The notes under the pieces are model-generated. The model was not told where the DNA came from, ran no database searches, and saw nothing but the letters and a program-made list of their open reading frames with translations. Below, one piece after another: positions 1 through 64,000 of a stretch of 64,000 nt of DNA. A program made the position numbers and the translations under genes. How positions within the stretch are numbered: position 1 is the first letter of the stretch; each line of letters opens with the position of its first letter. The stretch is from NCBI RefSeq assembly GCF_014196765.1, contig NZ_JACIEE010000002.1, positions 556,616-620,615 of the forward strand. The letters run 5' to 3'. The DNA is from Mycoplana azooxidifex (GTDB lineage: Bacteria > Pseudomonadota > Alphaproteobacteria > Rhizobiales > Rhizobiaceae).

Positions 1-97
1 CCCGGCATCCAGCCGCGCAAGTCCTTGCGCGATAAAGCTTTTTCCGCACCGCAGACGCGGCGCTGCTGGATCCCGGCTCGGGGGCCGGGATGACGGG
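1..97. repeat. Palindromic intergenic repeat, family A (partial at window edge)
   Basis: This is the first of six copies of a ~113-115 bp element. Its outer arms read 'ccggcatccag' and 'ctggatcccgg', its centre carries the inner palindrome cgcaagtccttgcgcg, and it ends in 'gggatgacgg'. Other copies lie near 6.0, 16.9, 17.1, 22.8 and 23.0 kb. It is non-coding and comparable to the short palindromic repeats scattered between genes in Rhizobiaceae. Confidence 0.75.
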
Positions 98-126
98 TTA
101 TCCCGAGCGGACAGCCGTGGTCAGCG

Positions 127-528
127 TCATTCAGCGCCGTTGTCGTCGTCCGCCGCCCCGTTCTTCTTCCGCCGCTCCTCCATCGCCGCGCGCTGCTTGT
201 CGGTGATCACGCGCACGAACTCGCGGCCGATCGGCCCGGTCAGTTGCGCGGTCTTGGCCTGCTTGTCGTAGACGCAGGCGAAGGTCACGCGCGCCTTTTC
301 GCTTTCAGAGCGGCCGGCGATCAGCGCCACGCCGTAGGCCTCCGTGCCGGTCTCGTCGACGAACACGGTCTGGTTCTTCAGCGTCTCCGGCAGCGCCGCC
401 ACGCATTTCGCCTCGACGTCGGCCTTGAACTCCGCCCACGCGTCGGAGGACGAGGCGAGCGCGGGCGAGGCGAGGGCAGTAGCCACCGGCAGTGCGAGAA
501 GAAAGGGGCGGAGGGGGGAAATGTGCAT
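127..528 (-). CDS. Small secreted protein of unknown function (133 aa)
   Basis: A typical Sec signal peptide is visible: a hydrophobic core ending at an ALASP/ALASS-type cleavage site about residue 26. The mature part is ~105 residues with two cysteines (in EAKCVAA and TFACVY) that could form a periplasmic disulfide, and it ends in a charged tail rich in K, D and E. I start at the ATG at 528 because AAAGG lies eight bases upstream; the TTG two codons earlier leaves no room for a ribosome binding site. It is divergent from sodB, so the ~210 bp between them holds both promoters. I do not recognise the family. Confidence 0.7.
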   Translation of the reverse strand: MHISPLRPFLLALPVATALASPALASSSDAWAEFKADVEAKCVAALPETLKNQTVFVDETGTEAYGVALIAGRSESEKARVTFACVYDKQAKTAQLTGPIGREFVRVITDKQRAAMEERRKKNGAADDDNGAE

Positions 529-739
529 GGTCAAGGCCTTTCATGATGCGAATCACGCAAGGTCAGGAATGGCCGAAGCCCGCGGCGGTTCCAAGGCGGG
601 TGCGCAACTTGCGCGGGGAAGGAATTTCCTGACCAAGCGCAAATTTTGGCATGCAGCCGGTTGCCGGGGGCAGGTCATCCCCCTATGTTCCGCTCCACGG
701 ATTTCTTTTTAAAATTCCGCGATTAAGAGGAGACGACCC

Positions 740-1342
740 ATGGCCTTCGAACTTCCGCCGCTTCCCTACGACTACGATGCACTTGCCCCCTACATGTCGC
801 GCGAGACGCTCGAGTACCACCACGACAAGCACCACAAGGCCTATGTCGACAACGGCAACAAGCTTGCCGAGGAAGCCGGTCTCTCCAACCTGACCGTGGA
901 AGAGATCGTCAAGAAGTCCTACGGCACCAACCAGGGCCTCTTCAACAATGCCGGCCAGCACTACAACCACCTCCATTTCTGGAAGTGGCTGAAGAAGGGC
1001 GGCGGCGGCAAGAGCCTGCCGGGCGCGTTGCAGAAGGCGATCGACAGCGATCTCGGCGGCTATGACAAGTTCAAGACCGATTTCATCGCCGCCGGCACCA
1101 CCCAGTTCGGCTCCGGCTGGGCCTGGCTCTCGGTCAAGGACGGCAAGCTCGCCATCTCCAAGACTCCGAACGGCGAAAACCCGCTCGTCCACGGCGCCAC
1201 CCCGATCCTCGGCGTCGACGTGTGGGAACACTCCTACTACATCGACTACCGCAACGCCCGCCCGAAGTACCTCGAAGCCTTCGTCGACAGCCTGATCAAC
1301 TGGGACTACGTCCTGGAACGCTACGAAGCCGCCACGAAGTAG
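740..1342 (+). CDS. sodB: Superoxide dismutase, Fe/Mn family (Fe type)
   Basis: Converts superoxide to hydrogen peroxide and oxygen in the cytoplasm. The 200 aa length is usual for the family. Both domains are present: the N-terminal helical hairpin with EYHHDKHH (metal ligand H27) and the segment around H77, then the C-terminal alpha/beta domain with DVWEHSYYIDYRNARP giving ligands D160 and H164. The FNNAGQHYNH and GSGWAWL segments resemble the iron-type enzymes, although metal preference cannot be settled by sequence alone. The start has a GAGGAG ribosome binding site. The gene is monocistronic: it has its own leader and is followed by a strong terminator. Confidence 0.97.
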   Translation: MAFELPPLPYDYDALAPYMSRETLEYHHDKHHKAYVDNGNKLAEEAGLSNLTVEEIVKKSYGTNQGLFNNAGQHYNHLHFWKWLKKGGGGKSLPGALQKAIDSDLGGYDKFKTDFIAAGTTQFGSGWAWLSVKDGKLAISKTPNGENPLVHGATPILGVDVWEHSYYIDYRNARPKYLEAFVDSLINWDYVLERYEAATK

Positions 1343-1366
1343 TTCGTCTGGTCTTTCGAGTTCATG

Positions 1367-1397
1367 AAACCCTGGCTGGAGACGGCCGGGGTTTTTC
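1367..1397 (+). terminator. Rho-independent terminator of sodB
   Basis: A ten base pair stem (aaaccctggc / gccggggttt, with one G-T pair) around an eight-base loop, followed by a T-rich tract. It begins 24 bases after the sodB stop codon. Confidence 0.85.
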
Positions 1398-1419
1398 TAT
1401 GCCTTGGTGGTGAACGGCG

Positions 1420-1451
1420 CCTGTGCTAGGATGTACACAAACAAGCACAGG
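1420..1451 (+). promoter_or_regulatory. Candidate autoregulatory operator of the toxin-antitoxin pair
   Basis: A perfect 8 bp inverted repeat, CCTGTGCT and AGCACAGG, is separated by 16 bp. The left arm overlaps a possible -10 box (TAGGAT, with TTGGTG 16 bp upstream), and the right arm reaches into the antitoxin ribosome binding site. This is where a ribbon-helix-helix antitoxin would be expected to bind and repress its own operon. Confidence 0.6.
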
Positions 1452-1459
1452 TGGCGGAC

Positions 1460-1717
1460 ATGACCAGCACGACGATGACGATCCGTGTCAGTGCGGATCT
1501 CAAGGAAAAACTCGACAGGCTGGCGGCGGATACGCGGCGCAGCCGGTCCTTTCTCGCCGCCGAGGCGGTCTCGGCCTATGTCGCCCGCGAGCTGGCGATC
1601 GTCGAGGGCATCAACCAGGGCCTGGAAGACGTGCGCCACGGACGGACGGTTGCTCACGACGAGGCCATGTCCGAACTGGCGTCCATTGTCGATATGGCTG
1701 AGCGCGCCCGGTCGTGA
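1460..1717 (+). CDS. Type II antitoxin, ribbon-helix-helix (ParD/RelB-like)
   Basis: 85 aa. The N-terminal MTIRVSADLKEKLDRLA segment is the beta strand plus first helix of a ribbon-helix-helix DNA-binding fold, and RRSRSFLAAEAVSAYV is the second helix. The C-terminal half is the acidic, helical toxin-binding tail. I chose the ATG at 1460 over the GTG at 1451 because AGGTGG sits five bases before it. The stop overlaps the toxin start by four bases (GTGA), so the two are translationally coupled. It should neutralise the neighbouring toxin and repress the operon through the inverted repeat just upstream. Confidence 0.88.
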   Translation: MTSTTMTIRVSADLKEKLDRLAADTRRSRSFLAAEAVSAYVARELAIVEGINQGLEDVRHGRTVAHDEAMSELASIVDMAERARS

Positions 1718-2022
1718 AGCGGCCCGTTCGCTGGTCGCTTCACGCCCTCGAAGACCTCAAGCAACAGATACGTCCTATCGCGCGCGATGATCCGGCGGCC
1801 GCACGCTCTGTCGTCGGACGGATCGATGCGGCTGCCACGATGCTCGGCGAACGGCCTGTCGGTCGGCCGGGGCGGGTCGGTGGAACCTATGAGAAATCTG
1901 TGAACGGGCTCCCCTATGTGATCGCCTATAGTATCGAGACGAGGGATGGTCGGGAGACCGTGTTCATCCTTCGTGTCATTCATACGGCGCGAAACTGGCC
2001 GGCGGAGGAATGGCCGGAATAG
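1714..2022 (+). CDS. Type II toxin, RelE/ParE family
   Basis: 102 aa, the usual size. The basic N-terminus (KRPVRWSLHALEDL), the central GRPGRVGGTYEKSV stretch, the strand LPYVIAYSIE and the C-terminal FILRVIHTARNWP match the RelE/ParE fold, where the RVIHTAR-like segment is diagnostic. ParE members poison DNA gyrase while RelE members cut mRNA; the sequence does not decide between them, though the RHH antitoxin partner favours ParE-like. It starts with GTG inside the antitoxin stop codon. It ends four bases before the end of the convergent WYL regulator gene. Confidence 0.87.
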   Translation: MKRPVRWSLHALEDLKQQIRPIARDDPAAARSVVGRIDAAATMLGERPVGRPGRVGGTYEKSVNGLPYVIAYSIETRDGRETVFILRVIHTARNWPAEEWPE

Positions 2023-2026
2023 GTGG

Positions 2027-2725
2027 TCACCCCACTTCCCGCTGGTTCTCCGCCCAGCCGGAAATCCACACTTGCCGCAATGTGTCGCCCCCGCCACGGA
2101 AATGCGCGCCCGTCGCCGCGCAGGCCTCCACCCGGTCGGCGCGGAAGTTGCGGATGGCTTCGCGCAGTTCGCACCAGGCGACGATGTTGGCCGTTTCGGA
2201 ATAGTAGATGAGGGCGATGGGGCGGATGGTGCGCTCGCTCGCGCGGCCATATTCGTCCCGGTAGTCGATGAGGAGCTTTTCCTCGTCGCGGATCGCGCGC
2301 CGCACGGTGGCAAGGTCGATGCCTTCCGGCTGGCGCGGCGTGGTGCCCCAGGCGTGCAGGGCGCGGGCGGAAAGCGTCTGGCGCAGCGGCGGCGGCACGG
2401 CGCCGGCGATCTTGTCGCCGACCCGGCGGGCGGCGGCCTTCAGGTCCGCGTCGCCCGTGCGCTCCAGAAGCGCGAGCGCCAGCACGATCGCCTCGGTCTC
2501 CTCGATGGAGAACATTAGCGGCGGCAGGTCGAAGCCGGGGCGCAGGATATAGCCGATGCCCCGCTCGCCCTCCACCGGCACGCGCATCGCCTGCAGGGCG
2601 GCGATGTCGCGGTAGATCGAGCGCACCGTCACCTCCAGCCGCCCGGCAATCTCGGCCGCCGTTATCGGGTGGCGGGCGAGGCGCAGGATCTGGATGATCT
2701 CGAACAGCCGCGAAGCCTTGCGCAT
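2027..2725 (-). CDS. WYL-domain transcriptional regulator (YafY/DeoR-like HTH)
   Basis: 232 aa. The N-terminal ~60 residues form a winged HTH (LFEIIQILR... ITAAEIAGRLEVTVRSIYRDIAAL), followed by a WYL ligand-sensing domain in which IYYSETANIVAWCELREAIRNFRADR is the recognisable core. The ATG at 2725 has GGAGG six bases upstream; the longer GTG frame lies inside the operator. It is divergent from a LysE-type exporter with a perfect inverted repeat between them, so control of that exporter is the likely role. The inducing ligand is unknown. Confidence 0.88.
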   Translation of the reverse strand: MRKASRLFEIIQILRLARHPITAAEIAGRLEVTVRSIYRDIAALQAMRVPVEGERGIGYILRPGFDLPPLMFSIEETEAIVLALALLERTGDADLKAAARRVGDKIAGAVPPPLRQTLSARALHAWGTTPRQPEGIDLATVRRAIRDEEKLLIDYRDEYGRASERTIRPIALIYYSETANIVAWCELREAIRNFRADRVEACAATGAHFRGGGDTLRQVWISGWAENQREVG

Positions 2726-2740
2726 GAGTTCCTCCGTCAC

Positions 2741-2762
2741 AACTGACACATCCCTGTCAGTT
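2741..2762. promoter_or_regulatory. Candidate operator between the WYL regulator and LysE exporter
   Basis: A perfect inverted repeat, AACTGACA-catccc-TGTCAGTT. A third copy of the half-site AACTGACA lies at 2840-2847 and overlaps the A of the exporter start codon. A possible -10 (TATAGC) is at 2772. Binding here could control both divergent genes. Confidence 0.65.
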
Positions 2763-2846
2763 GGCCTTCGCTATAGCATGCTTCAAGCGCTTGAAACACA
2801 AGGAAGCATCGGGCTTCCGGGCGCGCATCGGCGATGGACAACTGAC

Positions 2847-3482
2847 ATGACCTACAGCGAAAACCTCTGGCTCTTCTTCCTGCTCCTCTCCGGCATCATC
2901 ATCGTGCCGGGCATGGACATGGTCTTCGTTCTGGCCAGTTCCCTCTCCGGCGGGCGCAGGGCGGGGCTCTCGGCGACCTTCGGCATCATGGCCGGCGGGC
3001 TGGTGCACACGCTCTATGCAGCACTCGGCGTCGGCATGTTGCTGCATTTCGCGCCCGGCCTCTTCAATGGCCTGCTGCTCGCCGGCGCCGCCTATGTCGC
3101 CTACATCGGCTGGCAGCTCTTCCGCTCCTCGATCGTCGTCGATGCCGTCGGCAGCCTCGACCGGCGCGGCCTTGCGACCCGCTTCCGCCAGGGCGCGCTG
3201 ACGAGCCTGATGAACCCGAAGGCCTATCTCTTCATGCTGGCCGTCTTCCCGCAGTTCCTGCGCCCGGAATTCGGCTCGCTCTGGCGCCAGACGCTCGTCA
3301 TGCTGGCGATGATCTGGGCCACGCAGCTTGCCGTCTATGGCGGCCTCGCGCTCGCCGCCGCCCGCAGCCGCGATGCGCTGACAGGCAGCCCCGCCGCCAC
3401 GCGCTTCATCGGCCGCGCCGCGGGCGTGCTGCTCGTCGCGATCGCAGTGGTGACGGTGTGGCGGGGCTGGGGCACGGTGTGA
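2847..3482 (+). CDS. LysE/RhtB family amino-acid or metabolite exporter
   Basis: 211 aa, the family's usual length, with about six hydrophobic segments. The first helix reads LWLFFLLLSGIIIVPGMDMVFVLASSLSGGRRAG in family register (PGPD-like, here PGMD). The later segment TSLMNPKAYLFMLAVFPQFL is the conserved NPK region. It should sit in the inner membrane and export an amino acid or related small molecule by proton exchange. I start at ATG 2847, which begins the first helix; the in-frame upstream extension would run through the operator. No strong ribosome binding site is visible. Confidence 0.9.
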   Translation: MTYSENLWLFFLLLSGIIIVPGMDMVFVLASSLSGGRRAGLSATFGIMAGGLVHTLYAALGVGMLLHFAPGLFNGLLLAGAAYVAYIGWQLFRSSIVVDAVGSLDRRGLATRFRQGALTSLMNPKAYLFMLAVFPQFLRPEFGSLWRQTLVMLAMIWATQLAVYGGLALAAARSRDALTGSPAATRFIGRAAGVLLVAIAVVTVWRGWGTV

Positions 3483-3661
3483 CGGCCGGGTCCGCATTCC
3501 GGGCGTGGTCCCGAATGCCCGGATGGAAGCGGGAGGCACCCCCATCGGCATCGGCGCAGCTCAAAATAATGTTACTTGGACTGTGCCGTCCGCATGCAAT
3601 CATGCCGCCGCCTAGGCCGGGCGGGGAACCGCCGGGCCCGAGATCTTACCGGGAGTGATCC

Positions 3662-4111
3662 ATGAACCTGAAGACAATGACTGCTGCCACCTTTCTCTGT
3701 CTTGGCGCCGCCGCTGCCACAGGCGTCGCGGTGGCGCAGGAGCCGCAGGCCGCCCGCCAGCAGATGATGAAGGACGTCGGCCGCTCGATGGGCGCGCTCG
3801 CCGGCATCGCCAAGGGCGAGAAGCCCTACGACGCCGAGGTGGTGCGCGTTTCGCTTGCGACGATCAGCGAGGTTTCCAAGACCTTCCCAGACCAGTTCCC
3901 GGCCGGCTCCGAGACCGGCGCCGAAACCGAGGCGAGCCCGAAGATCTGGGAGAACCCGGATGACTTCCACGCCAAGGCGGCACAGCTCGGCAAGGACGTC
4001 GATGCGACGCTCGCCGCCCTGCCGGGCGACCAGGCCGCGGTCGCAGCCGCGATCGGCCCGATCGGCAAGAACTGCGGCGCCTGTCACGAGACCTACCGCA
4101 TCAAGAAGTAG
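3662..4111 (+). CDS. Class II c-type cytochrome (cytochrome c' family)
   Basis: 149 aa with a signal peptide cleaved near residue 25 (AVAQ-EP). The mature protein is a helical bundle with the haem motif CGACH at its extreme C-terminus, followed by ETYRIKK, which is the cytochrome c'/c556 arrangement. The MM pair near residue 35 could provide a methionine axial ligand as in c556-type proteins. It would be a soluble periplasmic carrier or gas-binding protein. GGGAG lies before the ATG. A second, dihaem cytochrome gene follows, but a strong hairpin between them suggests separate transcripts or attenuation. Confidence 0.92.
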   Translation: MNLKTMTAATFLCLGAAAATGVAVAQEPQAARQQMMKDVGRSMGALAGIAKGEKPYDAEVVRVSLATISEVSKTFPDQFPAGSETGAETEASPKIWENPDDFHAKAAQLGKDVDATLAALPGDQAAVAAAIGPIGKNCGACHETYRIKK

Positions 4112-4131
4112 CGCGGGTCCAGAGGCCCGAG

Positions 4132-4166
4132 ACCTTTCCGGGGCAGCCCCGGAAAGGTTGCCTTTT
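4132..4166 (+). terminator. Strong hairpin terminator between the two cytochrome genes
   Basis: A perfect 13 bp inverted repeat (ACCTTTCCGGGGC, one base, then its complement), followed by a short T-rich run. It lies 20 bases after the first cytochrome gene. Confidence 0.75.
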
Positions 4167-4242
4167 ATCGCGTCCGTGCGACGATTAGGATGCGCGGCTA
4201 GCCAAGCATGCGGGCCGGCATCATGAGACCTGGGACGAGACT

Positions 4243-5154
4243 ATGAAACTTCGCAGACTTGCGGCCGCCGTGCTCGTTGCCGGCGCTGCCGGCCTCGGCG
4301 CCTTCACCTGGATCACCGCACCGGCGCGCAGCGCGTCGGACAGCTGGCAGGGGCTGGGCGAGCCGGATATCGGAAACGGCGAGCGCGTCTTCTCCGAAGG
4401 CGGCTGTGCCAGCTGTCATGCCGCCCCCGGTGCGACAGACGCGAACCGGCTTATCCTGGCCGGCGGAGCGCCGCTCAAAAGCCCGTTCGGCACGTTCCAT
4501 CCGCCCAACATCTCCTCCGATCCCAAGGCCGGCATCGGCGCGTGGTCCCTGCAGGAATTCGGCGACGCCATGCTGCGCGGCGTCGGCCGGAGCGGCGAAC
4601 ATCTCTATCCCGCCTTTCCCTATGCATCCTACGCACGGATGACGCCGCGCGACATCAACGATCTCTACGGCTACCTGCGCACGCTTCCTTCAAGCGACAA
4701 CGTCGCCCCACCGCACGAACTGCCGTTTCCGTTCAGCCTGCGGCCGCTGCTGGGCGCCTGGAAGTTCCTGTACCTGAACGATGCACCGCGCGTGGTGCTG
4801 GCCAATACCGATGCCAAGATCGAGCGCGGCCAGTATCTGGTCGAGGGGCCCGGCCACTGCGGCGAGTGCCACACGCCGCGCACGGCCCTGGGCGGTCTCG
4901 AGACGGCGCAATGGCTTGGCGGCGCGCCGAACCCGGAGGGCGGACAGGGGCGGGTGCCGAACATCACCTCCGGCGAGGGCGGCATCGGGGACTGGAGCGC
5001 CGGCGACATCGCCTCCTACCTAGAGACGGGCTTCACGCCGGACTATGATTCGGTGGGCGGCACGATGGTGGCGGTGCAGAAGAACATGGCCCGCCTGCCG
5101 GCCGCCGACCGCGAGGCGATCGCCGCCTATCTGAAGGCGGTCCCGGCGCATTGA
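4243..5154 (+). CDS. Dihaem c-type cytochrome
   Basis: 303 aa with an N-terminal hydrophobic segment (AAAVLVAGAAGLGAFTWITAP) that acts as signal peptide or anchor. There are two cytochrome c domains. The first has CASCH near residue 56 and the second CGECH near residue 206. Each is followed by a Gly/Pro-rich loop and a likely methionine ligand region. The layout resembles the cytochrome subunits that take electrons from periplasmic dehydrogenases. No catalytic subunit is adjacent, so the partner is unknown. The start is weakly supported (GGGACGAG upstream). Confidence 0.9.
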   Translation: MKLRRLAAAVLVAGAAGLGAFTWITAPARSASDSWQGLGEPDIGNGERVFSEGGCASCHAAPGATDANRLILAGGAPLKSPFGTFHPPNISSDPKAGIGAWSLQEFGDAMLRGVGRSGEHLYPAFPYASYARMTPRDINDLYGYLRTLPSSDNVAPPHELPFPFSLRPLLGAWKFLYLNDAPRVVLANTDAKIERGQYLVEGPGHCGECHTPRTALGGLETAQWLGGAPNPEGGQGRVPNITSGEGGIGDWSAGDIASYLETGFTPDYDSVGGTMVAVQKNMARLPAADREAIAAYLKAVPAH

Positions 5155-5233
5155 CGCGCTGAATCTGGGAAGACCGCAGCCGAAGGCGCAGTTGGGGCGT
5201 GCCGCGCCGGAGCCGTGGCGCGGCACCGACGCA

Positions 5234-5731
5234 TCAGGCCAGCGACTGGACGTAGCGCATGCCGGTGACGGGGCCGGCCTGGAAGTTCATCTCCTCGTAG
5301 AAGCGGTGCGCGCCGAAATTGCCGGTGGCGGCGCTGACCGAGAGGTAGGAGCAGCCGGCGATGCGGGCCTGTTCGCGGGCGCGGGCGACGAGATGGCGGC
5401 CGATGCCGGTGCCGCGGTGCCCTTCGCGCACGAAGATCTGGTGCAGCTCCATGCCGCGGCGGCCTTCCATGGCCCGGTAGAGCGGCACGAGGATGGCATA
5501 GCCGATCAACTGGCCGCCGGCTTCGGCGACGAGGGCCGTGACCCAGGGCGAGGTGCCGAACAGGTCGCGGTCGAGGTCGTTCGCCGTCACCCGGGCGGCG
5601 TCGCCATGGCATTCGGCATGCAGCGCGATCATGTCGAGCAGCGGGCGCAGGTCGCCGGGCCGGGCTGCGCGGATCGTCAGCACGGCAGGGCGTTCGACGG
5701 GCGGTGTTTCAAGCTTGATGACGGCGTTCAC
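5234..5731 (-). CDS. GNAT family N-acetyltransferase
   Basis: 165 aa. The acetyl-CoA binding motif A is visible as FVREGHRGTGIGRHLVARA, with the following strand CSYLSVSAATGN and the HRFYEEMNF helix typical of GNAT folds. The substrate cannot be predicted. I start at the GTG at 5731, which has AAGGAG seven bases upstream; the longer reading to 5761 would contain that ribosome binding site. No co-transcribed neighbour is apparent. Confidence 0.88.
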   Translation of the reverse strand: MNAVIKLETPPVERPAVLTIRAARPGDLRPLLDMIALHAECHGDAARVTANDLDRDLFGTSPWVTALVAEAGGQLIGYAILVPLYRAMEGRRGMELHQIFVREGHRGTGIGRHLVARAREQARIAGCSYLSVSAATGNFGAHRFYEEMNFQAGPVTGMRYVQSLA

Positions 5732-5770
5732 TGCAAGGCTCCTTCGGGTCTCTTGTGCCACCAGGTGCCT

Positions 5771-5804
5771 TAAAACAACAAAGCCGCCTGATGGCGGCTT
5801 GTTG
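5771..5804 (-). terminator. Rho-independent terminator, minus strand
   Basis: A hairpin formed by CAACAAGCCGCC and GGCGGCTTTGTTG with one bulged base. On the minus strand it is followed by TTTTAA. It would stop transcripts arriving from the KgtP side before the acetyltransferase gene. Confidence 0.6.
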
Positions 5805-5998
5805 ACATGATGATCAAACGGCCGCTCCTATCGGAACAGCCAAAAATACGTATGCGCGATGGGTGCGTTCGTGATCATGGCGGCGATATTCTCCGTTTCT
5901 CTGCGGATGTCAATCGGGAAAATCGCGAGGAGGCCGGGGATTTATACGAGTCGCGAGCGTTGCCGCGGCACCCGGTGGACGGCCACCACATACACCGC

Positions 5999-6111
5999 CG
6001 TCACGCCGGACCCGATCCGGCGTCCAGCAGCGCCGCGTCTGCGGCGCGGGAGGTGATTCATTCGCGCAAGGACTTGCGCGGCTGGACGCCGGATCAAGTC
6101 CGGCGTGACGG
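5999..6111. repeat. Palindromic intergenic repeat, family A
   Basis: A complete copy. The arms CGTCACGCCGGACCCGATCC and its near complement enclose the inner palindrome cgcaaggacttgcgcg. It lies downstream of kgtP. Confidence 0.8.
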
Positions 6112-6198
6112 AGGGGGTAGGTGCCGCCGGCGCATAACGTTTGCGCGAAGCCGTGTGTGAGCGCCGGCGGTACGAACCGCACCGCCGACGCAGGCGCC

Positions 6199-7512
6199 TC
6201 AATCCTCGTGGATCAGGCTGTGGTCGCGGGTGTCGCGCATGCGGATGTAGACGATCAGGGACAGGCCGATCATGATCGTCACGTACCAGAAGAACCAGCT
6301 TTCGTGGCCGATCTGCTTGAACTTCAGCGCCACCCATTCCGCCGTGCCGCCGAAGATGGTGTTGGCGAGCGCATAGGGTAGCGCCACGCCGAGCGCGCGG
6401 ATATGGGCGGGAAACAGCTCGGCCTTCACCACCGCGTTGATCGAGGTATAGCCGGTGACGATCAAAAGGCCGGCGAGCACGAGGCCGAAGGCGACATAGG
6501 GGTCGCTGGTACCGGCGAGCGTCGAGAAGATCAGGTGGGTGAACAGGACGCCCCCGACGCCGAAGGCGATCATGATCGGCTTGCGGCCGATGCGGTCGGA
6601 GAGCGCGCCGACGACGGGCTGGCAGAGCATGAAGATGAACAGCGCCGCCGTGGTGATCTCCGTCGCCACCTCCTTGCTGAAGCCCGAGGTGTTGACCAGG
6701 AATTTCTGCAGGTAGGTCGTGTAGGCATAGAAGGCCAGCGTGCCGCCGGCGGTCAGCGCCAGCACCATGAAGGCCTGCTTCGGGTATTTGGCAAACAGCG
6801 TCCAGCCCGAGGATTTCGGCGTGCCGCCCGCCTTGGCGTTCTCGAACGACTGGGTCTCGGCCAGGCCGCGGCGGATGTAGAACACCACGATCGCCAGCAC
6901 CCCGCCGATGGCGAACGGAATGCGCCAGCCCCAGCTCGTCAGCTGCTCGGGCGTCAGCACCCGCTGCAGCACCAGCAGCACGGCAAGCGCCAGCAGCTGC
7001 CCGGAAATCAGCGTGACATACTGGAACGACGAGAAGAAGCCGCGGCGGCTCTTGCCGGCCATTTCGGAAAGGTAGGTGGCGCTGGCGCCGTATTCGCCGC
7101 CGACGCTGATGCCCTGCAGGAGACGCGCGAAGACGAGGATGGCCGGCGCCAGCACGCCGATCGTCGCATGCCCGGGGGTGACTGCGATCAGCAGCGAACC
7201 GAAGCACATCAGCGTGACGGACAGGGTGAGGCCCGCCTTGCGTCCGCGCCGGTCGGCATAGATCCCCATGAACCAGGCCCCGATCGGCCGCATCAGGAAG
7301 CCGACCGCGAAGACGGCAGCGGCGCTCAGGAGTTCGGCCGTCTGGTCGCCGGAGGGAAAGAACACCGGTGCGAAGTAGAGCGTGAAGGCGGAATAGACGT
7401 ACCAGTCGTACCATTCCACGAGGTTGCCGGCGGAGCCGCCGATGATGGATTTCAGACGCGTACGCTGGTCCGGTGCGGCCGGTGCCCCGACGTCTCGAAT
7501 TGTAACTGTCAT
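6199..7512 (-). CDS. kgtP: MFS alpha-ketoglutarate permease (MHS family)
   Basis: Proton-coupled uptake of 2-oxoglutarate across the inner membrane. The 437 aa length and 12 hydrophobic helices fit the family. The sequence tracks E. coli KgtP as I recall it nearly throughout: GNLVEWYDWYVYSAF at the first helix, VGFLMRPIGAW, RLLQGISVGGEYGASATYLSE, SWGWRIPFAIGG, then the second-half MFS motif GALSDRIGRKPIM and ALPYALANTIFGGTAEWVAL. I start at the ATG at 7512; the longer frame adds a charged tail that KgtP lacks, but no strong ribosome binding site marks either start. Confidence 0.9.
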   Translation of the reverse strand: MTVTIRDVGAPAAPDQRTRLKSIIGGSAGNLVEWYDWYVYSAFTLYFAPVFFPSGDQTAELLSAAAVFAVGFLMRPIGAWFMGIYADRRGRKAGLTLSVTLMCFGSLLIAVTPGHATIGVLAPAILVFARLLQGISVGGEYGASATYLSEMAGKSRRGFFSSFQYVTLISGQLLALAVLLVLQRVLTPEQLTSWGWRIPFAIGGVLAIVVFYIRRGLAETQSFENAKAGGTPKSSGWTLFAKYPKQAFMVLALTAGGTLAFYAYTTYLQKFLVNTSGFSKEVATEITTAALFIFMLCQPVVGALSDRIGRKPIMIAFGVGGVLFTHLIFSTLAGTSDPYVAFGLVLAGLLIVTGYTSINAVVKAELFPAHIRALGVALPYALANTIFGGTAEWVALKFKQIGHESWFFWYVTIMIGLSLIVYIRMRDTRDHSLIHED

Positions 7513-7963
7513 TGATGGATCCACATGGAACTGCGGGGTGGCCTTCGTGCGCTTGGCTGCGCTGCCGGCCGGCCCGGTCGTTGATGTTGTCCGCAAACTG
7601 CCAGGAACCGGCAGGAAAGCGCCGGTTCAGCGGATGACACCCTACTATCCCCATGTGCGACGACAGGCAATGTTTACATGTTAATTTTCTCTTAAGTCGG
7701 CGATTTCCGCTGGATCGCTCCGGACATGGAGGCGGCCGATCGCAATCGCCTGTTGCGCTACCCCCTCTGCCCTGCCGGGCATCTCCCCCACAAGGGGGGA
7801 GAAAATTCGCGGCACCTGCCTGCCTCAATCGGGGAGGCTCAAGCGACTATGGCGCCCCTATGAACCGTGGCAGTGCGGCCGGGTTAAGCCCTCCCCCTTG
7901 GGGGGAGGGTTGGGGAGGGGTTTTCATTCCAATGCGTTTGCCCTCGGACCGCATCCTTCGCGG
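7513..7963. other. Intergenic region: kgtP promoter side and a family B repeat
   Basis: The stretch 7650-7700 is AT-rich (around TTTACATGTTAATTTTC) and probably carries the kgtP promoter on the minus strand. The rest is occupied by a family B repeat. No gene seen. Confidence 0.5.
7760..7926. repeat. Palindromic intergenic repeat, family B
   Basis: The left part reads CCCTCTGCCCTGCCGGGCAT then CTCCCCCACAAGGGGGGAG. A ~70 bp variable middle follows, then GGTTAAGCCCTCCCCCTTGG and GGGGAGGGTTGGGGAGGGG. The same left and right modules recur at about 30.7, 34.5, 46.2, 50.3 and 55.6 kb. Confidence 0.8.
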
Positions 7964-8398
7964 TCAGAGATCGGTGCCCGCGATGTCGTCCGCGGCCTCG
8001 GCGGCTGCTTCCGTCACGCCGAGCTTTTCCTTGATCGCCTCGCGGATGTCGGCTTCGGCCGCCGCGCGTTCTTCCGGCGACATTGCCGCCAGGTCCTCCT
8101 CGGAAATTCCCATCGACTGCAGGATCTGCGCGCGCAGGCGCTCGGCCGGGTCCATGTCCGCCCATTCGAGGAATTCTTCGCGCGGGCTGGGGCCGAGGCT
8201 GCTGTCCTGCGATGCCGCCAGCGTCCAGAGCGAACTGGCCAGGATCGAGGTCCCGAGCGAAGGCCCGACGGTCGGCGCGCTTACGCTGGCGACAGAGGCA
8301 TTGCGGCCGGAACCGGAACTGTCGCCGTCATTGGCGAAGTTGCGCGGTTGCTGGAAGGAATAGGCGTAGGCCGTCAGGCGGCCGCTGTCGATCTTCAT
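7964..8398 (-). CDS. Conserved-looking cytoplasmic protein of unknown function (144 aa)
   Basis: I do not recognise the family. No signal peptide or membrane segment is visible. The N-terminal half is Ser/Gly-rich and looks flexible (NDGDSSGSGRNASVASVS). The C-terminal half is acidic and helical, with a predicted amphipathic stretch (AERLRAQILQSMGISEEDLAAM). The ATG at 8398 has GGGGAGA six to nine bases upstream, which supports this start over the longer frame. The gene stands alone between a repeat and the dehydrogenase gene. Confidence 0.7.
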   Translation of the reverse strand: MKIDSGRLTAYAYSFQQPRNFANDGDSSGSGRNASVASVSAPTVGPSLGTSILASSLWTLAASQDSSLGPSPREEFLEWADMDPAERLRAQILQSMGISEEDLAAMSPEERAAAEADIREAIKEKLGVTEAAAEAADDIAGTDL

Positions 8399-8514
8399 CG
8401 GATGTCTCCCCGTGGCGCGGGAGCCCCGCGCAATCGTCTGGTTGCGATTCCCGCGCATTTTCGCGGGAACGGGGGGCACGCTAGGTTGCACAGCTTATGC
8501 GAGCCTTGCTGTGG

Positions 8515-10851
8515 CTACGGCAGCGTATAGGCGATCACATAGTCGCCCGGCTTGGTGCCGACCGAGCCGTGCCCGCCGGCGACGATCAGCACGTACTGCT
8601 TGTCGCCCACCGTATAGGTCATCGGCGTCGACTGGCCGCCGGCGGGAAGACGCGCCTGCCAGAGCTCGTCGCCGGTGGTCACGTCATAGGCGCGCAGGTA
8701 GTCGTCGACGGCGGCCCCCAGGAAGGCGACGCCGCCCTTGGTGATGATCGGCCCGCCGATGCCGGGCACGCCCACCTTCAGCGGCAGCGGCACCGGCGCC
8801 ATGTCGCGCACCGTGCCGTTCTTCAGCTTGTAGGCGATCTTGCCCGTGCGCAGGTCGGCGCCGGCGACATAGCCCCACGGCGGCGCCTGGCAGGGGATCG
8901 CCAGCGGCCCGAGGAAGGGACCCATGAAGACGCCGTAGGGCGCGCCCTCGTTGCGGTTCAGCCCCTGCTCGGAGCCCTTCTCGTCCTGCTCCTTCGGTGG
9001 GATCTGGTCGCGCGGCACGAGCCGGGAGGTGAAGGCGAGATAGGTCGGCATGCCGAACATGACCTGCCGCTCGGGATCGACCGCGACGGAGCCCCAGTTG
9101 AACACGCCGAAATTGCCGGGATAGACGAGGGTGCCCTCGAGCGAGGGCGGCGTGTAGCGCCCCTCGTATTTCAGCCGGCGGAAGTCGATGCGGCAGGCGA
9201 GCTGGTCGAACATCGTCACCCCCCACATGTCCTTTTCCGTCAAGGGATCCGGCATGAAGGTCAGGTCCGAGACGGGCTGCGTCGGCGCGGTGAAATCCTC
9301 CGGGATGGCGCCCGCGGGGGCAGGGAACTCGGTCACCGGCAGGATCGGCTCGCCGGTGCGCCGGTCGAGCACGTAGATGTCGCCCTGCTTGGTCGGGCCG
9401 ACCAGCGCCGGCACCACCGTGCCGTCCTCCTTGGTGATGTCGAGCAGGGCGGGCTGGGCGGGAACGTCCATGTCCCACAGATCGTGGTGCACGGTCTGGC
9501 GCACCCAGCGCACCTGCCCGGTCTGAATGTCGAGTGCGACGATCGAGGAGGAGTATTTCTCGACGTTGTCGCTGCGGTTCATGCCGAGCTGGTCCGGCAC
9601 CTGGTTGCCGAGCGGCACGTAGATCAGCCCGAGCGCCTCGTCATAGCTGGAGACCGACCAGCTGTTCGGCGAGTTGGTGGTGTAGGTCTGCCCCGGCTGC
9701 AGCGGCGTGGTGATGTCCGGATTGCCGCTGTCCCAGTTCCACAATAGCGCGCCGGTATCGATGTCGAAGGCGCGGATCACGCCCGATTGCTCGTGGATCG
9801 AGTAGTTGTCGTTGACCGCGCCGCCCACGATGATCTTGCCGCCGACGGCGACCGGCGGCGAGGTCGAGTAATAGTAGCCGGCCGGATTGTACTGCATGCC
9901 GGTTTCCAGGTGCAGCACGCCGTTGTCGGCAAAGCCGGTGCAGACCGTCCCCGTCGCCGCATCGAGCGCGATCAGGCGTGCGTCGGAAGTCGGCAGGTAG
10001 ACGCGCTCGGCGCAAGGCGCACCCGCCGCTGCCGCCGGGTCCTTCCAGTAGGTGACGCCGCGGCAGGTCTGGTGCTGGCGGTCGGGGTTCATGCCGGAAT
10101 TGCTGTCGAACTTCCACTTCTCCTGCCCCGTCGCCGCGTCGAGCGCGATCGCCCAGTTGTGCGGCGTGCAGAGATAGAGCGTGCCGCCGATCTTGAGCGG
10201 GGTCACCTGGTAGGTGGTCTCGCCGACGTCGTCCGGCAGCTTCACGTCGCCCGTCTGGTATTGCCAGGCGACCTGCAGCGTGCCGACATTGCCGGTGTTG
10301 ATCTGGTCGAGCGGCGAATAGCGCTGGCCGTAGGGCGTGCGGCCGTACTGGTGCCACTCGCCGGGCGGCACGTCGCCGCCGAGCGCCGGCGTGGCGTTCA
10401 TCGCCGCTACCGGCAGGCTGCCGCGGATGTCGCGCACGTCCCGGGTCATCGCATAGGCCGCGACCACGACGGCGACGCCGCAGGCGACCGCGAGCGGCAG
10501 CCATGTGGCGGGGTAGATCTGCCCGGTCGGGCTTGAAAAGCCGAGCGGCCGGCGGATCGCCGGCAGCATCAGCCACAGCCCGAGCAGCACGATGATGCCC
10601 CCGCGCGGGCCGAGCTGCCACCAGTCGAACCCGACCTCCCACACCGCCCAGGCGAGCGAGCCGAGGATGAGGGCCGCATAGATCCAGATCGCCACTGGCC
10701 GCTTCAGGAACAGGAAGATCCCGGTCGCCAGGAAGAACAGCCCGGCCACCAGGTAATAGGGGCTGCCGCCCAGCGCCACCAGCCACCCACCGCCCGCAAG
10801 CAGGACGATGCCGATGATGTCGAACAGGATGGCGGTGAGGATGAGGAGCAT
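8515..10851 (-). CDS. gcd: Membrane-bound PQQ-dependent glucose/quinate-type dehydrogenase
   Basis: Oxidises an aldose (or quinate/shikimate) on the periplasmic side and passes electrons to ubiquinone. 778 aa, close to E. coli Gcd. The first ~130 residues hold five hydrophobic helices anchoring the protein. The rest is an eight-bladed PQQ propeller with tryptophan-docking repeats (GQEKWKFD, GALLWNWD, GDELWQARL). The catalytic aspartate is D457 in HHDLWDMD, matching D466 of the E. coli enzyme. GGAGA lies six bases before the chosen ATG; another ATG is two codons upstream. Substrate (glucose or quinate) is not settled. No PQQ synthesis genes are in the window. Confidence 0.92.
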   Translation of the reverse strand: MLLILTAILFDIIGIVLLAGGGWLVALGGSPYYLVAGLFFLATGIFLFLKRPVAIWIYAALILGSLAWAVWEVGFDWWQLGPRGGIIVLLGLWLMLPAIRRPLGFSSPTGQIYPATWLPLAVACGVAVVVAAYAMTRDVRDIRGSLPVAAMNATPALGGDVPPGEWHQYGRTPYGQRYSPLDQINTGNVGTLQVAWQYQTGDVKLPDDVGETTYQVTPLKIGGTLYLCTPHNWAIALDAATGQEKWKFDSNSGMNPDRQHQTCRGVTYWKDPAAAAGAPCAERVYLPTSDARLIALDAATGTVCTGFADNGVLHLETGMQYNPAGYYYSTSPPVAVGGKIIVGGAVNDNYSIHEQSGVIRAFDIDTGALLWNWDSGNPDITTPLQPGQTYTTNSPNSWSVSSYDEALGLIYVPLGNQVPDQLGMNRSDNVEKYSSSIVALDIQTGQVRWVRQTVHHDLWDMDVPAQPALLDITKEDGTVVPALVGPTKQGDIYVLDRRTGEPILPVTEFPAPAGAIPEDFTAPTQPVSDLTFMPDPLTEKDMWGVTMFDQLACRIDFRRLKYEGRYTPPSLEGTLVYPGNFGVFNWGSVAVDPERQVMFGMPTYLAFTSRLVPRDQIPPKEQDEKGSEQGLNRNEGAPYGVFMGPFLGPLAIPCQAPPWGYVAGADLRTGKIAYKLKNGTVRDMAPVPLPLKVGVPGIGGPIITKGGVAFLGAAVDDYLRAYDVTTGDELWQARLPAGGQSTPMTYTVGDKQYVLIVAGGHGSVGTKPGDYVIAYTLP

Positions 10852-10980
10852 GGACATTCTCCAAAAAGAGCAGGTGGCGACACGGGATACGCCGGTCTGG
10901 ACATCAGGCCGGTCAACCCCTTCCACGAAGAACTAGTGCTCGCTTCCGTTCAATCAACGGGTGCGCCCGACGGACCCTTC

Positions 10981-11631
10981 TCAGCGGGACGACGCCGCGA
11001 GGAAGACCGCGCGCTGGGCGTCGAAGGCGCGTTTGTAGGCCGGCCGCGCTTGCCCGCGGGCGACATAGGCTGCGAGGTTCGTATAGGCCTCCAGCAGGCC
11101 GGATCCCTTCGCCCGGAGCAGTACCGACACCATCTCGAGGTCGCCGGCGCTGAACGCACCGTCCAGCCATTCGCGGTCGCCGAGCCGGTTGGAAAGGTCG
11201 CCGAGCCGCTTGCGGATGCGTTCGTCGACGAGGGCCAGGCGCTCCTCGTACCAGCTCCGGTCGCCCTCCAGGTATCGCGCGCTCTCGCGCTCGACGATCG
11301 TCGGCTCCATCGTGGTGAGCGCGGCGAAGATCCACATGATCGCGCGCGCCCGGGCATGGGCATCGTCCGGGAGCAGGCCGGCATGGCGCTCCGCGATATG
11401 GAGCACGATCGCGCCCGACTCGAACAGCGAAAGATCGCCCTCCTCATAGGTCGGGATCTGCCCGAAAGGCTGAAGCGCCAGATGCGGCGGTTCCTTCATC
11501 GCCTTGAACGAGAGAAGGCGGACCTCGTAGGGCTGGCCCACCTCCTCGAGCGCCCAGCGCACGCGCATGTCCCGCGCCAGCCCCCGACCGCGATCGGGCG
11601 AGCTTTCAAAGGCGGTAATGGTGATCGTCAT
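10981..11631 (-). CDS. Glutathione S-transferase family protein
   Basis: 216 aa. The N-terminal thioredoxin-like domain (residues ~1-80) contains the glutathione-site motif PFGQIPTYEEGDLSLFESGAIVLHIAE, with the cis-proline in GQIPTY and the ES pair that binds the gamma-glutamyl group. The C-terminal helical domain carries the conserved LSNRLGDREWLDGAFSAGDLEM, including the folding motif aspartate. Conjugation, isomerase or reductase activity cannot be separated from sequence. GGAGGA precedes the ATG. It is a single gene. Confidence 0.92.
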   Translation of the reverse strand: MTITITAFESSPDRGRGLARDMRVRWALEEVGQPYEVRLLSFKAMKEPPHLALQPFGQIPTYEEGDLSLFESGAIVLHIAERHAGLLPDDAHARARAIMWIFAALTTMEPTIVERESARYLEGDRSWYEERLALVDERIRKRLGDLSNRLGDREWLDGAFSAGDLEMVSVLLRAKGSGLLEAYTNLAAYVARGQARPAYKRAFDAQRAVFLAASSR

Positions 11632-11715
11632 CGCTGTCCTCCGTGACTATTCTCCCTGAAGACGAACGGGGAGACGCCATCCCGACACGGCGGATCCGAT
11701 ACGATGTCCCCGCAG

Positions 11716-12474
11716 CTATGTCAGCCGAACGGACATTCCGCCGTCCGCTATCATCGGGCTGCCTGTCATGAAGCTCGAACGATCGGAAAGCAGGAAGACC
11801 GCGGCCTGCGCAATCTCCTCGGCTTTCGCCATTCGCTTCATCGGATGAAGGCTGGAGATGAACGCTAACGCATCCGGATTGCCCTCGCCTCCGGCCGGCG
11901 TGATCGTGCCACCAGGCAAAAGCGCGTTGACGCGAATACCCTCGGCGGCATGGTCGGAAGCCAGCGACTGCGCCAATCCGATCAATCCGGCCTTGGAGGC
12001 CGCATAGGCGCCCATCCCCGGCATGCCGCCATTGCTGAAGCCGACGAAGGAGGAGGTGAAGACGATCGAGCCGCCTCCCTGCTTCCTCATCGCGGGTATC
12101 TGGGCTTTCGCAGCCAGGAACGCAGCCGTCAGGTTTACCGAGATGACGTCGTTCCAGTTGCCGACGCTCATGTCGGGGGTCGGCTGCATCGCTCCGACGA
12201 TGCCGGCGTTGTTGAACGCGCCATCCAGCGCACCGAACTCCTTCGTGGCAAGCGCGACTAGGGCTTCGGCGTAGCCCTCGTCCTTGACGTCGCCGGCGAC
12301 GAATACGGCCCGGCCGTTGCCGCGATTGATCTTTTCCACGAGCGTTTCGAGTTCCGCCGGCCGGCGAGCCCCGAGAACCACATTTGCGCCTTCGGCAGCA
12401 AACAGTAGCGCTGCCGCCGCACCGATGCCGCTGCTCGCCCCGGTGATGATGATCGTCTTGCTTTCCAGTTCCAT
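11716..12474 (-). CDS. SDR family NAD(P)-dependent oxidoreductase
   Basis: 252 aa classical short-chain dehydrogenase. The Rossmann glycine motif TGASSGIG occupies residues 11-18, NNAG lies near residue 88, the catalytic serine is in VFTSSFVGF, and the YAASK motif supplies the tyrosine and lysine. After the first motif GARRPAELE carries Arg residues that hint at NADP preference. The substrate is unknown. I start at ATG 12474 with AGGAGC upstream; the longer frame would cross the promoter region. It appears monocistronic. Confidence 0.93.
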   Translation of the reverse strand: MELESKTIIITGASSGIGAAAALLFAAEGANVVLGARRPAELETLVEKINRGNGRAVFVAGDVKDEGYAEALVALATKEFGALDGAFNNAGIVGAMQPTPDMSVGNWNDVISVNLTAAFLAAKAQIPAMRKQGGGSIVFTSSFVGFSNGGMPGMGAYAASKAGLIGLAQSLASDHAAEGIRVNALLPGGTITPAGGEGNPDALAFISSLHPMKRMAKAEEIAQAAVFLLSDRSSFMTGSPMIADGGMSVRLT

Positions 12475-12694
12475 GACGTCGCTCCTGTGAATTGCGTCAT
12501 GGTCGTGTCTAGCGACGAAGTGGAAGGTGGAGCCACCCGATTTACACATGCCGGGGCGCGGAGCTGCACAAACGTCTCGATTGCAGGCGGACGTGCGCGC
12601 ACATCCAGCTCACCTCGAAGGCAGCAGGACCTATGCGCTCAACGTTCCCCCGAACAATGCTGGTCGGTGACCTGCGAATAGCGAAGGCCTCGTT

Positions 12695-12955
12695 TCACTG
12701 CATCGCGTCGCAGGCCGTCGTCATCTCCGCCTTCTTCACACTGTCCGTTTCCATCTCCGCCTTCTGCAGGCAGTCGGCCTTGGTCGCTGCGGTGGTCGTT
12801 GCGTCCGGCTGCACCGCCTCGGAACTCATGGTGTATGTATCCAGGATGTCGGACTTCATCACGTCTTCGGCCTGGACCGGAGCCGCCGCGTAGACCGCGG
12901 CGAGAAGCGCGCAGGCTGCGACGCTTGGGGTTAACCTGGAGAGGAAGCTGTTCAT
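12695..12955 (-). CDS. Small secreted protein of unknown function (86 aa)
   Basis: A clear signal peptide (SFLSRLTPSVAACALLAAVY ending in APVQA-ED) gives a mature protein of ~58 residues. This part is rich in Thr, Ala, Lys and Glu and contains two cysteines (ADCLQK and TACDAM) that could pair. GAGGAG lies nine bases before the ATG. It resembles the short periplasmic proteins of unknown role common in rhizobia. It is divergent from the sulfatase gene. Confidence 0.75.
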   Translation of the reverse strand: MNSFLSRLTPSVAACALLAAVYAAAPVQAEDVMKSDILDTYTMSSEAVQPDATTTAATKADCLQKAEMETDSVKKAEMTTACDAMQ

Positions 12956-13332
12956 GTGGGGTTCTCCTCGAAGAATGACCGTGTCCGCCGGCGGCACGCC
13001 GAGGGCTCACACCTTGTCCATTCGCCACGCGCGCTTGTCGTTGCATCTTCGCACGCGCCGGTTTCATGGTTGCGGTCTCCCTGGTCGGAGAGCGTAGCAC
13101 ACCCGCAGCAGAAATCACGCGCGCCGTGCCTGCTTGCGAATTCACGCCGGAAGGCGCACGTTTGCCACTGCAGTCGCCAGTGGTATGTGCCATCTGCCGT
13201 TGCAACCATTTGGGCATCGAAATCCGCCTCGAACAGTCAGGCATAGCTTTGCGCGTCGGCTTCCAGCCGATGCCGGCGCGTCTCTTCTCAAGTCAATTTT
13301 CGCGATGGCTCATCGCAGGGAGGACACTGACA
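12956..13332. other. Divergent promoter region, no gene seen
   Basis: About 380 bp between the divergent small secreted protein and the sulfatase. The sulfatase frame stays open upstream of its proposed start, but that stretch is Arg/Cys-rich and has no signal peptide, so I treat it as leader DNA. Confidence 0.5.
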
Positions 13333-15036
13333 ATGCTGGAGAAAGCTGATCGATCGAATACGGCGCACCGTGCGACGGTGCGAATGAAACTGCTAGGGTC
13401 GTGCGTTGCCGCGCTCGGCTTCGCCATGGCCCTGGCAGCCCCGGCGCAGGCGCAACAGGCCCCGGCGAAACCCAACATCCTGCTGATCGTCTCCGATGAT
13501 ACCGGCTATGGCGATCTCGGCCCCTATGGCGGCGGCGAAGGGCGGGGGATGCCGACGCCGAACATCGACAGGCTGGCGGCTGACGGGATGCTCTTCTACG
13601 ATTTCTATGCTCAGCCGAGCTGCACGCCGGGTCGTGCCGCCATGATCACGGGGCGGATTCCGAACCGGAGCGGCATGACGACGGTGGCCTTTCAGGGGGA
13701 GGGCGGCGGCCTTCCCGCGGCCGAATGGACGCTCGCTTCCGTCCTGAAGCTCGGCGGATACGACACCTATTTCACCGGCAAATGGCATCTCGGCGAAGCG
13801 GACTATGCGTTGCCGAACGCCCAGGGCTTCGACGTGATGCGGTATTGCGGCCTCTATCACCTCAACGCATACACCTACGGCGACCCGACCTGGTTTCCCG
13901 ACATGGATCCGAAGCTGCGGGCGATGTTCCAGAGGGTGACCAAGGGCGCGCTGTCGGGCAAGGCCGGCGAGAAGGCGGTGGAGGAATTCAAGATCAACGG
14001 CCAGTATGTCGATACGCCCACGGTCAACGGGGCACCGGGGGTCGTCGGCATCCCCTTCTTCGACGGTTACGTCGAGAAGGCGGCCCTCGACTTTCTCGAC
14101 GCCGCTGCAAAATCCGACAAGCCCTTCTTCATCGACGTCAACTTCATGAAGGTGCACCAGCCGAACATGCCGGCACCGGAGTTCGTGCACAAGTCGATGT
14201 CCAAGTCGAAATACGCCGACAGCGTCGTCGAACTGGACACCCGCATCGGCCGGATCATGGACAAGCTTCGCGAGACCGGCCTCGACCGGAATACGCTCGT
14301 CTTCTACACGACCGACAACGGCGCCTGGCAGGACGTTTATCCCGACGCCGGCTATACGCCGTTTCGCGGCACCAAGGGAACGGTTCGCGAGGGCGGCAAC
14401 CGCGTCCCCGCCATCGCCGTCTGGCCCGGCAAGATCAAGGCCGGCTCGAAGAACCACGACATCGTCGGCGGCCTCGATCTGATGGCGACATTTGCTTCGA
14501 TCGCCGGCGTTGCCCTTCCCGACAAGGACCGCGAGGGCCAGCCGATCATCTTCGACAGCTTCGACATGTCGCCGGTCCTGCTCGGAACCGGCAAGTCGGA
14601 GCGAACCTCATGGTTCTATTTCACCGAGAACGAACTGTCTCCCGGCGCGGCCCGCGTCGGCAACTACAAGGCCGTGTTCAACCTGCGCGGCGACGACGGC
14701 CAGCCGACCGGCGGCCTGGCCGTCGACAGCAATCTGGGATGGAAGGGCCCGTCAAAGTATGTCGCGACCGTGCCGCAGGTCTTCGACCTCTGGCAGGACC
14801 CCCAGGAACGCTACGACATCTTCATGAACAACTACACCGAGCGTACCTGGACGATGGTGACGATCGGCGACGCCATCAAGCAACTGATGGCGACCTACAT
14901 CAAGTACCCGCCGCGCAAGCTCCAGAGTGCGAGCTATTCCGGCCCGATAGAAATTTCCCGCTATCAGCAGTTCCAGTGGCTGCGGGATGAACTGAACAAG
15001 GATGGGTTCAGCATACCGGTGCCGACCGGCAACTGA
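13333..15036 (+). CDS. Periplasmic sulfatase (arylsulfatase family)
   Basis: 567 aa. A signal peptide (KLLGSCVAALGFAMALAA...AQAQQ) follows a ~17 residue N-region. The alkaline-phosphatase-superfamily metal site is in LLIVSDDTGYGDLGPYGG and FYTTDNGAW. The sulfatase signature CTPGRAAMITGRI places the formylglycine cysteine at C97. Lys and His of TGKWHLGE complete the active site. It should hydrolyse sulfate esters in the periplasm; the natural substrate is unknown. AGGGAGG lies nine bases before ATG 13333; a second ATG at 13384 just ahead of the signal peptide lacks one. No formylglycine-generating enzyme lies in the window. Confidence 0.93.
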   Translation: MLEKADRSNTAHRATVRMKLLGSCVAALGFAMALAAPAQAQQAPAKPNILLIVSDDTGYGDLGPYGGGEGRGMPTPNIDRLAADGMLFYDFYAQPSCTPGRAAMITGRIPNRSGMTTVAFQGEGGGLPAAEWTLASVLKLGGYDTYFTGKWHLGEADYALPNAQGFDVMRYCGLYHLNAYTYGDPTWFPDMDPKLRAMFQRVTKGALSGKAGEKAVEEFKINGQYVDTPTVNGAPGVVGIPFFDGYVEKAALDFLDAAAKSDKPFFIDVNFMKVHQPNMPAPEFVHKSMSKSKYADSVVELDTRIGRIMDKLRETGLDRNTLVFYTTDNGAWQDVYPDAGYTPFRGTKGTVREGGNRVPAIAVWPGKIKAGSKNHDIVGGLDLMATFASIAGVALPDKDREGQPIIFDSFDMSPVLLGTGKSERTSWFYFTENELSPGAARVGNYKAVFNLRGDDGQPTGGLAVDSNLGWKGPSKYVATVPQVFDLWQDPQERYDIFMNNYTERTWTMVTIGDAIKQLMATYIKYPPRKLQSASYSGPIEISRYQQFQWLRDELNKDGFSIPVPTGN

Positions 15037-15045
15037 ACGGACGAG

Positions 15046-15078
15046 AGGCGGCGCTGTTTCACCACCGCAGCGCCGCCT
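15046..15078. terminator. Perfect hairpin between the convergent sulfatase and selO genes
   Basis: An 11 bp inverted repeat (AGGCGGCGCTG and its complement) around an 11-base loop, placed between two convergent genes. There is no clear T tract on either strand, so termination is inferred from position only. Confidence 0.4.
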
Positions 15079-15187
15079 GCGGCCCCGGATGCCCCCTGTG
15101 GCCAAAGCCTCCGTTAAACGGGGCAACGGCGTGCCGGACCTGCATATTCCTGCACGCCGTATGAGACACCCTCCAACCCCACCCCCC

Positions 15188-16723
15188 TCACGTCCCGCAG
15201 AACGTCTGCAGCACTTCCTCGCCGGGCCTGGGCGGCTCGGCGAAGGCGGCGAGCGTGGGCTGGTCGTCGTAGGGGCGGGCGAGAGCGTCGTTCATCGCCT
15301 CGAACAGCGAGAAGTCCTGTTCCTCGACTGCGGCTGCGATCGCTTCCTCGATGCGGTGGTTGCGGGGGATGAAGGCGGGATTGACGGCGCGCATGGCGGC
15401 GGCCTGTTCGGTTGCGGGAAGCGCCTCGCGCGAAAGCCGGGCGCGCCAGCGGGCGAGGAAGGGCGCTGCCGCCTGCGGATCGGCCATAAGCGCGGCGAAG
15501 GCGAGGTCGGCATCCCCGTCCGCGGCTGCGTCCGAGAGCCTGCGGAAGGACAGCGTGAAGTCGGCCTTTTGTTCGGCCATCAACGCCAGGAAGGCGCGGA
15601 CGATCTCGGTGTCCTCGCCGTCCCCGGCATCGCTTTCGCCCCCGCCCGGGTTCCCTTCAAGGCCCAGCTTGGCGCGGACGACGCCGTTCCATTCCGCCTG
15701 GAAGCGCTCCATGTAGCGGCCGACCGCGTCGTTGGCGAGGTCCACCGCCTCGCCGGGCGTCTCGTGCAGGAGGGCAAGCAGGGTCTCGGCGAAGCGGGCG
15801 ATGTTCCACTGGCCGATCATCGGCTGGTTGCCATAGGCATAGCGCCCGGTCTGGTCGATGGAAGAAAACACCGTGCGCGGATCGTAGGTGTCCATGAAGG
15901 CGCAGGGGCCGAAGTCGATCGTCTCGCCGGACACGGCCATATTGTCGGTGTTCATCACCCCGTGGATGAAGCCGACGCCGAGCCAGCGGGCGATCAGCGC
16001 CGCCTGCCGCGCCGCCACCGCGTCGAGAAGCTTCAGGTATCGGCCGTCCGCATCCTTCAGCTCCGGATAGTGCCGGTCGATCACGTGGTCGGCGAGCGTG
16101 CGGATGCTGTCGGTGTCGCCGCGCGCGGCGAAGAACTGGAAGGTGCCGACGCGGATATGGCTTGCGGCGACGCGGGTGACGATCGCGCCGGGCAGGACCC
16201 GCTCGCGGTAGACCGGCTGCCCCGTGGTCACTGCCGCCAGCGCCCGGGTGGTTGGGATACCGAGGGCCGCCATCGCTTCGCTGACGATATATTCGCGCAA
16301 CACCGGGCCGATCGCCGCCCGCCCGTCGCCGCGCCGCGAGAACGGGGTAGGGCCCGAGCCCTTCAGCTGGATGTCGCGCCGCGCCCCGTCCGGTCGCACG
16401 ACTTCGCCGAGCAGGATCGCCCGCCCGTCGCCGAGTTGCGGTACGAACTGGCCGAACTGGTGGCCGGCATAGGCCATGGCGATCGGCTCGGAGCCGGGCA
16501 GGATGCGGTTGCCGGAGAAGATCGCCGCCCCGTCCGCCTCCAGCGCGTCGGCATCGAGGCCCATCTCCACAGCCAGCGCCCGGTTGAATTTCACCAGCCT
16601 GGGCGCTGCCACTGGCGTCGGCTCGACGCGGGCGAAGAAGTTTTGCGGCAGCCGCGCATAGCTGTTGTCGAATGCGATCGGCGCCGCATCGATCCGGTCT
16701 CGTCGGGTCGCCGTCTCGGTCAT
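15188..16723 (-). CDS. selO: Protein adenylyltransferase SelO
   Basis: A pseudokinase-fold enzyme that transfers AMP from ATP to hydroxyl side chains of proteins, linked in E. coli to redox homeostasis. 511 aa. Family hallmarks are NSYARLPQNFFARVEPTPV at the N-terminus, AMAYAGHQFGQFVPQLGDGRA, QLKGSGPTPFSRRGDGRA, the HGVMNTDNMAVSGETIDFGPCAFMD catalytic/metal segment, and a terminal FCGT whose cysteine (C509) sits where animal SelO has selenocysteine. It was formerly annotated UPF0061/YdiU. The ATG has a weak purine-rich leader. It is monocistronic. Confidence 0.95.
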   Translation of the reverse strand: MTETATRRDRIDAAPIAFDNSYARLPQNFFARVEPTPVAAPRLVKFNRALAVEMGLDADALEADGAAIFSGNRILPGSEPIAMAYAGHQFGQFVPQLGDGRAILLGEVVRPDGARRDIQLKGSGPTPFSRRGDGRAAIGPVLREYIVSEAMAALGIPTTRALAAVTTGQPVYRERVLPGAIVTRVAASHIRVGTFQFFAARGDTDSIRTLADHVIDRHYPELKDADGRYLKLLDAVAARQAALIARWLGVGFIHGVMNTDNMAVSGETIDFGPCAFMDTYDPRTVFSSIDQTGRYAYGNQPMIGQWNIARFAETLLALLHETPGEAVDLANDAVGRYMERFQAEWNGVVRAKLGLEGNPGGGESDAGDGEDTEIVRAFLALMAEQKADFTLSFRRLSDAAADGDADLAFAALMADPQAAAPFLARWRARLSREALPATEQAAAMRAVNPAFIPRNHRIEEAIAAAVEEQDFSLFEAMNDALARPYDDQPTLAAFAEPPRPGEEVLQTFCGT

Positions 16724-16858
16724 GGCTCGCTCGCTTTCCTCATCGTCTCGTCTTCAGACTATTAGATAGGAACGCGGGAGGCGAGCGAAAGTCCTGGCCG
16801 GAGTGAGGGCCGTGCAGTCAGCAGGCGCCCCTGTCTTCGAACACGCCACCAAAGGGGA

Positions 16859-16972
16859 CCGTCATGCCGGCCTTGAGCCGGTATCCAGCCCGCGCAAGTC
16901 TTTGCGCGAAAAGAGCATTTCCTGCGCCGCGGACGCGACGCCGCTGGACCCCGGATCTAGTCCGGGGTGACG
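16859..16972. repeat. Palindromic intergenic repeat, family A
   Basis: A complete copy with inner palindrome cgcaagtctttgcgcg and outer end CCGGGGTGACG. It lies in the first unit of the tandem duplication. Confidence 0.8.
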
Positions 16973-17082
16973 AGAGAAGGGAATGACGCGCAGAATGCCG
17001 GCCTGCCTTTCCGCGGGTTGCCAGACTGCCGGCCAAGCCTCGCTCCGGGCGCCCCTGTCCTCGAACAGGCCTCCAAATCCCG

Positions 17083-17197
17083 CCGTCATACCGGCCTCCG
17101 AGCCGGTATCCAGTCCGCGCAAGTCTTTGCGCGAAAAGAGCGTTTCCCTCGCCGTGGACGCGACGCCGTTGGTCCCTAGATCTAGTCCGGGGTGACG
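17083..17197. repeat. Palindromic intergenic repeat, family A
   Basis: The second-unit copy, exactly 224 bp after its sister and sharing most bases with it, including the variant inner palindrome cgcaagtctttgcgcg. Confidence 0.8.
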
Positions 17198-17222
17198 AGC
17201 GAAGTGGAATGACGCGCAGAAG

Positions 17223-17248
17223 AGCGGCCCGCCTCTCGGCGGGCCGCT
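17223..17248 (-). terminator. Hairpin terminator, minus strand
   Basis: A perfect 11 bp stem (AGCGGCCCGCC and complement) with a four-base loop, 14 bases after the stop codon of the small minus-strand gene. The T tract is weak (CTTCTGC). Confidence 0.6.
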
Positions 17249-17261
17249 GGCCTGTGTCGGG

Positions 17262-17492
17262 TCACCGCCCGTGGCGGCGGTTGCGGCCGAAACCGCTCGG
17301 GTTGCGGAAGTCGGCGCGCCGGGCGATGTGGCCGTCCAGGCCCTCCGATCCGGCAAGGTCGATCGGGCCGCAGCCCCAGTCGTAGTTGGATCGTCCGAGC
17401 CAGCCGGAAAACAGCCGCCCGAACAGGCCGGTGCCGTGCCGCTTGCACGCGGCGTCGCTAGGGCCCCTGCACTGATACTCCTTCGTCGACAT
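17262..17492 (-). CDS. Small cysteine-containing protein of unknown function (76 aa)
   Basis: Not recognised. The N-terminal third has three cysteines (two in CRGPSDAACKRHG, one in DWGCGPIDL), so a metal site or disulfide is possible. The C-terminus is Arg/Gly/Asn-rich and basic. It starts 27 bases after the methyltransferase gene ends, on the same strand, with AGGAGA seven bases before the ATG, and a hairpin terminator sits just behind its stop. That placement makes it a likely second gene of the operon rather than a chance frame. Confidence 0.55.
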   Translation of the reverse strand: MSTKEYQCRGPSDAACKRHGTGLFGRLFSGWLGRSNYDWGCGPIDLAGSEGLDGHIARRADFRNPSGFGRNRRHGR

Positions 17493-17519
17493 GACGATAT
17501 CTCCTCAAGGATTTCCTCC

Positions 17520-18476
17520 TCAGGCGCTCATGGCCGGCTGCGGCATGCAGGCCTGGCAGATGGCGCCGACATGGCGATGGTCGGTGCCGCAGCAGCCGCC
17601 GAGAACGCGCAACTGCGGCATCCGATGGACGAACGCGCGGTAGCGCCGGCCGAGGTCTTCGGGGTCGCCGGCGTCCAGCGTCTCGCTCTCGTCGAGCTCC
17701 TGGTGGCTCAGCGCCGAGGCGTTGGCGCGGATGCCGCCGATCCGCCGGATCCAGCCGCTGTCGTGATCGAGCGCATCCTCGAAGTGGCTCGGATGCGCGC
17801 AGTTGATCATGTAGAACAGCGGATAGCCGCCGGTGGCTGCGTCCACCGCCTCGATCGCCTCCTGCAGGGTCTTGCCGGTGACGATCCTGCCGTCCGTCTC
17901 GACGGTGAAGGCGATCACGCAGGGGATCGCGGCCTTTCGGGCCGCCCGCGCGATGCCGGTCGCCTCGTCGATGTTGGTCAGGGTCACCGCGCTGATCATG
18001 TCGGCGTCGGTGGCGGCGAAGGTCTCGACCTGCGGCCGGTGATAGGCCTCGGCCTCGTCGGCGTTCATGGTGCCGGCCTTGTAGCCGTCGCCGCGCGGGC
18101 CGATGGCGCCGTTCAGCACGATCGGCTGGCCGGGCCGCTCAAATTGTGCGCGAAGCTGGGCGAGCATGCCGACCGCCTCTTCGTTCACAGCTCTGAGCGC
18201 CTCGGCGTCGTAGCCGAGCTTGTCCGCCCAGTCGGGGCTCGCCCGCCAGGTCGGCGTGTCGAGCACGAAGCCGACGCCGGCGCTGCGGGCCAGTTCGAGG
18301 TAGCGGATGTAGTAGTCCTTCAGCTTGCGCCGCCCCTCGGGGGTGGCCATCAGCACGAAAGAAGCGAAATGCGGCAGATCCACGCCTTCGTGGAAGATCA
18401 GCGTCGTCTCCATGCCGCCGTCGGTGAGGAACCGTCCCCCCTTCGTCAGCGGCAGGCCATGTCTGTACTTTGCCAT
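17520..18476 (-). CDS. Homocysteine S-methyltransferase family protein
   Basis: 318 aa (beta/alpha)8 barrel enzyme. The zinc-binding cysteines are visible: one in MINCAHPSHF and the adjacent pair in LGGCCGTDHRHV. The N-terminus LTDGGMETTLIF matches the family's DGGMGT-type opening. Related proteins move a methyl group from S-methylmethionine or betaine to homocysteine; which donor applies here is not clear, so no symbol is given. I start at ATG 18476 with GGAGAAAG upstream. It is divergent from a TetR regulator. Confidence 0.88.
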   Translation of the reverse strand: MAKYRHGLPLTKGGRFLTDGGMETTLIFHEGVDLPHFASFVLMATPEGRRKLKDYYIRYLELARSAGVGFVLDTPTWRASPDWADKLGYDAEALRAVNEEAVGMLAQLRAQFERPGQPIVLNGAIGPRGDGYKAGTMNADEAEAYHRPQVETFAATDADMISAVTLTNIDEATGIARAARKAAIPCVIAFTVETDGRIVTGKTLQEAIEAVDAATGGYPLFYMINCAHPSHFEDALDHDSGWIRRIGGIRANASALSHQELDESETLDAGDPEDLGRRYRAFVHRMPQLRVLGGCCGTDHRHVGAICQACMPQPAMSA

Positions 18477-18809
18477 AACTTTCTCCACTCGTTACACTTC
18501 CGTCCCGGAAAATTGCAGAGCGGGCGCGGTCTTGCGGGCGCGCCAAATGAGAGCCATGTCATGAGCAGTGTTTTTGTTTTTTCCCTCAATGCGATTTCGT
18601 CTTGAGGATATTTCCCACATTTTCCGAAACGCGTGTGGATTTTTGCCTGTTTTTCGGCCGTAAAACTAGGCGTCTCGTGGTCAAGCTCCAGTAGGAAGTC
18701 GTCATATGAGCGATTAATCAATTGCTTGGCGCCCGCTTTCACGTCAATGTTAACGCCGTTGGCGGGGCGTGAAGGGCGAAAACTGTACCGGCGGTACAGG
18801 AGGCTGCGC
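18477..18809. other. Divergent regulatory region of the methyltransferase and TetR genes
   Basis: 333 bp, unusually AT-rich for the window, with T-runs around 18571-18583. It carries a TetR-type operator at its right end. I looked for known SAM or SAH riboswitch motifs ahead of the methyltransferase gene and did not find them. Confidence 0.5.
18783..18799. promoter_or_regulatory. Candidate TetR operator
   Basis: A perfect inverted repeat, CTGTACC-GGC-GGTACAG, lies 10 bases before the TetR start codon and next to its ribosome binding site. Its position suits autorepression, as is usual for TetR-family genes. Confidence 0.6.
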
Positions 18810-19460
18810 ATGCGCAAGGGCGACGAGACGCGCGCACGGATACTGCAGGTGGCAGAGGCCGCCGTGCTCGCCAAGGGCTTCGGTGCGACCTCGATCGAGG
18901 AGTTGATCACCGAGACCGGCATCACCAAGAGCGGGTTCTTCTATCATTTCCACGACAAGAACGAGTTGGCCAAGGCGCTGCTGGAGCGCTACCTGGAAAA
19001 CGACAACCGCATCTACGACGAGATCTTCGGCCGCGCCCACGAGCTGGCCGACGATCCGCTGCAGGCGTTTCTGCTCGGGCTGAAGCTCCTGTCCGAGCAA
19101 CTCGCCGACCTGCCGAACGGTCATCCCGGCTGCCTCGTCGCCGTCATGTGCGTGCACGAGCGCGCCTTCGATCGCGGCATCCAGGAGATCAACCGCCAGG
19201 CGGCACTGGCATGGCGCAGCCGGTTCAGGGCCATGTTTACGGAGATCATGGACGTCTACGAGCCGCGCGAACCCCTCGATCCCGACCAGCTCGCCGACAT
19301 GGTCTCCACCGTGCTCGAAGGCGGCATCGTCATGTCCAAGGCGCTGCGCGAGCCAAAGAGCCTGCCCGACCAGTTGCTTGTCCTGCGCGCCTTCGTCAGG
19401 ATGCTGTTCCGCGGGGACTCACGATCACCGAATCCGGACGTTGACTCACGTCGCCTTTGA
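18810..19460 (+). CDS. TetR/AcrR family transcriptional regulator
   Basis: 216 aa. The N-terminal DNA-binding domain (residues ~5-50) has the expected pattern TRARILQVAEAAVLAKGFGATSIEELITETGITKSGFFYHFHDKNELAKALLERY. The C-terminal ligand domain is helical and contains HPGCLVAVMCVHE, typical of this subfamily. The ATG at 18810 has AGGAGG six bases upstream; the longer open frame runs through the operator. It probably represses itself and perhaps the divergent methyltransferase operon. Confidence 0.92.
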   Translation: MRKGDETRARILQVAEAAVLAKGFGATSIEELITETGITKSGFFYHFHDKNELAKALLERYLENDNRIYDEIFGRAHELADDPLQAFLLGLKLLSEQLADLPNGHPGCLVAVMCVHERAFDRGIQEINRQAALAWRSRFRAMFTEIMDVYEPREPLDPDQLADMVSTVLEGGIVMSKALREPKSLPDQLLVLRAFVRMLFRGDSRSPNPDVDSRRL

Positions 19461-19493
19461 ATTTACCGCTGGTTGCATCATCCAGGGGGCTTG

Positions 19494-19670
19494 ATGAGGC
19501 GCATCGTTTTCACCGCGTTCGTGTTGTTGTGGGTGGGCGCGTCGTCCGCCGCCTCCGACGACGTGGCTATCGCCGCGCTGCAGGCCGAAACCGAAGCCCT
19601 CTTCAAACCGGGCCGTGACCTCGCCGAAGCGAAGCTCAGCATCGACCGCATGGTGGATACCGCCGTCTGA
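19494..19670 (+). pseudogene. Truncated N-terminus of a secreted protein (58 codons)
   Basis: The product has a good signal peptide (IVFTAFVLLWVGASSAA) and then an amphipathic helical stretch ending AKLSIDRMVDTAV before a stop. AGGGGG lies seven bases before the ATG. The ending resembles, from memory, the beginning of transglutaminase-like (SirB1-type) domain proteins, where a similar 'AKLxIDRxxDP' stretch leads into the domain. The rest is missing, and an AT-richer SUFU gene begins three bases later. A free-standing 58 aa secreted peptide is the alternative. Confidence 0.5.
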
Positions 19671-19672
19671 CA

Positions 19673-20251
19673 ATGGAAGATTCTGAAAAAAGCTCTGTTC
19701 CGGAACACCTTGAGCAATACCTCGGGGAAATTGCGCATGGTTGGTCTGGCGAAGACGAGCTGCAATCCATCCAGGTGGTTTGCTTCAACGGCAAGCCTCA
19801 GCAAGGTACTACGACTTACGCTACCCTTGGATTGAACGATATGATATTGGCTATGAAGGGGACCCGTACAATTCGGCAGGAGCTTGTTATTTCCGCTTGC
19901 ACGTCATTTCCAGAAAAAGACATCGCGAGATTTCTTCTTTACTGTGCAGAGAAAATCAAGAAACGCGGCCACGCTCTCTTGCGTGGGGAGGTCGTTAATA
20001 TGGGTTATCCGCTGATTGAGGGGGCAACGGTAACTGCACTGTATTCAACCAATCCAACCCCTTTTGATGATGGCTTTTCTGAATTTAGAAACACAACGCC
20101 TCCTGTGATTTTTGTATTGTTGGTTCCGATTACCGATAACGAAGTTTCTCTTATAAATAAGTATGGCTGGAATTGGTTCGAGGATATGCTTGAGACTCAG
20201 GATCCTGATATTTGGGATTTAAAGCGGAGTCACGAAATAGAATATAGGTAG
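19673..20251 (+). CDS. Suppressor of fused (SUFU) domain protein
   Basis: 192 aa, near the size of a single SUFU domain. The recognisable core includes QVVCFNGKPQQGTTTYATLGL near the N-terminus, the middle ELVISACTS, and the C-terminal VPITDNEVSLINKYGWNWFEDML followed by a D-x-WDLKR end. In bacteria SUFU-family proteins are described as immunity proteins of polymorphic and contact-dependent toxin systems, protecting the cytoplasm. No toxin gene is nearby. Codon use is clearly AT-richer than the neighbours, and the gene follows a truncated gene, so recent acquisition is likely. No strong ribosome binding site precedes the ATG. Confidence 0.82.
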   Translation: MEDSEKSSVPEHLEQYLGEIAHGWSGEDELQSIQVVCFNGKPQQGTTTYATLGLNDMILAMKGTRTIRQELVISACTSFPEKDIARFLLYCAEKIKKRGHALLRGEVVNMGYPLIEGATVTALYSTNPTPFDDGFSEFRNTTPPVIFVLLVPITDNEVSLINKYGWNWFEDMLETQDPDIWDLKRSHEIEYR

Positions 20252-20478
20252 TATTTCAATGATTATTTTTCGTCGTCATGACAATGCATACCTGTCCGCT
20301 AGGTCTTCGAGACGTTCCAACTTGGCCCCGATACACACGCCGAACCGATCGAGATTCCGCGCCGCCACCCTTCGCCAGAGGTTGCCGCGCTCGGTCGCCT
20401 TGCCCCTGCGTCCAGCAGAAGGCAAGACCGAGACCTCACAAATTTGACCGGCCAGCTGCTTTCAGGTGGGGGCCATCC

Positions 20479-22572
20479 TCACATCTTCCCCGCCACCTTG
20501 ATCGCGAACGCATACTCGAAGGCGATTTCCTCCAGGCGCTGGAAGCGGCCCGAGGCGCCGCCGTGGCCGGCGCCCATGTTGGTGCGCAGCAGGATCGGCT
20601 GGTTGCCGGTCGCCTTCTCGCGCAGCTTGGCCACCCACTTGGTCGGCTCCCAGTAGGTCACGCGCGGGTCGGTCAGGCCGGAGAGCGCCAGGATCGGCGG
20701 ATAGGCCTTCGCCTCGACATTGTCGTAGGGCGAGTACGACGCCATCAGCTTGTAGAATTCCGCACTCTCGATCGGGTTGCCCCATTCGGCCCATTCCGGC
20801 GGCGTCAGCGGCAGGGTGTCGTCGAGCATGGTGTTGAGCACGTCGACGAAGGGGACGGCGGCGATGATGCCGCCGAATTTCTCCGGCGCCATGTTGGCGA
20901 TCGCCCCCATCAGCATGCCGCCGGCCGAGCCGCCTTCCGCGACGATCTTCGCGTAGGAGGTGAACCTCTCCTGATTCAAATAGTCCGCCGCGGCGATGAA
21001 GTCCTTGAAGGTATTGGTCTTCTTGTCCATCTTGCCGTCTTCGTACCAGGCGTATCCCTTCTCCTTGCCGCCGCGGATATGGGCGATGGCATAGATAAAG
21101 CCACGGTCGGCGAGCGACAGGCAGTTGGTGTTGAAGCCGGCGGGGATGGAGATGCCGTAGGCGCCGTAGCCGTAGAGCAGGCACGGTGCCGAGCCGTCCA
21201 GCGGCGTATCCTTGCGGTAAAGCAGGGTGATGGGCACGCGCTCGCCGTCCCACGCGGGGGCGAACACGCGGCGGGTGACGTAGTCGTCGATCACGTGGCC
21301 CGACGGCACCTCCTGCGTCTTCAGCAGCGTGCGCTTGCGCGTCGCCATGTCGTAGTCGAACAGTTGCGACGGCGTCGTCATCGAGGAATAGGTGAAGCGG
21401 ATGACGTCGGTGTCGTATTCGGCCGCTCCCGAAAGCCCCAGCGAATAGGCCTCCTCGGCAAAGGCGATCTCGTGCTGCTCGCCGCTCTTGCGGTCGCACA
21501 CGATGATGCGCGGCAGCCCTTCGCTCCGCTCCAGCCAGACGAGGTGGCGGGCAAACGCAAGATGATTGAGGATCAGCGTGCCCGGCCGGTGCGGCACCAC
21601 TTCCTTCCAGTTCTCGCGGCCCGGCGCGTTCACCGGCGCCTCCATGATCTTGAAGTCCTTGGCGCCGTCGGCATTGGTCAGGATGTAGAAGACGTCGCCG
21701 CCCTCCGTCATCGAATATTCCAGCCCCGTCTGCCGCGGCGATACGATCGCCGGCTCGGCGAGCAGGTCCTTCGTCGACAGCAGCCGGTATTCGCTGGTCT
21801 CGTGGTCGTGGATGTCGATGTAGATGAAGTCGTCGAGCAGCGAGCCGCCGACCGACAGGAAGAAGCCCGGATCCTTCTCCTCGTAGACGAGCCGGTCCTG
21901 CGCCTGCTGTTCGCCGAGAATGTGGTGGAAGATCTTGGACGGCCGGTGGTTCTCGTCCTGCAGCGTATAGAAGAAGCTCTTGCCGTCCGGCGCCCAGACG
22001 CCGCCGCCGCCGGTGTTTTCGAGGACGTCGGCACGGTCCGCAAGCGTCGCCAGATCGCGCACCCTCAGCGTGAAATATTCCGAGCCCTTGTCGTCATAGC
22101 CCCAGATACCGAGCGCGTGGTCCGTGCTGTGGTCGATGCCGGAAAGCCGGAAATAGCCCTTGCCCCCGGCCTCCTTGTCGCCGTCGAGCAGCAGCGTCTG
22201 CTCGCCGCCGTCGCGCGGGGTGCGGAAGAAGCGCGGCTGCTCGCCGCCGGTGACGTAAGACGTGCCGTAGGCAAAGGGACCGTCCTTGACCGGCACCGAG
22301 CTGTCGTCCTCCTTGATGCGCCCGCGCATCTCCTTGAAAAGCTGCTTCTGCAGGTCCTTCGTGTCCTCCATCGCCGCTTCCATATAGGCATTCTCCGCCT
22401 CCAGGTGCGCGCGGATCTCGGGGTCGAGGATGGAGGTGTCCTTGAACATCGCCTGCCAGTTGTCGGCGCGGAACCAGGCGTAGTCGTCGGTGCGGGTGAT
22501 GCCGTGGCGCGTGTCCTGCACCGGCTTCTTCGTGGCGATCGGGGCTATGGGCAGGGACTTGAAGGCGGACAT
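20479..22572 (-). CDS. ptrB: Oligopeptidase B (S9 family serine peptidase)
   Basis: Cleaves short peptides after Lys or Arg in the cytoplasm. 697 aa, the usual size. An N-terminal seven-bladed propeller is followed by the alpha/beta-hydrolase domain with nucleophile S549 in EGGSAGGML and the histidine near the C-terminus in NMGAGHGGASGRF. The segment LLYGYGAYGISIPAGFN is characteristic of the prolyl oligopeptidase family. I start at ATG 22572 with GGAG six bases upstream. It stands alone. Confidence 0.94.
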   Translation of the reverse strand: MSAFKSLPIAPIATKKPVQDTRHGITRTDDYAWFRADNWQAMFKDTSILDPEIRAHLEAENAYMEAAMEDTKDLQKQLFKEMRGRIKEDDSSVPVKDGPFAYGTSYVTGGEQPRFFRTPRDGGEQTLLLDGDKEAGGKGYFRLSGIDHSTDHALGIWGYDDKGSEYFTLRVRDLATLADRADVLENTGGGGVWAPDGKSFFYTLQDENHRPSKIFHHILGEQQAQDRLVYEEKDPGFFLSVGGSLLDDFIYIDIHDHETSEYRLLSTKDLLAEPAIVSPRQTGLEYSMTEGGDVFYILTNADGAKDFKIMEAPVNAPGRENWKEVVPHRPGTLILNHLAFARHLVWLERSEGLPRIIVCDRKSGEQHEIAFAEEAYSLGLSGAAEYDTDVIRFTYSSMTTPSQLFDYDMATRKRTLLKTQEVPSGHVIDDYVTRRVFAPAWDGERVPITLLYRKDTPLDGSAPCLLYGYGAYGISIPAGFNTNCLSLADRGFIYAIAHIRGGKEKGYAWYEDGKMDKKTNTFKDFIAAADYLNQERFTSYAKIVAEGGSAGGMLMGAIANMAPEKFGGIIAAVPFVDVLNTMLDDTLPLTPPEWAEWGNPIESAEFYKLMASYSPYDNVEAKAYPPILALSGLTDPRVTYWEPTKWVAKLREKATGNQPILLRTNMGAGHGGASGRFQRLEEIAFEYAFAIKVAGKM

Positions 22573-22743
22573 GCGTGACTCCGATTGAGGCCGGTGCGGC
22601 GGAACGACAGAGATAGAGACAGGCGCGTCGCGCATCAAGATGTTTGGTCTGAGACGACAGGAGCCGGCTGCCGCCGCGACGGCTCGTCCGGAATCGGCCG
22701 CCGTTGCCGCCCCGGGAGTATCGACCGTTGCCGTCCTTCTCCA

Positions 22744-22858
22744 CCGTCATGCCGGACCCGATCCGGCATCCAGCGGCGCCGCGTCCGCGGCGCGGGAAAT
22801 GCACTTTTCGCGCAAGGACTTGCGCGGGCTGGATACCGGCTCGGGGGCCGGTATGACG
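22744..22858. repeat. Palindromic intergenic repeat, family A
   Basis: A complete copy beginning CCGTCATGCCGGACCCGATC with inner palindrome cgcaaggacttgcgcg. It is almost identical to the next copy at 22980. Confidence 0.85.
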
Positions 22859-22979
22859 AAGGAGGGGGCGATGTGCGAAGAGAGAAGGCAAGTCGCTGAA
22901 CCGACCTGAATCTATTCCCGGCGACCGGGCATGGGCCGGGACATGCATGCTGTTGTCAGCACGGTAGCGACATACGCCA

Positions 22980-23094
22980 CCGTCATGCCGGACCCGATCC
23001 GGCATCCAGCGGCGCCGCGTCCGCGGCGCGGAGTATGCTCTTTCGCGCAAGGACTTGCGCGGGCTGGATACCGGCTCGGAGGCCGGTATGACGG
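22980..23094. repeat. Palindromic intergenic repeat, family A
   Basis: A complete copy 236 bp after the previous one, in the same orientation. It differs at only a few positions, mainly just left of the inner palindrome. Confidence 0.85.
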
Positions 23095-23147
23095 AGGAGG
23101 GGGGCGATGCGCGGAACAGTACGGCATGACGCCGTGCTCCCGCCCCG

Positions 23148-23747
23148 TCACCGCCGAACGGCGCGGATGTCCATGTCGAATTTGACGACGTTGAGGTAGA
23201 TCGGCGTGCCGACGTCCATCCGGTAGCGCGAGCGGTAGACGTTGCCGGTGACGTTGAAGGCGATCGTGCCGCCGCCGAGCTTCTGCAGCCGCACGGCGAA
23301 CTGTTCGCGATGGGTGATGCCGCGCGCGGTCAGCATGCCGTCGACGATCACGGCGTCCGCGCCGGTCTGGCGCACGGCCGTCGAGCGGAAGGTCACGGTC
23401 GGGTAGGCCGCCGCGTCGAAGACGGCGCTGGAGCGAAGGAAGTTCTCGATCCGCTCCTCGGCGGCGGAGACGCTCTGCGGATAGATCGTGAACGACACGG
23501 TCGAGGCGCCGATTTTGCGGCCGTCGATCCGCACGGCGCCGGAGAATTTTGCAAAGCGGCCGCGGATGCCGCCGCCGCCGATCTGGTCGACGGAGAAGCG
23601 GATCTGCGAGGCGCCGCTGATGTCGTAGGTTCCGGCCGCTTCCGAGAGCGCCGGCGTGCGCGCCAATGCCGGCACGGGGCATAGAAGGGCCGGTATGATG
23701 CATAGCAGGGCCGCAAGAGCGACCATCGGTCCGGTCCGGTATCTCAT
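23148..23747 (-). CDS. YceI family periplasmic protein
   Basis: 199 aa with a signal peptide (VALAALLCIIPALLCPVPALA). The mature part is a YceI lipocalin-like beta-barrel: YDISGASQIRFSVDQIGGGGIRGRF, then FDAAAYPTVTFRSTAVR, DGMLTARGITHREQFAVRL and a C-terminal DVGTPIYLNVVKFDMDI. The family binds isoprenoid or amphipathic ligands such as ubiquinone-like molecules. Its start codon overlaps the cytochrome b561 stop (ATGA) with GGAGG upstream, so the two are co-translated, a common pairing that suggests a shared quinone-related role. Confidence 0.93.
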   Translation of the reverse strand: MRYRTGPMVALAALLCIIPALLCPVPALARTPALSEAAGTYDISGASQIRFSVDQIGGGGIRGRFAKFSGAVRIDGRKIGASTVSFTIYPQSVSAAEERIENFLRSSAVFDAAAYPTVTFRSTAVRQTGADAVIVDGMLTARGITHREQFAVRLQKLGGGTIAFNVTGNVYRSRYRMDVGTPIYLNVVKFDMDIRAVRR

Positions 23748-24367
23748 CGTCGGGTTCCTCCGCGGGCGCGGCCACTGGAGCCGCCCGCCGCCGGCCGGCC
23801 GAGCATGCGCAGAAGCACGGCGTTGCGGCGGATGAAATGGTGATGGAGGGCGGCCGCGGCGTGGAGTGCCGCGAGCGCCAGCAGCAGATAGGCCGACCAC
23901 GCATGCACGAGCGACCAGAAGGTCTCGCCCGCCGCACTGCGCTCCAACGGCAGGGCAGGAACGAGCACGACGTCGAACAGCAGGGTCGGAATGGCGAGCG
24001 TCGAGGTCGAGGCAACCGCCCAGCCGGACAGTGGCACGAGGAAGCACAGAATCGCCAGCACGACATGGGTCGTCCGCGAAGCCTGCCGTTCGATCGGCCC
24101 GAGATCCGCCACGGGCTCCGGATGGCGGGCGACGAGCCAGTGGATTTCGCGCAAGGCCGCGAGTACCAGCACGGTCAGCCCCAGCGACTTGTGCCACTGG
24201 TAGAGCGAGAACTGCAGCGCCGGGTCGATCTCCGTCCGGCGCATGGCAAAGCCGGTGCCGATCAGGGCGAGGACCAGGGCCGCGATCAGCCAGTGCAAGC
24301 AAATCGCCACCGTGCCGTATGGTGTGCCGTACTCTGTGCCGTATCCCGCCTGCCGTCGTCTCTGCAT
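23744..24367 (-). CDS. cybB: Cytochrome b561 family membrane protein
   Basis: 207 aa with four transmembrane helices. Likely haem-ligand histidines are in VAICLHWLIAALV, LYQWHKSLGL, TTHVVLAIL and LVHAWSAYLLLALAALHAAAALHHHF. The protein should carry two b haems and shuttle electrons with ubiquinone at the inner membrane. The ATG has GGGAGG seven bases upstream. The four-base overlap with the YceI gene marks an operon. The N-terminus carries a YGTEYGTPYGT repeat whose DNA shows short direct repeats. Confidence 0.88.
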   Translation of the reverse strand: MQRRRQAGYGTEYGTPYGTVAICLHWLIAALVLALIGTGFAMRRTEIDPALQFSLYQWHKSLGLTVLVLAALREIHWLVARHPEPVADLGPIERQASRTTHVVLAILCFLVPLSGWAVASTSTLAIPTLLFDVVLVPALPLERSAAGETFWSLVHAWSAYLLLALAALHAAAALHHHFIRRNAVLLRMLGRPAAGGSSGRARGGTRR

Positions 24368-24617
24368 GATGCGACCTCCCAGAACTGGCCGCCCACCGGC
24401 CGGCGCCCCGGGCGCGCCGAAATGGTGGCTCGCGCATTGTACCCGATCCGCGCCCGCCTGCGCAGGTGCCGGCTCGCCCATGCCCTGCGATGATGCCCTG
24501 ACAGACAACCGGTGGCCGCCGAATATTCCCGCCGCTATCGACGCACAGGAGCGCTGTGGCCGGAACCCTTGTGCGGAGAGCTGCTTCAGATTGACGGGAA
24601 TGTCAGGAGCTACGTCG

Positions 24618-25808
24618 TCAGCCGGGAAGCGTCGGCTGGATCTTGCGGCCGGGGCGAAGTTCGTCGACGATCGTCATGCCGATGATCGACAGCGGCAGCG
24701 CCAGCATTGCGCCGGCCGCGCCCCACATCCAGCTCCAGAACACGATCGCGGTGAAGATGACGAAGGCGTTCACCTCGAACCGCCGTCCCATGATCGCCGG
24801 CAGCACGAAATTTTCGATCACCAGGTGGATGCAGAGGAAGGCCAGCGCCGGCACAAGCCCGAGCAGCACCGTGTCGTGCGCCATAAGCCCGCCGGCTGCG
24901 AGCGCCAGCGTCATCACGGTCACGCCGAGGAAGGGGACGAAGGAAGAGACGAACGCAAACAGTCCCCACATCCAGGGAAGGCCGAGGTCGCCGGCAAAGG
25001 CGATCAGCGTCGTGATCAGCCCCAGCGCGCCATAGACCAGCGATGCGGTGGAGAAGTAGTAGCCGAGCGCGCTATCGATCGCGTTCATCACCCGGATCGT
25101 CGTCAGCCGCTGCCTGCGGTGCGGGAAGGCGAGGATCAGCATCCGGCGCAGCTTCACCCGTCCAGAAAGGAACAGCACGAGCGCAGCGAAGAAGATCAGC
25201 ACCTGGATCAGGGCGGGCGTGACCCCGGCCGTGACCATGCCGAGCACGCTCCCGGCCTTCTCCAGCAGCCCGTCCAGCGTCATCGAGCCGGCGGTGAAGC
25301 TGCGCGGGTCGAGGTGCAGCCATTCCAGCTTGTTCAGGAGTGGCGTGAACCGCTCGATCGTCGCGTTGACGATTTCCGGCGCCTCGGCGGCAAGCCGCAT
25401 CAACGGGCCGGACAGGGCGGCGACGGCGAAGAAGGCGCCGGTGGCGAAGCCGGTCGCAAGCAGGAGCGCCGTCGGCAGCGGCGGAATGCCGAGGTCGTTC
25501 AGCTTTTCGGCCGCGACGCCGAGGATGAGGCCGACGACGACCGCCAGCGTCAGCGGAATGAGGATGTGCGCCATCAGGTAGATGGCGCCGAGCGCCATGA
25601 TCAGGAAGATGCCGATCATCGCCCAGCGCCAGGAGAGCTCCAGCCCGCTGATCGTCGGCGGCGGCTCGTCTTGCGCAGCCCCGCCCACGAAAGCCCCGCC
25701 TGCCAGGCGAAGCGCGGCGTCACCCAGTCCGTTACCCTGTCGCGCCGGCGCGCGTCCTTCTCGCTTCTGCGCTATCTCATGGATGGCTGCCGACGAAATC
25801 TTGTGCAT
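24618..25808 (-). CDS. AI-2E family transporter (PerM-like permease)
   Basis: 396 aa inner-membrane protein with about eight hydrophobic helices. An N-terminal pair is followed by a long loop domain, then the C-terminal bundle with AFVSSFVPFLGVTVMTLAL, HLVIENFVLPAIMGRRFEVNAFVIF and WSWMWGAAGAMLALPLSII, the family's conserved end. Members export small molecules or ions; only a few have known substrates, so the autoinducer-2 name should not be taken as function. ATG 25808 has AGGGGA upstream; the longer frame is rejected. Confidence 0.9.
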   Translation of the reverse strand: MHKISSAAIHEIAQKREGRAPARQGNGLGDAALRLAGGAFVGGAAQDEPPPTISGLELSWRWAMIGIFLIMALGAIYLMAHILIPLTLAVVVGLILGVAAEKLNDLGIPPLPTALLLATGFATGAFFAVAALSGPLMRLAAEAPEIVNATIERFTPLLNKLEWLHLDPRSFTAGSMTLDGLLEKAGSVLGMVTAGVTPALIQVLIFFAALVLFLSGRVKLRRMLILAFPHRRQRLTTIRVMNAIDSALGYYFSTASLVYGALGLITTLIAFAGDLGLPWMWGLFAFVSSFVPFLGVTVMTLALAAGGLMAHDTVLLGLVPALAFLCIHLVIENFVLPAIMGRRFEVNAFVIFTAIVFWSWMWGAAGAMLALPLSIIGMTIVDELRPGRKIQPTLPG

Positions 25809-25994
25809 GGCGCGGGTCCCCTGGTCGCAAAAACAACGCGCGGAAACGCCCGCGGTTCCCTGAAACACCGGGATGAAACGCCGGGATCCTGCGGGAGGGA
25901 GGCCTGTGCAAAAGCTCCAAGGTGCGGTTTTGGACTCGTAATCGCCCCATTTCTGTCGCAGGAGCGGCTGTTCCAGCATCGGAGTGAACTACGA

Positions 25995-26384
25995 ATGAAG
26001 ACTGCCATCCCGCTGCTCGTCGGCGTCTGCGCAATTGCGCCGGCCGCATTTGCAATGGATGCAAGCATCCGCCGCCAGTTGTCGGAACTCGATCCCCAGA
26101 CCCGCCTCGAGCAGCGCTGCGACATGGAAGCGATGAGCCGCATCCGCAAGGCGAAGGAGGGCTACCAGCCCGACAAGGTGATCGCCTATTCGTTCGGCGA
26201 TCCGACGACGTCCGGCAACATGCTCAAGACCAAGGGCGCAGTCTTCCGCAGCAAGGGCGAATGGTACCGGCTCGCCTTCAGGTGCGAGACCTCGCCGGAT
26301 CATTTCGACGTCACCGCCTTCAAGTTCAAGATCGGCGACCTCGTGCCGCGCGACGCCTGGGACGAGCACTACCTGTACGATTGA
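25995..26384 (+). CDS. DUF930 family secreted protein
   Basis: 129 aa with a short signal peptide (IPLLVGVCAIAPAAFA). The mature part, with RLEQRCDMEAMSRI and YRLAFRCETSPDHFDVTAFKFKIG, matches the DUF930 family as I recall it from rhizobia. Two cysteines are spaced for a disulfide. The function of the family is unknown. The ATG lies ten bases after GGAG. It is divergent from the permease gene and convergent with the VOC gene. Confidence 0.85.
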   Translation: MKTAIPLLVGVCAIAPAAFAMDASIRRQLSELDPQTRLEQRCDMEAMSRIRKAKEGYQPDKVIAYSFGDPTTSGNMLKTKGAVFRSKGEWYRLAFRCETSPDHFDVTAFKFKIGDLVPRDAWDEHYLYD

Positions 26385-26433
26385 TGCGCCGGGGTAGCGG
26401 GCAACTGGCCCGGGAGCCTCAGTCCGAGAAGCC

Positions 26434-27312
26434 TCATGCCGACAGATTGAGGCCGATCCCCCAGGGATCGACCAGGGAGACCACGCCGCCCTGCCGCGTC
26501 GTTGCGATCTCCATCTTCTCGAGCCTTTCGACCGCCTGCTCCAGCCGGGCGGGCTCGGTGAAGCGGATCGTGTAGTCGGCAAGCCCGCTCATGGCCGGTT
26601 CGCGTTTGGCCGCCCCGCGCGAGTTCCAGACATTGGCCGCCACATGATGGTGGTACTTGCCGGAGGCGAAGAAGCTCGCGCCGGGATAGCGCGCCATCAG
26701 GTCGAGGCCGAGGACGTCGCGGAAGAAGGCGTCGGCCTGGGGAATGTCCGACACCTGCAGGTGGATGTGGCCCATGGCCGAATCCTCGGGAAGGCCGGTC
26801 CAGGCTTCGTCCCTGGGTGCTTCGTCGTAGAGCCGCTGCAGGTCGAGCGGCAGCGTCGCCATCTCGACCATGCCGTCCGGCTGGTAGTTCCAGTCCTCGC
26901 GGCTGCGGTCGCGGTAGACCTCGATGCCGTTGCCTTCCGGATCGTCCAGGTAGATCGCCTCGCTGACCAGGTGGTCGGAGGCGCCGGTCAACTGGACGCC
27001 GCCGTGGGCGGCATGGGCAAGCCAGCGCGAAAGCTCCCGGCGGTTCGGCACCAGGAAAGCGTTGTGGAACAGGCCCGGTGTGCGACGCGAGGCGCGGGCC
27101 GCCTTGCCGTCCGTCGACAGCGTCAGCAGCGGCCGGCCGCCGGCAGCCAGCGTCAGGCCCGACGGCGAGCGCTCCAGCACCGAAAGACCCATGATCTTCT
27201 GGTACCAGTCCGACATCATCGGCAGGTCCATCACGACGAGGTGCGCATGGTCGACGTGGGCCGGCATGTTGACGGCATGATTTGGCGAGGCGAGCGCCGT
27301 CTGTTCGGTCAT
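26434..27312 (-). CDS. VOC family protein, catechol 2,3-dioxygenase-like
   Basis: 292 aa made of two glyoxalase/VOC modules. Metal-ligand candidates are the histidine in HVDHAHLVVMDL, the histidine in MGHIHLQVSDIP, and the glutamate in DPEGNGIEVYRDR; the second module also shows KYHHHVAANVW. It resembles the CatE-type proteins of Bacillus. Extradiol cleavage is plausible but not proven, as no aromatic-degradation genes are adjacent. The start has GGAGAAGG upstream; the very long open frame upstream is not used. Confidence 0.87.
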   Translation of the reverse strand: MTEQTALASPNHAVNMPAHVDHAHLVVMDLPMMSDWYQKIMGLSVLERSPSGLTLAAGGRPLLTLSTDGKAARASRRTPGLFHNAFLVPNRRELSRWLAHAAHGGVQLTGASDHLVSEAIYLDDPEGNGIEVYRDRSREDWNYQPDGMVEMATLPLDLQRLYDEAPRDEAWTGLPEDSAMGHIHLQVSDIPQADAFFRDVLGLDLMARYPGASFFASGKYHHHVAANVWNSRGAAKREPAMSGLADYTIRFTEPARLEQAVERLEKMEIATTRQGGVVSLVDPWGIGLNLSA

Positions 27313-27526
27313 GGACCTTCTCCGCTTTGAATTCCGTCGTCTCGGCCCGGGCCGGCCTCCGGCTCCGGTTTCGGTGAAACCGATCTGCCGAAATATGGCT
27401 GCAGACGATCGTTCGGAATAGCTGGTGATTTGGCGAAATATTGTCAACATGGGGTTGACGGTGGAGCTGCTGCCCTCCGGCGACCGCATGCCGGCGGCCG
27501 GATTGGCGCAGTCCTTCAGTTTTGGC

Positions 27527-27540
27527 TTGATCCTCGTCAA
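27527..27540 (+). promoter_or_regulatory. Candidate FNR/FixK-type box upstream of the universal stress gene
   Basis: TTGAT-CCTC-GTCAA differs at one position from the TTGAT-N4-ATCAA anaerobox. It lies 61 bases before the UspA start codon, suitable for a class II site with transcription starting near 27575. This would place the stress cluster under oxygen-limitation control. Confidence 0.55.
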
Positions 27541-27601
27541 TGTCGCGTGCAGTCTCGGCATGCGACGTTTGCTCCACGATACGGAGAAAAGGGAGCCGGG
27601 C

Positions 27602-28012
27602 ATGTACAAGAAGATCATCGTTCCCGTGGCAATGGACCAGATGGAGCGTGGCGAGCAGATCCTGGGCAGGGCTGTCGGGCTACTGTCGGAGGGCGGCGAG
27701 GTCGTTCTGGTCAACGTCATCGAGATCGCCACCAGCTACATCTCGATCGAGTTTCCCGCCGGCATGGTCGAGATGGAGGTCAAGCAGGCCGAGGAGCGCC
27801 TCGCCCGCATGCGCGACAGGCTCGGCCTGAAGGCCACGATTGACATCCGCTACGGCGCCAGCGCCCGCGAAATTCTCGCTGCCGCCCAGGAACATGGCGC
27901 CGATCTCATCGTTGTTGCCTCGCATCGTCGGGGGCTGGCAAACTACCTGCTGGGCTCGACCGCCGACCGGGTCGTGCGGCATGCGCCGATTTCGGTGCTC
28001 GTCGATCGCTGA
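27602..28012 (+). CDS. Universal stress protein, UspA family
   Basis: 136 aa single-domain UspA protein. The N-terminal strand YKKIIVPVAMD and the C-terminal ATP-binding motif ASHRRGLANYLLGSTADRVVRHAPISVLV (G-x2-G-x9-G-S/T type) are clear, so it is probably an ATP-binding Usp. I start at ATG 27602 with GGAG upstream, not the long upstream frame that would cross the anaerobox. It heads a same-strand run with the DksA-like and hemolysin III genes, a grouping that suggests a stress response under low oxygen. Confidence 0.93.
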   Translation: MYKKIIVPVAMDQMERGEQILGRAVGLLSEGGEVVLVNVIEIATSYISIEFPAGMVEMEVKQAEERLARMRDRLGLKATIDIRYGASAREILAAAQEHGADLIVVASHRRGLANYLLGSTADRVVRHAPISVLVDR

Positions 28013-28090
28013 CGCCCCGACTGCCCGCCCGCGTCGAGGCAGGCATCCTGCCACGCCCGACGGACGGGATATTTCTGGAAAGGACTGCCC

Positions 28091-28411
28091 ATGCTGGATA
28101 CCGCACAATTCAAGGACAGGCTCCTCGGGCGCAAGCACGAACTCTACCGCCGCCTGCACAAGATCGAGGGCGACCTGGAGGCGACGCCCAATCCCGATGC
28201 CGAGGAGCGTGCGACCGAGCGCGAGAACGACGAGGTGCTGGAGGAGATCGGCAATACCGGCCTCGGCGAACTGGCTGCCATCGACGCTGCCCTCAATCGC
28301 ATCGAAGCCGGCACGTTCGGCATCTGCCCCAAGTGCGGAAATCCGATCTCGCCGGCGCGGCTCGCATCCGTTCCGCATGCGGCGCTGTGCGAGGAGTGCA
28401 TTCACCCGTAA
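28091..28411 (+). CDS. TraR/DksA family zinc finger protein
   Basis: 106 aa. An N-terminal coiled-coil-like helical region (residues ~1-75) precedes a four-cysteine zinc finger: CPKC and CEEC separated by 17 residues. It is shorter than DksA (~150 aa) and lacks a clear DxxDxA tip; the loop reads NPDAEERATERENDE. It may still bind the RNA polymerase secondary channel. AAAGGA precedes the ATG. It lies 78 bp after the UspA gene on the same strand. Confidence 0.9.
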   Translation: MLDTAQFKDRLLGRKHELYRRLHKIEGDLEATPNPDAEERATERENDEVLEEIGNTGLGELAAIDAALNRIEAGTFGICPKCGNPISPARLASVPHAALCEECIHP

Positions 28412-28644
28412 GATCTCGCCAAACCGTTACCGAGGTTACCAAACGTGAAGCCCCGGCGGCTTCCGCGGCGCACGTCGCCCTTGAAGGCTGCGCCCGCAAT
28501 TGGCACCATGGAATGCCCGCAACGTCTCGATGGGGCGCTCCCTTTCCGGGAGGGGAGTGGGGCAGCATGGCGCCGATGGTCCTGGCTCGCCGGACGCGCC
28601 TTCGAAACCTGACGTCGGCAAAGTACAGCGTGGAACGGGGTCGC

Positions 28645-29295
28645 ATGGAACTCGAAGGTATCCGATGGCACTACGACCGCCATGAACTGATCGCCGATGG
28701 CATCGTTCACGGGATCGGCGTCGTGCTTGCCCTCATCGGGGTCACCATCCTCATCTTCTACGCGACCGTCTGGACCACGAGCGGACAACTCGCCGCGGCC
28801 TGGATCTACGGCCTCGGACTGCTGATGTCGCTGGGCATTTCGTTCGCCTACAATCTCTGGCCCGCCTCGAAGGTGAAGTGGGTGCTGCGCCGCTTCGACC
28901 ATTCGGCGATCTTCATCCTGATCGCGGCGACCTATACGCCGTTTCTGCAGCGCGGGCTCGACGATCCCATGCTGGCGGGAATGCTGATCGCCGTCTGGCT
29001 GATCGCCGCCGCCGGTGTGGCGCTCAAGTTCCTGCTGCCGGGACGCTACGACCGGCTGGCGATCCTGCTCTATCTCGGCATGGGCTGGAGCGGCGTCATA
29101 GCCTCCGGGCCGCTGAGCGCGACACTGTCGGAAACGACGATCATGCTGATTTTCGCCGGCGGCCTCGTCTATTCGTTCGGCGTCGTCTTCTACGTCTGGC
29201 AGAGCCTGCGCTTCCAGAGCGCGATCTGGCACGGCTTCGTCGTCGCCGCAGCCGGCATCCACTATTCCGCGGTGCTGTCCTGCGTCAGCGCGTAA
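28645..29295 (+). CDS. Hemolysin III family membrane protein
   Basis: 216 aa with seven hydrophobic helices, as in the PAQR/HlyIII superfamily. The motif residues are visible: IADGIVHGIGVVLALIG at helix 1, RRFDHSAIFILIAATYTPFL in the middle, and the closing IWHGFVVAAAGIHYSAV with the paired histidines that bind zinc in this superfamily. The name is historical and haemolysis is not implied. I start at ATG 28645 after AACGGGG; an in-frame GTG 15 bases upstream is possible. Confidence 0.9.
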   Translation: MELEGIRWHYDRHELIADGIVHGIGVVLALIGVTILIFYATVWTTSGQLAAAWIYGLGLLMSLGISFAYNLWPASKVKWVLRRFDHSAIFILIAATYTPFLQRGLDDPMLAGMLIAVWLIAAAGVALKFLLPGRYDRLAILLYLGMGWSGVIASGPLSATLSETTIMLIFAGGLVYSFGVVFYVWQSLRFQSAIWHGFVVAAAGIHYSAVLSCVSA

Positions 29296-29323
29296 GCGGC
29301 TCGCCAAAGCGTGTCGCGCAAAA

Positions 29324-29908
29324 TCACAGGCCTGCCGGATAGCGCTCGCCCTTGAGCAGGATGACGAGATAGCGGCAGGGGTCTTTGCCGTCGTTGAGAA
29401 AGACGCAGTCGGCCGGCGCGCCGAGGGTCAGGCAGTCGCCGGCTTCCAGCCTGTGGACGGTCTCGCCTTCGGAAAAGGTCAGCACGCCGCAGCCGACGCG
29501 CAGCATCTGGCGCTGGAAGGTGAAGGCGGCGGCGGGGTAGGCGACCCGGGCACCGGGTGGCAACTCCACCTCGACCAGTTCCGCAGGCGCTGCGGCCGGC
29601 GAGACGTGGCGGCGGCGATAGCCGGTTTCCGGGTCGACCCAGACCGGCTGGTCGGCACGGCGTGCCAGGCGCTCCGGCCCGGCCTCGGCGCGCGCGATCA
29701 GCGTCGAGACGGAAAAGCCGAAGGCGCCGCACAGCCGTCCGAGCAGCGCTGCCGTCGGGCTGCTCTCGCCGCGCTCGACCTTGTGGATCATGGCGCGCGA
29801 GACGCCGGCGCGTTCGGACAGGTCTGTCAGCGACCAGCCGCGGCCCTCGCGCTCGGCGCGGACGCGCAGCCCTAGACTCTTGTCAAAGGCATCTGCTAAA
29901 ATGGACAT
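29324..29908 (-). CDS. XRE family regulator with cupin sensor domain
   Basis: 194 aa. The HTH domain spans about residues 13-70 (LGLRVRAEREGRGWSLTDLSERAGVSRAMIHKVERGESSPTAALLGRLCGAF). A cupin domain follows, with beta strands around VEVELPPGARVAYP and VHRLEAGDCLTLGAPADCVFLNDG. Such regulators usually control amino-acid or polyamine metabolism or a neighbouring acetyltransferase. The start codon has no ribosome binding site and is preceded by TATTGTTACGAT, which looks like a -10 region, so the message may be leaderless. It is divergent from a GNAT gene 41 bp away. Confidence 0.9.
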   Translation of the reverse strand: MSILADAFDKSLGLRVRAEREGRGWSLTDLSERAGVSRAMIHKVERGESSPTAALLGRLCGAFGFSVSTLIARAEAGPERLARRADQPVWVDPETGYRRRHVSPAAAPAELVEVELPPGARVAYPAAAFTFQRQMLRVGCGVLTFSEGETVHRLEAGDCLTLGAPADCVFLNDGKDPCRYLVILLKGERYPAGL

Positions 29909-29949
29909 ATCGTAACAATAGTGGACGGACGATCATGAGGCAAGCGACG

Positions 29950-30471
29950 ATGGAACAGGCGGCGCTCATCCGCGATGCGCGCGAAGACGACATGGGCGCG
30001 GTCATGGAGATCTACAACGACGCCGTCGCCAACACGACCGCCATCTGGAACGACGAACAGGTCGACCTGGAAAACCGGCTCGACTGGTTCCGCACCCGTC
30101 GTGCGCGCGGCTTCCCGGTGCTGGTCGCCGAATTTGAGGGCAGGGTGGCCGGCTATGCCTCCTATGGCGACTGGCGCGCCTTCGACGGCTACCGCCACAC
30201 CGCCGAACATTCGATCTACGTGCACCGGGACGTGCGCGGCAGGGGCATCGGCCACACGCTGCTCGAAAGCCTGATCGGCCGCGCGAAGGATGCCGGCGTC
30301 CACGTCATGATCGCCGGCATCGAGGCCGAAAACGCAGCCTCGATCCGCCTGCACGAAAGCTTCGGCTTTCGCGTCGTCGGCCGGTTCGAGGAGGTCGGCA
30401 CCAAGTTCGGCCGCTGGCTCGACCTGACCTGCATGGAACTCTGCCTCAAGCGCCAGAAAAACGTTGCATGA
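29950..30471 (+). CDS. GNAT acetyltransferase, phosphinothricin acetyltransferase-like
   Basis: 173 aa. The opening IRDAREDDMGAVMEIYNDAVANTTAIWN, the middle SYGDWRAFDGYRHTAEHSIYVHRDVRGRGIGHTLLESLI (acetyl-CoA motif RGRGIG) and the closing ENAASIRLHESFGFRVVGRFEEVGTKFGRWLDLTCMEL match the Pat/MddA group, which acetylates amino-acid analogues such as phosphinothricin or methionine sulfoximine. I prefer ATG 29950 (GAGG nine bases upstream); ATG 29935 is also possible. It is divergent from an XRE-cupin regulator that probably controls it. Confidence 0.92.
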   Translation: MEQAALIRDAREDDMGAVMEIYNDAVANTTAIWNDEQVDLENRLDWFRTRRARGFPVLVAEFEGRVAGYASYGDWRAFDGYRHTAEHSIYVHRDVRGRGIGHTLLESLIGRAKDAGVHVMIAGIEAENAASIRLHESFGFRVVGRFEEVGTKFGRWLDLTCMELCLKRQKNVA

Positions 30472-30824
30472 CAATGCCTTGAGTGGATCGGGCGAATCTT
30501 AGTCTGATCTCCGGGAGAAGCGTTGGCCCGACTGGGCAGCGGCGGACGCGCTGCCGACTGGAATCGGATTTTCAGCCGCCGCCGCCAAGTGTTTAATTTT
30601 CCAGGACTTTTTTGAGTCTGCGTGGGCGGGCGGCGGGGCAAATTACAGGGGCAATCGCCCATGGCAAGTCCCCCTCTGCCCTGCCGGGCATCTCCCCCAC
30701 AAGGGGGGAGAAAACCGGGGGCGCCCGTCTGCTCAAATCAAGCCTCGGCGGTGCATCCAGGTTAAGCCCTCCCCCTTGTGGGGAGGGTGGGGAGGGGCCT
30801 TCGTCTGCACGCGACGGCCCCGAA
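30472..30824. other. Intergenic region with a family B repeat
   Basis: About 350 bp. The first ~190 bp shows nothing recognisable and the rest is a family B repeat. No gene seen. Confidence 0.55.
30669..30801. repeat. Palindromic intergenic repeat, family B
   Basis: A complete copy: CCCCTCTGCCCTGCCGGGCA, CTCCCCCACAAGGGGGGAG, a variable middle, then GGTTAAGCCCTCCCCCTTGT and GGGGAGGGTGGGGAGGGG. Confidence 0.85.
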
Positions 30825-31232
30825 CTACTGCTCCTCGAAGGACAGCGCCACGCCGTTCATGCAGTAGCGCAGCCCGGCCGGCGGCGGGCCGTCGGGGAAG
30901 ACGTGGCCGAGATGGGCGTCGCAGTCGGCGCAGCGGATTTCCACGCGGTTCATGCCGTAGGACTGGTCGCGATGGTTGGTGACGGCATCAGGCGCGATCG
31001 GCTGGGTGAAGCTCGGCCAGCCGGTCCCGGAATCGAACTTCGCCTCCGAACTGTAGAGCGGGCGATCGCAGCAGATGCAGCGATAGGTGCCGCTCTTGGA
31101 ACTGTCGAAGTCCGGGCTGGAAAACGCCCGCTCGGTCCCGTGCTGCCGGGTGATCCGGTACTGCTCGGGCGTCAGGATCTGCCGCCATTCCTCGTCCGTC
31201 TTGAAAACCTTCAGCGTCGCATTGTCGGTCAT
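30825..31232 (-). CDS. msrB: Peptide-methionine (R)-S-oxide reductase
   Basis: Repairs oxidised methionine (R isomer) in proteins using thioredoxin-type reductants. 135 aa, a stand-alone cytoplasmic MsrB. The structural zinc cysteines are C52 and C55 (CICC) and C101 and C104 (CADC). The catalytic cysteine is C124 in [10 protein letters not shown], and [10 protein letters not shown] and [10 protein letters not shown] are the family signatures. AAGGAGG precedes the ATG. It is monocistronic and divergent from vapBC. Confidence 0.97.
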
Positions 31233-31355
31233 GGGAGCCTCCTTTGCGTCCACATGTAGGGCCCGGCAGGGCCGAATGCAATTAAGGGAGGAGTTGCGTA
31301 GACAGCGTCTTCGATCTATCTTCCAGTATGGAGGAATAATGAGAGGAAAGGTGGA

Positions 31356-31610
31356 ATGCCGCTGAACATCAAGGACGAGACCACGCACGAACTTGCGCGG
31401 CAACTGGCCGAACGGACGGGTGAATCCCTGACGCGGGCCGTCCGCCATGCGCTGGAGGAGAAACTGGCGCGGCTTCGTGCCGAGAAGCCCGCGCCCCGAC
31501 TGGCGGACCAGCTCGACCGGATTGCGCTGGACTGCGCTGCCCTGCCGGTGCTCGACCGGCGTTCGCCGGAAGACATCATCGGCTATGACGAGGATGGCCT
31601 GCCGCAATGA
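31356..31610 (+). CDS. vapB: Type II antitoxin VapB (PSK-type RHH)
   Basis: 84 aa. The N-terminal [40 protein letters not shown] pattern is the Rv0623-type antitoxin domain, a ribbon-helix-helix variant. The C-terminal ~30 residues form the toxin-wrapping tail ([15 protein letters not shown]). A purine-rich ribosome binding site (GAGGAAAGGTGG) precedes the ATG. The stop overlaps the VapC start by four bases (ATGA). Confidence 0.92.
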
Positions 31611-32002
31611 TCGTGCTCGATACGTCCGCGATCGTCGCCATTCTCTCGGATGAACCCGAACGGCGCGCCTTCAACGAGATCATCGAGCGCACGCCGGTCC
31701 GCTGCATCAGTGCTGCGTCCCTGCTCGAGACGAAGATGGTGCTGTTCGCCCGCTTCGGCCCGCAGGCGTCGAATGCCGTCGATGCCTTCATCATGCATGC
31801 AGCCATCAGGATCGAGCCCGTCAGCGCGGAGACGGCGGAGATCGCTTTCGACGCCTTCCGCCGCTTCGGCCGCGGAAGCGGCCATCCGGCGAAGCTGAAC
31901 TATGGCGATTGCTTCTCCTATGCGCTCGCCCGGGAAAAACGGGCGCCTCTGCTTTTCAAAGGTGGCGATTTCGGCCATACCGACATAGAACCTGCGCACT
32001 GA
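31607..32002 (+). CDS. vapC: Type II toxin VapC (PIN-domain ribonuclease)
   Basis: 131 aa PIN-domain RNase. The conserved acidic metal-binding residues are present: D5 in [14 protein letters not shown]41 in [11 protein letters not shown]101 in [12 protein letters not shown] and D121 in FKGGDF. VapC toxins cut tRNA or rRNA when the antitoxin is lost. It is translationally coupled to vapB. It looks intact and there is no sign of decay. Confidence 0.94.
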
Positions 32003-32134
32003 CGGGGCCGGCGACTCGGCGCATCCGTCCTGCCGGCAACTGTCCGGCAAAAAGGGTGCGCCGGTCAGTCGGGGAGAGCGCACAGTCTCCGGTTCCGGCC
32101 GGGCACGAAGCAGGGCATCGACGAGGGAGGGGGC

Positions 32135-34696
32135 ATGCAGACGGACACAATGGCCATGACGTTCGTCGCCTTCTGCCTGCCGTTTCTCGGCGCGGCCCTG
32201 GCCCCGGTCCTGACGCGTTTCCTCGGCCACAACGCCGCCTGGCCGTTGGCGCTCTTTCCGGCGGCGATCTTCCTGCATTTTTCCGGCTTCCTTTCCGAAA
32301 TCGCAGCCGGCGGCGTCGTCACCGGCGGCTATGCCTGGGTGCCTTCCTACAATGTCAGCTTCTCCTGGCTGATAGACGGCCTGTCGCTCACCTTCCTGCT
32401 GCTCATTTCCGGCATCGGCACGCTGATCGTCCTCTATTCCGGCGGCTACCTGAAGGGCCATCCCCACCAGGGGCGCTTCTTCTCCTTCATCCTGATGTTC
32501 ATGGGCGCGATGCTCGGCCTCGTCGCCTGCGACAGCTTCCTGATGCTGTTCGTGTTCTGGGAGCTGACCTCGATCACCTCGTTCCTGCTGATCGGCTTCG
32601 ACCATGCCCGCGAGGCAGCGCGCCGGGCGGCGCTGCAGGCGCTCGTCGTCACCGGCGGCGGCGGGCTGTTCCTGCTCGCCGGCCTGCTGGTGCTGTGGAA
32701 CGTCACCGGCGTCACGCAGCTGTCGCTGCTGCTCTCCTTTGGCGAGGAGGTGCGCGCCAGCCCCTTCTATGCCGCGATCCTCGTGCTGGTGCTCGGCGGC
32801 GCCTTCACCAAGTCCGCGCAGTTCCCGTTCCATTTCTGGCTGCCGAACGCGATGGAGGCGCCGACGCCGGTTTCCGCCTACCTGCATTCGGCGACCATGG
32901 TGAAGGCCGGCGTCTATCTGCTGATGCGGCTCAATCCGGTGCTCGGCGGAACCACCCCGTGGGCGACGATCCTGCCGGCCTTCGGCGGGCTGACGCTCCT
33001 GGTCGGCGGCGTGCTGGCGATCCGCCAGACCGACCTGAAGCTGATGCTCGCCTATACCACCGTCGCCTCGCTCGGCCTGCTGGTGATGCTGACCGGGTTC
33101 GGCTCCGAGCATGCGGCGGCGGCCGCAGCCCTCTACCTGGTGGCCCATTCGCTGTTCAAGGGCGCGCTCTTCATGGTCGCAGGTGCGATCGACCACGAGA
33201 CGGGAACGCGCGACGTCACCCGCCTCGGCGGTCTCGCCCGGCTGATGCCGGTGACCTTCGTCACGGCCCTGCTCGCGGCGCTCTCGATGGGCGGCCTGCC
33301 GCCCTTCTTCGGCTTCCTGGCCAAGGAGGAGGTCTATGCGGCGCTCGCGGGCGGCAATCTCCGGGCGGTCGCCTTCACCTTGGCCGCCGTCATCGGCAAC
33401 GCGATGGTGTTCGCCGCTGCCTTCGCGGTCGCGCTGAAGCCCTTCCTCGGCCCTCGCGTCGAGACGCCGAAGGCGCCGCACGAAGCGCCGTTGCTGCTCT
33501 GGCTCGGCCCGGTGGTGCTGGCCGTCCTCGGTCTCGGCGCCGGCCTCCTGTCCCACGTCGTCCATCCGCTCGTCTCCTCGCCGCTTGCCGCCGCCATCGC
33601 CGGCCGGCCGGAGACGGTGACGATCTCCGCCATGCCGCATGCCGGCCTGCCGCTGCTTTTGTCGGCGGTCACCATCGCGCTCGGGATCGGCACATACCTG
33701 CTGCTCGACCGTGCACGCACTGCGGCCGCCCGACTGCTGGAGGATATCGGCTGGGGGCCGGACCGCGGCTTCGACCAGTTCATGGCCGGGCTCGTCCGTT
33801 TCTCCCACCGCCTGACGCGCCTGTTGCAGCCGGGGCTGATGGAAGCCTATCTCACGGTGACCTTCGTTATCGTGGCGCTGGCGCTCCTCGTTCCGCTCGC
33901 CTGGTACGGCGAATGGCCGCGGCTGCCGATCTGGCCGGCCGATGCGCAGTTCCACGAACTCGCCGTCATGGCGCTGGCGCTCGCCGGCGTGTTCGGCGTG
34001 CTTGCGGCGCAGAACCGGCTGAACGCGATCCTGGCACTCGGCATCCAGGGCTTCGCCGTCGCCCTGCTGTTCCTGCTCTTCGGCGCGCCGGACCTGTCCT
34101 TCACCCAGTTCATGGTCGAGACGCTTTCGGTCGTCATCCTGGCGCTCGTCATGACAAGGCTGCGCCTGCAGCCACGCGATGCCCGGCCGCTGGCGCAGAG
34201 GCTGCCCGACGCGGCGATCGCGATCGCCTGCGGCCTCGGCTTCTCGCTCTATCTGCTGAAGGTGACGCAGGGCCGCTTCGATCCGGTCCTGACCGAGTTC
34301 TTCGACCTCTATTCCAAGTCGATCGCCCACGGCGCCAATGTCGTCAACGTCATCATCGTCGATTTCCGCGGCACCGACACGCTGGGCGAGATCGCCGTCG
34401 TCATGACCACCGGGCTTGCCATCCTGTCGCTGATCCGCATCCGTAAGGGTGCGGCCGGCCCGGCGATGGCCGGCGGAGATGGCAAGGCGATTGCGTATGG
34501 CAATTCCCCCTCTGGCCTGCCGGCCATCTCCCCCACAAGGGGGGAGAACCCCCGAGGCACCCGTCTGCGCAACGTGTCCTCCGGCGAAGCGGCCGGGTTA
34601 AGCCCTCCCCCTCGTGGGGAGGGTGGGGAGGGGTCTTCACGCATACGCGGCGACGCGGGCGCGGATGTGCGCACCGGAAGGGAGCGGCAGCCGTGA
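32135..34696 (+). CDS. mrpA: Mrp/Pha cation-proton antiporter subunit A
   Basis: 853 aa, the largest membrane subunit of the seven-protein Na+(K+)/H+ antiporter and related to NuoL. The NuoL-like bundle includes [58 protein letters not shown] and [17 protein letters not shown]. The C-terminal DUF4040/MrpB-like helices end near IRIRKG at residue ~770. The last ~80 residues (from [16 protein letters not shown] onward) are a family B repeat read in frame, a non-native tail. GGGAGGGGG precedes the ATG. The stop overlaps the mrpB GTG start. Rhizobial orthologues (pha) support pH adaptation. Confidence 0.95.
34505..34637. repeat. Palindromic repeat, family B, lying inside mrpA
   Basis: A complete copy with the standard left and right modules. 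Unlike the other copies it is not intergenic: it is read in frame at the 3' end of mrpA and encodes most of that protein's tail. Confidence 0.9.
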
Positions 34697-35109
34697 ACAC
34701 CGTCATCTTCCGCACGCTCGCCCCGTTCCTCACCGCGCTGATGCTGCTCTTCTCCGTGTTCGTGCTCCTGCGCGGACACAACGAACCGGGCGGCGGCTTC
34801 ATCGGCGGGCTGATCGCAGCCTCGGCACTGGCGATCTACGGCATCGCCCGCGGCATCCGCCCGGTGCGCGAGGCGCTGTGGTTCCATCCGATGACGATCG
34901 CCGCCTTCGGCCTGCTGCTCGCCTGCATCGCCGGCCTCGTGTCGATCTTCGCCGCCGTTCCCTTCATGACCGGCCTGTGGATCTATCCGGGCCTGTTCGG
35001 CATCGTCGTGCCGCTATCGACGGTGATGCTGTTCGATTTCGGCGTCTACCTGGTCGTCGTCGGCGCCGTCACCTCGATCGCGCTGGCGCTGGAAAGGGAG
35101 GACATCTGA
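34693..35109 (+). CDS. mrpB: Mrp/Pha antiporter subunit B
   Basis: 138 aa with four transmembrane helices. The N-terminal [41 protein letters not shown] is the MnhB signature, and [24 protein letters not shown] closes the domain. It starts with GTG overlapping the mrpA stop (GTGA) and ends in TGATG, sharing one base with mrpC. It is part of the antiporter complex in the inner membrane. Confidence 0.95.
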
Positions 35110-35486
35110 TGGAAGTTCCCTTCAGCCTGCTGATCGGCATCTTCTTCGCCGCCGCCGTCTACCTGATGCTGTCGAAGTTCCTCGTGCGCATCCTGCTCGG
35201 CGTCGCCATCCTCGGAAACGCGGTAAACCTGCTGCTCTTCACCACCGGCCGGATCGTGCGTGAGGTCCCGCCGATCATCCCCGCCGCATTCGACCACCAG
35301 GTGGCGGTGACAGCGAATCCGCTGCCGCAGGCGCTGATCCTGACGGCGATCGTGATCTCGTTCTCGTTCTTCGCCTTCCTGCTGGTGCTCTCCTACCGCG
35401 CCTTCCAGGACCTCGGCACCGACAACGCCAACGAGATGCGCGTCGCCGAACCCGCGGCCGATATCGCGCCGCCGACGGGATACTAG
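35109..35486 (+). CDS. mrpC: Mrp/Pha antiporter subunit C
   Basis: 125 aa NuoK-like subunit with three helices. Conserved features are YLMLSKFLVRILLGVAILGNAVNLLLFTTGR and DPLPQALILTAIVI-type residues, here ANPLPQALILTAIVISFSFFAFLLVL. The start shares one base with the mrpB stop. The C-terminal ~25 residues are polar and variable. The mrpD gene follows after four bases. Confidence 0.96.
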   Translation: MEVPFSLLIGIFFAAAVYLMLSKFLVRILLGVAILGNAVNLLLFTTGRIVREVPPIIPAAFDHQVAVTANPLPQALILTAIVISFSFFAFLLVLSYRAFQDLGTDNANEMRVAEPAADIAPPTGY

Positions 35487-35490
35487 ACAG

Positions 35491-37050
35491 ATGGCCGCTC
35501 CTGCCGCTTCCGCGATCGATCTTTCCAAGGCGCTGGTGCTTGCGCCGCCGGCCCTTGCCGACTGGCTGGTGATCCTCCCGGTCGCCTGGTGCCTGGCGAG
35601 CGGTGCCATCCTCTTGATGCTGCGCAAGAACGTGCGGCTGCAGCCGCCGCTGGCGGTCGCGGCCCTCGTCGTCCTTCTTGTGCTCGATGCGCTGCTGCTC
35701 TGGCGGGTGATCGATGGCGGCCCGGTGACCATGGTCATGGGGCGGTGGCTGCCGCCCTTCGGCATCGCCTTCACCGTGGATCTCGCCGGCGCCCTGTTCG
35801 CCCTGTTCTCGGCGCTGGTGGCCCTTGCCGGCGGCATCTACGCGGCAGAGAGCATAGATGCCTCCGGCCGCCGCTACGGCTTCTACCCGTTCCTGATGCT
35901 GCTGATGGCCGGCGTCTCCGGGGCGTTCCTGACCGGCGACATCTTCAACCTCTACGTCTGGTTCGAGGTGCTGCTGATCTCCTCCTTCGGCCTTTTGGTG
36001 CTCGGCTCGGAGCCCAGGCAGATCGACGGCGCGGTCAAGTACGCCTTCCTCAACCTGATCGCCACGACGCTGTTCCTGATCGCGGTCGGCTATCTCTACG
36101 GCCTGTTCGGCACCCTCAACATGGCCGACATCGCCGCGAAGGCGGGCGAGCGCCGCGGTGACCTGCCACTGATGACGCTCGGCGTCCTGTTCGTGCTGGC
36201 CTTCGGCATGAAGGCCGCCGCCTTCCCGGTCAATTTCTGGCTTCCCGCCTCCTATCACACGCCGCGCATCGTCGTGTCTGCGCTGTTCGCCGGTCTTCTG
36301 ACCAAGGTCGGCATCTACGCGCTGATCCGCGTCATGGTCATGCTCTTTCCGGTCGAGGGCGACGAACTGAGCTTCGTGATCGCGGCAGCGGCGGCTGCGA
36401 CGATGATCTTCGGCGCACTCGGTGCCATCGGCCAGAGCGACACCCGCCGCCTGCTCGGCTATCTCGTGATCTCCGGCATCGGCGTGATGCTCGCCGGCAT
36501 CGCCGTCGGCGGCCCCGGCGGCGTCGGCGGCGCGCTGTTCTATGCGCTGCATTCCATGGTGGTGATGACCGCGCTCTACATGGCGACCGGCGTCGCCGGG
36601 CGCCTGTCCGGCGCGTTCGACCTGAACCGGGCCGGCGGGCTCTATGGGCGCACCGCCTTCTTCTCCGCCCTGTCGCTGGTCCTCTTCCTTTCCGTCTCCG
36701 GCATGCCGCCGTTTTCGGGCTTCTGGCCGAAGGTGATGGTCGCCAAGGCCGCGATCGACATCGGCGCCTGGTGGCTGGCGGGGACGGTGCTGCTGACCGG
36801 TTTCCTCACCATGATCGCCGTCGGCCGGGTCTGGGTGCTGGCCTACTGGCGTCCGGCCAATATACCCGCCGCACCGGGCGAAGGCGCCCCGCGCACGAGC
36901 GCCATGCTGTCGCTGTCGGCGCTGGCGCTGGTGACGGTGCTGGTCGGCCTCTTTCCCGATCCGCTGCTGCAGCAGGTCCAGCAGGCGGCGAGCGGGCTGG
37001 CGGAGCCTTCCGCCTATGTGAACTCGGTCTTTCCACAAGGAGCGCGATGA
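35491..37050 (+). CDS. mrpD: Mrp/Pha antiporter subunit D
   Basis: 519 aa NuoN/NuoL-like proton-channel subunit with about 14 helices. Signature regions are [22 protein letters not shown] with its key glutamate, [21 protein letters not shown] with its conserved lysine, [19 protein letters not shown] and [23 protein letters not shown]. It starts a few bases after mrpC and overlaps mrpE by four bases (ATGA). Confidence 0.96.
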
Positions 37051-37523
37051 TGGTGACCCTCTTCACCGGGATCGTCTTCGCCATCGTCTGGGCGGCCGTC
37101 ACCGGCAGCCTCTCGCCGCTGAATGTTGTCCTCGGCTTCCTGCTCGGCCTGATGGCGCTCTGGATCATCCGCCGCGATTTCGCCGGCACGCGCACGGTCG
37201 TCCGGCCGGGCAAGCTGCTTTCGCTCCTGGCCCTGTTCGTCAAGGAACTGGCGCTGTCGGCCTGGCGCGTCGCCGTCCTGGTCGCCAGCCCGAAGATGGA
37301 CCTGCGGCCCGGCATCTTCGCCTATCCCCTGAAGGTGGACCGCGACATCGAGATCACGCTTCTTGCCAACCTGATCACGCTCACCCCCGGCACGCTGTCG
37401 GTGGACGTCTCCGAAGACCGCCGCTTCCTCTATGTCCACGCGCTCGATTGCTCCGATCCCGCAGCCGTCAAGCGCGACATCGCCACAGGCTTCGAACGCA
37501 AGATCCTGGAGGCCCTTCGCTGA
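37047..37523 (+). CDS. mrpE: Mrp/Pha antiporter subunit E
   Basis: 158 aa. Two N-terminal helices are followed by a cytoplasmic domain with the family pattern [29 protein letters not shown] and [30 protein letters not shown]. Two adjacent ATG codons are available; the first overlaps the mrpD stop. The gene ends in TGATG, sharing one base with mrpF. Confidence 0.96.
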
Positions 37524-37912
37524 TGACCGCCGAGACCTTCGCCCAAGCCATCGTCCTGTTCGCCTGCTCGGTCGCGCTGTTCCTGATGTGCGTCGCCTTC
37601 TTCCTCACCGTCTGGCGCGTCATCAGCGGCCCGACGCTGCCGGACAGGATCGTCGCGCTCGACATGCTGGTGGCGATCGCGATCGGCTTCCTCGCGGTGA
37701 TCGCGATCAAGACCGGCTTCAATCTCTATATCGACATCGCCATCTCGCTCGGCCTGGTCGGCTTCCTGGCCACCGTCGCCCTTGCCCGCTTCGTGCTCAC
37801 CCAGGGCATGCCGGAGGACGACCGCGATCCGCTCGCCACCACCGGGGCGCGCCACGGCAAGGGACCGACGCAGCGCAAGCAGCGTCCCACCAGGCGGGGG
37901 AGGGCGCGATGA
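37523..37912 (+). CDS. mrpF: Mrp/Pha antiporter subunit F
   Basis: 129 aa with three helices. The conserved core is [31 protein letters not shown], containing the functionally important aspartates of MrpF. The C-terminal ~35 residues are a basic, polar tail ([17 protein letters not shown]), longer than in many homologues. The start shares one base with the mrpE stop and the stop overlaps mrpG by four bases. Confidence 0.95.
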
Positions 37913-38250
37913 TGGCGGTCGTGTTTGCGCTCGTCGTGGCCGTCATGCTGATCGGCGGCGGGATCTTCACCCTGCTGGCCGCGGTCGGCGTCGTCCGCCT
38001 GCCGGACGTCTACACCCGCATGCATGCCGCCTCGAAGGCGGGCACGGTCGGATCGGGGCTCATGCTGGTCGCCGCCGGCCTGCATGCCGGCGAGTTCGCC
38101 GTCCTCGCCCGCGCCTTCGCCGGCTTCTTCTTTTTCGTCCTCACCGCGCCCGTGGCGGCGCATCTCGTGGCCAAGGCCGCGCACCATGCCGGCTACCGCC
38201 TCTCGCGCGGCGCCACCTGCGACGACATGCGCGATCACACGAAGAAGTGA
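37909..38250 (+). CDS. mrpG: Mrp/Pha antiporter subunit G
   Basis: 113 aa with three helices. The sequence [34 protein letters not shown] is the unmistakable MnhG signature, and the third helix is [20 protein letters not shown]. It is the last gene of the operon. Every junction from mrpA to mrpG except mrpC-mrpD overlaps, so the seven subunits should be made from one message in near-equal amounts. Confidence 0.96.
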
Positions 38251-38535
38251 TGGGGTGCCGGGGGCTCGAACGGCCCCGAAAAACTCGACTTTTTCTCGGG
38301 ATTTCACCCATATGGGGGATGTACAAGATTCATTTGATCTTGGCCAAAATAATATTGGACTTTGGTATAAACGATGCTATTCCACTTCAAGTAAAGCTGC
38401 TGTGTTGAATTTGCTTGCGCGAAGAGCTCCAGTCTAAGTTGCGACCATTCTAAAGTGCTCTTTTCCCGGCGCGGTTGTGACAAAGATTTGGGTAGCCGAG
38501 GGGCGCTCCGGTTACGGAAGTAATATTAGCGACTA

Positions 38536-38586
38536 GTGAAGTCTGCCCTTGTGGGGGCGTCCTTTCATGGATGCGGGCAGCTTCAC
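38536..38586 (+). promoter_or_regulatory. Long stem-loop in the mucR leader
   Basis: GTGAAGTCTGCCC pairs with GGGCAGCTTCAC, leaving one bulged T and a 26-base loop containing GTGGGGGCGTCCTTTC. It lies about 90-140 bases upstream of the mucR start. It could be a 5' UTR control element or part of a small RNA. I do not match it to a named RNA family. Confidence 0.4.
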
Positions 38587-38634
38587 CCAGCCAAACCAAG
38601 GTATGCTTTGCAAAAGAGCGTAGTTTGTTCCGCT

Positions 38635-38648
38635 CTCGCGTACGCGAG
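38635..38648. promoter_or_regulatory. Perfect 14 bp palindrome before mucR
   Basis: CTCGCGTACGCGAG is an exact palindrome ending 29 bases before the mucR start codon. It may be an operator or a short leader hairpin. Confidence 0.4.
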
Positions 38649-38677
38649 TCGGGCGGTTCGACCCACAGGAGAAGAAG

Positions 38678-39115
38678 ATGACTGAGATTTCCGACGGTAA
38701 CGGTGCCAATCTGCTAGTTGAGCTGACAGCCGATATCGTTGCCGCCTATGTCAGCAACCACGTTGTTCCGGTTGCAGAGCTTTCGACCTTGATTGGCGAT
38801 GTGCATGCCGCACTGAACAACACCTCGCAACCCGCTGTCGTCGCCGAGGCCCCCGTCCAGGCAGAGAAGCCCAAGCCCCCCGTTCCGATCCGCAAGTCGG
38901 TCCAGAACGATTACATCATCTGCCTCGAGGACGGACAGAAGTTCAAGTCGCTCAAGCGCCACCTGATGACCCACTACGGGATGACCCCCGAAGAATACCG
39001 CGAGAAGTGGGACCTGCCGGCAGACTATCCGATGGTCGCCCCCGCCTATGCCGAAGCGCGCTCGCGCCTCGCCAAGGAAATGGGCCTCGGCCAGCGCCGC
39101 AAGGCCAAGCGCTGA
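38678..39115 (+). CDS. mucR: MucR/Ros family zinc-finger transcriptional regulator
   Basis: 145 aa. The N-terminal oligomerisation region is residues 1-50 and a Pro/Glu linker follows. The zinc-finger DNA-binding domain has ligands C82, D85, H95 and H99 in [22 protein letters not shown], then the family's [25 protein letters not shown]. MucR/Ros proteins are heterochromatin-like repressors of exopolysaccharide, motility and virulence or symbiosis genes that bind AT-rich DNA and repress themselves. AGGAGAAG precedes the ATG. AT-rich DNA lies on both sides of the gene. Confidence 0.96.
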
Positions 39116-39494
39116 CGCTTCGCTGCGGAGCCCGGCCGGGCTTCGCGCAAACATGCGCAGGCCGGGGCATCGTCCCCGCCGCGCTTTCCTGCGGGGCCTC
39201 CCCGACCCCGGGACCGCTCCCGTGCCCTTTCTCCCCCAGCCGATCCTTTGCGCCGATGCGGGCATGATGTCCGTGTCGCGTTGGCGTTTTCGCGCTGGCG
39301 ACGGCGGCGACGGGATGCGCGCAGGCCCTATCCAGGCCGTTGCAGATAAATGAAGAGAGGAAAATAAACCTATATTGGGGATAATGATCTGAGTTTTCCC
39401 TGATTATTCAATGAACGGTTGTACCGCTGCGCTTCATTCGTCCCCGTTTCCTTCGTAGGGTGTATGAATAAATTCCTACAAAGGAGTAGCGCCC
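39116..39494. other. AT-rich promoter region of the DnaA domain IV-like gene
   Basis: About 380 bp. The right half (39345-39490) is AT-rich with TATATT, TGATTATTCA and TGAATAAATT tracts. This is similar to the region before mucR, so MucR control of the next operon is plausible. No gene seen. Confidence 0.45.
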
Positions 39495-39989
39495 ATGCAA
39501 GACACAGCTTCCTCTTCCGTTTCCGCCCCCTCTCACGACCCCGCCTATGATCCGAACGCACGTCCGGGCCGGACCAGCCGCGCCGGCGCAAGGCTGCGGG
39601 CCAGGAGCGACCGGCTGCATGCCATAGCCTTCACCGGGGCGGGCAGGTTCCACCACGCCGAGCCGTCCGCCCGTTCGGTCTGCCGCACCGTGCGCCAGCT
39701 CGTGGCCGAGCTCCTGCAGCTCGCAGCCGAGCGGCCGCCGCAGCGACGCGACGGCAGGCGGCCCGCCGCCCATGTCCGCCAGGTCGCCATGTACATCTGC
39801 CACGTGGCGCTGCAACTGTCCTTCGCCGACATCGGCCAGGCCTTCGGCCGCGACAGGACCACGGTCAGCCACGCCTGCAACGTGGTCGAGGACCGCCGCG
39901 ACGACCGCGCCTTCGACGATTTCGTGGCAACGGTCGAGCGCATCACGCTCGCCGTCTTCGCCATCTCCGGGCCGGCAGAACATGAATAA
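39495..39989 (+). CDS. Orphan DnaA domain IV-like DNA-binding protein
   Basis: 164 aa. A basic, low-complexity N-terminus is followed at about residues 90-140 by a helix-turn-helix closely resembling the DnaA C-terminal DNA-binding domain: RQVAMYICHVALQLSFADIGQAFGRDRTTVSHACNVV. The GRDRTTVSHA stretch mirrors the DnaA-box recognition signature (GGRDHTTVLHA). No AAA+ ATPase domain is present, so it cannot be an initiator itself. It may bind DnaA-box-like sites as a regulator. AAGGAG lies nine bases before the ATG. It overlaps the next gene by eight bases. Confidence 0.88.
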   Translation: MQDTASSSVSAPSHDPAYDPNARPGRTSRAGARLRARSDRLHAIAFTGAGRFHHAEPSARSVCRTVRQLVAELLQLAAERPPQRRDGRRPAAHVRQVAMYICHVALQLSFADIGQAFGRDRTTVSHACNVVEDRRDDRAFDDFVATVERITLAVFAISGPAEHE

Positions 39990-40821
39990 GACCGGCAAGC
40001 CGTCCGCGATCCCAGCGAGGAAGCCGCTGGCAGCACTCCTGCGCTTCCTGGCAACGGCGGGCGAGGCGGAGGTCTCCGGCGAGGATCCCTTGCTTCTAGT
40101 CGCAGCCGGAGGCCGGCAGGCGACGGCCGCGGTGTCCGTGGTCGCACAGGCGCTCAGCCTCGGCCTGGCGATCCGCGACGCCGGCAGGCTCAAGGCCTCG
40201 CCTGAGACCCGCAGCCACCTGCGGCGCCTGATGGCCGGCGCCGACGGCTACCTCGACCAGCACCGCGACGTCGCCGAGCGCACGCTCGTGACAGTCGCAG
40301 GACGCGAGCGCGTCAGCGTCAACCAGCTGGAATCGCCGCTTGCGGCGCTGTCACGCCTGAAGGACAAGGCCGGCGCGCCGTTTCTCCCCGAGCCTGCGAT
40401 CGCAGCCGGGGAGCGGCTGGCGCGCGATTTCACCCGCGCCGGCCTGCAGCCGCGGCTGACCATGAGCTGGGAGCCGCGCCTCGCCGGCCGCAACGGCGGC
40501 GAGCTCGGCCAGGCGCGCGACCTTTCCGACACCGCGGTTGCCGCGCGCGGGCGCCTGCAGCAGGCGATCGCGGCGATGGGGCCGGAACTGTCGGGCGTCG
40601 CCCTCGATGTCTGCTGCTTCATGAAGGGGCTGGAGACGGTGGAGCGGGAACGCCAGTGGCCGGTGCGCTCGGCCAAGCTGATGCTGCGCGCCGCCCTGAT
40701 GGCGCTCTCGCGTCACTATGCTCCCGAAGGAAAGCCCAGGCCGCGAAGCCACGCCTGGGGCGCGGAGGGATACCGGCCGGAGATGTCGGGCTGCCTCGAC
40801 CGGCAGGCTGCGCCGGACTGA
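39982..40821 (+). CDS. DUF6456 domain protein
   Basis: 279 aa, cytoplasmic. An N-terminal segment resembling a winged helix (KPLAALLRFLATAGEAE... VVAQALSLGLAIRDAG) is followed by a central region and a C-terminal DUF6456-type domain (LSGVALDVCCFMKGLETVERERQWPVRSAKLMLRAALMALSRHY). The function is unknown. The start overlaps the DnaA-like gene by eight bases, so the two are almost certainly co-translated and may act together. This pairing recurs in rhizobia as far as I recall. Confidence 0.85.
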   Translation: MNKTGKPSAIPARKPLAALLRFLATAGEAEVSGEDPLLLVAAGGRQATAAVSVVAQALSLGLAIRDAGRLKASPETRSHLRRLMAGADGYLDQHRDVAERTLVTVAGRERVSVNQLESPLAALSRLKDKAGAPFLPEPAIAAGERLARDFTRAGLQPRLTMSWEPRLAGRNGGELGQARDLSDTAVAARGRLQQAIAAMGPELSGVALDVCCFMKGLETVERERQWPVRSAKLMLRAALMALSRHYAPEGKPRPRSHAWGAEGYRPEMSGCLDRQAAPD

Positions 40822-40893
40822 GGGACGCAGCCGCGAACCGGCGAACATGGAAAGGGGGCGGAACTGCTGCCTCACGCAGCGAGGCGGGCCGCC

Positions 40894-41313
40894 TCAGGCC
40901 GCGACGCGGACCGTGGCTTCCTCGCGGATGCGCCGGACCATCGAGCGCAGGCCGTTGGCGCGCTGGGAGGAGAGGTGTTCCACCAGCCCGATCTTGTCGA
41001 ACACGTCGATGGCGTCGGTGCGGGCGATCTCGGAGGCCGGCTTGCCGGAATAGACGGTCAGCACGATCGCCACGAGCCCGCGCACGATATGCGCGTCCGA
41101 ATCGCCCTCGAAGGTCAGCACGGGGTCGGCGCCGCCGTCGGAATGGGTGACGAGCCAGACCTGGCTGGCGCAGCCCTGCACCTTGTTCTGCGCCGTGCGC
41201 TTGTCCTCGGAAAGCTCCGGAAGCGCCTTGCCGAGCTCGATCACATAGCGGTAGCGGTCCTCCCACTCGTCGAGGTAGGCGAAGTCGTCGATGATCCGGG
41301 CAAGCTCTGTCAT
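40894..41313 (-). CDS. sufE: Sulfur acceptor protein SufE
   Basis: Takes persulfide sulfur from the cysteine desulfurase SufS and passes it to the SufBCD scaffold in Fe-S cluster assembly. 139 aa. The catalytic cysteine is C48 in NKVQGCASQVWLV, and the remaining SufE/YgdK fold motifs (FEGDSDAHIVRGLVAIVLTVYSGK) are complete. The rest of the suf operon is elsewhere. TGGAC precedes the ATG. It is a single gene. Confidence 0.96.
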   Translation of the reverse strand: MTELARIIDDFAYLDEWEDRYRYVIELGKALPELSEDKRTAQNKVQGCASQVWLVTHSDGGADPVLTFEGDSDAHIVRGLVAIVLTVYSGKPASEIARTDAIDVFDKIGLVEHLSSQRANGLRSMVRRIREEATVRVAA

Positions 41314-41504
41314 GTCACGTCCAATTGGCTTCTACCGGACATATAGTGCAGATGGGCGGCAATTTGAACCATTGGCCCGCACGACGAAAAAAAGACGCCG
41401 CGAGGCATGGGCTGTCCTCGCGGCGGTTGCAGAAGCAACAAGTCAGGCAGTTGAAAGCGCGCCGGTCAGGCGAAGGCGGCGCAGGTCGTTAAATTCAAAA
41501 GGCG

Positions 41505-41966
41505 TCAGCCGGCCGGATCGGGCCGGGGTGTCGGGATGGCGATGGTCTCGAGCATGGCGTCTTTGCCGGAGGCTGCCGGCTTTGCGGCAACCGTGCCGGT
41601 GACGACGCTGTCGGCGTCAGCTTCTGCCGCATCGGCCACCGTGGCCTCCGGCAGCGGCTGGTCGAGGGCGGCCGTCTGTTCGGCCGGGTCGGCGAACTGC
41701 GAGTCCAGCATCTTGTAGGCGACATGGGCGCCTTCGCGCGCCCGGTGGCCGAGGGCCACGAAGGTCTCGGCGCCCTTCTCGCAGACGTCGGGCTTCTGCA
41801 GGCACATGGCCGACAGGTAGGCGATCGCCTCGCTGGCCGCGCTCACGGTGTCGCCGAGCTCGACTGCGGGACCCTGCTCCAGCTTCTGCGTCGCGTCGGT
41901 GTCGAACAGCGGCAGCAGCACCAGTACGAGCGAGAACCAGAACGCTCCCTTGATCAGAAACCACAT
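41505..41966 (-). CDS. DUF5330 family membrane-anchored protein
   Basis: 153 aa. One N-terminal transmembrane helix (MWFLIKGAFWFSLVLVLLPLF) is followed by a periplasmic part with a cysteine pair (AMCLQKPDVCEKG) and the conserved FVALGHRAREGAHVAYKML. A Pro/Ala-rich tail follows. This matches the DUF5330 family of rhizobia, whose function is unknown. ATG 41966 is chosen because it starts the helix directly; ATG 41978 is an alternative, and the longer frame to 42119 is not supported. Confidence 0.8.
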   Translation of the reverse strand: MWFLIKGAFWFSLVLVLLPLFDTDATQKLEQGPAVELGDTVSAASEAIAYLSAMCLQKPDVCEKGAETFVALGHRAREGAHVAYKMLDSQFADPAEQTAALDQPLPEATVADAAEADADSVVTGTVAAKPAASGKDAMLETIAIPTPRPDPAG

Positions 41967-42496
41967 CGCCTTGCCCATCCTTGTTGGCGGTGCATGGTCC
42001 GACGGATCGGATCCATGCCCTGTCTGTCCGGCGCTGCTCTTCTCGGCCGCTGCCGCCTTGTCCGTCCCGTGGTGCAAAAGCATTCGGGATCGTCGATGCG
42101 ATGATAGGGAATACACCAAAATGGCCCTTTGCGGGAATCACTCGGGTTTTCCTCAAAACTGCATAAAATTTGAATCAATGCTCGTCGCCGGACATTTACC
42201 TCAATATTTAGCGATCGGCGTTAAGCATCAAGGCAGGCAGCACTGGGGCAAGCCCCGGAAAGTTGGGGATTCCCTTCGGGCGCCGCTCGTCCCAGAGGTT
42301 AACAAGAACGAAAAAATGCCGCATTTCTAGACGCTTACCCGTCATTAACCACGAAATTCAAATGCCGTCGGTATCGGTTTGAAACGCGCCTTTTGGGCCT
42401 ATTTCCCCCTTTTCCGACCCGGCCTGTTTATCCTTTTCTAAGTCGCCGGTGCGATTCTGCGACCACATAAAAGAACAACTGACGACAGGGTATTGC
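41967..42496. other. AT-richer divergent promoter region of the histidine kinase
   Basis: About 530 bp. From 42100 on it is less GC-rich than its surroundings. It contains TTAAC motifs near 42300 and 42344 (TTAA-N7-ATTC), reminiscent of CtrA half-sites, but no perfect CtrA box. No gene seen. Confidence 0.45.
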
Positions 42497-44089
42497 GTGC
42501 GTCTCTTGAGTGACATCGCTGACAGGATGGCGGCCTTCGCGGCAGCCGTTACGGGTGAGGCATGCGTCTCCGGAAACGGCGGCGCAGCGCCCGCCGGCCT
42601 GCGCGCGATCCTGCTTTCCTCTGCCGCAGCACTCCCGTTGTTGCCGCTGGCGCTCTCCACCGTCATGCCGGTTTCGGCCGCGCTGCCGGCCGGCGCCGCC
42701 CTTGCCGCGTCCGGCGGCCTGCTGGCGACGGCGGCGTCGTCGGTGCTGTCGCGCCGCCGCTTCGGCAAGGCCCCGGCCGCAGCAGCCCTGCAGGCCTCCG
42801 CCCCCGATCCTGCCGACTGCTACGATCTCTTCGCCGGCCTCGTCACGCTGCACGATCCGCGCGGCCACGTGACCGCGGTGCACGGCCGCGACCGCGAGGC
42901 GTTTCTGCGCTCCATGCGCGATCCGGCCGGCCGCGGCTTCATCGACCAGATCCACGTGTCCGACCGGCTCGGCTTCCTGCAGGCGATCGACCGCCTGCGC
43001 CAGGGGCAGGCCCATGTCACGGTCGATCTTCGCCTGGAGCAGGGCCGCCTGGAGCAGGGCCAGCCCGGCGACGGCGGTCCCCGGCTCCTGCATGTCCGCA
43101 TCGACATGACGGCGGTGCGCGATCAGGCCGGGCTGCTCGCCTCCATCGTCGCCCAGTCGCGCGATATCTCGTTCGAGGCGGAGCTTCGCCACGACAGTGC
43201 ACGCAAGGCCGCCGAGGCGGAATCGGCCAACGATGCCAAGACCCGCTTCCTCGCTGCCGTCAGCCACGAACTGCGCACGCCGCTGAACGCGATCCTCGGC
43301 TTTTCCGACATCCTCGCCGGCGAGTATTTCGGCAAGCTGCAAAACGACCGCCAGCGCGAATATGTCGGCCTCATCCACCAGTCCGGCGGCCATCTCCTGT
43401 CGGTCGTCAACACCATGCTCGACGTCAGCAAGATCGAGGCCGGCCGCTATGAGCTGGTGCTCGAGCCGTTCGCGGTCGCCGACAGCGTGCGGGCCTGCGA
43501 GCAGATGCTGGCGCTGCAGGCGCGCCAGAAGGGCGTGAAGCTGTCGAGCCGCGTGCCCTGCGACGTCGGCGAGGCGATCGCCGACCAGCGCGCGCTCCAG
43601 CAGATCTTGATCAATCTCGTCGGCAACGCGGTCAAGTTCACCGACAAGGGCGGCATGGTCATGATCGACGCGGCGCGCCTCGGGCGCGACCTCGTGATCA
43701 CGGTCAGCGATACCGGCATCGGCATCCCCGCCGAAAAGCTCGACCTGATCGGCCAGCCCTTCGTGCAGGTGGAGAACGAATATACCCGCAAGTACGAGGG
43801 CACCGGCCTCGGCCTGTCGCTGGTCAAGGGGCTCGTCGCCCTGCATGGCGGAACCTTCACCATCCGCAGCAATGCGGGCGAGGGCACGCGCATCATCGTC
43901 AGCCTGCCCGCGGACGGCTCCGGCACGGGCGAGACCGGCGAGCGCATTTTCGACAATGCCGGGGAATTTCCGCCGCGACTGTTTCCCCGCGGGAGAAACG
44001 ATGCAATACCGGCGTCCATGATGGAGGGATCCGTATCCAACGCTAGCGAGGGCAGGGGCCATGACGGCACGCGCGCGAAAACAGCCTGA
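42497..44089 (+). CDS. Membrane-associated sensor histidine kinase with PAS domain
   Basis: 530 aa. Two hydrophobic segments lie at about residues 35-85. A PAS-like sensor follows (DCYDLFAGLVTLHDPRGHVTAVHGRDREAF), then the HisKA domain with phospho-acceptor H257 in FLAAVSHELRTPLNAILGFSDIL. The HATPase domain shows the N box (INLVGNAVKFTDKG), G1 (VSDTGIGIP) and G2 (KYEGTGLGLSLVKGLV). The general form resembles the PleC/DivL/PdhS group of alphaproteobacteria, but assignment is not certain. I start at GTG 42497 (AGGG upstream) because related proteins begin with a similar RLLSDIA. No response regulator is adjacent. The 3' end overlaps the next gene. Confidence 0.88.
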   Translation: MRLLSDIADRMAAFAAAVTGEACVSGNGGAAPAGLRAILLSSAAALPLLPLALSTVMPVSAALPAGAALAASGGLLATAASSVLSRRRFGKAPAAAALQASAPDPADCYDLFAGLVTLHDPRGHVTAVHGRDREAFLRSMRDPAGRGFIDQIHVSDRLGFLQAIDRLRQGQAHVTVDLRLEQGRLEQGQPGDGGPRLLHVRIDMTAVRDQAGLLASIVAQSRDISFEAELRHDSARKAAEAESANDAKTRFLAAVSHELRTPLNAILGFSDILAGEYFGKLQNDRQREYVGLIHQSGGHLLSVVNTMLDVSKIEAGRYELVLEPFAVADSVRACEQMLALQARQKGVKLSSRVPCDVGEAIADQRALQQILINLVGNAVKFTDKGGMVMIDAARLGRDLVITVSDTGIGIPAEKLDLIGQPFVQVENEYTRKYEGTGLGLSLVKGLVALHGGTFTIRSNAGEGTRIIVSLPADGSGTGETGERIFDNAGEFPPRLFPRGRNDAIPASMMEGSVSNASEGRGHDGTRAKTA

Positions 44090-44996
44090 CCGCGGCACCG
44101 GCAAGGGCCGGACCGCGGCTGCGCGCAAGCGGCAGGCGTCCGGACCGGGCTTCCTCCAGCGTTCGCTCCTTTCGCTCGGCGCCTTCGCCGCGCGCCATCC
44201 CTCGATCGTCGGCGGCGGTGCCGCCTTTGCCGTCGTCTTCTCCTTCGTCGCCGCCAATGCGCTCTGGTACCAGCCGGGCGGTCATCCCTCGCCGATCCTC
44301 AAGACGCGCTCCGGCCAGAATTCGCTGGGCTTCTCCGCGCTGCGTGAAGAACCGTCGGACGTCACCACCTTCGTGATCCGTCGCGAGGGCGAGGAACAGG
44401 CCGCGGGCAACGAACAGGACACAGTCCAGCCGAGTGAACTCGTCCTCGACATCCAGACGGAACTCGCCCGCCAGGGCTTCTATGCCGGCGACCCGGACGG
44501 CCGCCTGCAGGAGGAGACGGTCTCGGCGATCCGCAGGTTCCAGCAGGAACGCGGGCTTTCGGCCACCGGCACGCCGGATGCAGGATTGCTCGCGGCGCTG
44601 CACGCAGACGCCCCGCAGCAGGTGGCGGTGCTGCCGACCGAGCGGCCGCTCGAAACAGGCGGAGCAAGCGAGAAAGGCACGGAGATCGATCCGGTCGCAG
44701 CCGCGATCCGCGCCGCCGAGGCCGATCCGGTGGCCGCCCCGGCGTCCGCGCCCGCAGCGACAGCATCCGCAGTTCCCGCATCCACACCCGCAGGGCCTGG
44801 CCCGTCGAGCGCGCTGGTGATGAAGATCCAGAAGGGGCTGAGCAACATCGCCTATGCCGACATCACCGTCGACGGCGTCGCCGGCTCCCGGACCCGCGAG
44901 GCCATCCGCGCCTTCGAGAAGCACTACCGGCTGCCCACCACCGGCGAGCCGAACGATCTGGTGCTGAGCAAGCTCAAGGAGATCGGCGCGCTCTGA
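44061..44996 (+). CDS. Membrane-anchored peptidoglycan-binding protein
   Basis: 311 aa. A basic cytoplasmic N-terminus (Arg/Lys-rich, ~45 residues) is followed by one transmembrane helix (SIVGGGAAFAVVFSFVAANALW) and a periplasmic part. That part carries two PG_binding_1 domains, VLDIQTELARQGFYAGDPDGRLQEETVSAIRRFQQERGL and VMKIQKGLSNIAYADITVDGVAGSRTREAIRAFEKHYRL, separated by an Ala/Pro linker. It overlaps the histidine kinase gene by 29 bases, so the two are expressed together, linking a sensor kinase to a cell-wall-binding protein. Ribosome binding site GAGGGCAGGGG. Confidence 0.92.
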   Translation: MTARARKQPDRGTGKGRTAAARKRQASGPGFLQRSLLSLGAFAARHPSIVGGGAAFAVVFSFVAANALWYQPGGHPSPILKTRSGQNSLGFSALREEPSDVTTFVIRREGEEQAAGNEQDTVQPSELVLDIQTELARQGFYAGDPDGRLQEETVSAIRRFQQERGLSATGTPDAGLLAALHADAPQQVAVLPTERPLETGGASEKGTEIDPVAAAIRAAEADPVAAPASAPAATASAVPASTPAGPGPSSALVMKIQKGLSNIAYADITVDGVAGSRTREAIRAFEKHYRLPTTGEPNDLVLSKLKEIGAL

Positions 44997-45002
44997 GCGC
45001 TG

Positions 45003-45050
45003 GAGCGTACCCCTTTTTCGGGGGCATACCTCCTTTTTTCGTAAATGAAA
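45003..45050 (+). terminator. Possible terminator after the peptidoglycan-binding gene
   Basis: The short hairpin ACCCC-TTTTTC-GGGGG is followed a few bases later by TTTTTTCG. The stem is short, so support is moderate at best. Confidence 0.4.
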
Positions 45051-45222
45051 TTCGCGCGTGAAACGTTAGAGTGCGGGAAGGCCGGCATCCGCCGGTCTCG
45101 GGCGCGCGTCGCAACCGCGGCGCGTGGGATCAGTCTGCCGAGGACTGGGGTGCTGCGGGCCGCACAGCGGTAATCTCCCGCGCACGTCGCCCGGCGACAT
45201 CTGTAACACGGGGAAAATTCGC

Positions 45223-46107
45223 ATGGCCAAAGGCACCTGGTATTCGTCGCTCGGCGATTATGGGCTCTTCGAGGATAAGTGGTTCGGCGAGTTGAGGGCG
45301 CACAGCCACAGCTCCACCAAGGTGACGATGGTGGCGTCGAACGGTGTCAAGCTCAGCATCGTCGGCACCGGGTTGAAGGTGAACAGCGACGGCGAGCCGG
45401 TCTCGGGCACCATCAAGTCGATCACCTTCCTGACCCGCAGCGGCGACAAGCTGAACGAGTTCACCGGCCTGAACGTCAAGGCGTCCGAGATGCATCAGTC
45501 GACCGCCAACTTCGGCTGGGAAGGGATGCGCATCCTCGTGCTCAAGGGGGACGACACGCTCACGGGTTCCTCCAAGTCCGACACGCTCTACGGCTACGGC
45601 GGTCACGACACCCTCAAGGGCGGCAACGGTCACGACCGGGTCTACGGCTATGACGGCAACGACAAGCTCAACGGCGATGCCGGGGACGACTGGCTGATCG
45701 GCGGCAACGGCACCGACACGCTGAAGGGCGGCACCGGCAACGACATGCTGAACGGCGGCATGAGCCGCGATACCCTCACCGGCGGCTCGGGCGCCGACCT
45801 GTTCCTGTTCGTGGTGCCGGAGGAGAGCACCGTCGGAAAGGCCGGCCGCGACATCATTACCGATTTCAGCCGCTCGCAGCGCGACAAGATCCAGCTCGAC
45901 GTGATGGACGCGGACGTGAAGAAGAGCGGAGACCAGGATTTCACCTTCATCGGCACCAAGGCCTTCACCGCGGCCGGCCAGATCCGCTACGAGAAGATCG
46001 GCGGCGACACCATCGTCTACGGCAACATCGACAGCGACAAGACGGCCGAATTCGCCTTCGTCCTCGATCTCTCGATCAGCCTCAAGGCCTCCGACTTCAT
46101 CCTCTGA
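45223..46107 (+). CDS. RTX calcium-binding protein (hemolysin-type repeats)
   Basis: 294 aa, probably exported unfolded by a type I system through a C-terminal signal and folding outside on binding calcium. The N-terminal ~105 residues are unrecognised. From about residue 105 to 195 there are five or six nonapeptide repeats of the GGxGxDxLx type, such as GGNGHDRVYGYDGNDKLNG and GGTGNDMLNGG, giving two parallel beta-rolls. The C-terminal segment (DIITDFSRSQRDKIQLDVMDAD) is the usual M10/serralysin-type C-terminal domain. GGGGAA precedes the ATG. No type I secretion genes are nearby. Confidence 0.92.
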   Translation: MAKGTWYSSLGDYGLFEDKWFGELRAHSHSSTKVTMVASNGVKLSIVGTGLKVNSDGEPVSGTIKSITFLTRSGDKLNEFTGLNVKASEMHQSTANFGWEGMRILVLKGDDTLTGSSKSDTLYGYGGHDTLKGGNGHDRVYGYDGNDKLNGDAGDDWLIGGNGTDTLKGGTGNDMLNGGMSRDTLTGGSGADLFLFVVPEESTVGKAGRDIITDFSRSQRDKIQLDVMDADVKKSGDQDFTFIGTKAFTAAGQIRYEKIGGDTIVYGNIDSDKTAEFAFVLDLSISLKASDFIL

Positions 46108-46146
46108 GGCCTCGATCGCCGCCGGGGACAATCGCATGCGGCAAAT

Positions 46147-46279
46147 CCCCTCCGGCCTGCCGGCCATCTCCCCCACAAGGGGGGAGAAAACCTGGGGCGC
46201 GCCCGTCTGCCCAATTGAAGGCCTCGGCGGCGCGGCCAGGTTAAGCCCTCCCCCTCGTGGGGAGGGTTGGGGAGGGGAC
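46147..46279. repeat. Palindromic intergenic repeat, family B
   Basis: A complete copy with CCTGCCGGCCATCTCCCCCA and AAGGGGGGAG on the left and GGTTAAGCCCTCCCCCTCGT on the right. It is very similar to the copy inside mrpA. Confidence 0.85.
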
Positions 46280-46354
46280 TTCATTCTCATACGATACCCC
46301 TGCGACCCGCAGGCCCCGGTTGCCACCGCGGGCAGTGGCCGCTATTGACCGCTG

Positions 46355-46735
46355 ATGCGCCTGAAAACCGAGATCTTCGCCGCAGCCCTGGTCCGCAACG
46401 TCTTCGCCCGCGGCGACTTTGCCGCGATCGAGCGCAAGGGGGCGGCCGAAGGCGGCGCGCTGTTCATCCGCCAGTCTTACCGGGATGGCACCGAGACGCT
46501 CTATGCGCCGGCACCGCAGAGCTTCTTCGACGAGGACGACAGCGGCAGCCGCCTGTTCGAGCGCCGGCTGGACCGACAGCCGCGCGAGACCGTCGCCGAT
46601 GCCCTTGCCCGCGAGATCCGCTTCGATCCCGACCTCTGGATCGTGGCGCTTGAAACCGAGGATCTCGGCGGCCTCGTCGAAATCGGTACGGACGACCGCA
46701 AGGACGACGGCAGCGATCCCCTGTTCCGCCGGTAA
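46355..46735 (+). CDS. DUF1491 family protein
   Basis: 126 aa, small and cytoplasmic. MRLKTEIFAAALVRNVFARGDFAAIERKGAAEGGALFIRQ and the central ETLYAPAPQSFFDEDD match the DUF1491 family of alphaproteobacteria, whose function is unknown. The C-terminus is acidic. It lacks an obvious ribosome binding site, but coding quality and family match support it. It lies upstream of a 39-codon membrane peptide gene. Confidence 0.88.
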   Translation: MRLKTEIFAAALVRNVFARGDFAAIERKGAAEGGALFIRQSYRDGTETLYAPAPQSFFDEDDSGSRLFERRLDRQPRETVADALAREIRFDPDLWIVALETEDLGGLVEIGTDDRKDDGSDPLFRR

Positions 46736-46808
46736 CAGCGCCGCGGCTCGACCTGTGCGAGAAGTGGCGTGTGGGAAATTTCTCCCGGCAGCAGTTCAGG
46801 AGGTCGTG

Positions 46809-46928
46809 ATGTCTGCAGTTCTGCCAGCTTTCGTCGCCTTCGTCGCCCTGATGTACGTGGCCACCATGATTGCCGCGATCCGCGCCGAGCGGCGCGAGAG
46901 GGTACGGGCGCCGCACCGGTTCTACTGA
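46809..46928 (+). CDS. Small membrane peptide (39 aa)
   Basis: A very short gene with a strong AGGAGG five bases before its ATG. The product is one hydrophobic helix (VLPAFVAFVALMYVATMIAAI) followed by a basic tail (RAERRERVRAPHRFY), as in many regulatory or stress-related membrane micropeptides. It lies 73 bp after the DUF1491 gene on the same strand. Its stop overlaps the end of the convergent DUF2336 gene by a few bases. Confidence 0.6.
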   Translation: MSAVLPAFVAFVALMYVATMIAAIRAERRERVRAPHRFY

Positions 46929-47899
46929 TGTCCGCCCTGTCGCGCGAAGGCTCGCCCGCGCCCGGCCTGTCGCTTTCCCTGCGCAGCCCGGCGCCGGCTC
47001 TCGCCGTCCCGCCTGTCTGCGTCGGTTTGGCCCGCGTCCGAATTGGCCGGCGCCAGCGGCTGGCCGGCATAGGTATAGGCGTCGGCGCGCCGCCAGCTTT
47101 CCACCCGTTCGATGCAGGCCGCCCGCCCGAGATCGGCAACAAGCGCCGCGGCGCGACTTTCCCCCCGTGCTGCTTCCGCAGCTTCCGCAAGGTGGGGATA
47201 GAGCCGCGAAAGCATCATGGCGCTGTCTTCGGCCGGGGCGCCGAGCGCCACCAGCGTCGTTGCCAGTTGCAGCCCGGAAACGTCGAGCAGAATGCGTTCG
47301 CTGAGCCACTGGCTGCTGCCCAGCGCGTCGGCAAGCGCAACACAGAACATGCCGGTCTCGCCGGCACGGGCGAAGCGAACGATGAGGGCGAGATGCACCT
47401 CGCCGATAGCGACGAGCCCGATGGGTCCGGTCTCCGCGGGAGCCTGCGCCCGCACCAGCGCCTTGAGCTCTTCGCGCAGTTCGTCTTCGCGGGCGAGGCG
47501 CCGGGCCTCCGTCGCCGCCGGATCGACCGTCACCGGCCCGCGGCTGCGATGCTGGCGATGCAGGTCGACAAGGCGCTCGATCATCTGCGGCGACAGGTCG
47601 TCGCGGCACTCGATGGCGCGGGCATGCGCGGGCGAGGCGGTGTGCAGGATCTCCATCAGCAGGCGCGGGGACAGCGCCGCCGACCGGGTGAGGAAGATGG
47701 CGGCGATCTCGATCGGCTCGCGGGCGATGAACAGCGACGTCGCCTCCGGAACGGCGGCGCATTGCGAAAGGGCTGCGACCGCCTGGCGGCGCGCCTCGTC
47801 GCTGGAGGCGAGATAGGTGGGAACGAACAGTTCGTGGAATTGCCGGTGGTCGGATCGGGACGGATGGGCCAGGCTCTCGAAGCTGGAAACGGTCGCCAT
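46922..47899 (-). CDS. DUF2336 family protein
   Basis: 325 aa, cytoplasmic, largely helical. The HEAT-like repeats of DUF2336 are visible: EARRQAVAALSQCAAVPEATSLFIAREPIEIAAIFLTRSAALSPRLLMEIL and SPQMIERLVDLH. The C-terminal ~40 residues are basic and polar and look disordered. The function is unknown; related alphaproteobacterial proteins have been tied to regulation. ATG 47899 with AAGGA about ten bases upstream is chosen; a GTG at 47962 is possible. Confidence 0.85.
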   Translation of the reverse strand: MATVSSFESLAHPSRSDHRQFHELFVPTYLASSDEARRQAVAALSQCAAVPEATSLFIAREPIEIAAIFLTRSAALSPRLLMEILHTASPAHARAIECRDDLSPQMIERLVDLHRQHRSRGPVTVDPAATEARRLAREDELREELKALVRAQAPAETGPIGLVAIGEVHLALIVRFARAGETGMFCVALADALGSSQWLSERILLDVSGLQLATTLVALGAPAEDSAMMLSRLYPHLAEAAEAARGESRAAALVADLGRAACIERVESWRRADAYTYAGQPLAPANSDAGQTDADRRDGESRRRAAQGKRQAGRGRAFARQGGHQ

Positions 47900-48564
47900 C
47901 AGGACGATGTCCTTCTGCCGCCCCGGCTGCGGTCTTTCCAGCGCTCGAAAACTGTCCCCCACGACGCACCACTCTTACGCAAAGACAGCCATTTCCCGGT
48001 GCATTCCGCGCCGATCCCTACCGCTTTGGGATGGCGAGGCCTGCGGCGGGTCAGCGGTCCGGAGAGAACCGCAAAGCCGCGTGAAAACCTTGATCGCCAA
48101 CAATTAGACGAAAAGAATTAGCAAGATGTTAACCGTATTGGCGCAACTTCTCGCACATAGGGATGGGCAGTATCGGAGGCGTCTCCGTGCTATTCTTCCC
48201 TTTAAACGCGAACGTTGCGTCGCATCCGATGCAACGGCGCTTCGAAGGCAAGGTGCGATGCACCGGATCCCTTCGCCGCAGGCCCCTGTTCGGGGATGGT
48301 GCCGAACCGGCGCCGATGCGGCGACAAGGGAAGTGGCGACGGCGGTGCAGATGATTGCACTCCGCGCGGGACGGCAGCTGGAAGAACTTTTCCCCAATCG
48401 GGAAACCTTTGCAGCCCTGTTGCCGTTCAAGGTCCGGTTGTGGTGTTAAGGTCCAGCGTATGAAACCGCAGCCCCGGACGGATCCGGTGGCACTGGCCCG
48501 TAAAGCGGGCAGGATGAGATTAGTGCAGTACTTCATCCGTCTCGGTTCTTGTTAGGAGGCGAGA
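47900..48564. other. Intergenic region with uncertain small ORFs
   Basis: About 660 bp. A 107-codon plus-strand frame (48126-48449) lacks a ribosome binding site and reads Arg/Cys-rich, so I do not call it. A 31-codon ORF near the right end is listed separately. The rest shows nothing recognisable. Confidence 0.45.
48460..48555 (+). CDS. Possible leader peptide (31 aa)
   Basis: A 31-codon ORF with AAGG eight bases before its ATG. The product is basic with a hydrophobic end (RMRLVQYFIRLGSC). Its TAG stop overlaps the AGGAGG ribosome binding site of the next small gene, an arrangement that can couple the two. It is short, so it could be chance. Confidence 0.35.
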   Translation: MKPQPRTDPVALARKAGRMRLVQYFIRLGSC

Positions 48565-48762
48565 ATGGCAGACGTGGTACGAATTCAGGAACGACTGTCG
48601 CGCAAGCCGCAGCGCGCGAAGGTGTGGCACGAGGCCCCGGCCGCCGTGCTCTTCTTCACCGGCGTCCGCTACGAACGGCTGACCCCGGCGCTCGTCGCCG
48701 CCGAAGCGCGCGCAAGCCGGCGGCGACCGAACCCGAAGCCGGGCAAGGACGCCTGCCGCTAG
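48565..48762 (+). CDS. Small protein of unknown function (65 aa)
   Basis: 65 aa, very basic (several RKPQRAK and SRRRPNPKPGK stretches) with a short central hydrophobic segment (APAAVLFFTGVRYERL). It has an ideal AGGAGG ribosome binding site five bases before the ATG and starts nine bases after the 31-codon ORF. No signal peptide is seen. The family is not recognised, and the strong translation signal is the main support. Confidence 0.6.
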   Translation: MADVVRIQERLSRKPQRAKVWHEAPAAVLFFTGVRYERLTPALVAAEARASRRRPNPKPGKDACR

Positions 48763-48932
48763 GCAAGGCCGCGGCGGCCACGGCCCCCGTGCCGTGGTGG
48801 TCGATGGCCGTCTTGCAGGCACGGCGCAGGCCCACGCGGGCGGACGATGTACGCTCGGCGATATCCTTCGCCGTCGTGCGTGCCGGATACTGAAATTCCA
48901 CAATATTCCAGAGATTGGCCGAAGGCTGCGAT

Positions 48933-49493
48933 CTATTCGATCGTACTCTCGTCGATCGCCTCGCAGCCGGCATTGCCGAGGAAGGCGCGGGCCGCCTCGT
49001 CCATCGTCGCGGTCGGCACGAAGGTGCGTAGCACTGCATAGCCGTCGTCGACCGGCATCTCCACCAGGATCGACTGGGCAAGGGCTGCCGGCAGCGCCTT
49101 GCGGATGGCGTTGAGCTGGATCGGCGTGGCGACGACGACGTCGAGCGCGCCGGCCACCGCCGTCCGGTCGTTCATGCTGAACACCTCGTTGGCCGAGCTG
49201 TCGAACACCCCGACCGACCAGAACGGCACGCCGGCCGGCGCATAGAGCCGCACCGGGGCCTCGCCGACCGAAAACGCGCAAGCCCCGACCCGCATGCCCG
49301 GATCGTCGTTGATCAGTCCGCCGCGGCTCGCAGCCGTGTTCGGCAGCGGATAAAAGCGCAGCGGTTCGCCGAGGTCGGCGATCCGGGTGTAGGCGTCGTT
49401 GCCGGTGAAGTAGGGCACGGCGAGGATGATCAGGATGTGGAGGGCGGCAGCCCCCACCAGCCCGACGAGGATCGTAAAGAGGATGCTACGCAT
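48933..49493 (-). CDS. DUF1254 family membrane-anchored protein
   Basis: 186 aa. One N-terminal helix (ILFTILVGLVGAAALHILIILAV) anchors a periplasmic domain with GGLINDDPGMRVGACAFSVGEAPVRLYAPAGVPFWSVGVFDSSANEVFSMND, as in DUF1254 proteins. The family is of unknown function and commonly sits beside DUF1214, as here: its start overlaps the DUF1214 gene by eight bases. They are probably made together as a membrane pair. Confidence 0.86.
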   Translation of the reverse strand: MRSILFTILVGLVGAAALHILIILAVPYFTGNDAYTRIADLGEPLRFYPLPNTAASRGGLINDDPGMRVGACAFSVGEAPVRLYAPAGVPFWSVGVFDSSANEVFSMNDRTAVAGALDVVVATPIQLNAIRKALPAALAQSILVEMPVDDGYAVLRTFVPTATMDEAARAFLGNAGCEAIDESTIE

Positions 49494-50073
49494 CGGCGCA
49501 TCCCGTCCGCTTGATCGACGGCATCGAAAGGTCGATGACGCCGGAACTGCCGGCGGTCGGCGTGTCGAGCAGCGTCATCACCAGGCGGAACGGCTGGCCC
49601 GGTGCGATCGAAAGCCAGTTTCCGGGCTGCGCGGTTGGGGCGACGTGGACGACGATCCTGCCGTCCGCCTCGCGCAGCGTCGTCCAGGAATTCAGCCCGG
49701 CCGGCATGCCGGGTGCCAGCGCCACCGGCCGGCCGTCTGGCGTGCTCGCGTGCAGCGTCCACAGCCGGGCAGGGGGCGTCAGCCCGACAATGTCGTAGGC
49801 GCAGCGGCCGGAAAGCGCGTTGCCGCCGCTGTCCTGGGCGGCGCGGAAGATCAGGCCCTCGGCGCTGCCGAACAAGAGCGCGCCGTCGCGGGCGCGGTGG
49901 GCCTTGGCATAGGGGTCCGCGCCGGCCGTCTGGGCGTCGGGAAAGGCGTGCCAGGGACCGAGCGCGATCGACCCGAACCCGATCGTCGCCTTCAGCGCCC
50001 AGACGGCCGATGCCGTGCCGAGGCCGAAGGTGATGGCGAGAGCAAGGGCGACGAGAAGCGGAATACGGAACAA
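49486..50073 (-). CDS. DUF1214 family membrane-anchored protein
   Basis: 195 aa. An N-terminal helix (FRIPLLVALALAITFGLGTAS) precedes a DUF1214 beta-rich domain ending WLSIAPGQPFRLVMTLLDTP, with the typical proline-rich LLDTPTAG close. It appears to start with TTG at 50073, with TAGG five bases upstream. It is first in a two-gene operon with the DUF1254 gene. The function is unknown; the position after the penicillin-binding protein gene is suggestive but not proof of an envelope role. Confidence 0.84.
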   Translation of the reverse strand: MFRIPLLVALALAITFGLGTASAVWALKATIGFGSIALGPWHAFPDAQTAGADPYAKAHRARDGALLFGSAEGLIFRAAQDSGGNALSGRCAYDIVGLTPPARLWTLHASTPDGRPVALAPGMPAGLNSWTTLREADGRIVVHVAPTAQPGNWLSIAPGQPFRLVMTLLDTPTAGSSGVIDLSMPSIKRTGCADA

Positions 50074-50254
50074 ATCGGCCTACCGGTTGGATACGCGAGC
50101 GGATCGCCACGAATGTGAGGTCGCGGCGAGGGCTTCGGCACGGAGCATTGCATGATTCCGCTGCGAAAATCGATGCCAAACGCAACGTGAGGCGGGACAA
50201 TCGCAGGCGTGGGTGGGTGTATCGAATATGCCCATCCTCGTCCTGCCGCGCTCC

Positions 50255-50385
50255 ACCCCCTCTGCCCTGCCGGGCATCTCCCCCTCAAGGGGGAGATCGG
50301 CTGGAAGCGAGAGCCTGCCGCCTTAGCGGAGGGAGGCATTGCCGCACGTAGCCCTCCCCCTTGTGGGGAGGGGTTGGGGAGGGGA
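50255..50385. repeat. Palindromic intergenic repeat, family B
   Basis: A full copy with CCCTCTGCCCTGCCGGGCAT and CTCCCCCTCAAGGGGGAG on the left and CCCTCCCCCTTGTGGGGAGG on the right. The GGTTAA part is missing. Confidence 0.8.
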
Positions 50386-50548
50386 CTTTCATATGAGGGA
50401 GGTGTCCGCACGGCTCCCGCACCAAGCGTTTCTGAGGCTGAGGTCACTCAGGCGGAGATCACTGGGGCGGAGATCGCAGAGGCGGGGAGGCAGAGATGCG
50501 GAGGTCCAGATCGCCGGCGCCTGCTTGAGCCGGGGCCGTGCCACACCC

Positions 50549-50593
50549 GATCTCCCCCCTTGAGGGGGAGATGCCCGGCAGGGCAGAGGGGGG
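50549..50593. repeat. Partial family B repeat, inverted
   Basis: Only the left module is present, in reverse orientation: TCTCCCCCCTTGAGGGGGAG then ATGCCCGGCAGGGCAGAGGG. It lies ~160 bp from the full copy. Confidence 0.75.
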
Positions 50594-50677
50594 TGGCAGA
50601 CGGTTTCTCTGCCCCGGATCCACATGCAGATCGCCGACGGAGTGCTACCTTGCCCCTTACGGAAAGCGTGGCGTCCC

Positions 50678-52840
50678 CTACAACGCCGCCACGCGCCCGT
50701 CGGCCTTGAGCGGCTTGGCCTCGTTCAGGTCCTTCGCAATGGTGCGCAGCAGCCTCGTCACGCCCACCGAGAGCGAGCGCGGCCGGACCAGTGCCGGCAG
50801 GGCGTTTTCGGGCTGCTGTTCGGCGGCAGCGGTGGCTTCGGCGAGTGCCTGCGGGCCGGGCAGCGGGTTCTCGATGCCGGGGATCGCCCGCAGCTCGATG
50901 CCCTGGTGGGCGTAGTCCATCAGCCGCTTGAAGGTCATCGCCGGCAGCGAGCCGCCGGTCATGTTGTTGGTCGAGGTGTAGTCGTCGTTGCCGAACCAGA
51001 CGGCGGTCGTGTAGTTGCCGGTGAAGCCGGCGAACCAGGCGTCGCGGTAGGCCTGGGTCGTCCCCGTCTTGCCGCCCGTGACGATGCCTGCGTTGAGCGC
51101 CGCCTTGCGGGCGGTGCCGTTGACCGGGATGTTGACGAGCATGCGGTTCATGTCGGCATTGGCCCGCTCCGAAAGCACGCGTTCGGCCGGCGGCGCGTCG
51201 CGGGAGAAGTCGTAGAGGATGTCGCCGTCATAGTTCAGGATCTGGGTGATGCCGTGCCGGCGCGACTGCACCCCGCCCGCCGGAAAGACGGCATAGGCGG
51301 TCGCCTGGTCGAGCACGGTGACCTCCGAGGTGCCGAGCGGCATCGTCTTGTCGGTGCGGATCGGCGTTTCCACCCCCATGGCCTTCGCCATATGGGCGAT
51401 CGCCTCGGTGCCGAGATAATCCTTGGCGAGGCGGACCGGGACGGTGTTGATCGACCGGGCGATCGCCGACATCAGCGTCACCCGGCCGGCATAGCTGCGA
51501 CCGTAGTTCTGCGGCGACCAGCCGCGCCAGGTGATCGGCGCATCGACGATGGTGTCCTCCGGCGTCTTGCCCTTCTCCATCGCCGCCGCATAGGTATAGA
51601 CCTTGAACGAGGAGCCCGGCTGGCGCAGTGCCTTGGTGGCGCGGTTGAACTGGCTTTCACCGTAGTCGCGCCCGCCGACCATGGCGCGCACCGGTCCGCC
51701 GTTCTCGATCATCACCAGCGCGCCCTGCTTGACGTGGAAGCTCTCGCCATATTGCCGCAAGCCGGTCTCGACCGCCTCTTCGGCGGCCGCCTGCAGGCCG
51801 GGGTCGATCGTGGTGCGCACGATCAGCGAATGCTGGGCAAAGGGACGGGCGATGCGCTGGACCTCGTCGAAGGCCCAGTCGAGGAAGAAGTCTGGCGCGG
51901 TCCGCTCCTGCCGGTCGATGACGCTCGCAGGATTCCGCCGCGCGGCGATCACCTGGCCCTCCGACATCAGCCCACCCTGCACGAGGTTGGTCAGCACCTC
52001 GTTGGCGCGGGCGCGCGCGGCCGGCAGGTTGACGTGCGGCGCGTAGCGGGCAGGGGCCTTGAACAGGCCGGCCAGCATGGCGGATTCGGCGAGATCGACA
52101 TCGGTGACGCCCTTGCCGAAGTAGAACTGCGAGGCCGCAGCCACGCCGAACGTGCCGCCGCCCATGTAGGCGCGGTCGAGATAGAGCCGCAGGATCTCCT
52201 TTTTCGAAAGGTTCGCCTCCAGCCACACCGCCAGGAAAGCCTCCTTGATCTTGCGCTCGATCGTGCGCTCGTTGTTGAGGAACAGGTTCTTGGCGAGCTG
52301 CTGCGTCAGCGTCGAGCCGCCCTGCACGACGCCGCCGGCACGCGCATTCTCCGTCATGGCGCGGGCAAGGCCGAGGAAATCGATGCCGAAATGGTCGAAG
52401 AAGCGCCGGTCCTCGGTCGCCAGCACCGCCTTGATCAGGTGGTCCGGCAGCTCGTCGATCGGTACGGAATCCTCGTGGATGATGCCGCGATGGCCGATCT
52501 CGTTGCCGTAGCGGTCGAGGAAGGTGACGGCGAAGTCGCTCTGGTTGCGCCAGTTGCCCTTCGTCTCCTCGAAGGCCGGCAAGGCGAGCGCCAGAAGCAG
52601 CACGAAGCCGGCCGCGCCCAGGTTCATGCCTTCGCCGGCGATCTCGAACACCGCCCGCTTCCAGCCCTTCATCTGGAAGCGGCGGAAGAAGATGGTGATC
52701 TCCTCCCAGATCTCCGCCAGCCGGAAGCCGGCGTTCCAGATGGTGCTGTCGATCCAGCTGTCGATCCGCAAAAGGATGTGGCGCTTGCGGCGGCGCGGCT
52801 TCTGCTCAGGCTCCGGGGCGTCCAGACGGTTGTCCTGCAC
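50678..52840 (-). CDS. Class A penicillin-binding protein (PBP1a family)
   Basis: Bifunctional peptidoglycan glycosyltransferase/transpeptidase in the inner membrane. 720 aa. A basic cytoplasmic N-terminus and one transmembrane helix (~75-92) precede the GT51 domain with catalytic E143 in [15 protein letters not shown] and [15 protein letters not shown]. The transpeptidase domain has S410 in [12 protein letters not shown] (SxxK), SIN in [10 protein letters not shown], and GGKTGTT. It begins with GTG. All catalytic motifs are intact. It appears monocistronic. Confidence 0.94.
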
Positions 52841-53077
52841 GGCGGTTCATCCTCATGCGCGCAAGCCCGGGGCGCGCGATCTCTAAAAGACGATATCAGG
52901 CTATCGCCATGGATAAAACAACAGGGTTTCCGTTCCGTTGCGGCCGCGTTCACGTTGTCGCGAAGGCTTGCGCGCAGGACACAGTGGCGGCCGGGACATC
53001 TCCCGGAAATCCAGCTTTGCATGTCTGTGAGCGCGCTTTTGCTTGACCTTTTGGCCCGTGAGGTCCAGTGGACGGGC

Positions 53078-53587
53078 ATGAGCGCGCAGAACGAGGTGAA
53101 GAAGGCCCCCGTTGCCGACGGTAACGAGCTGCCCTTCTGGCGGACCAAGACGCTTTCCGAGATGTCGGGCGGCGAATGGGAGAGCCTGTGCGACGGCTGC
53201 GGGCTGTGCTGCCTCAACAAGCTCGAGGACTGGGCCACCGGCGAGATCGTCTGGACTTCGATCCGCTGTCAGCTGCTCGACGACGAGAGCTGTCGCTGCA
53301 AGGACTACGAAAACCGCCAGGCGACCGTGCCGGACTGCATCCGCCTGACGGTGAAGTCGGTGGCCGAGATCAGCTGGCTGCCGCCCACCTGCGCCTACCG
53401 CCTGGTCCGCGACGGCCACGACCTCTACTGGTGGCATCCGCTCGTCTCCGGCGATCCGCAGACCGTGCACCAGGCCGGGATCTCCGCCCGCGGCCGCACC
53501 GTGGACGAAGTGGGCATCGACGTCGAGGACTTCGAGGACTATCTCGTCACCTGGCCGCTGGAAGTGGGCAAGACGGGCAACCGCTAG
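53078..53587 (+). CDS. YcgN/UPF0260 family cysteine-cluster protein
   Basis: 169 aa, cytoplasmic. Eight or more cysteines are arranged as in the YkgJ/YcgN family: [15 protein letters not shown], then [30 protein letters not shown], then PPTCAYRLV and the end-domain [18 protein letters not shown]. These probably bind zinc or an iron-sulfur cluster. The function is unknown. I start at ATG 53078 after GGACGGG; ATG 53021 is in frame but would add a tail absent from homologues. Confidence 0.93.
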
Positions 53588-53792
53588 CATCCGCTGCGTC
53601 CTCGTTCGACCCGTGCCGGCCCTGACCGGTTCCGTGGCGCCTGCCAGCCGCAGTTGCGGTTCTCCCCGCCTTGCCCGCGGCGATCACGCAAAAGTCATCA
53701 CGGCCATGCCTTTCGTCATCTGCAAGCCCTAGAGCGGTCACGGGCGGCTCCTATGTTTCTCCACGTAGGGACGAATGCCAAGGAGAAACAAA

Positions 53793-54629
53793 ATGATAAC
53801 CGACACTCTTCAGACCCGTTCCAGGGCGTTGCGCAAGGCGCTGGTGCTTGCGCTCGCCCTGCCGCTGGCGCTGCCCATGGCAGGCGCGCTGCCGGCGATG
53901 GCGCAGGATGGCGGCTCGCCGCCGGCCGTCACCGGCGAGCGCGGACAGGATGCCTCGAAACGGGAAGCCCGCATGGATCGCGGCCACATGGACCGTGGCA
54001 TGGACCGCGACCGTCGCGGCTACCGGCACGATCGCGATGGCGACGGTGACCGGGACCGCGACCGCGGCCATCGCTGGCACCACCAGTGGTCGGGCGAGCG
54101 GCTGGCGACGCGCCTTGCCGCAGCCGAGGTCGCAGCCGGCATCAAGACGGCACAACTCGACGCCTGGCGCAGCTTCACCGCAGCCCTCGTCGATTTCGCC
54201 ACCCCCATGCCGCACCGCGGCCGGCCCGGCGGACCGGGCACGATGGATGACGATGCCGCCGGCGGTCCCGGCGAAGGCATGCCGATGGAAGGCCAGATGG
54301 ACGACATGAGCGCAGGCGACGTGCCCGCCGGCCAGCAGGCGGCACCGGGCGATGCGGCCGGTGCGCAGCCACCTGCTTCCGGCGCGCAGCCTCCTGCCTC
54401 CGGCACGGCCGAGCAGGTGACGCGTCCCGATGGCCCCCGCCTCGGTCGCGGCCGGCCCTCCGGCTTCGATTTCCTCGACCGCGTGATCCTACGCGTGGAG
54501 GACCGGGCGGCGAAGGCCGAACGGCTGAAGACGGCAAAGAGCGCGCTCGAAGCCGTACTGGAACCGGGCCAGCGGGAGATCATTGAACGCTACCTGACGC
54601 CGAAGCGCGGCCACGGCGGCCGGCGCTGA
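53793..54629 (+). CDS. Periplasmic Spy/CpxP-like LTXXQ protein
   Basis: 278 aa. A long signal peptide (ALRKALVLALALPLALPMAGALPAMAQ) leads into a mature protein. It begins with an Arg/Asp/His-rich low-complexity stretch (MDRGHMDRGMDRDRRG...), then helical segments (ERLATRLAAAEVAAGIKTAQLDAWRSFTAALVDFA and LKTAKSALEAVLEPGQREIIERY) typical of the LTXXQ/CpxP-Spy family, split by a Pro/Ala/Gly linker with an AQPPASG duplication. The role is likely periplasmic stress or metal response. AAGGAG lies seven bases before ATG 53793. Confidence 0.85.
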   Translation: MITDTLQTRSRALRKALVLALALPLALPMAGALPAMAQDGGSPPAVTGERGQDASKREARMDRGHMDRGMDRDRRGYRHDRDGDGDRDRDRGHRWHHQWSGERLATRLAAAEVAAGIKTAQLDAWRSFTAALVDFATPMPHRGRPGGPGTMDDDAAGGPGEGMPMEGQMDDMSAGDVPAGQQAAPGDAAGAQPPASGAQPPASGTAEQVTRPDGPRLGRGRPSGFDFLDRVILRVEDRAAKAERLKTAKSALEAVLEPGQREIIERYLTPKRGHGGRR

Positions 54630-54674
54630 GGCTTGCCAGAAACCGGCGGGGCGCGTGCTCGCCCCGCCTCTGTT

Positions 54675-55511
54675 TCAGAATCCGTCCCTCCGTCGGCTCC
54701 GGGCGTCGTCGTGGCACTTTTCCCGGTAGATGTCGCCCTGCCGGGCTTGCCTGCGCCACGGGCGCGCCTTGTTGAGCGCGATGTCGTAGGCCGGGTCGTC
54801 GCGGTCCAGCACCGCCGTCACCAGCGCGGGTTGCGGCGATTGCGGGCAGAGCGCCATGCTTTTCCCGTCGGGCCCGATAATGCCGGCCGGTCCGCGGTCT
54901 GCGACCTGTGCCGGCGTCGCCGCGCTGATCCAGATGCAGTTGAGCCCCGCATGCGCCCTGAGCGCGATCTGGAAACGGCCGGGGATGCCGTAGGAGGAGA
55001 ACAGCACGGCATCGACGCCTTGCCGCTCGTAGCCGGAAAACACCTCGAAGAACTGCGATTCGATGCAGATCGCGCAGCCGAACCGGTAGCCGTTGACGTC
55101 GAAGGAGATCGCCTCGGTCCCCGGCGTGTACCAGCCCTGAAGCTCGCTGTTCGAGAGATAGCGCTTGTCGTAGCGCGTCACGAGTTCGCCGGCGTCGGAC
55201 AGGACGTAGAGGCTGTTGTGTGGCGGGTAGGGCCCCGAGAGGCGATGCGCACCGCCGACGACTGCGAAGATCCGCAGCCGCCGGCAAAGGGCGGCGATCG
55301 CGCGAAGCTCGGTTTCCTGTGCCTCCCAGTCGAAGGCCGACCACGCCTCGGGATGGCCGATCTGGGCCTTGGCGTATCCGGACAGCGCGCCCTCGCAGAA
55401 ATGCACCAGCCGCGCGCCTTCCGCTGCTGCCGCCGCGATCATGCCGCGTATGGCTTCCCCGTTGGCGGCGAGGGAGGCGGAAACGGTGGTCTGTGCTGCG
55501 GCAATCTTCAA
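54675..55511 (-). CDS. Carbon-nitrogen hydrolase (nitrilase superfamily)
   Basis: 278 aa. The Glu-Lys-Cys triad is visible: E40 in LVHFCEGALSGY, K116 in TRYDKRYLSN and C149 in GCAICIESQF. This superfamily hydrolyses amides or carbamoyl groups; the exact substrate is not predictable. I start at the TTG at 55511 because an ideal AGGAGG lies eight bases upstream; the longer reading has no such signal. The C-terminal ~25 residues are basic. It is a single gene. Confidence 0.88.
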   Translation of the reverse strand: MKIAAAQTTVSASLAANGEAIRGMIAAAAAEGARLVHFCEGALSGYAKAQIGHPEAWSAFDWEAQETELRAIAALCRRLRIFAVVGGAHRLSGPYPPHNSLYVLSDAGELVTRYDKRYLSNSELQGWYTPGTEAISFDVNGYRFGCAICIESQFFEVFSGYERQGVDAVLFSSYGIPGRFQIALRAHAGLNCIWISAATPAQVADRGPAGIIGPDGKSMALCPQSPQPALVTAVLDRDDPAYDIALNKARPWRRQARQGDIYREKCHDDARSRRRDGF

Positions 55512-55612
55512 GGCGGGCACCTCCTGTCTGTGCGACTCGCATTGTCGATGCGAACGCTGCGACATGAAACCGGAAATTGCGCCGGCGGCCGGGGCAATCG
55601 CCTATGAATGAA

Positions 55613-55733
55613 GCCCCCTCCACACTAGGGGGAGGGCTTAACCCAGTTGCGCGGCCGCGGCTCCATTCGTGTGGACGAGTGCCGCGGGTTTTCTCCCCTC
55701 TTGTGGGGGAGATGGCCGGCAGGCCAGAGGGGG
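55613..55733 (-). repeat. Palindromic intergenic repeat, family B (inverted)
   Basis: A complete copy in the opposite orientation to most others: GGGGGAGGGCTTAACC on the left and CTCCCCTCTTGTGGGGGAGA with TGGCCGGCAGGCCAGAGGGG on the right. Confidence 0.85.
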
Positions 55734-55863
55734 TCGCGCCGCATGCGATTGCCCTGTGTCGGTGCCCCGCCCGGGACTGCCTGCCGTTGACGGCCGTCGG
55801 CGTTCCGCGCTAGCCCAATACGGGGGCCTTGCGGTCGCCATGGGGCGTTCGGGAGCGAGAGGC

Positions 55864-56826
55864 ATGACGAAACGGGAAAGCTTGAAGGCGCGTCTGCGGC
55901 AGGCCGAGGCCTTGCGCGAGGAGGGGTGCTTCGATGCCGCGCTCGCGATTCTCGACGCGATCGCCGCCGACCCGGAGAACGGCGTGCTCGGCCCGGCAAC
56001 CGTGCTCGGCCTGCCGCGGCCGTTGCACTCGGCCTTCCTCAAGGTGGCCAAGCGCCGGGGAGACCCGATCGCCCGCATCGGCTATCAGTACACGCTCGTT
56101 CCGCCGCCCGGCCTGCTTGCACCGTTCGGCCGCTTCTCCGCCGCAGAGCGCCGCGCGATCGCCGATGCCGGCCGAAAGCCCGTCCCGCATGTGCTGCACC
56201 AGGTCTGGATCGGAACGGCCGCCCTGCCGGAGGCCACCGCCGCCTGGGCCGACCATGCCGCGCGGCACGGCTATGAATACCGTCTCTGGCGCGAGGCCGA
56301 TCTCGGTGCGCTGGGCATCGACGGCCATCCGGTCTTCCGCACGATGCTTGCGACCGGCGACCTGCCGGGCGCAGTCGACGTCGCCCGCTACCTGATCCTT
56401 CAACGCTTCGGCGGCATCTATCTCGATTGCGACTGGTATCCCGCCCGCCGCGATGTCGCCTTCGACGCGGTCCTGCCGCTCACCGGGCTCTCGGTGCTGG
56501 CGGAGGATATCCCGCGCGACACCGGCTCCGGCAGCCTGCTTCTGGCCAATTCCTTCATCGCGGCCCCGGCAGGCCATCCCGTCTTCGGCCGCATCCTCGA
56601 AGCCCTTCCGCAGGCCGCAGCCGCCCTTCCGGGCGCGCCGGCCTGGTGGTCCACCGGCCCGCTGCTCTTCACCGTCGTCTGCCGCGGCGGCGCCGTCACG
56701 ATCGCCGACGCCGCCCTCGTCGCCGGCACGCTCCCTCGCCGCGCACCGATCGAGGACGTCCTTGCGCTGTGCGACGAGGCCGAGCGCGAGGACGGCGGCC
56801 TGCTGGTCGCCTGGAAGCCCTGGTAG
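55864..56826 (+). CDS. DXD-motif glycosyltransferase (capsular polysaccharide type)
   Basis: 320 aa. An N-terminal ~95 residue region (KARLRQAEALREEGCFDAALAILDAIAADPENG) looks TPR-like. The catalytic part opens with HVLHQVWIGTAALP and carries the DXD motif in FGGIYLDCDWYP, the sugar-nucleotide/Mn2+ site of the Gly_transf_sug family. A WWSTGPLLFT segment near the C-terminus is also typical. Probably involved in surface polysaccharide decoration. I start at ATG 55864 (GAGAGG upstream), excluding the repeat-derived upstream frame. Confidence 0.9.
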   Translation: MTKRESLKARLRQAEALREEGCFDAALAILDAIAADPENGVLGPATVLGLPRPLHSAFLKVAKRRGDPIARIGYQYTLVPPPGLLAPFGRFSAAERRAIADAGRKPVPHVLHQVWIGTAALPEATAAWADHAARHGYEYRLWREADLGALGIDGHPVFRTMLATGDLPGAVDVARYLILQRFGGIYLDCDWYPARRDVAFDAVLPLTGLSVLAEDIPRDTGSGSLLLANSFIAAPAGHPVFGRILEALPQAAAALPGAPAWWSTGPLLFTVVCRGGAVTIADAALVAGTLPRRAPIEDVLALCDEAEREDGGLLVAWKPW

Positions 56827-57132
56827 GAGGCGCGGCGCTCAACCTCGGGCAGCGTTCATCCCGCCCTTGCCGCTTGCTCCCTCTTCTCCCCAGCGGGGAG
56901 AAGGTGGCGCGAAGCGCCGGATGAGGGGGCTTCCCGCAGGCGGTTGCGTTCGCGGCAACCCCCTCATCGCCTCGCTGTTGCTCGGCACTTCTCCCCGATG
57001 GGGAGAAGAGGGAGTGCGCGGGACCGCGTGCGGGGAGAGGGGGGCGCGAAACGACTCGGCTTGCCACTTCAGGTGGATCCGGCATATTGCGATCATTTTG
57101 GTGAAGTGTGCCACCATGGAGGCAAGCTACCT
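56827..57132. other. Intergenic region with an inverted-repeat element
   Basis: About 300 bp. Most of it is a double-hairpin element (listed separately). The rest shows nothing recognisable apart from the leader of the next ORF. Confidence 0.55.
56878..57011. repeat. Double-hairpin inverted-repeat element (family C)
   Basis: Two hairpins, CTTCTCCCC-agc-GGGGAGAAG and CTTCTCCCC-gat-GGGGAGAAG, face each other around converging arms GGATGAGGGGG and CCCCCTCATCG, so the element is itself an inverted repeat of ~134 bp. It differs from families A and B. Confidence 0.75.
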
Positions 57133-57216
57133 ATGAATGAGCCCAAAACAGAACTGATCACCGGAAAAACCACTCTCACTTTGGGTGACGACTTGAGCCT
57201 TGTCGGCCCCGGGTGA
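57133..57216 (+). CDS. Short ORF (27 aa) coupled to the next gene
   Basis: 27 codons with GGAGG ten bases before the ATG. The product (MNEPKTELITGKTTLTLGDD...) resembles the start of YcxB-like proteins rather than a free peptide. Its TGA stop overlaps the GTG start of the next gene (GTGA). Either it is a translational leader, or the two frames were once one gene and a frameshift split them. Confidence 0.4.
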   Translation: MNEPKTELITGKTTLTLGDDLSLVGPG

Positions 57217-57659
57217 TCACGGTTCTAGCGCTGTTGCTTTTAATGCAGGTCGCTTTCTGTGTCTTTTATTATTCTGTCAGTGGCATTGCGCCGATTTGGA
57301 GCGATCCGGGCCAAGCAGTCTACCTGACGCTTCGCGACGGAGGGTGGCAGATGCTACCACTTCTAGCCATCATCGCCTTATCGATACCGCTCCTCAGTGC
57401 TATGCGATTCATGAGGCTTCCCGTGCAAAACAAGATTGTCTCCTACACAGCGGATCAGACTGGAATCGAGATATCAGACGCGACGGGCGTGTCGCTGCAA
57501 ACACCTTGGTCCGCGGTAAAACGGGCCAACAGAACCCAGAGACATCTGGTTATGAACATGCAAGCCGGTGGCAAGTATTTCGCACCGTGGCGGGCTTTTT
57601 CTCCGGCAGACGCCGAAAGGCTATGGAGCCTTGTCCAGTTAAAAACACGAACACGTTAG
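57213..57659 (+). CDS. Membrane protein with YcxB-like C-terminal domain
   Basis: 148 aa from the GTG at 57213. Two transmembrane helices (VLALLLLMQVAFCVFYYSV and MLPLLAIIALSIPLLSAM) are followed by a cytoplasmic YcxB-like domain: SYTADQTGIEISDATGVSLQTPWSAVKRANRTQRHLVMNM, then FAPWRAFSPADAERLWSLV. The function is unknown. Base composition is less GC-rich than the surroundings. The start is uncertain because the real N-terminus may lie in the overlapping upstream frame. Confidence 0.7.
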   Translation: MITVLALLLLMQVAFCVFYYSVSGIAPIWSDPGQAVYLTLRDGGWQMLPLLAIIALSIPLLSAMRFMRLPVQNKIVSYTADQTGIEISDATGVSLQTPWSAVKRANRTQRHLVMNMQAGGKYFAPWRAFSPADAERLWSLVQLKTRTR

Positions 57660-57852
57660 CGGCCAACCGCACGCAAATCTTATCACTTCCAGAAGAGCCC
57701 CTTCTTTCGAATTTGGGTGAACGGCTGGCTGCTATGCGTTCCCGAAAGCCGCCGGATGTGCCGCGCGACGCCGTGCTTCTCCCACGGCGAAAATGGTTGC
57801 CGGCAGTCGCGGGCTCTTCCTCCCCGTGGCCGCCACCACCCGCGCTTCGAGA

Positions 57853-58830
57853 TCACTGCACCAACGCACACGCCGCCTCGTCGCGGAGCACGTCGATGCA
57901 GTCGGGCGAGCGGCGGAAGTCGTCGTAGTAGAGCGTCCATTGGCCGTCGCCGGCGGCGCGGTAGGGGCCGAACTTGAAATACTGGTTCTCGCCCAGGCCC
58001 TGGTCCTTGTGGCCGATGAAGCCCTTGGCGGTGACGATCCACCGGCCGTTGGCGAAGAGCTCGACATGCCCGTCCCCGTCCGGGCCGGGATGCGAATAGA
58101 TGGCGAAGTCGATCCAGCCGGAATCGGGCGCAGGCAGCGGGTTTCCACGGCTGGTCAGGGTCAGCTTGTCGGTGCAGCTGGGAAAGATGCCGCCGTCGTC
58201 CTTGGCCCGCCATTGCGCGTCGTGGGCGATGAGCGAGCGCATCTGGTTGGCCTCCGGGCGCAGCCAGACCGGCGCCTGCCCGGCCGGGCAGGTGGAAACG
58301 CCGCCCTCCGAGGCAGCCTCCGTGCTTGGCTGGTAGTTGCTCTCGATCGTGGCGAACAGCCGGCCGTTGTCGAGCCTGAGCGCCAGGAACGGGCTGAAGT
58401 CGCCCTCGGCATCCGGGCCGATCTCGCGCTTCCACTGCGCGATCAGGTAGCGGTGGTCGTCCTGTGGGACCGGATCGCCGAACTTCACCGCAAAGCCGAA
58501 CCAGACGCCCTGGTCATAGGGCACCCGCAGCGCCGTCTCTTCCCAGATCTCGGCCCTTTCGCTGCAACCCTCGCTGTCGGGCTTGCAGTGCGGGCGGACG
58601 CTGAGCTCCAGCGCACCGGTGCCGACCTTCTTCACCGCGCTCTGGAAGACCGCGGTTCCCGCCTTCTGCTCGGCGTTCTCGCGATAGTAGAGCCCGCCGG
58701 TCTCGGCAAAGCCGGTGCCGTCGAAGCCGTCATGCAGCTTGCGCGAGGCCCCGTCTTCGGCTGTGGCGGGAAGGGCCGCGCCAAGAAGGGCGACAACGGC
58801 AAGGAGGCGGCGGATAAGGGACAGGGTCAT
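57853..58830 (-). CDS. Secreted polysaccharide lyase (heparin lyase I-like)
   Basis: 325 aa with a signal peptide (LSLIRRLLAVVALLGAALPATAE). The mature protein is a beta-jelly-roll enzyme of the heparin lyase I/PL7-20 superfamily: RAEIWEETALRVPYDQGVWFGFAVKF, YLIAQWKREI and a C-terminal DGQWTLYYDDFRRS. Its substrate (uronic-acid-containing glycan) is unknown, and assignment to a lyase family is from general resemblance. It is divergent from the glycosyltransferase/deacetylase pair, so a role in trimming or releasing a polysaccharide is plausible. Confidence 0.78.
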   Translation of the reverse strand: MTLSLIRRLLAVVALLGAALPATAEDGASRKLHDGFDGTGFAETGGLYYRENAEQKAGTAVFQSAVKKVGTGALELSVRPHCKPDSEGCSERAEIWEETALRVPYDQGVWFGFAVKFGDPVPQDDHRYLIAQWKREIGPDAEGDFSPFLALRLDNGRLFATIESNYQPSTEAASEGGVSTCPAGQAPVWLRPEANQMRSLIAHDAQWRAKDDGGIFPSCTDKLTLTSRGNPLPAPDSGWIDFAIYSHPGPDGDGHVELFANGRWIVTAKGFIGHKDQGLGENQYFKFGPYRAAGDGQWTLYYDDFRRSPDCIDVLRDEAACALVQ

Positions 58831-59050
58831 GGCGGGCTCTCTGACAGGGCGCAAGGCGACGGTCGGATCGGGATTGCAATTGGTTGCGTGTCCGGGCGTC
58901 CGGGTGGCCCGGACAGGAATAACTAGCGCATAAATTGCTTGCAGCCTATCAAATTTGCGAGAGGATCGTTTCCGGATTTCAAGACGTTAGCCGACCCGCG
59001 GCCGGCAGGACGGCTTCCCTTTGGCAATCAATGGCTCTAAACCATCGGAC

Positions 59051-60148
59051 ATGAAGATCGCCTTCTATTCGCCGCTGAAATCGCCGGACCATCCCGTCCC
59101 CTCGGGGGACCGGCTGATGGCGCGGCTTTTGATCGATGCGCTGGCGCGGGCGGGGCACGAGGTCGCGGTCGCCTCGCATCTGCGCAGCTTCACCGCCGGC
59201 CCGGACGGCGAGGGGAGAGCGGCGATCGAGCAGGCGGCCGGCGCGGAGGTCGAGCGGCTGTCTGCGCTCTGGCAGGCGGCGGGCGGGGCGCCCGATGCCT
59301 GGTTCTGCTACCATCCCTATTACAAGGCGCCCGACCTGATCGGCCCGGAACTCGCCCGCCGCTTCGGGCTCGCCTACGTGACCGCCGAAGCCTCCTATTC
59401 GAACCGCCGCAACCAGGGCCTGTGGGCGGAAAACCAGCAGCGGCTGGCGCAGACGATCGGCCAGGCTGCGGTCAACATCTGCCTGACCCGCCGCGACCGC
59501 GACGGCCTCGCAGCCGCCATCCCGGACGGGCGCTACGCCCTGCTGCAGCCGTTCATCGATCCGTCGCCCTTCGTGGCCGCCGATCCCGCCCCGAAGCGGC
59601 ATGCGCTCGTCGCCGTCGCGATGATGCGGCCCGGCGACAAGATGGAGAGCTATCGCATGCTGGCGGCGGCCCTTGCCCGCCTGCGGCACCTGCCATGGAC
59701 GCTCGCGGTCGCAGGCGACGGCGCGTTGCGCGGCGAGGTGGAGGCGCTGTTTTCGGCGATGGAAGGCGGGCGGATCGCCTGGCACGGCGAGCGCGGCACA
59801 GCCGAGATCGCAGCTATCCTCGGCGCATCCGCCGTCTATGCCTGGCCCGGCACCGGCGAGGCCTATGGGCTCGCCTATCTGGAGGCGCAGGCGGCCGGCC
59901 TGCCGGTCGTCGCCCAAGCGACAGCCGGCGTGCCGGAGGTGGTCCGCCACGGCGTCACCGGGCTGCTCACGCCGCCGGGCGACGTGGACGCCTATGCCGC
60001 AGCGCTGGAACGGATGCTGACGGACGATGCGATGCGGCAGGACATGGCCGTTGCCGCGCGTCGTTTCGTTATCGAGGAATGCTCGCTCGAGCGCGCCGCG
60101 CGCCGCCTCGACGAGATTCTGCGCCGATACGTGAGGGGACGCCCATGA
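59051..60148 (+). CDS. GT4 family glycosyltransferase
   Basis: 365 aa GT-B fold enzyme. The C-terminal nucleotide-sugar domain has the family pattern WTLAVAGDGALRGEVEALF, GERGTAEIAAILGASAVYAWPGTGEAYGLAYLEAQAAGLPVVAQATAGVPEVV and LTPPGDVDAYAAALERML, including the acidic pair (GTGEAYG... EAQA) that binds the donor sugar. It acts at the cytoplasmic membrane face in glycan assembly. The stop overlaps the deacetylase start (ATGA), so the two are co-translated. The start codon has a weak ribosome binding site. Confidence 0.93.
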   Translation: MKIAFYSPLKSPDHPVPSGDRLMARLLIDALARAGHEVAVASHLRSFTAGPDGEGRAAIEQAAGAEVERLSALWQAAGGAPDAWFCYHPYYKAPDLIGPELARRFGLAYVTAEASYSNRRNQGLWAENQQRLAQTIGQAAVNICLTRRDRDGLAAAIPDGRYALLQPFIDPSPFVAADPAPKRHALVAVAMMRPGDKMESYRMLAAALARLRHLPWTLAVAGDGALRGEVEALFSAMEGGRIAWHGERGTAEIAAILGASAVYAWPGTGEAYGLAYLEAQAAGLPVVAQATAGVPEVVRHGVTGLLTPPGDVDAYAAALERMLTDDAMRQDMAVAARRFVIEECSLERAARRLDEILRRYVRGRP

Positions 60149-60915
60149 CAGGCGCAGAGATGACAGACGCAGAGATGACAGACGCCGAATGGGCGCCGCT
60201 GACCGACGAGCTGGATGCCTGGGCGCGCACCGGGCGGGTCGTGCGCTTCTGGCTTCGCGACGACGACGCGGTGGAGCCGACGGAGGCGCTCGAGCGCCTG
60301 CTGGCCCTGTCGGCAAGCCATGCCGTGCCGGTGGCGCTTGCGGTCATCCCCGCCTTCACCGGCGCGGCGCTCGCCCGCAGGCTCGCGGCAGCACCCGATG
60401 CCGAGGTCGCCGTGCACGGCTGGTCGCACGAGAATTTCGCGCCGCCGGGGCAGAAGAAACAGGAACTCGGCGCCCATCGCCCGGCCGGGGTCGTGCTGTC
60501 CTCGCTGCAGCGTGGCGTCTCGAACCTGGCGCAACTCTTTGGGCCCCGCTTCGTGCCGGTGCTGGTGCCGCCGTGGAACCGCATCGATCCGGCGCTCGTA
60601 CCCCGTCTCGGCGGCATTGGCTTTCGCGCGCTGTCGGTCTTCGGCCCTGAGAGGAACCTCGGGATCGCGTCGGTCAACACCCATGTCGATGTGATCGACT
60701 GGCACGGCACGCGCGGCGGCCGGGACACGGGACTTCTCGTGGGCGAAATGGTGGCGCGCCTGAAGGCCATCGAAAGCGGCGAGGGGACGCTCGGCCTCCT
60801 GACCCATCACCTCGTCCATGACGAAGCCGTCTGGCGCTTTCTGCAGGAACTGTTCGAAAGGACGGCCCGGCATCCGGCCTGCCGGTGGGTTCGGCTCTCG
60901 GAGCTTGTCGGATAG
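60145..60915 (+). CDS. Polysaccharide deacetylase family protein
   Basis: 256 aa, no signal peptide. The first strand carries the acidic dyad in RFWLRDDDAVEPTEALERLLALS. The zinc histidines are in VAVHGWSHENF, followed by PPWNRIDPALVPRLGGIGFRALSVFGP and a late LTHHLVHDE. This is the divergent NodB-like group often found next to glycosyltransferases. The start is ambiguous because the 5' end is three tandem 15-base units, each with an in-frame ATG (60145, 60160, 60175). I use the first, which has GAGGGGAC upstream and is coupled to the glycosyltransferase stop. Confidence 0.9.
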   Translation: MTGAEMTDAEMTDAEWAPLTDELDAWARTGRVVRFWLRDDDAVEPTEALERLLALSASHAVPVALAVIPAFTGAALARRLAAAPDAEVAVHGWSHENFAPPGQKKQELGAHRPAGVVLSSLQRGVSNLAQLFGPRFVPVLVPPWNRIDPALVPRLGGIGFRALSVFGPERNLGIASVNTHVDVIDWHGTRGGRDTGLLVGEMVARLKAIESGEGTLGLLTHHLVHDEAVWRFLQELFERTARHPACRWVRLSELVG

Positions 60916-60943
60916 CGCGGGCGCCTCGCGGCAAACGTGACGT

Positions 60944-61861
60944 TTACGCGTCGATGGCGACCAGTTCCACCACCTGCCCGTCGCGGGCCGAATAGGCGTT
61001 CGGGAATTCGGCGGCGGCCTGCCTGTCGATCTCCTGCAGCTCCGCGTCGGTGCGCCAGGGGGCGTGGTGCATGAAGGCGACGGCCTTTGCGTTGGCGGCC
61101 CGGGCGAGGCGGACGGCTTGCTGCCAGGTGGAGTGGCCGTAGCCCTTGAACGTCTCCATTTCCGCATCGACGTAGCAGGCGTCGTAGATGAAGAGATCGG
61201 CGTCCTTGATCAGCTTCAGCACTTCGGCGTCGAGGACGCCCGGCTCGTGCTCGGTGTCGGTGATTACCGCCACCGCCCGGCCGCCCCATTCGACCCGGTA
61301 GCCGATTGCGCCGCCCGGATGGTTCAGGTTGCCGGTATGGACCTTGACGTCCTTGCGCGGCTCCAGCACGTCGCCGGCGTGGAAGTCGCCGTAGTTCAGG
61401 TGCGCGCGGCACACCTTCGGACCGACGGGGAACCACGGCGGGCTCATGAATTCCTGCACCATCTGGCAGGTGGACATCTGGCCGGCGAGGTGCCCGGACC
61501 AGATCTTGACGTCGCAATCGGGATTGTAGAGCGGCTTGAAATAGGGAAGCCCGATGATGTGGTCGTAGTGACAGTGGCTGAAGAACAGGTCGACCTTCTT
61601 CGTCCCTTCGGCCTTCATCGCGAAGCCCGCGGGCGTGATGCCGGAGCCGGCGTCGAACAGCAGCACCTCGTCGCCGCAGCGCATCTCGATGCAGACCGTG
61701 TTGCCGCCGTAGCGGCTGAACTCTTCGCCAGAGACCGGAATGCTACCGCGCGTGCCCCAGAACTTGACCGTCAGCACGCCCTTTGCGCCGTTGCTCTGCC
61801 TGAGCCGGCGGGGCCCTGCGGTCTTGTGGTTCGAATGCGGCGGCCTTCCAATCATGTTCAT
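60944..61861 (-). CDS. MBL-fold metal-dependent hydrolase
   Basis: 305 aa. The metallo-beta-lactamase/RNase Z-like motif SHCHYDHIIGLPYF (HxHxDH) is clear, with further ligand candidates in NLNHPGGAIGYRVE, ITDTEHE and FMHHAPWR. The opening VKFWGTRGSIPVSG and the DAGSGI motif match this subgroup, often annotated as phosphodiesterase-like. It may act on a cyclic nucleotide or other phosphodiester, and it lies next to a cyclic-nucleotide-binding protein gene. An AGG-rich leader precedes the ATG. The exact substrate is unknown. Confidence 0.9.
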   Translation of the reverse strand: MNMIGRPPHSNHKTAGPRRLRQSNGAKGVLTVKFWGTRGSIPVSGEEFSRYGGNTVCIEMRCGDEVLLFDAGSGITPAGFAMKAEGTKKVDLFFSHCHYDHIIGLPYFKPLYNPDCDVKIWSGHLAGQMSTCQMVQEFMSPPWFPVGPKVCRAHLNYGDFHAGDVLEPRKDVKVHTGNLNHPGGAIGYRVEWGGRAVAVITDTEHEPGVLDAEVLKLIKDADLFIYDACYVDAEMETFKGYGHSTWQQAVRLARAANAKAVAFMHHAPWRTDAELQEIDRQAAAEFPNAYSARDGQVVELVAIDA

Positions 61862-62294
61862 GTCTGCCTGACCTCTTCCAGTTCGCCCGGCAAGGCGAAA
61901 GTCCTAGAGTGTCGGATGCTCGACCCGGTCGTTGGCGCCTCGATCTTCTTCGCACCTGACACTGTATCATATAGGGTGTCGGAAGGAAGTTTTTGACCCC
62001 GCGCAAACTGGGACCGGAAAATCGGGTTCATTCGAGCATTCGTCGCACTAACCTTCCATAGTTTCCGCTTGCACCCGAGGTACGCTTGGTCTCTCAAGCC
62101 TAGCGAATATGAAACTGTTTTGCGAGGACGAAGTTGCCACGCGGGATTTATGCCTTCCCGGGGCCGAGACCGCACGTCCCGCGCGCCATTCTCCTGCCTC
62201 CCGCTGAAACGTCCGGCAGTGGAAAACGTTCCCGACCTGCCGGAGCGCCGGCAGCGCCCGGTTTTTGCAGGCTGAAGAAGGGCGGGGAATGCGC
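61862..62294. other. Intergenic region, nothing recognised
   Basis: About 430 bp between two minus-strand genes, so it should hold the MBL gene promoter. It is less GC-rich near 61960-62120. No gene, repeat or clear hairpin seen. Confidence 0.5.
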
Positions 62295-62756
62295 TCAGTC
62301 GGACTTCCTTGCGCGGGATCGTTCGTCGGTGAGTTCCATCGTCGTGCGGCTCAGGCGGCTTGCGAGTTCCCGCATGATCTCGATGGTCATCTCGGGGAAA
62401 TCCGTCAGGAGCTTCAGGAAGTGCTCCTTGCTGATGCGCAGGGCTTCGAGGTTGGTGCTGGCCTTGACGGTGGCCGTACGCGAGACGTCGCACAGGATCG
62501 CGATCTCGCCGACGATGGAGTTGTTCTCCACCTCGGCGACCTTGATCTGCCCGCCGGGCGCCTCCACCAGGATGTCGGCGCGGCCGGTGAGGATGACATA
62601 GGCGGCATCGCCGTTGTCGCCCTGCCGGAACAGGATCTCGCCGGCGGCATAGTGCACCCTGTCCGAGGTGAAGGCGAGAAGCTTCAGCTTCGTCGGGTCC
62701 ACGCCGGAAAACAGCGGCACCCGCCGCAACATCTGTACCTCGTCTTTCAAAAGCAT
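62295..62756 (-). CDS. Stand-alone cyclic nucleotide-binding domain protein
   Basis: 153 aa consisting of one CAP-type cyclic-nucleotide-binding domain: ILFRQGDNGDAAYVILTGRADILVE and the phosphate-binding cassette region IVGEIAILCDVSRTATVKAST (GEIAxxx...RTATV). There is no HTH, so it is not a transcription factor. The C-terminal helix (MTIEIMRELASRLSRTTMEL) could mediate contact with a partner. It lies 50 bp after the ABC ATPase gene on the same strand, so the ATPase is the likely partner, responding to cAMP or cGMP. Confidence 0.93.
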   Translation of the reverse strand: MLLKDEVQMLRRVPLFSGVDPTKLKLLAFTSDRVHYAAGEILFRQGDNGDAAYVILTGRADILVEAPGGQIKVAEVENNSIVGEIAILCDVSRTATVKASTNLEALRISKEHFLKLLTDFPEMTIEIMRELASRLSRTTMELTDERSRARKSD

Positions 62757-62806
62757 CGTCTTCGTCCGTCCCCTCGGTCGTCTGGCAGTTTAGCCATATT
62801 ATGACA

Positions 62807-64000
62807 TTATGACACCAATTCCCTGAATGTCGCGTTGTCCGCAAGTTCGGCGTGCTTTCCGTCGCCGACGAGCCGGCCCTTGTCGAAGATCAGCACCCGG
62901 TCGAACAGGTCGGTCAGGGTCGTGTTGGTCAGCACCCAGATGATCGAGGTATTCTTGTCGTTGTTGTCTCTCACCAGGGTCAGCACGTTGCGGCAGATCT
63001 GTTCCTGGGTGCGCCCGTCCAGCGCCGGCAGCGGCCGGTTGAAGATGTAGTAGTCCGACCGGCGCAGCAGCGCGCGGGCCAGGTTGAGCTTCTGGCGCTG
63101 CACCTGGGTGAGCCTGCGCCCGCCGGCCCCGAGGTTGAATTCCAGGCCGATCGACAGCACCTGGTCGTAGAGGCCGGGTTCGCTGAGCAGCGCGATCACC
63201 ATGGTGCGCACCCGCTCCGGCCCGTCGGCGTGGCGGTGGCTGACGCGGCCGAACAGCACGTTGTCCATCAGGCTGGCGGACGGCATGTAGCTGTGCGGAT
63301 CGTAGCGGTCGATCGCGCCTTTCAGGCTCTCCGGAAGACCTTCGTGGAAGGCGAGCCGGACGTCGACGATGGTCTTCATCAGTTCGTCGGTCAAAAGGCC
63401 GAAGCGGTGCCGCGGCTCGATATAGGCGAAGCTGAGGCGGATGATGTTATGCTTGTCCTCGTCCGTCGTCTCGGCGAAATCCTTGCCCTTCAGCTTCTGC
63501 AGCAGCTGCTGGTACATCGGGATGTCGTCGGGCGTCATGAAGGTCAGCTGCTGGAAGAACGGATGGTCCGGCGGCAGCCCGGCGAAGAGTTCGACGGCGT
63601 TCTCGGCGATCTCGTAGCCCATCTGGTAGAGCATCCGGTCGAGGCCGCTGCGGCCGACCACCTCGCGGAAATAGGCGTTGCGGCCGATCGCCCGGCCGAC
63701 CAGCTGCTCGCCGATGGCGGTGCCGAACAGGAGGTTCTCGCCGACGGTGGCCTCGATGTTGTAGCGGTCCGGCTCGAACGGCACGACGAGGTTGGAAAGG
63801 CCCGCCTTGTCGAGCTCGTCGCGGAAGGTGTGGCGGAGCTTGACGATATGGCTCGTCAGTTCCTCGTGGGTGAGCGGATCGACCGACGAGCGCAGCGCCA
63901 GCTCGAGGATGTCCTTGGTCAGGTAGACGCTGTCGAGCACGGCGGTGACCGAGGCGAACAGGTCTTCGGGCCCGGTGGCGCCGGCGGCCTCGTAGTCGAT
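62807..64000 (-). CDS. ABC transporter ATP-binding protein with degenerate site (partial)
   Basis: The C-terminal ~397 codons of a longer protein whose start lies beyond the window. A C-terminal ABC nucleotide-binding domain is recognisable, but its motifs are degraded: the signature region reads LGAGGRRLTQVQRQKLNLARALLRR and the Walker B position is YYIFNRPLPALDG, lacking the usual Asp-Glu. The Q-loop/D-loop surroundings (GRVSHRHADGPERVRTMVIALL) and the IIWVLTNTTLTDLFDRVLIFDKGRLVGDG end are intact. It may be a regulatory, non-hydrolysing half. It is followed by a cyclic-nucleotide-binding protein gene. Confidence 0.85.
   Translation of the reverse strand: MDYEAAGATGPEDLFASVTAVLDSVYLTKDILELALRSSVDPLTHEELTSHIVKLRHTFRDELDKAGLSNLVVPFEPDRYNIEATVGENLLFGTAIGEQLVGRAIGRNAYFREVVGRSGLDRMLYQMGYEIAENAVELFAGLPPDHPFFQQLTFMTPDDIPMYQQLLQKLKGKDFAETTDEDKHNIIRLSFAYIEPRHRFGLLTDELMKTIVDVRLAFHEGLPESLKGAIDRYDPHSYMPSASLMDNVLFGRVSHRHADGPERVRTMVIALLSEPGLYDQVLSIGLEFNLGAGGRRLTQVQRQKLNLARALLRRSDYYIFNRPLPALDGRTQEQICRNVLTLVRDNNDKNTSIIWVLTNTTLTDLFDRVLIFDKGRLVGDGKHAELADNATFRELVS

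Follow-up and report, generated by a model that had tools for sequence, protein, structure and literature searches.

The Rickettsia palindromic elements (RPE) are about 150 bp long, encode a conserved peptide and lie in frame inside conserved genes; according to the review that covers them, nearly half of the RPE first described are located in genes (PMC10969869). The enterobacterial RU-1/ERIC, RU-2 and RU-3 are described as small mobile sequences with open frames that have become fused at the C-termini of proteins, with the Erwinia amidase ECA3499 and threonine dehydrogenase ECA0168 among the reported examples (Delihas 2007, PMC2759123). The rhizobial RIME, Sm repeats and AB/C palindromes are reported as intergenic, with dozens of copies and a conserved secondary structure (PMC2573895, PMC2245857). 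MITEs, as characterised in a review, are shorter than 200 bp, carry terminal inverted repeats, encode no protein of their own, occur in many copies, form hairpins and are mostly A+T-rich (PMC2229807), and their in-frame fusions to genes, among them fusions at the C-terminus, have already been published. The in-frame fusion of small palindromic elements to genes is therefore established, and the case described here is a new example, not a new phenomenon. In the literature searched, outside which most subscription papers lay, we found no printed case of a rhizobial repeat in frame.

The window analysed here, a stretch of 64,000 nucleotides, contains an mrp operon of the Rhizobiales genome G000 (5.88 Mb, a draft of 29 contigs). 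The 3′ end of its mrpA gene contains a palindromic repeat that is open in the gene's own frame. We consider it highly probable that this is a MITE-like, non-autonomous palindromic element of the rhizobial RIME type which inserted in frame into the last codons of mrpA, and which is tolerated there without having a function. It would then be a clean, polarised case in which a palindromic repeat from between genes has been turned into part of the coding sequence for a subunit of a conserved membrane complex. The element agrees with MITEs in its length (about 176 bp), its terminal inverted repeats, its number (at least 50 genomic matches) and its hairpins. Moreover, its sites vary between relatives, the mrpA site being occupied in the window genome and empty in all six congeners. 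In contrast to MITEs, neither TA ends nor a target-site duplication could be seen in its copies, and it is GC-rich. By description it can also be likened to RIME, Sm and AB/C repeats, as its family is palindromic, mostly intergenic and found in Rhizobiales. There is presumably also some likeness in sequence to RIME (Rhizobium-specific intergenic mosaic elements). Set beside RPE, again by description only, it has in common a palindromic build, a peptide shared by the family and an open frame within a conserved protein gene. However, insertion into genes is not its habit (one of 30 copies, the best of at least 50 matches, in the window genome and none of 35 scorable copies in relatives), and the mrpA insert sits in a terminal tail. 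The initial annotation had drawn the comparison with Rickettsia, which is apt for the event itself and fails for the family at large. As ECA3499 is described, its usual stop codon was apparently lost through the RU, whereas mrpA still has the native end of its tail, its own stop and the overlap with mrpB.

A palindromic element in the mrpA frame

The features of the locus are as follows.

32135..34696, + strand: mrpA, Na+/H+ antiporter subunit A, 853 aa, with the in-frame insert (Pfam matches, solved MrpA chains)
34448..34482, + strand: native MrpA tail before the element (junction alignments with congeners; edge uncertain by several bases)
34483..34658, + strand: full repeat element, about 176 bp, mrpA-frame residues 784-841 (alignment with 29 other copies, and with 16 others in a second alignment)
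34483..34499, + strand: left terminal inverted repeat, 4 of 17 bases off consensus (counted by eye)
34527..34547, + strand: first perfect hairpin of the mrpA element copy, 8-bp arms with 5 bases between
34603..34623, + strand: second perfect hairpin of the mrpA element copy, 8-bp arms with 5 bases between
34642..34658, + strand: right terminal inverted repeat, drifted, 7 of 17 bases off consensus (counted by eye)
34659..34696, + strand: native MrpA tail after the element, ending ...RERQP plus the stop TGA (G004 ends ...KERQP, with the same GTGA overlap)
34678..34684, + strand: AAGGGAG, likely mrpB ribosome binding site as judged from sequence, outside the repeat element
34693..35109, + strand: mrpB, GTG start, 4-base overlap with the mrpA stop (MnhB match, Pfam)

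The mrpA gene is a single open frame whose TGA stop overlaps the GTG of mrpB at 34693, and the nearest named relatives of its product are MrpA proteins of Shinella (78-80% identity). Pfam matches to Proton_antipo_M, MbhD and MbhE cover the protein, the last one stopping at residue 770, and alignment to three solved MrpA chains reaches residue 771 only. A native end near residue 770 had been expected in the initial annotation, and orthologues without the insert do end near that place.

A family B repeat had been proposed inside the 3′ end of mrpA, at 34505-34637. The repeat is indeed present and not due to chance: used as a blastn query against its own genome it gave at least 50 matches (a lower bound, with 40 of 58 candidates scored), the best non-self match having E = 3.9e-44 and 88% identity. 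The proposed span proved to be its inner part only, as the full element runs from 34483 to 34658 and is bounded by terminal inverted repeats. These are 17 bp long (consensus CAGGGCAATCGCATATG on the left and CATATGCGATTGCCCTG on the right) and perfect in the element consensus, which was made by eye from copies of the window genome and of two congeners. They are recognisable at both ends of the best copies and eroded in others. Inspection by eye of 28 copies for which both flanks were at hand revealed no consistent target-site duplication, and the edges of the empty mrpA site are strongly diverged. The mrpA copy is 87% identical to the consensus and has diverged like other copies, which argues that it is not very young.

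In the mrpA frame the element encodes residues 784-841, a peptide ending in RIRGDA, and the same frame of the consensus gives a very similar peptide with no stop. A 47-aa core of this peptide has 23 matches in the genome, 20 of them without an internal stop, which confirms that the insert, translated in silico, yields the peptide found in one frame of its family. The consensus has matches at E 1e-25 in three of the seven genomes of the genus (G000 with 20 matches, G004 with 10 and G002 with 3), and at 1e-15 at least 14 of 151 genomes of the family, with at most five candidates per genome scored. A tblastn search of plasmid records with the 47-aa peptide at 1e-3 gave no match, and nothing in the window reached the gathering score of an Rfam family.

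Two further observations were made on repeats in the window. A near-full copy of the element is found at about 55590-55756; the same site in G004 seems to hold only both ends, which suggests an internal deletion there. Another repeat family, CGCAAGGACTTGCGCGG ... GGATACCGGCTCGG, is present at 5995-6081, 22741-22868 and 22977-23103, the last two copies lying close together.

The insert compared with orthologous MrpA tails

The element makes up 58 of the last 83 residues of MrpA. The earlier statement that the repeat encodes most of the last ~80 residues is correct in this respect, but native tail is found on both sides of it, with about a dozen residues before and twelve after, and nothing recognisable has been replaced. 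The insert is absent from the orthologous mrpA of all six congeners. The motif VDFRG is followed by 112 codons in the window mrpA versus 41-58 in the congeners, and by 53 codons in both G004 and G005, whose MrpA proteins are 91% and 90% identical to that of the window. Relative to these two the gain is exactly 59 codons, or 177 bases. The element measures 176 bp in the alignment, and this surplus of one base was counted against the insertion account. Removal of 34477-34653 fits the empty site slightly better than other spans. Even between G004 and G005 only 40 of 73 tail bases are identical, and because the MrpA tail evolves this fast the exact edges of the insert cannot be read off.

Tails in the family that lack the element vary in length but stay short, with 33-58 codons at 29 of the 30 loci of one set, the thirtieth being the window, 37-61 codons in 40 of 40 loci of a further set and 40-57 codons in 20 of 20 of a third. 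The loci of this third set, which have long open frames, were considered as further carriers of the tail and discarded, as they contain no element. Further out, long tails without the element do exist (84 codons in L083 and longer in L115), and those of L040, L043 and L105 run on into an MrpB-like part. A 114-aa tail query matched 239 of 394 family genomes at 1e-6. Among the matches listed, the full stop-free tail was found only in the window genome, and other matches starting in MrpA either extend no further than query residue 58 or are interrupted by stop codons. The observation that had been named as contradicting an insertion, the same tail in orthologues lacking the repeat, was made in none of the orthologues whose tails were read.

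The insertion would have taken place in the lineage of the window genome after its split from the nearest relatives sampled, presumably by transposition. With an element consensus that is open in two of three sense frames, and a net gain that is a multiple of three, translation could cross the element, continue into the rest of the native tail and terminate at the original stop, which lies on top of the mrpB start. An overlap of -4 between mrpA and mrpB is also found in all six congeners, which moreover have purine-rich stretches resembling AAGGGAG at the same place. Both the GTGA overlap and the upstream AAGGGAG are retained in the window, as was proposed when the operon coupling was said to have been kept. 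The landing place is a tail that evolves fast and follows the last transmembrane helix. Most likely, therefore, the antiporter has remained functional and the coupling to mrpB is preserved. In an AlphaFold2 model of MrpA (built with 19 orthologues) the last helix spans residues 746-773 and is followed by no secondary structure; pLDDT is below 50 over nearly all of 718-853, including 722-853, and because of this low confidence the unstructured tail of the model lends weak support.

Copies inside genes and readability of the element

A codon-usage gene caller, trained on the mrp operon of the window and recovering the mrp genes in a sanity run, was applied to the best 30 of the at least 50 matches in the window genome. 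All were intergenic (29/30) except the mrpA copy, the only one to overlap a gene, in agreement with the earlier view that the element is otherwise intergenic. In nine related genomes 36 copies were taken from 74 matches and one (L233) was dropped for lying at a contig edge; none of the 35 scorable copies is inside a gene, save for a single 2-bp overlap with a stop codon. At this last locus (L193, around 1501) the left end of the element supplies the TAG stop of the preceding called gene. The caller missed an 84-aa gene at 31356-31610 despite its strong Pfam match, which indicates that small genes can escape it.

Twenty ORFs, chosen among those that run into copies, were screened against Pfam as other possible in-frame cases. 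Nineteen had no match; the one that did (a glycosyltransferase family, L016) is part of a gene whose start the caller places 179 bases past the repeat. The remaining ORFs across copies are taken to be shadow frames of a GC-rich genome, and a long open frame alone was therefore not accepted as a gene.

The frames of whole elements were counted at 30 loci, one of which was dropped as too short; the mrpA copy is included in the resulting 29, and indels shift frames in this count. The sense frames are open in 16, 15 and 11 of the 29 copies and the antisense frames in 12, 12 and 7. Two sense frames are thus open in about half of the copies, so that openness needs no selection, and a random insertion of the element has a fair chance of being readable. 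An in-frame insertion was possible because the consensus is open in these two sense frames. The mrpA case illustrates why fusion can occur, given two open sense frames and a tolerant tail, and at the same time how rare gene fusion is for this family.

In its codon usage the insert is foreign to mrpA. The synonymous-codon score is -0.242 for the insert versus 0.294 for native mrpA, where the lowest 58-codon window scores 0.072, and third-position GC is 0.72 versus 0.91.

The mrpA/mrpB boundary and alternative explanations

Most relatives show a 4-base overlap or nearly no spacer between mrpA and mrpB (A/B). In 6 of 50 Rhizobiales loci (51 minus L092, on a broken contig) the two genes are separated by 115-310 bases, the others overlapping or lying within a few bases. 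Four of these gaps match the element motif pattern, that of L070 is palindromic by eye and by folding, and that of L088 is neither. The 149 other mrp junctions of the same loci contain four gaps of at least 80 bases, one of them with an element (L090, C/D); a 61-base gap at C/D of L070 holds a short element-like piece and was excluded from the count. The difference (5/50 versus 1/149) gives a Fisher p of 0.004 by locus and 0.014 by lineage in a comparison made after seeing the data, 0.015 without L070, and 0.012 with the L070 C/D piece as a second control case. In a further 39 genomes (40 minus a duplicate), chosen from matches to the tail query and not by random draw, insertions were found at A/B in 3 of 39, all palindromic, and at B/C in 0 of 38. 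The totals by locus are 8/89 for A/B versus 1/187 for the neighbouring mrp junctions, the loci not being independent. Two of 18 non-duplicate loci picked for long frames also have an A/B insertion (L174 and L175). Duplicates were removed throughout (L250, L159, L177 and L178, equal to L060, L054, L048 and L049), and same-species duplicates with different assemblies could remain in these counts.

The A/B insertions (L045, L066, L070, L073, L090, L174, L175, L263, L274 and L276) occupy spacers of 202-628 bp that follow immediately on the stop codon of mrpA. Grouped by eye, they come from about four lineages, namely Shinella granuli, Rhizobium sp. BK650, a Neorhizobium-like clade and a Peteryoungia-like clade, in all of which the element is placed after the mrpA stop. 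The spacer of L274 seems to hold two elements in a row.

From these counts it may tentatively be suggested that the end of mrpA is a recurrent and preferred landing place for RIME-like elements across Rhizobiales, whether for its target structure or for its tolerance, with an intergenic element breaking the overlap in about four lineages and the in-frame case upstream, in the window, being one of several. If so, the A/B junction would be a natural series for how repeat insertion tunes the coupling of mrp subunits, and the recurrence is in any event a testable side question. We regard it as doubtful, since the comparison is post hoc, only about four intergenic lineages contribute and their elements differ in type; L070 was judged by eye and not by the motif pattern, and the mrpA copy of the window stops about 35 bases short of the boundary, on its upstream side. 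Moreover, no RIME-like insertion was found at A/B in 22 further family loci (23 minus a duplicate).

Selection on the new tail is improbable as an explanation. The added basic, proline-rich peptide, or hairpins in the mRNA, would here alter MrpA assembly or the dosage of mrpA and mrpB. It is consistent with this that a copy about 13% off consensus has retained an open frame, but open frames are common among copies (15 and 16 of 29 for the two sense frames), the codon usage of the insert is not adapted and the tail is absent from all relatives whose tails were read. The RNA can fold stably (-118.4 kcal/mol, z -1.83); however, 8 of 200 shuffles fold as well, and RNA structure was set aside as an explanation for being only modestly stronger than in shuffles. 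A tolerated, in all likelihood neutral, in-frame insertion into a dispensable and fast-changing tail is the simplest account.

An artefact, by which the repeat was misplaced in assembly or an indel conceals an earlier stop codon (a sequencing error of which the initial annotation had warned), is very improbable. Misassembly is a risk for any repeat that has at least 50 relatives in a draft genome, here one of 29 contigs, but the element lies inside a 646-kb contig, no other near-full-length copy found is identical to the one in mrpA (best 88%), native tail is kept on both sides, and the family consensus itself, uncorrected, is open in this frame, so that no such error need be invoked.

Two minor observations concern other genes of the genome. 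A second MrpA-like gene, of 39% identity, is present at G000:C2:177618-179948 and has matches in all six congeners. Immediately before the mrp operon, at 31356-32002, lies a small gene pair with matches to an Rv0623-like transcription factor and to a PIN domain, which is probably a VapBC-like toxin-antitoxin pair.
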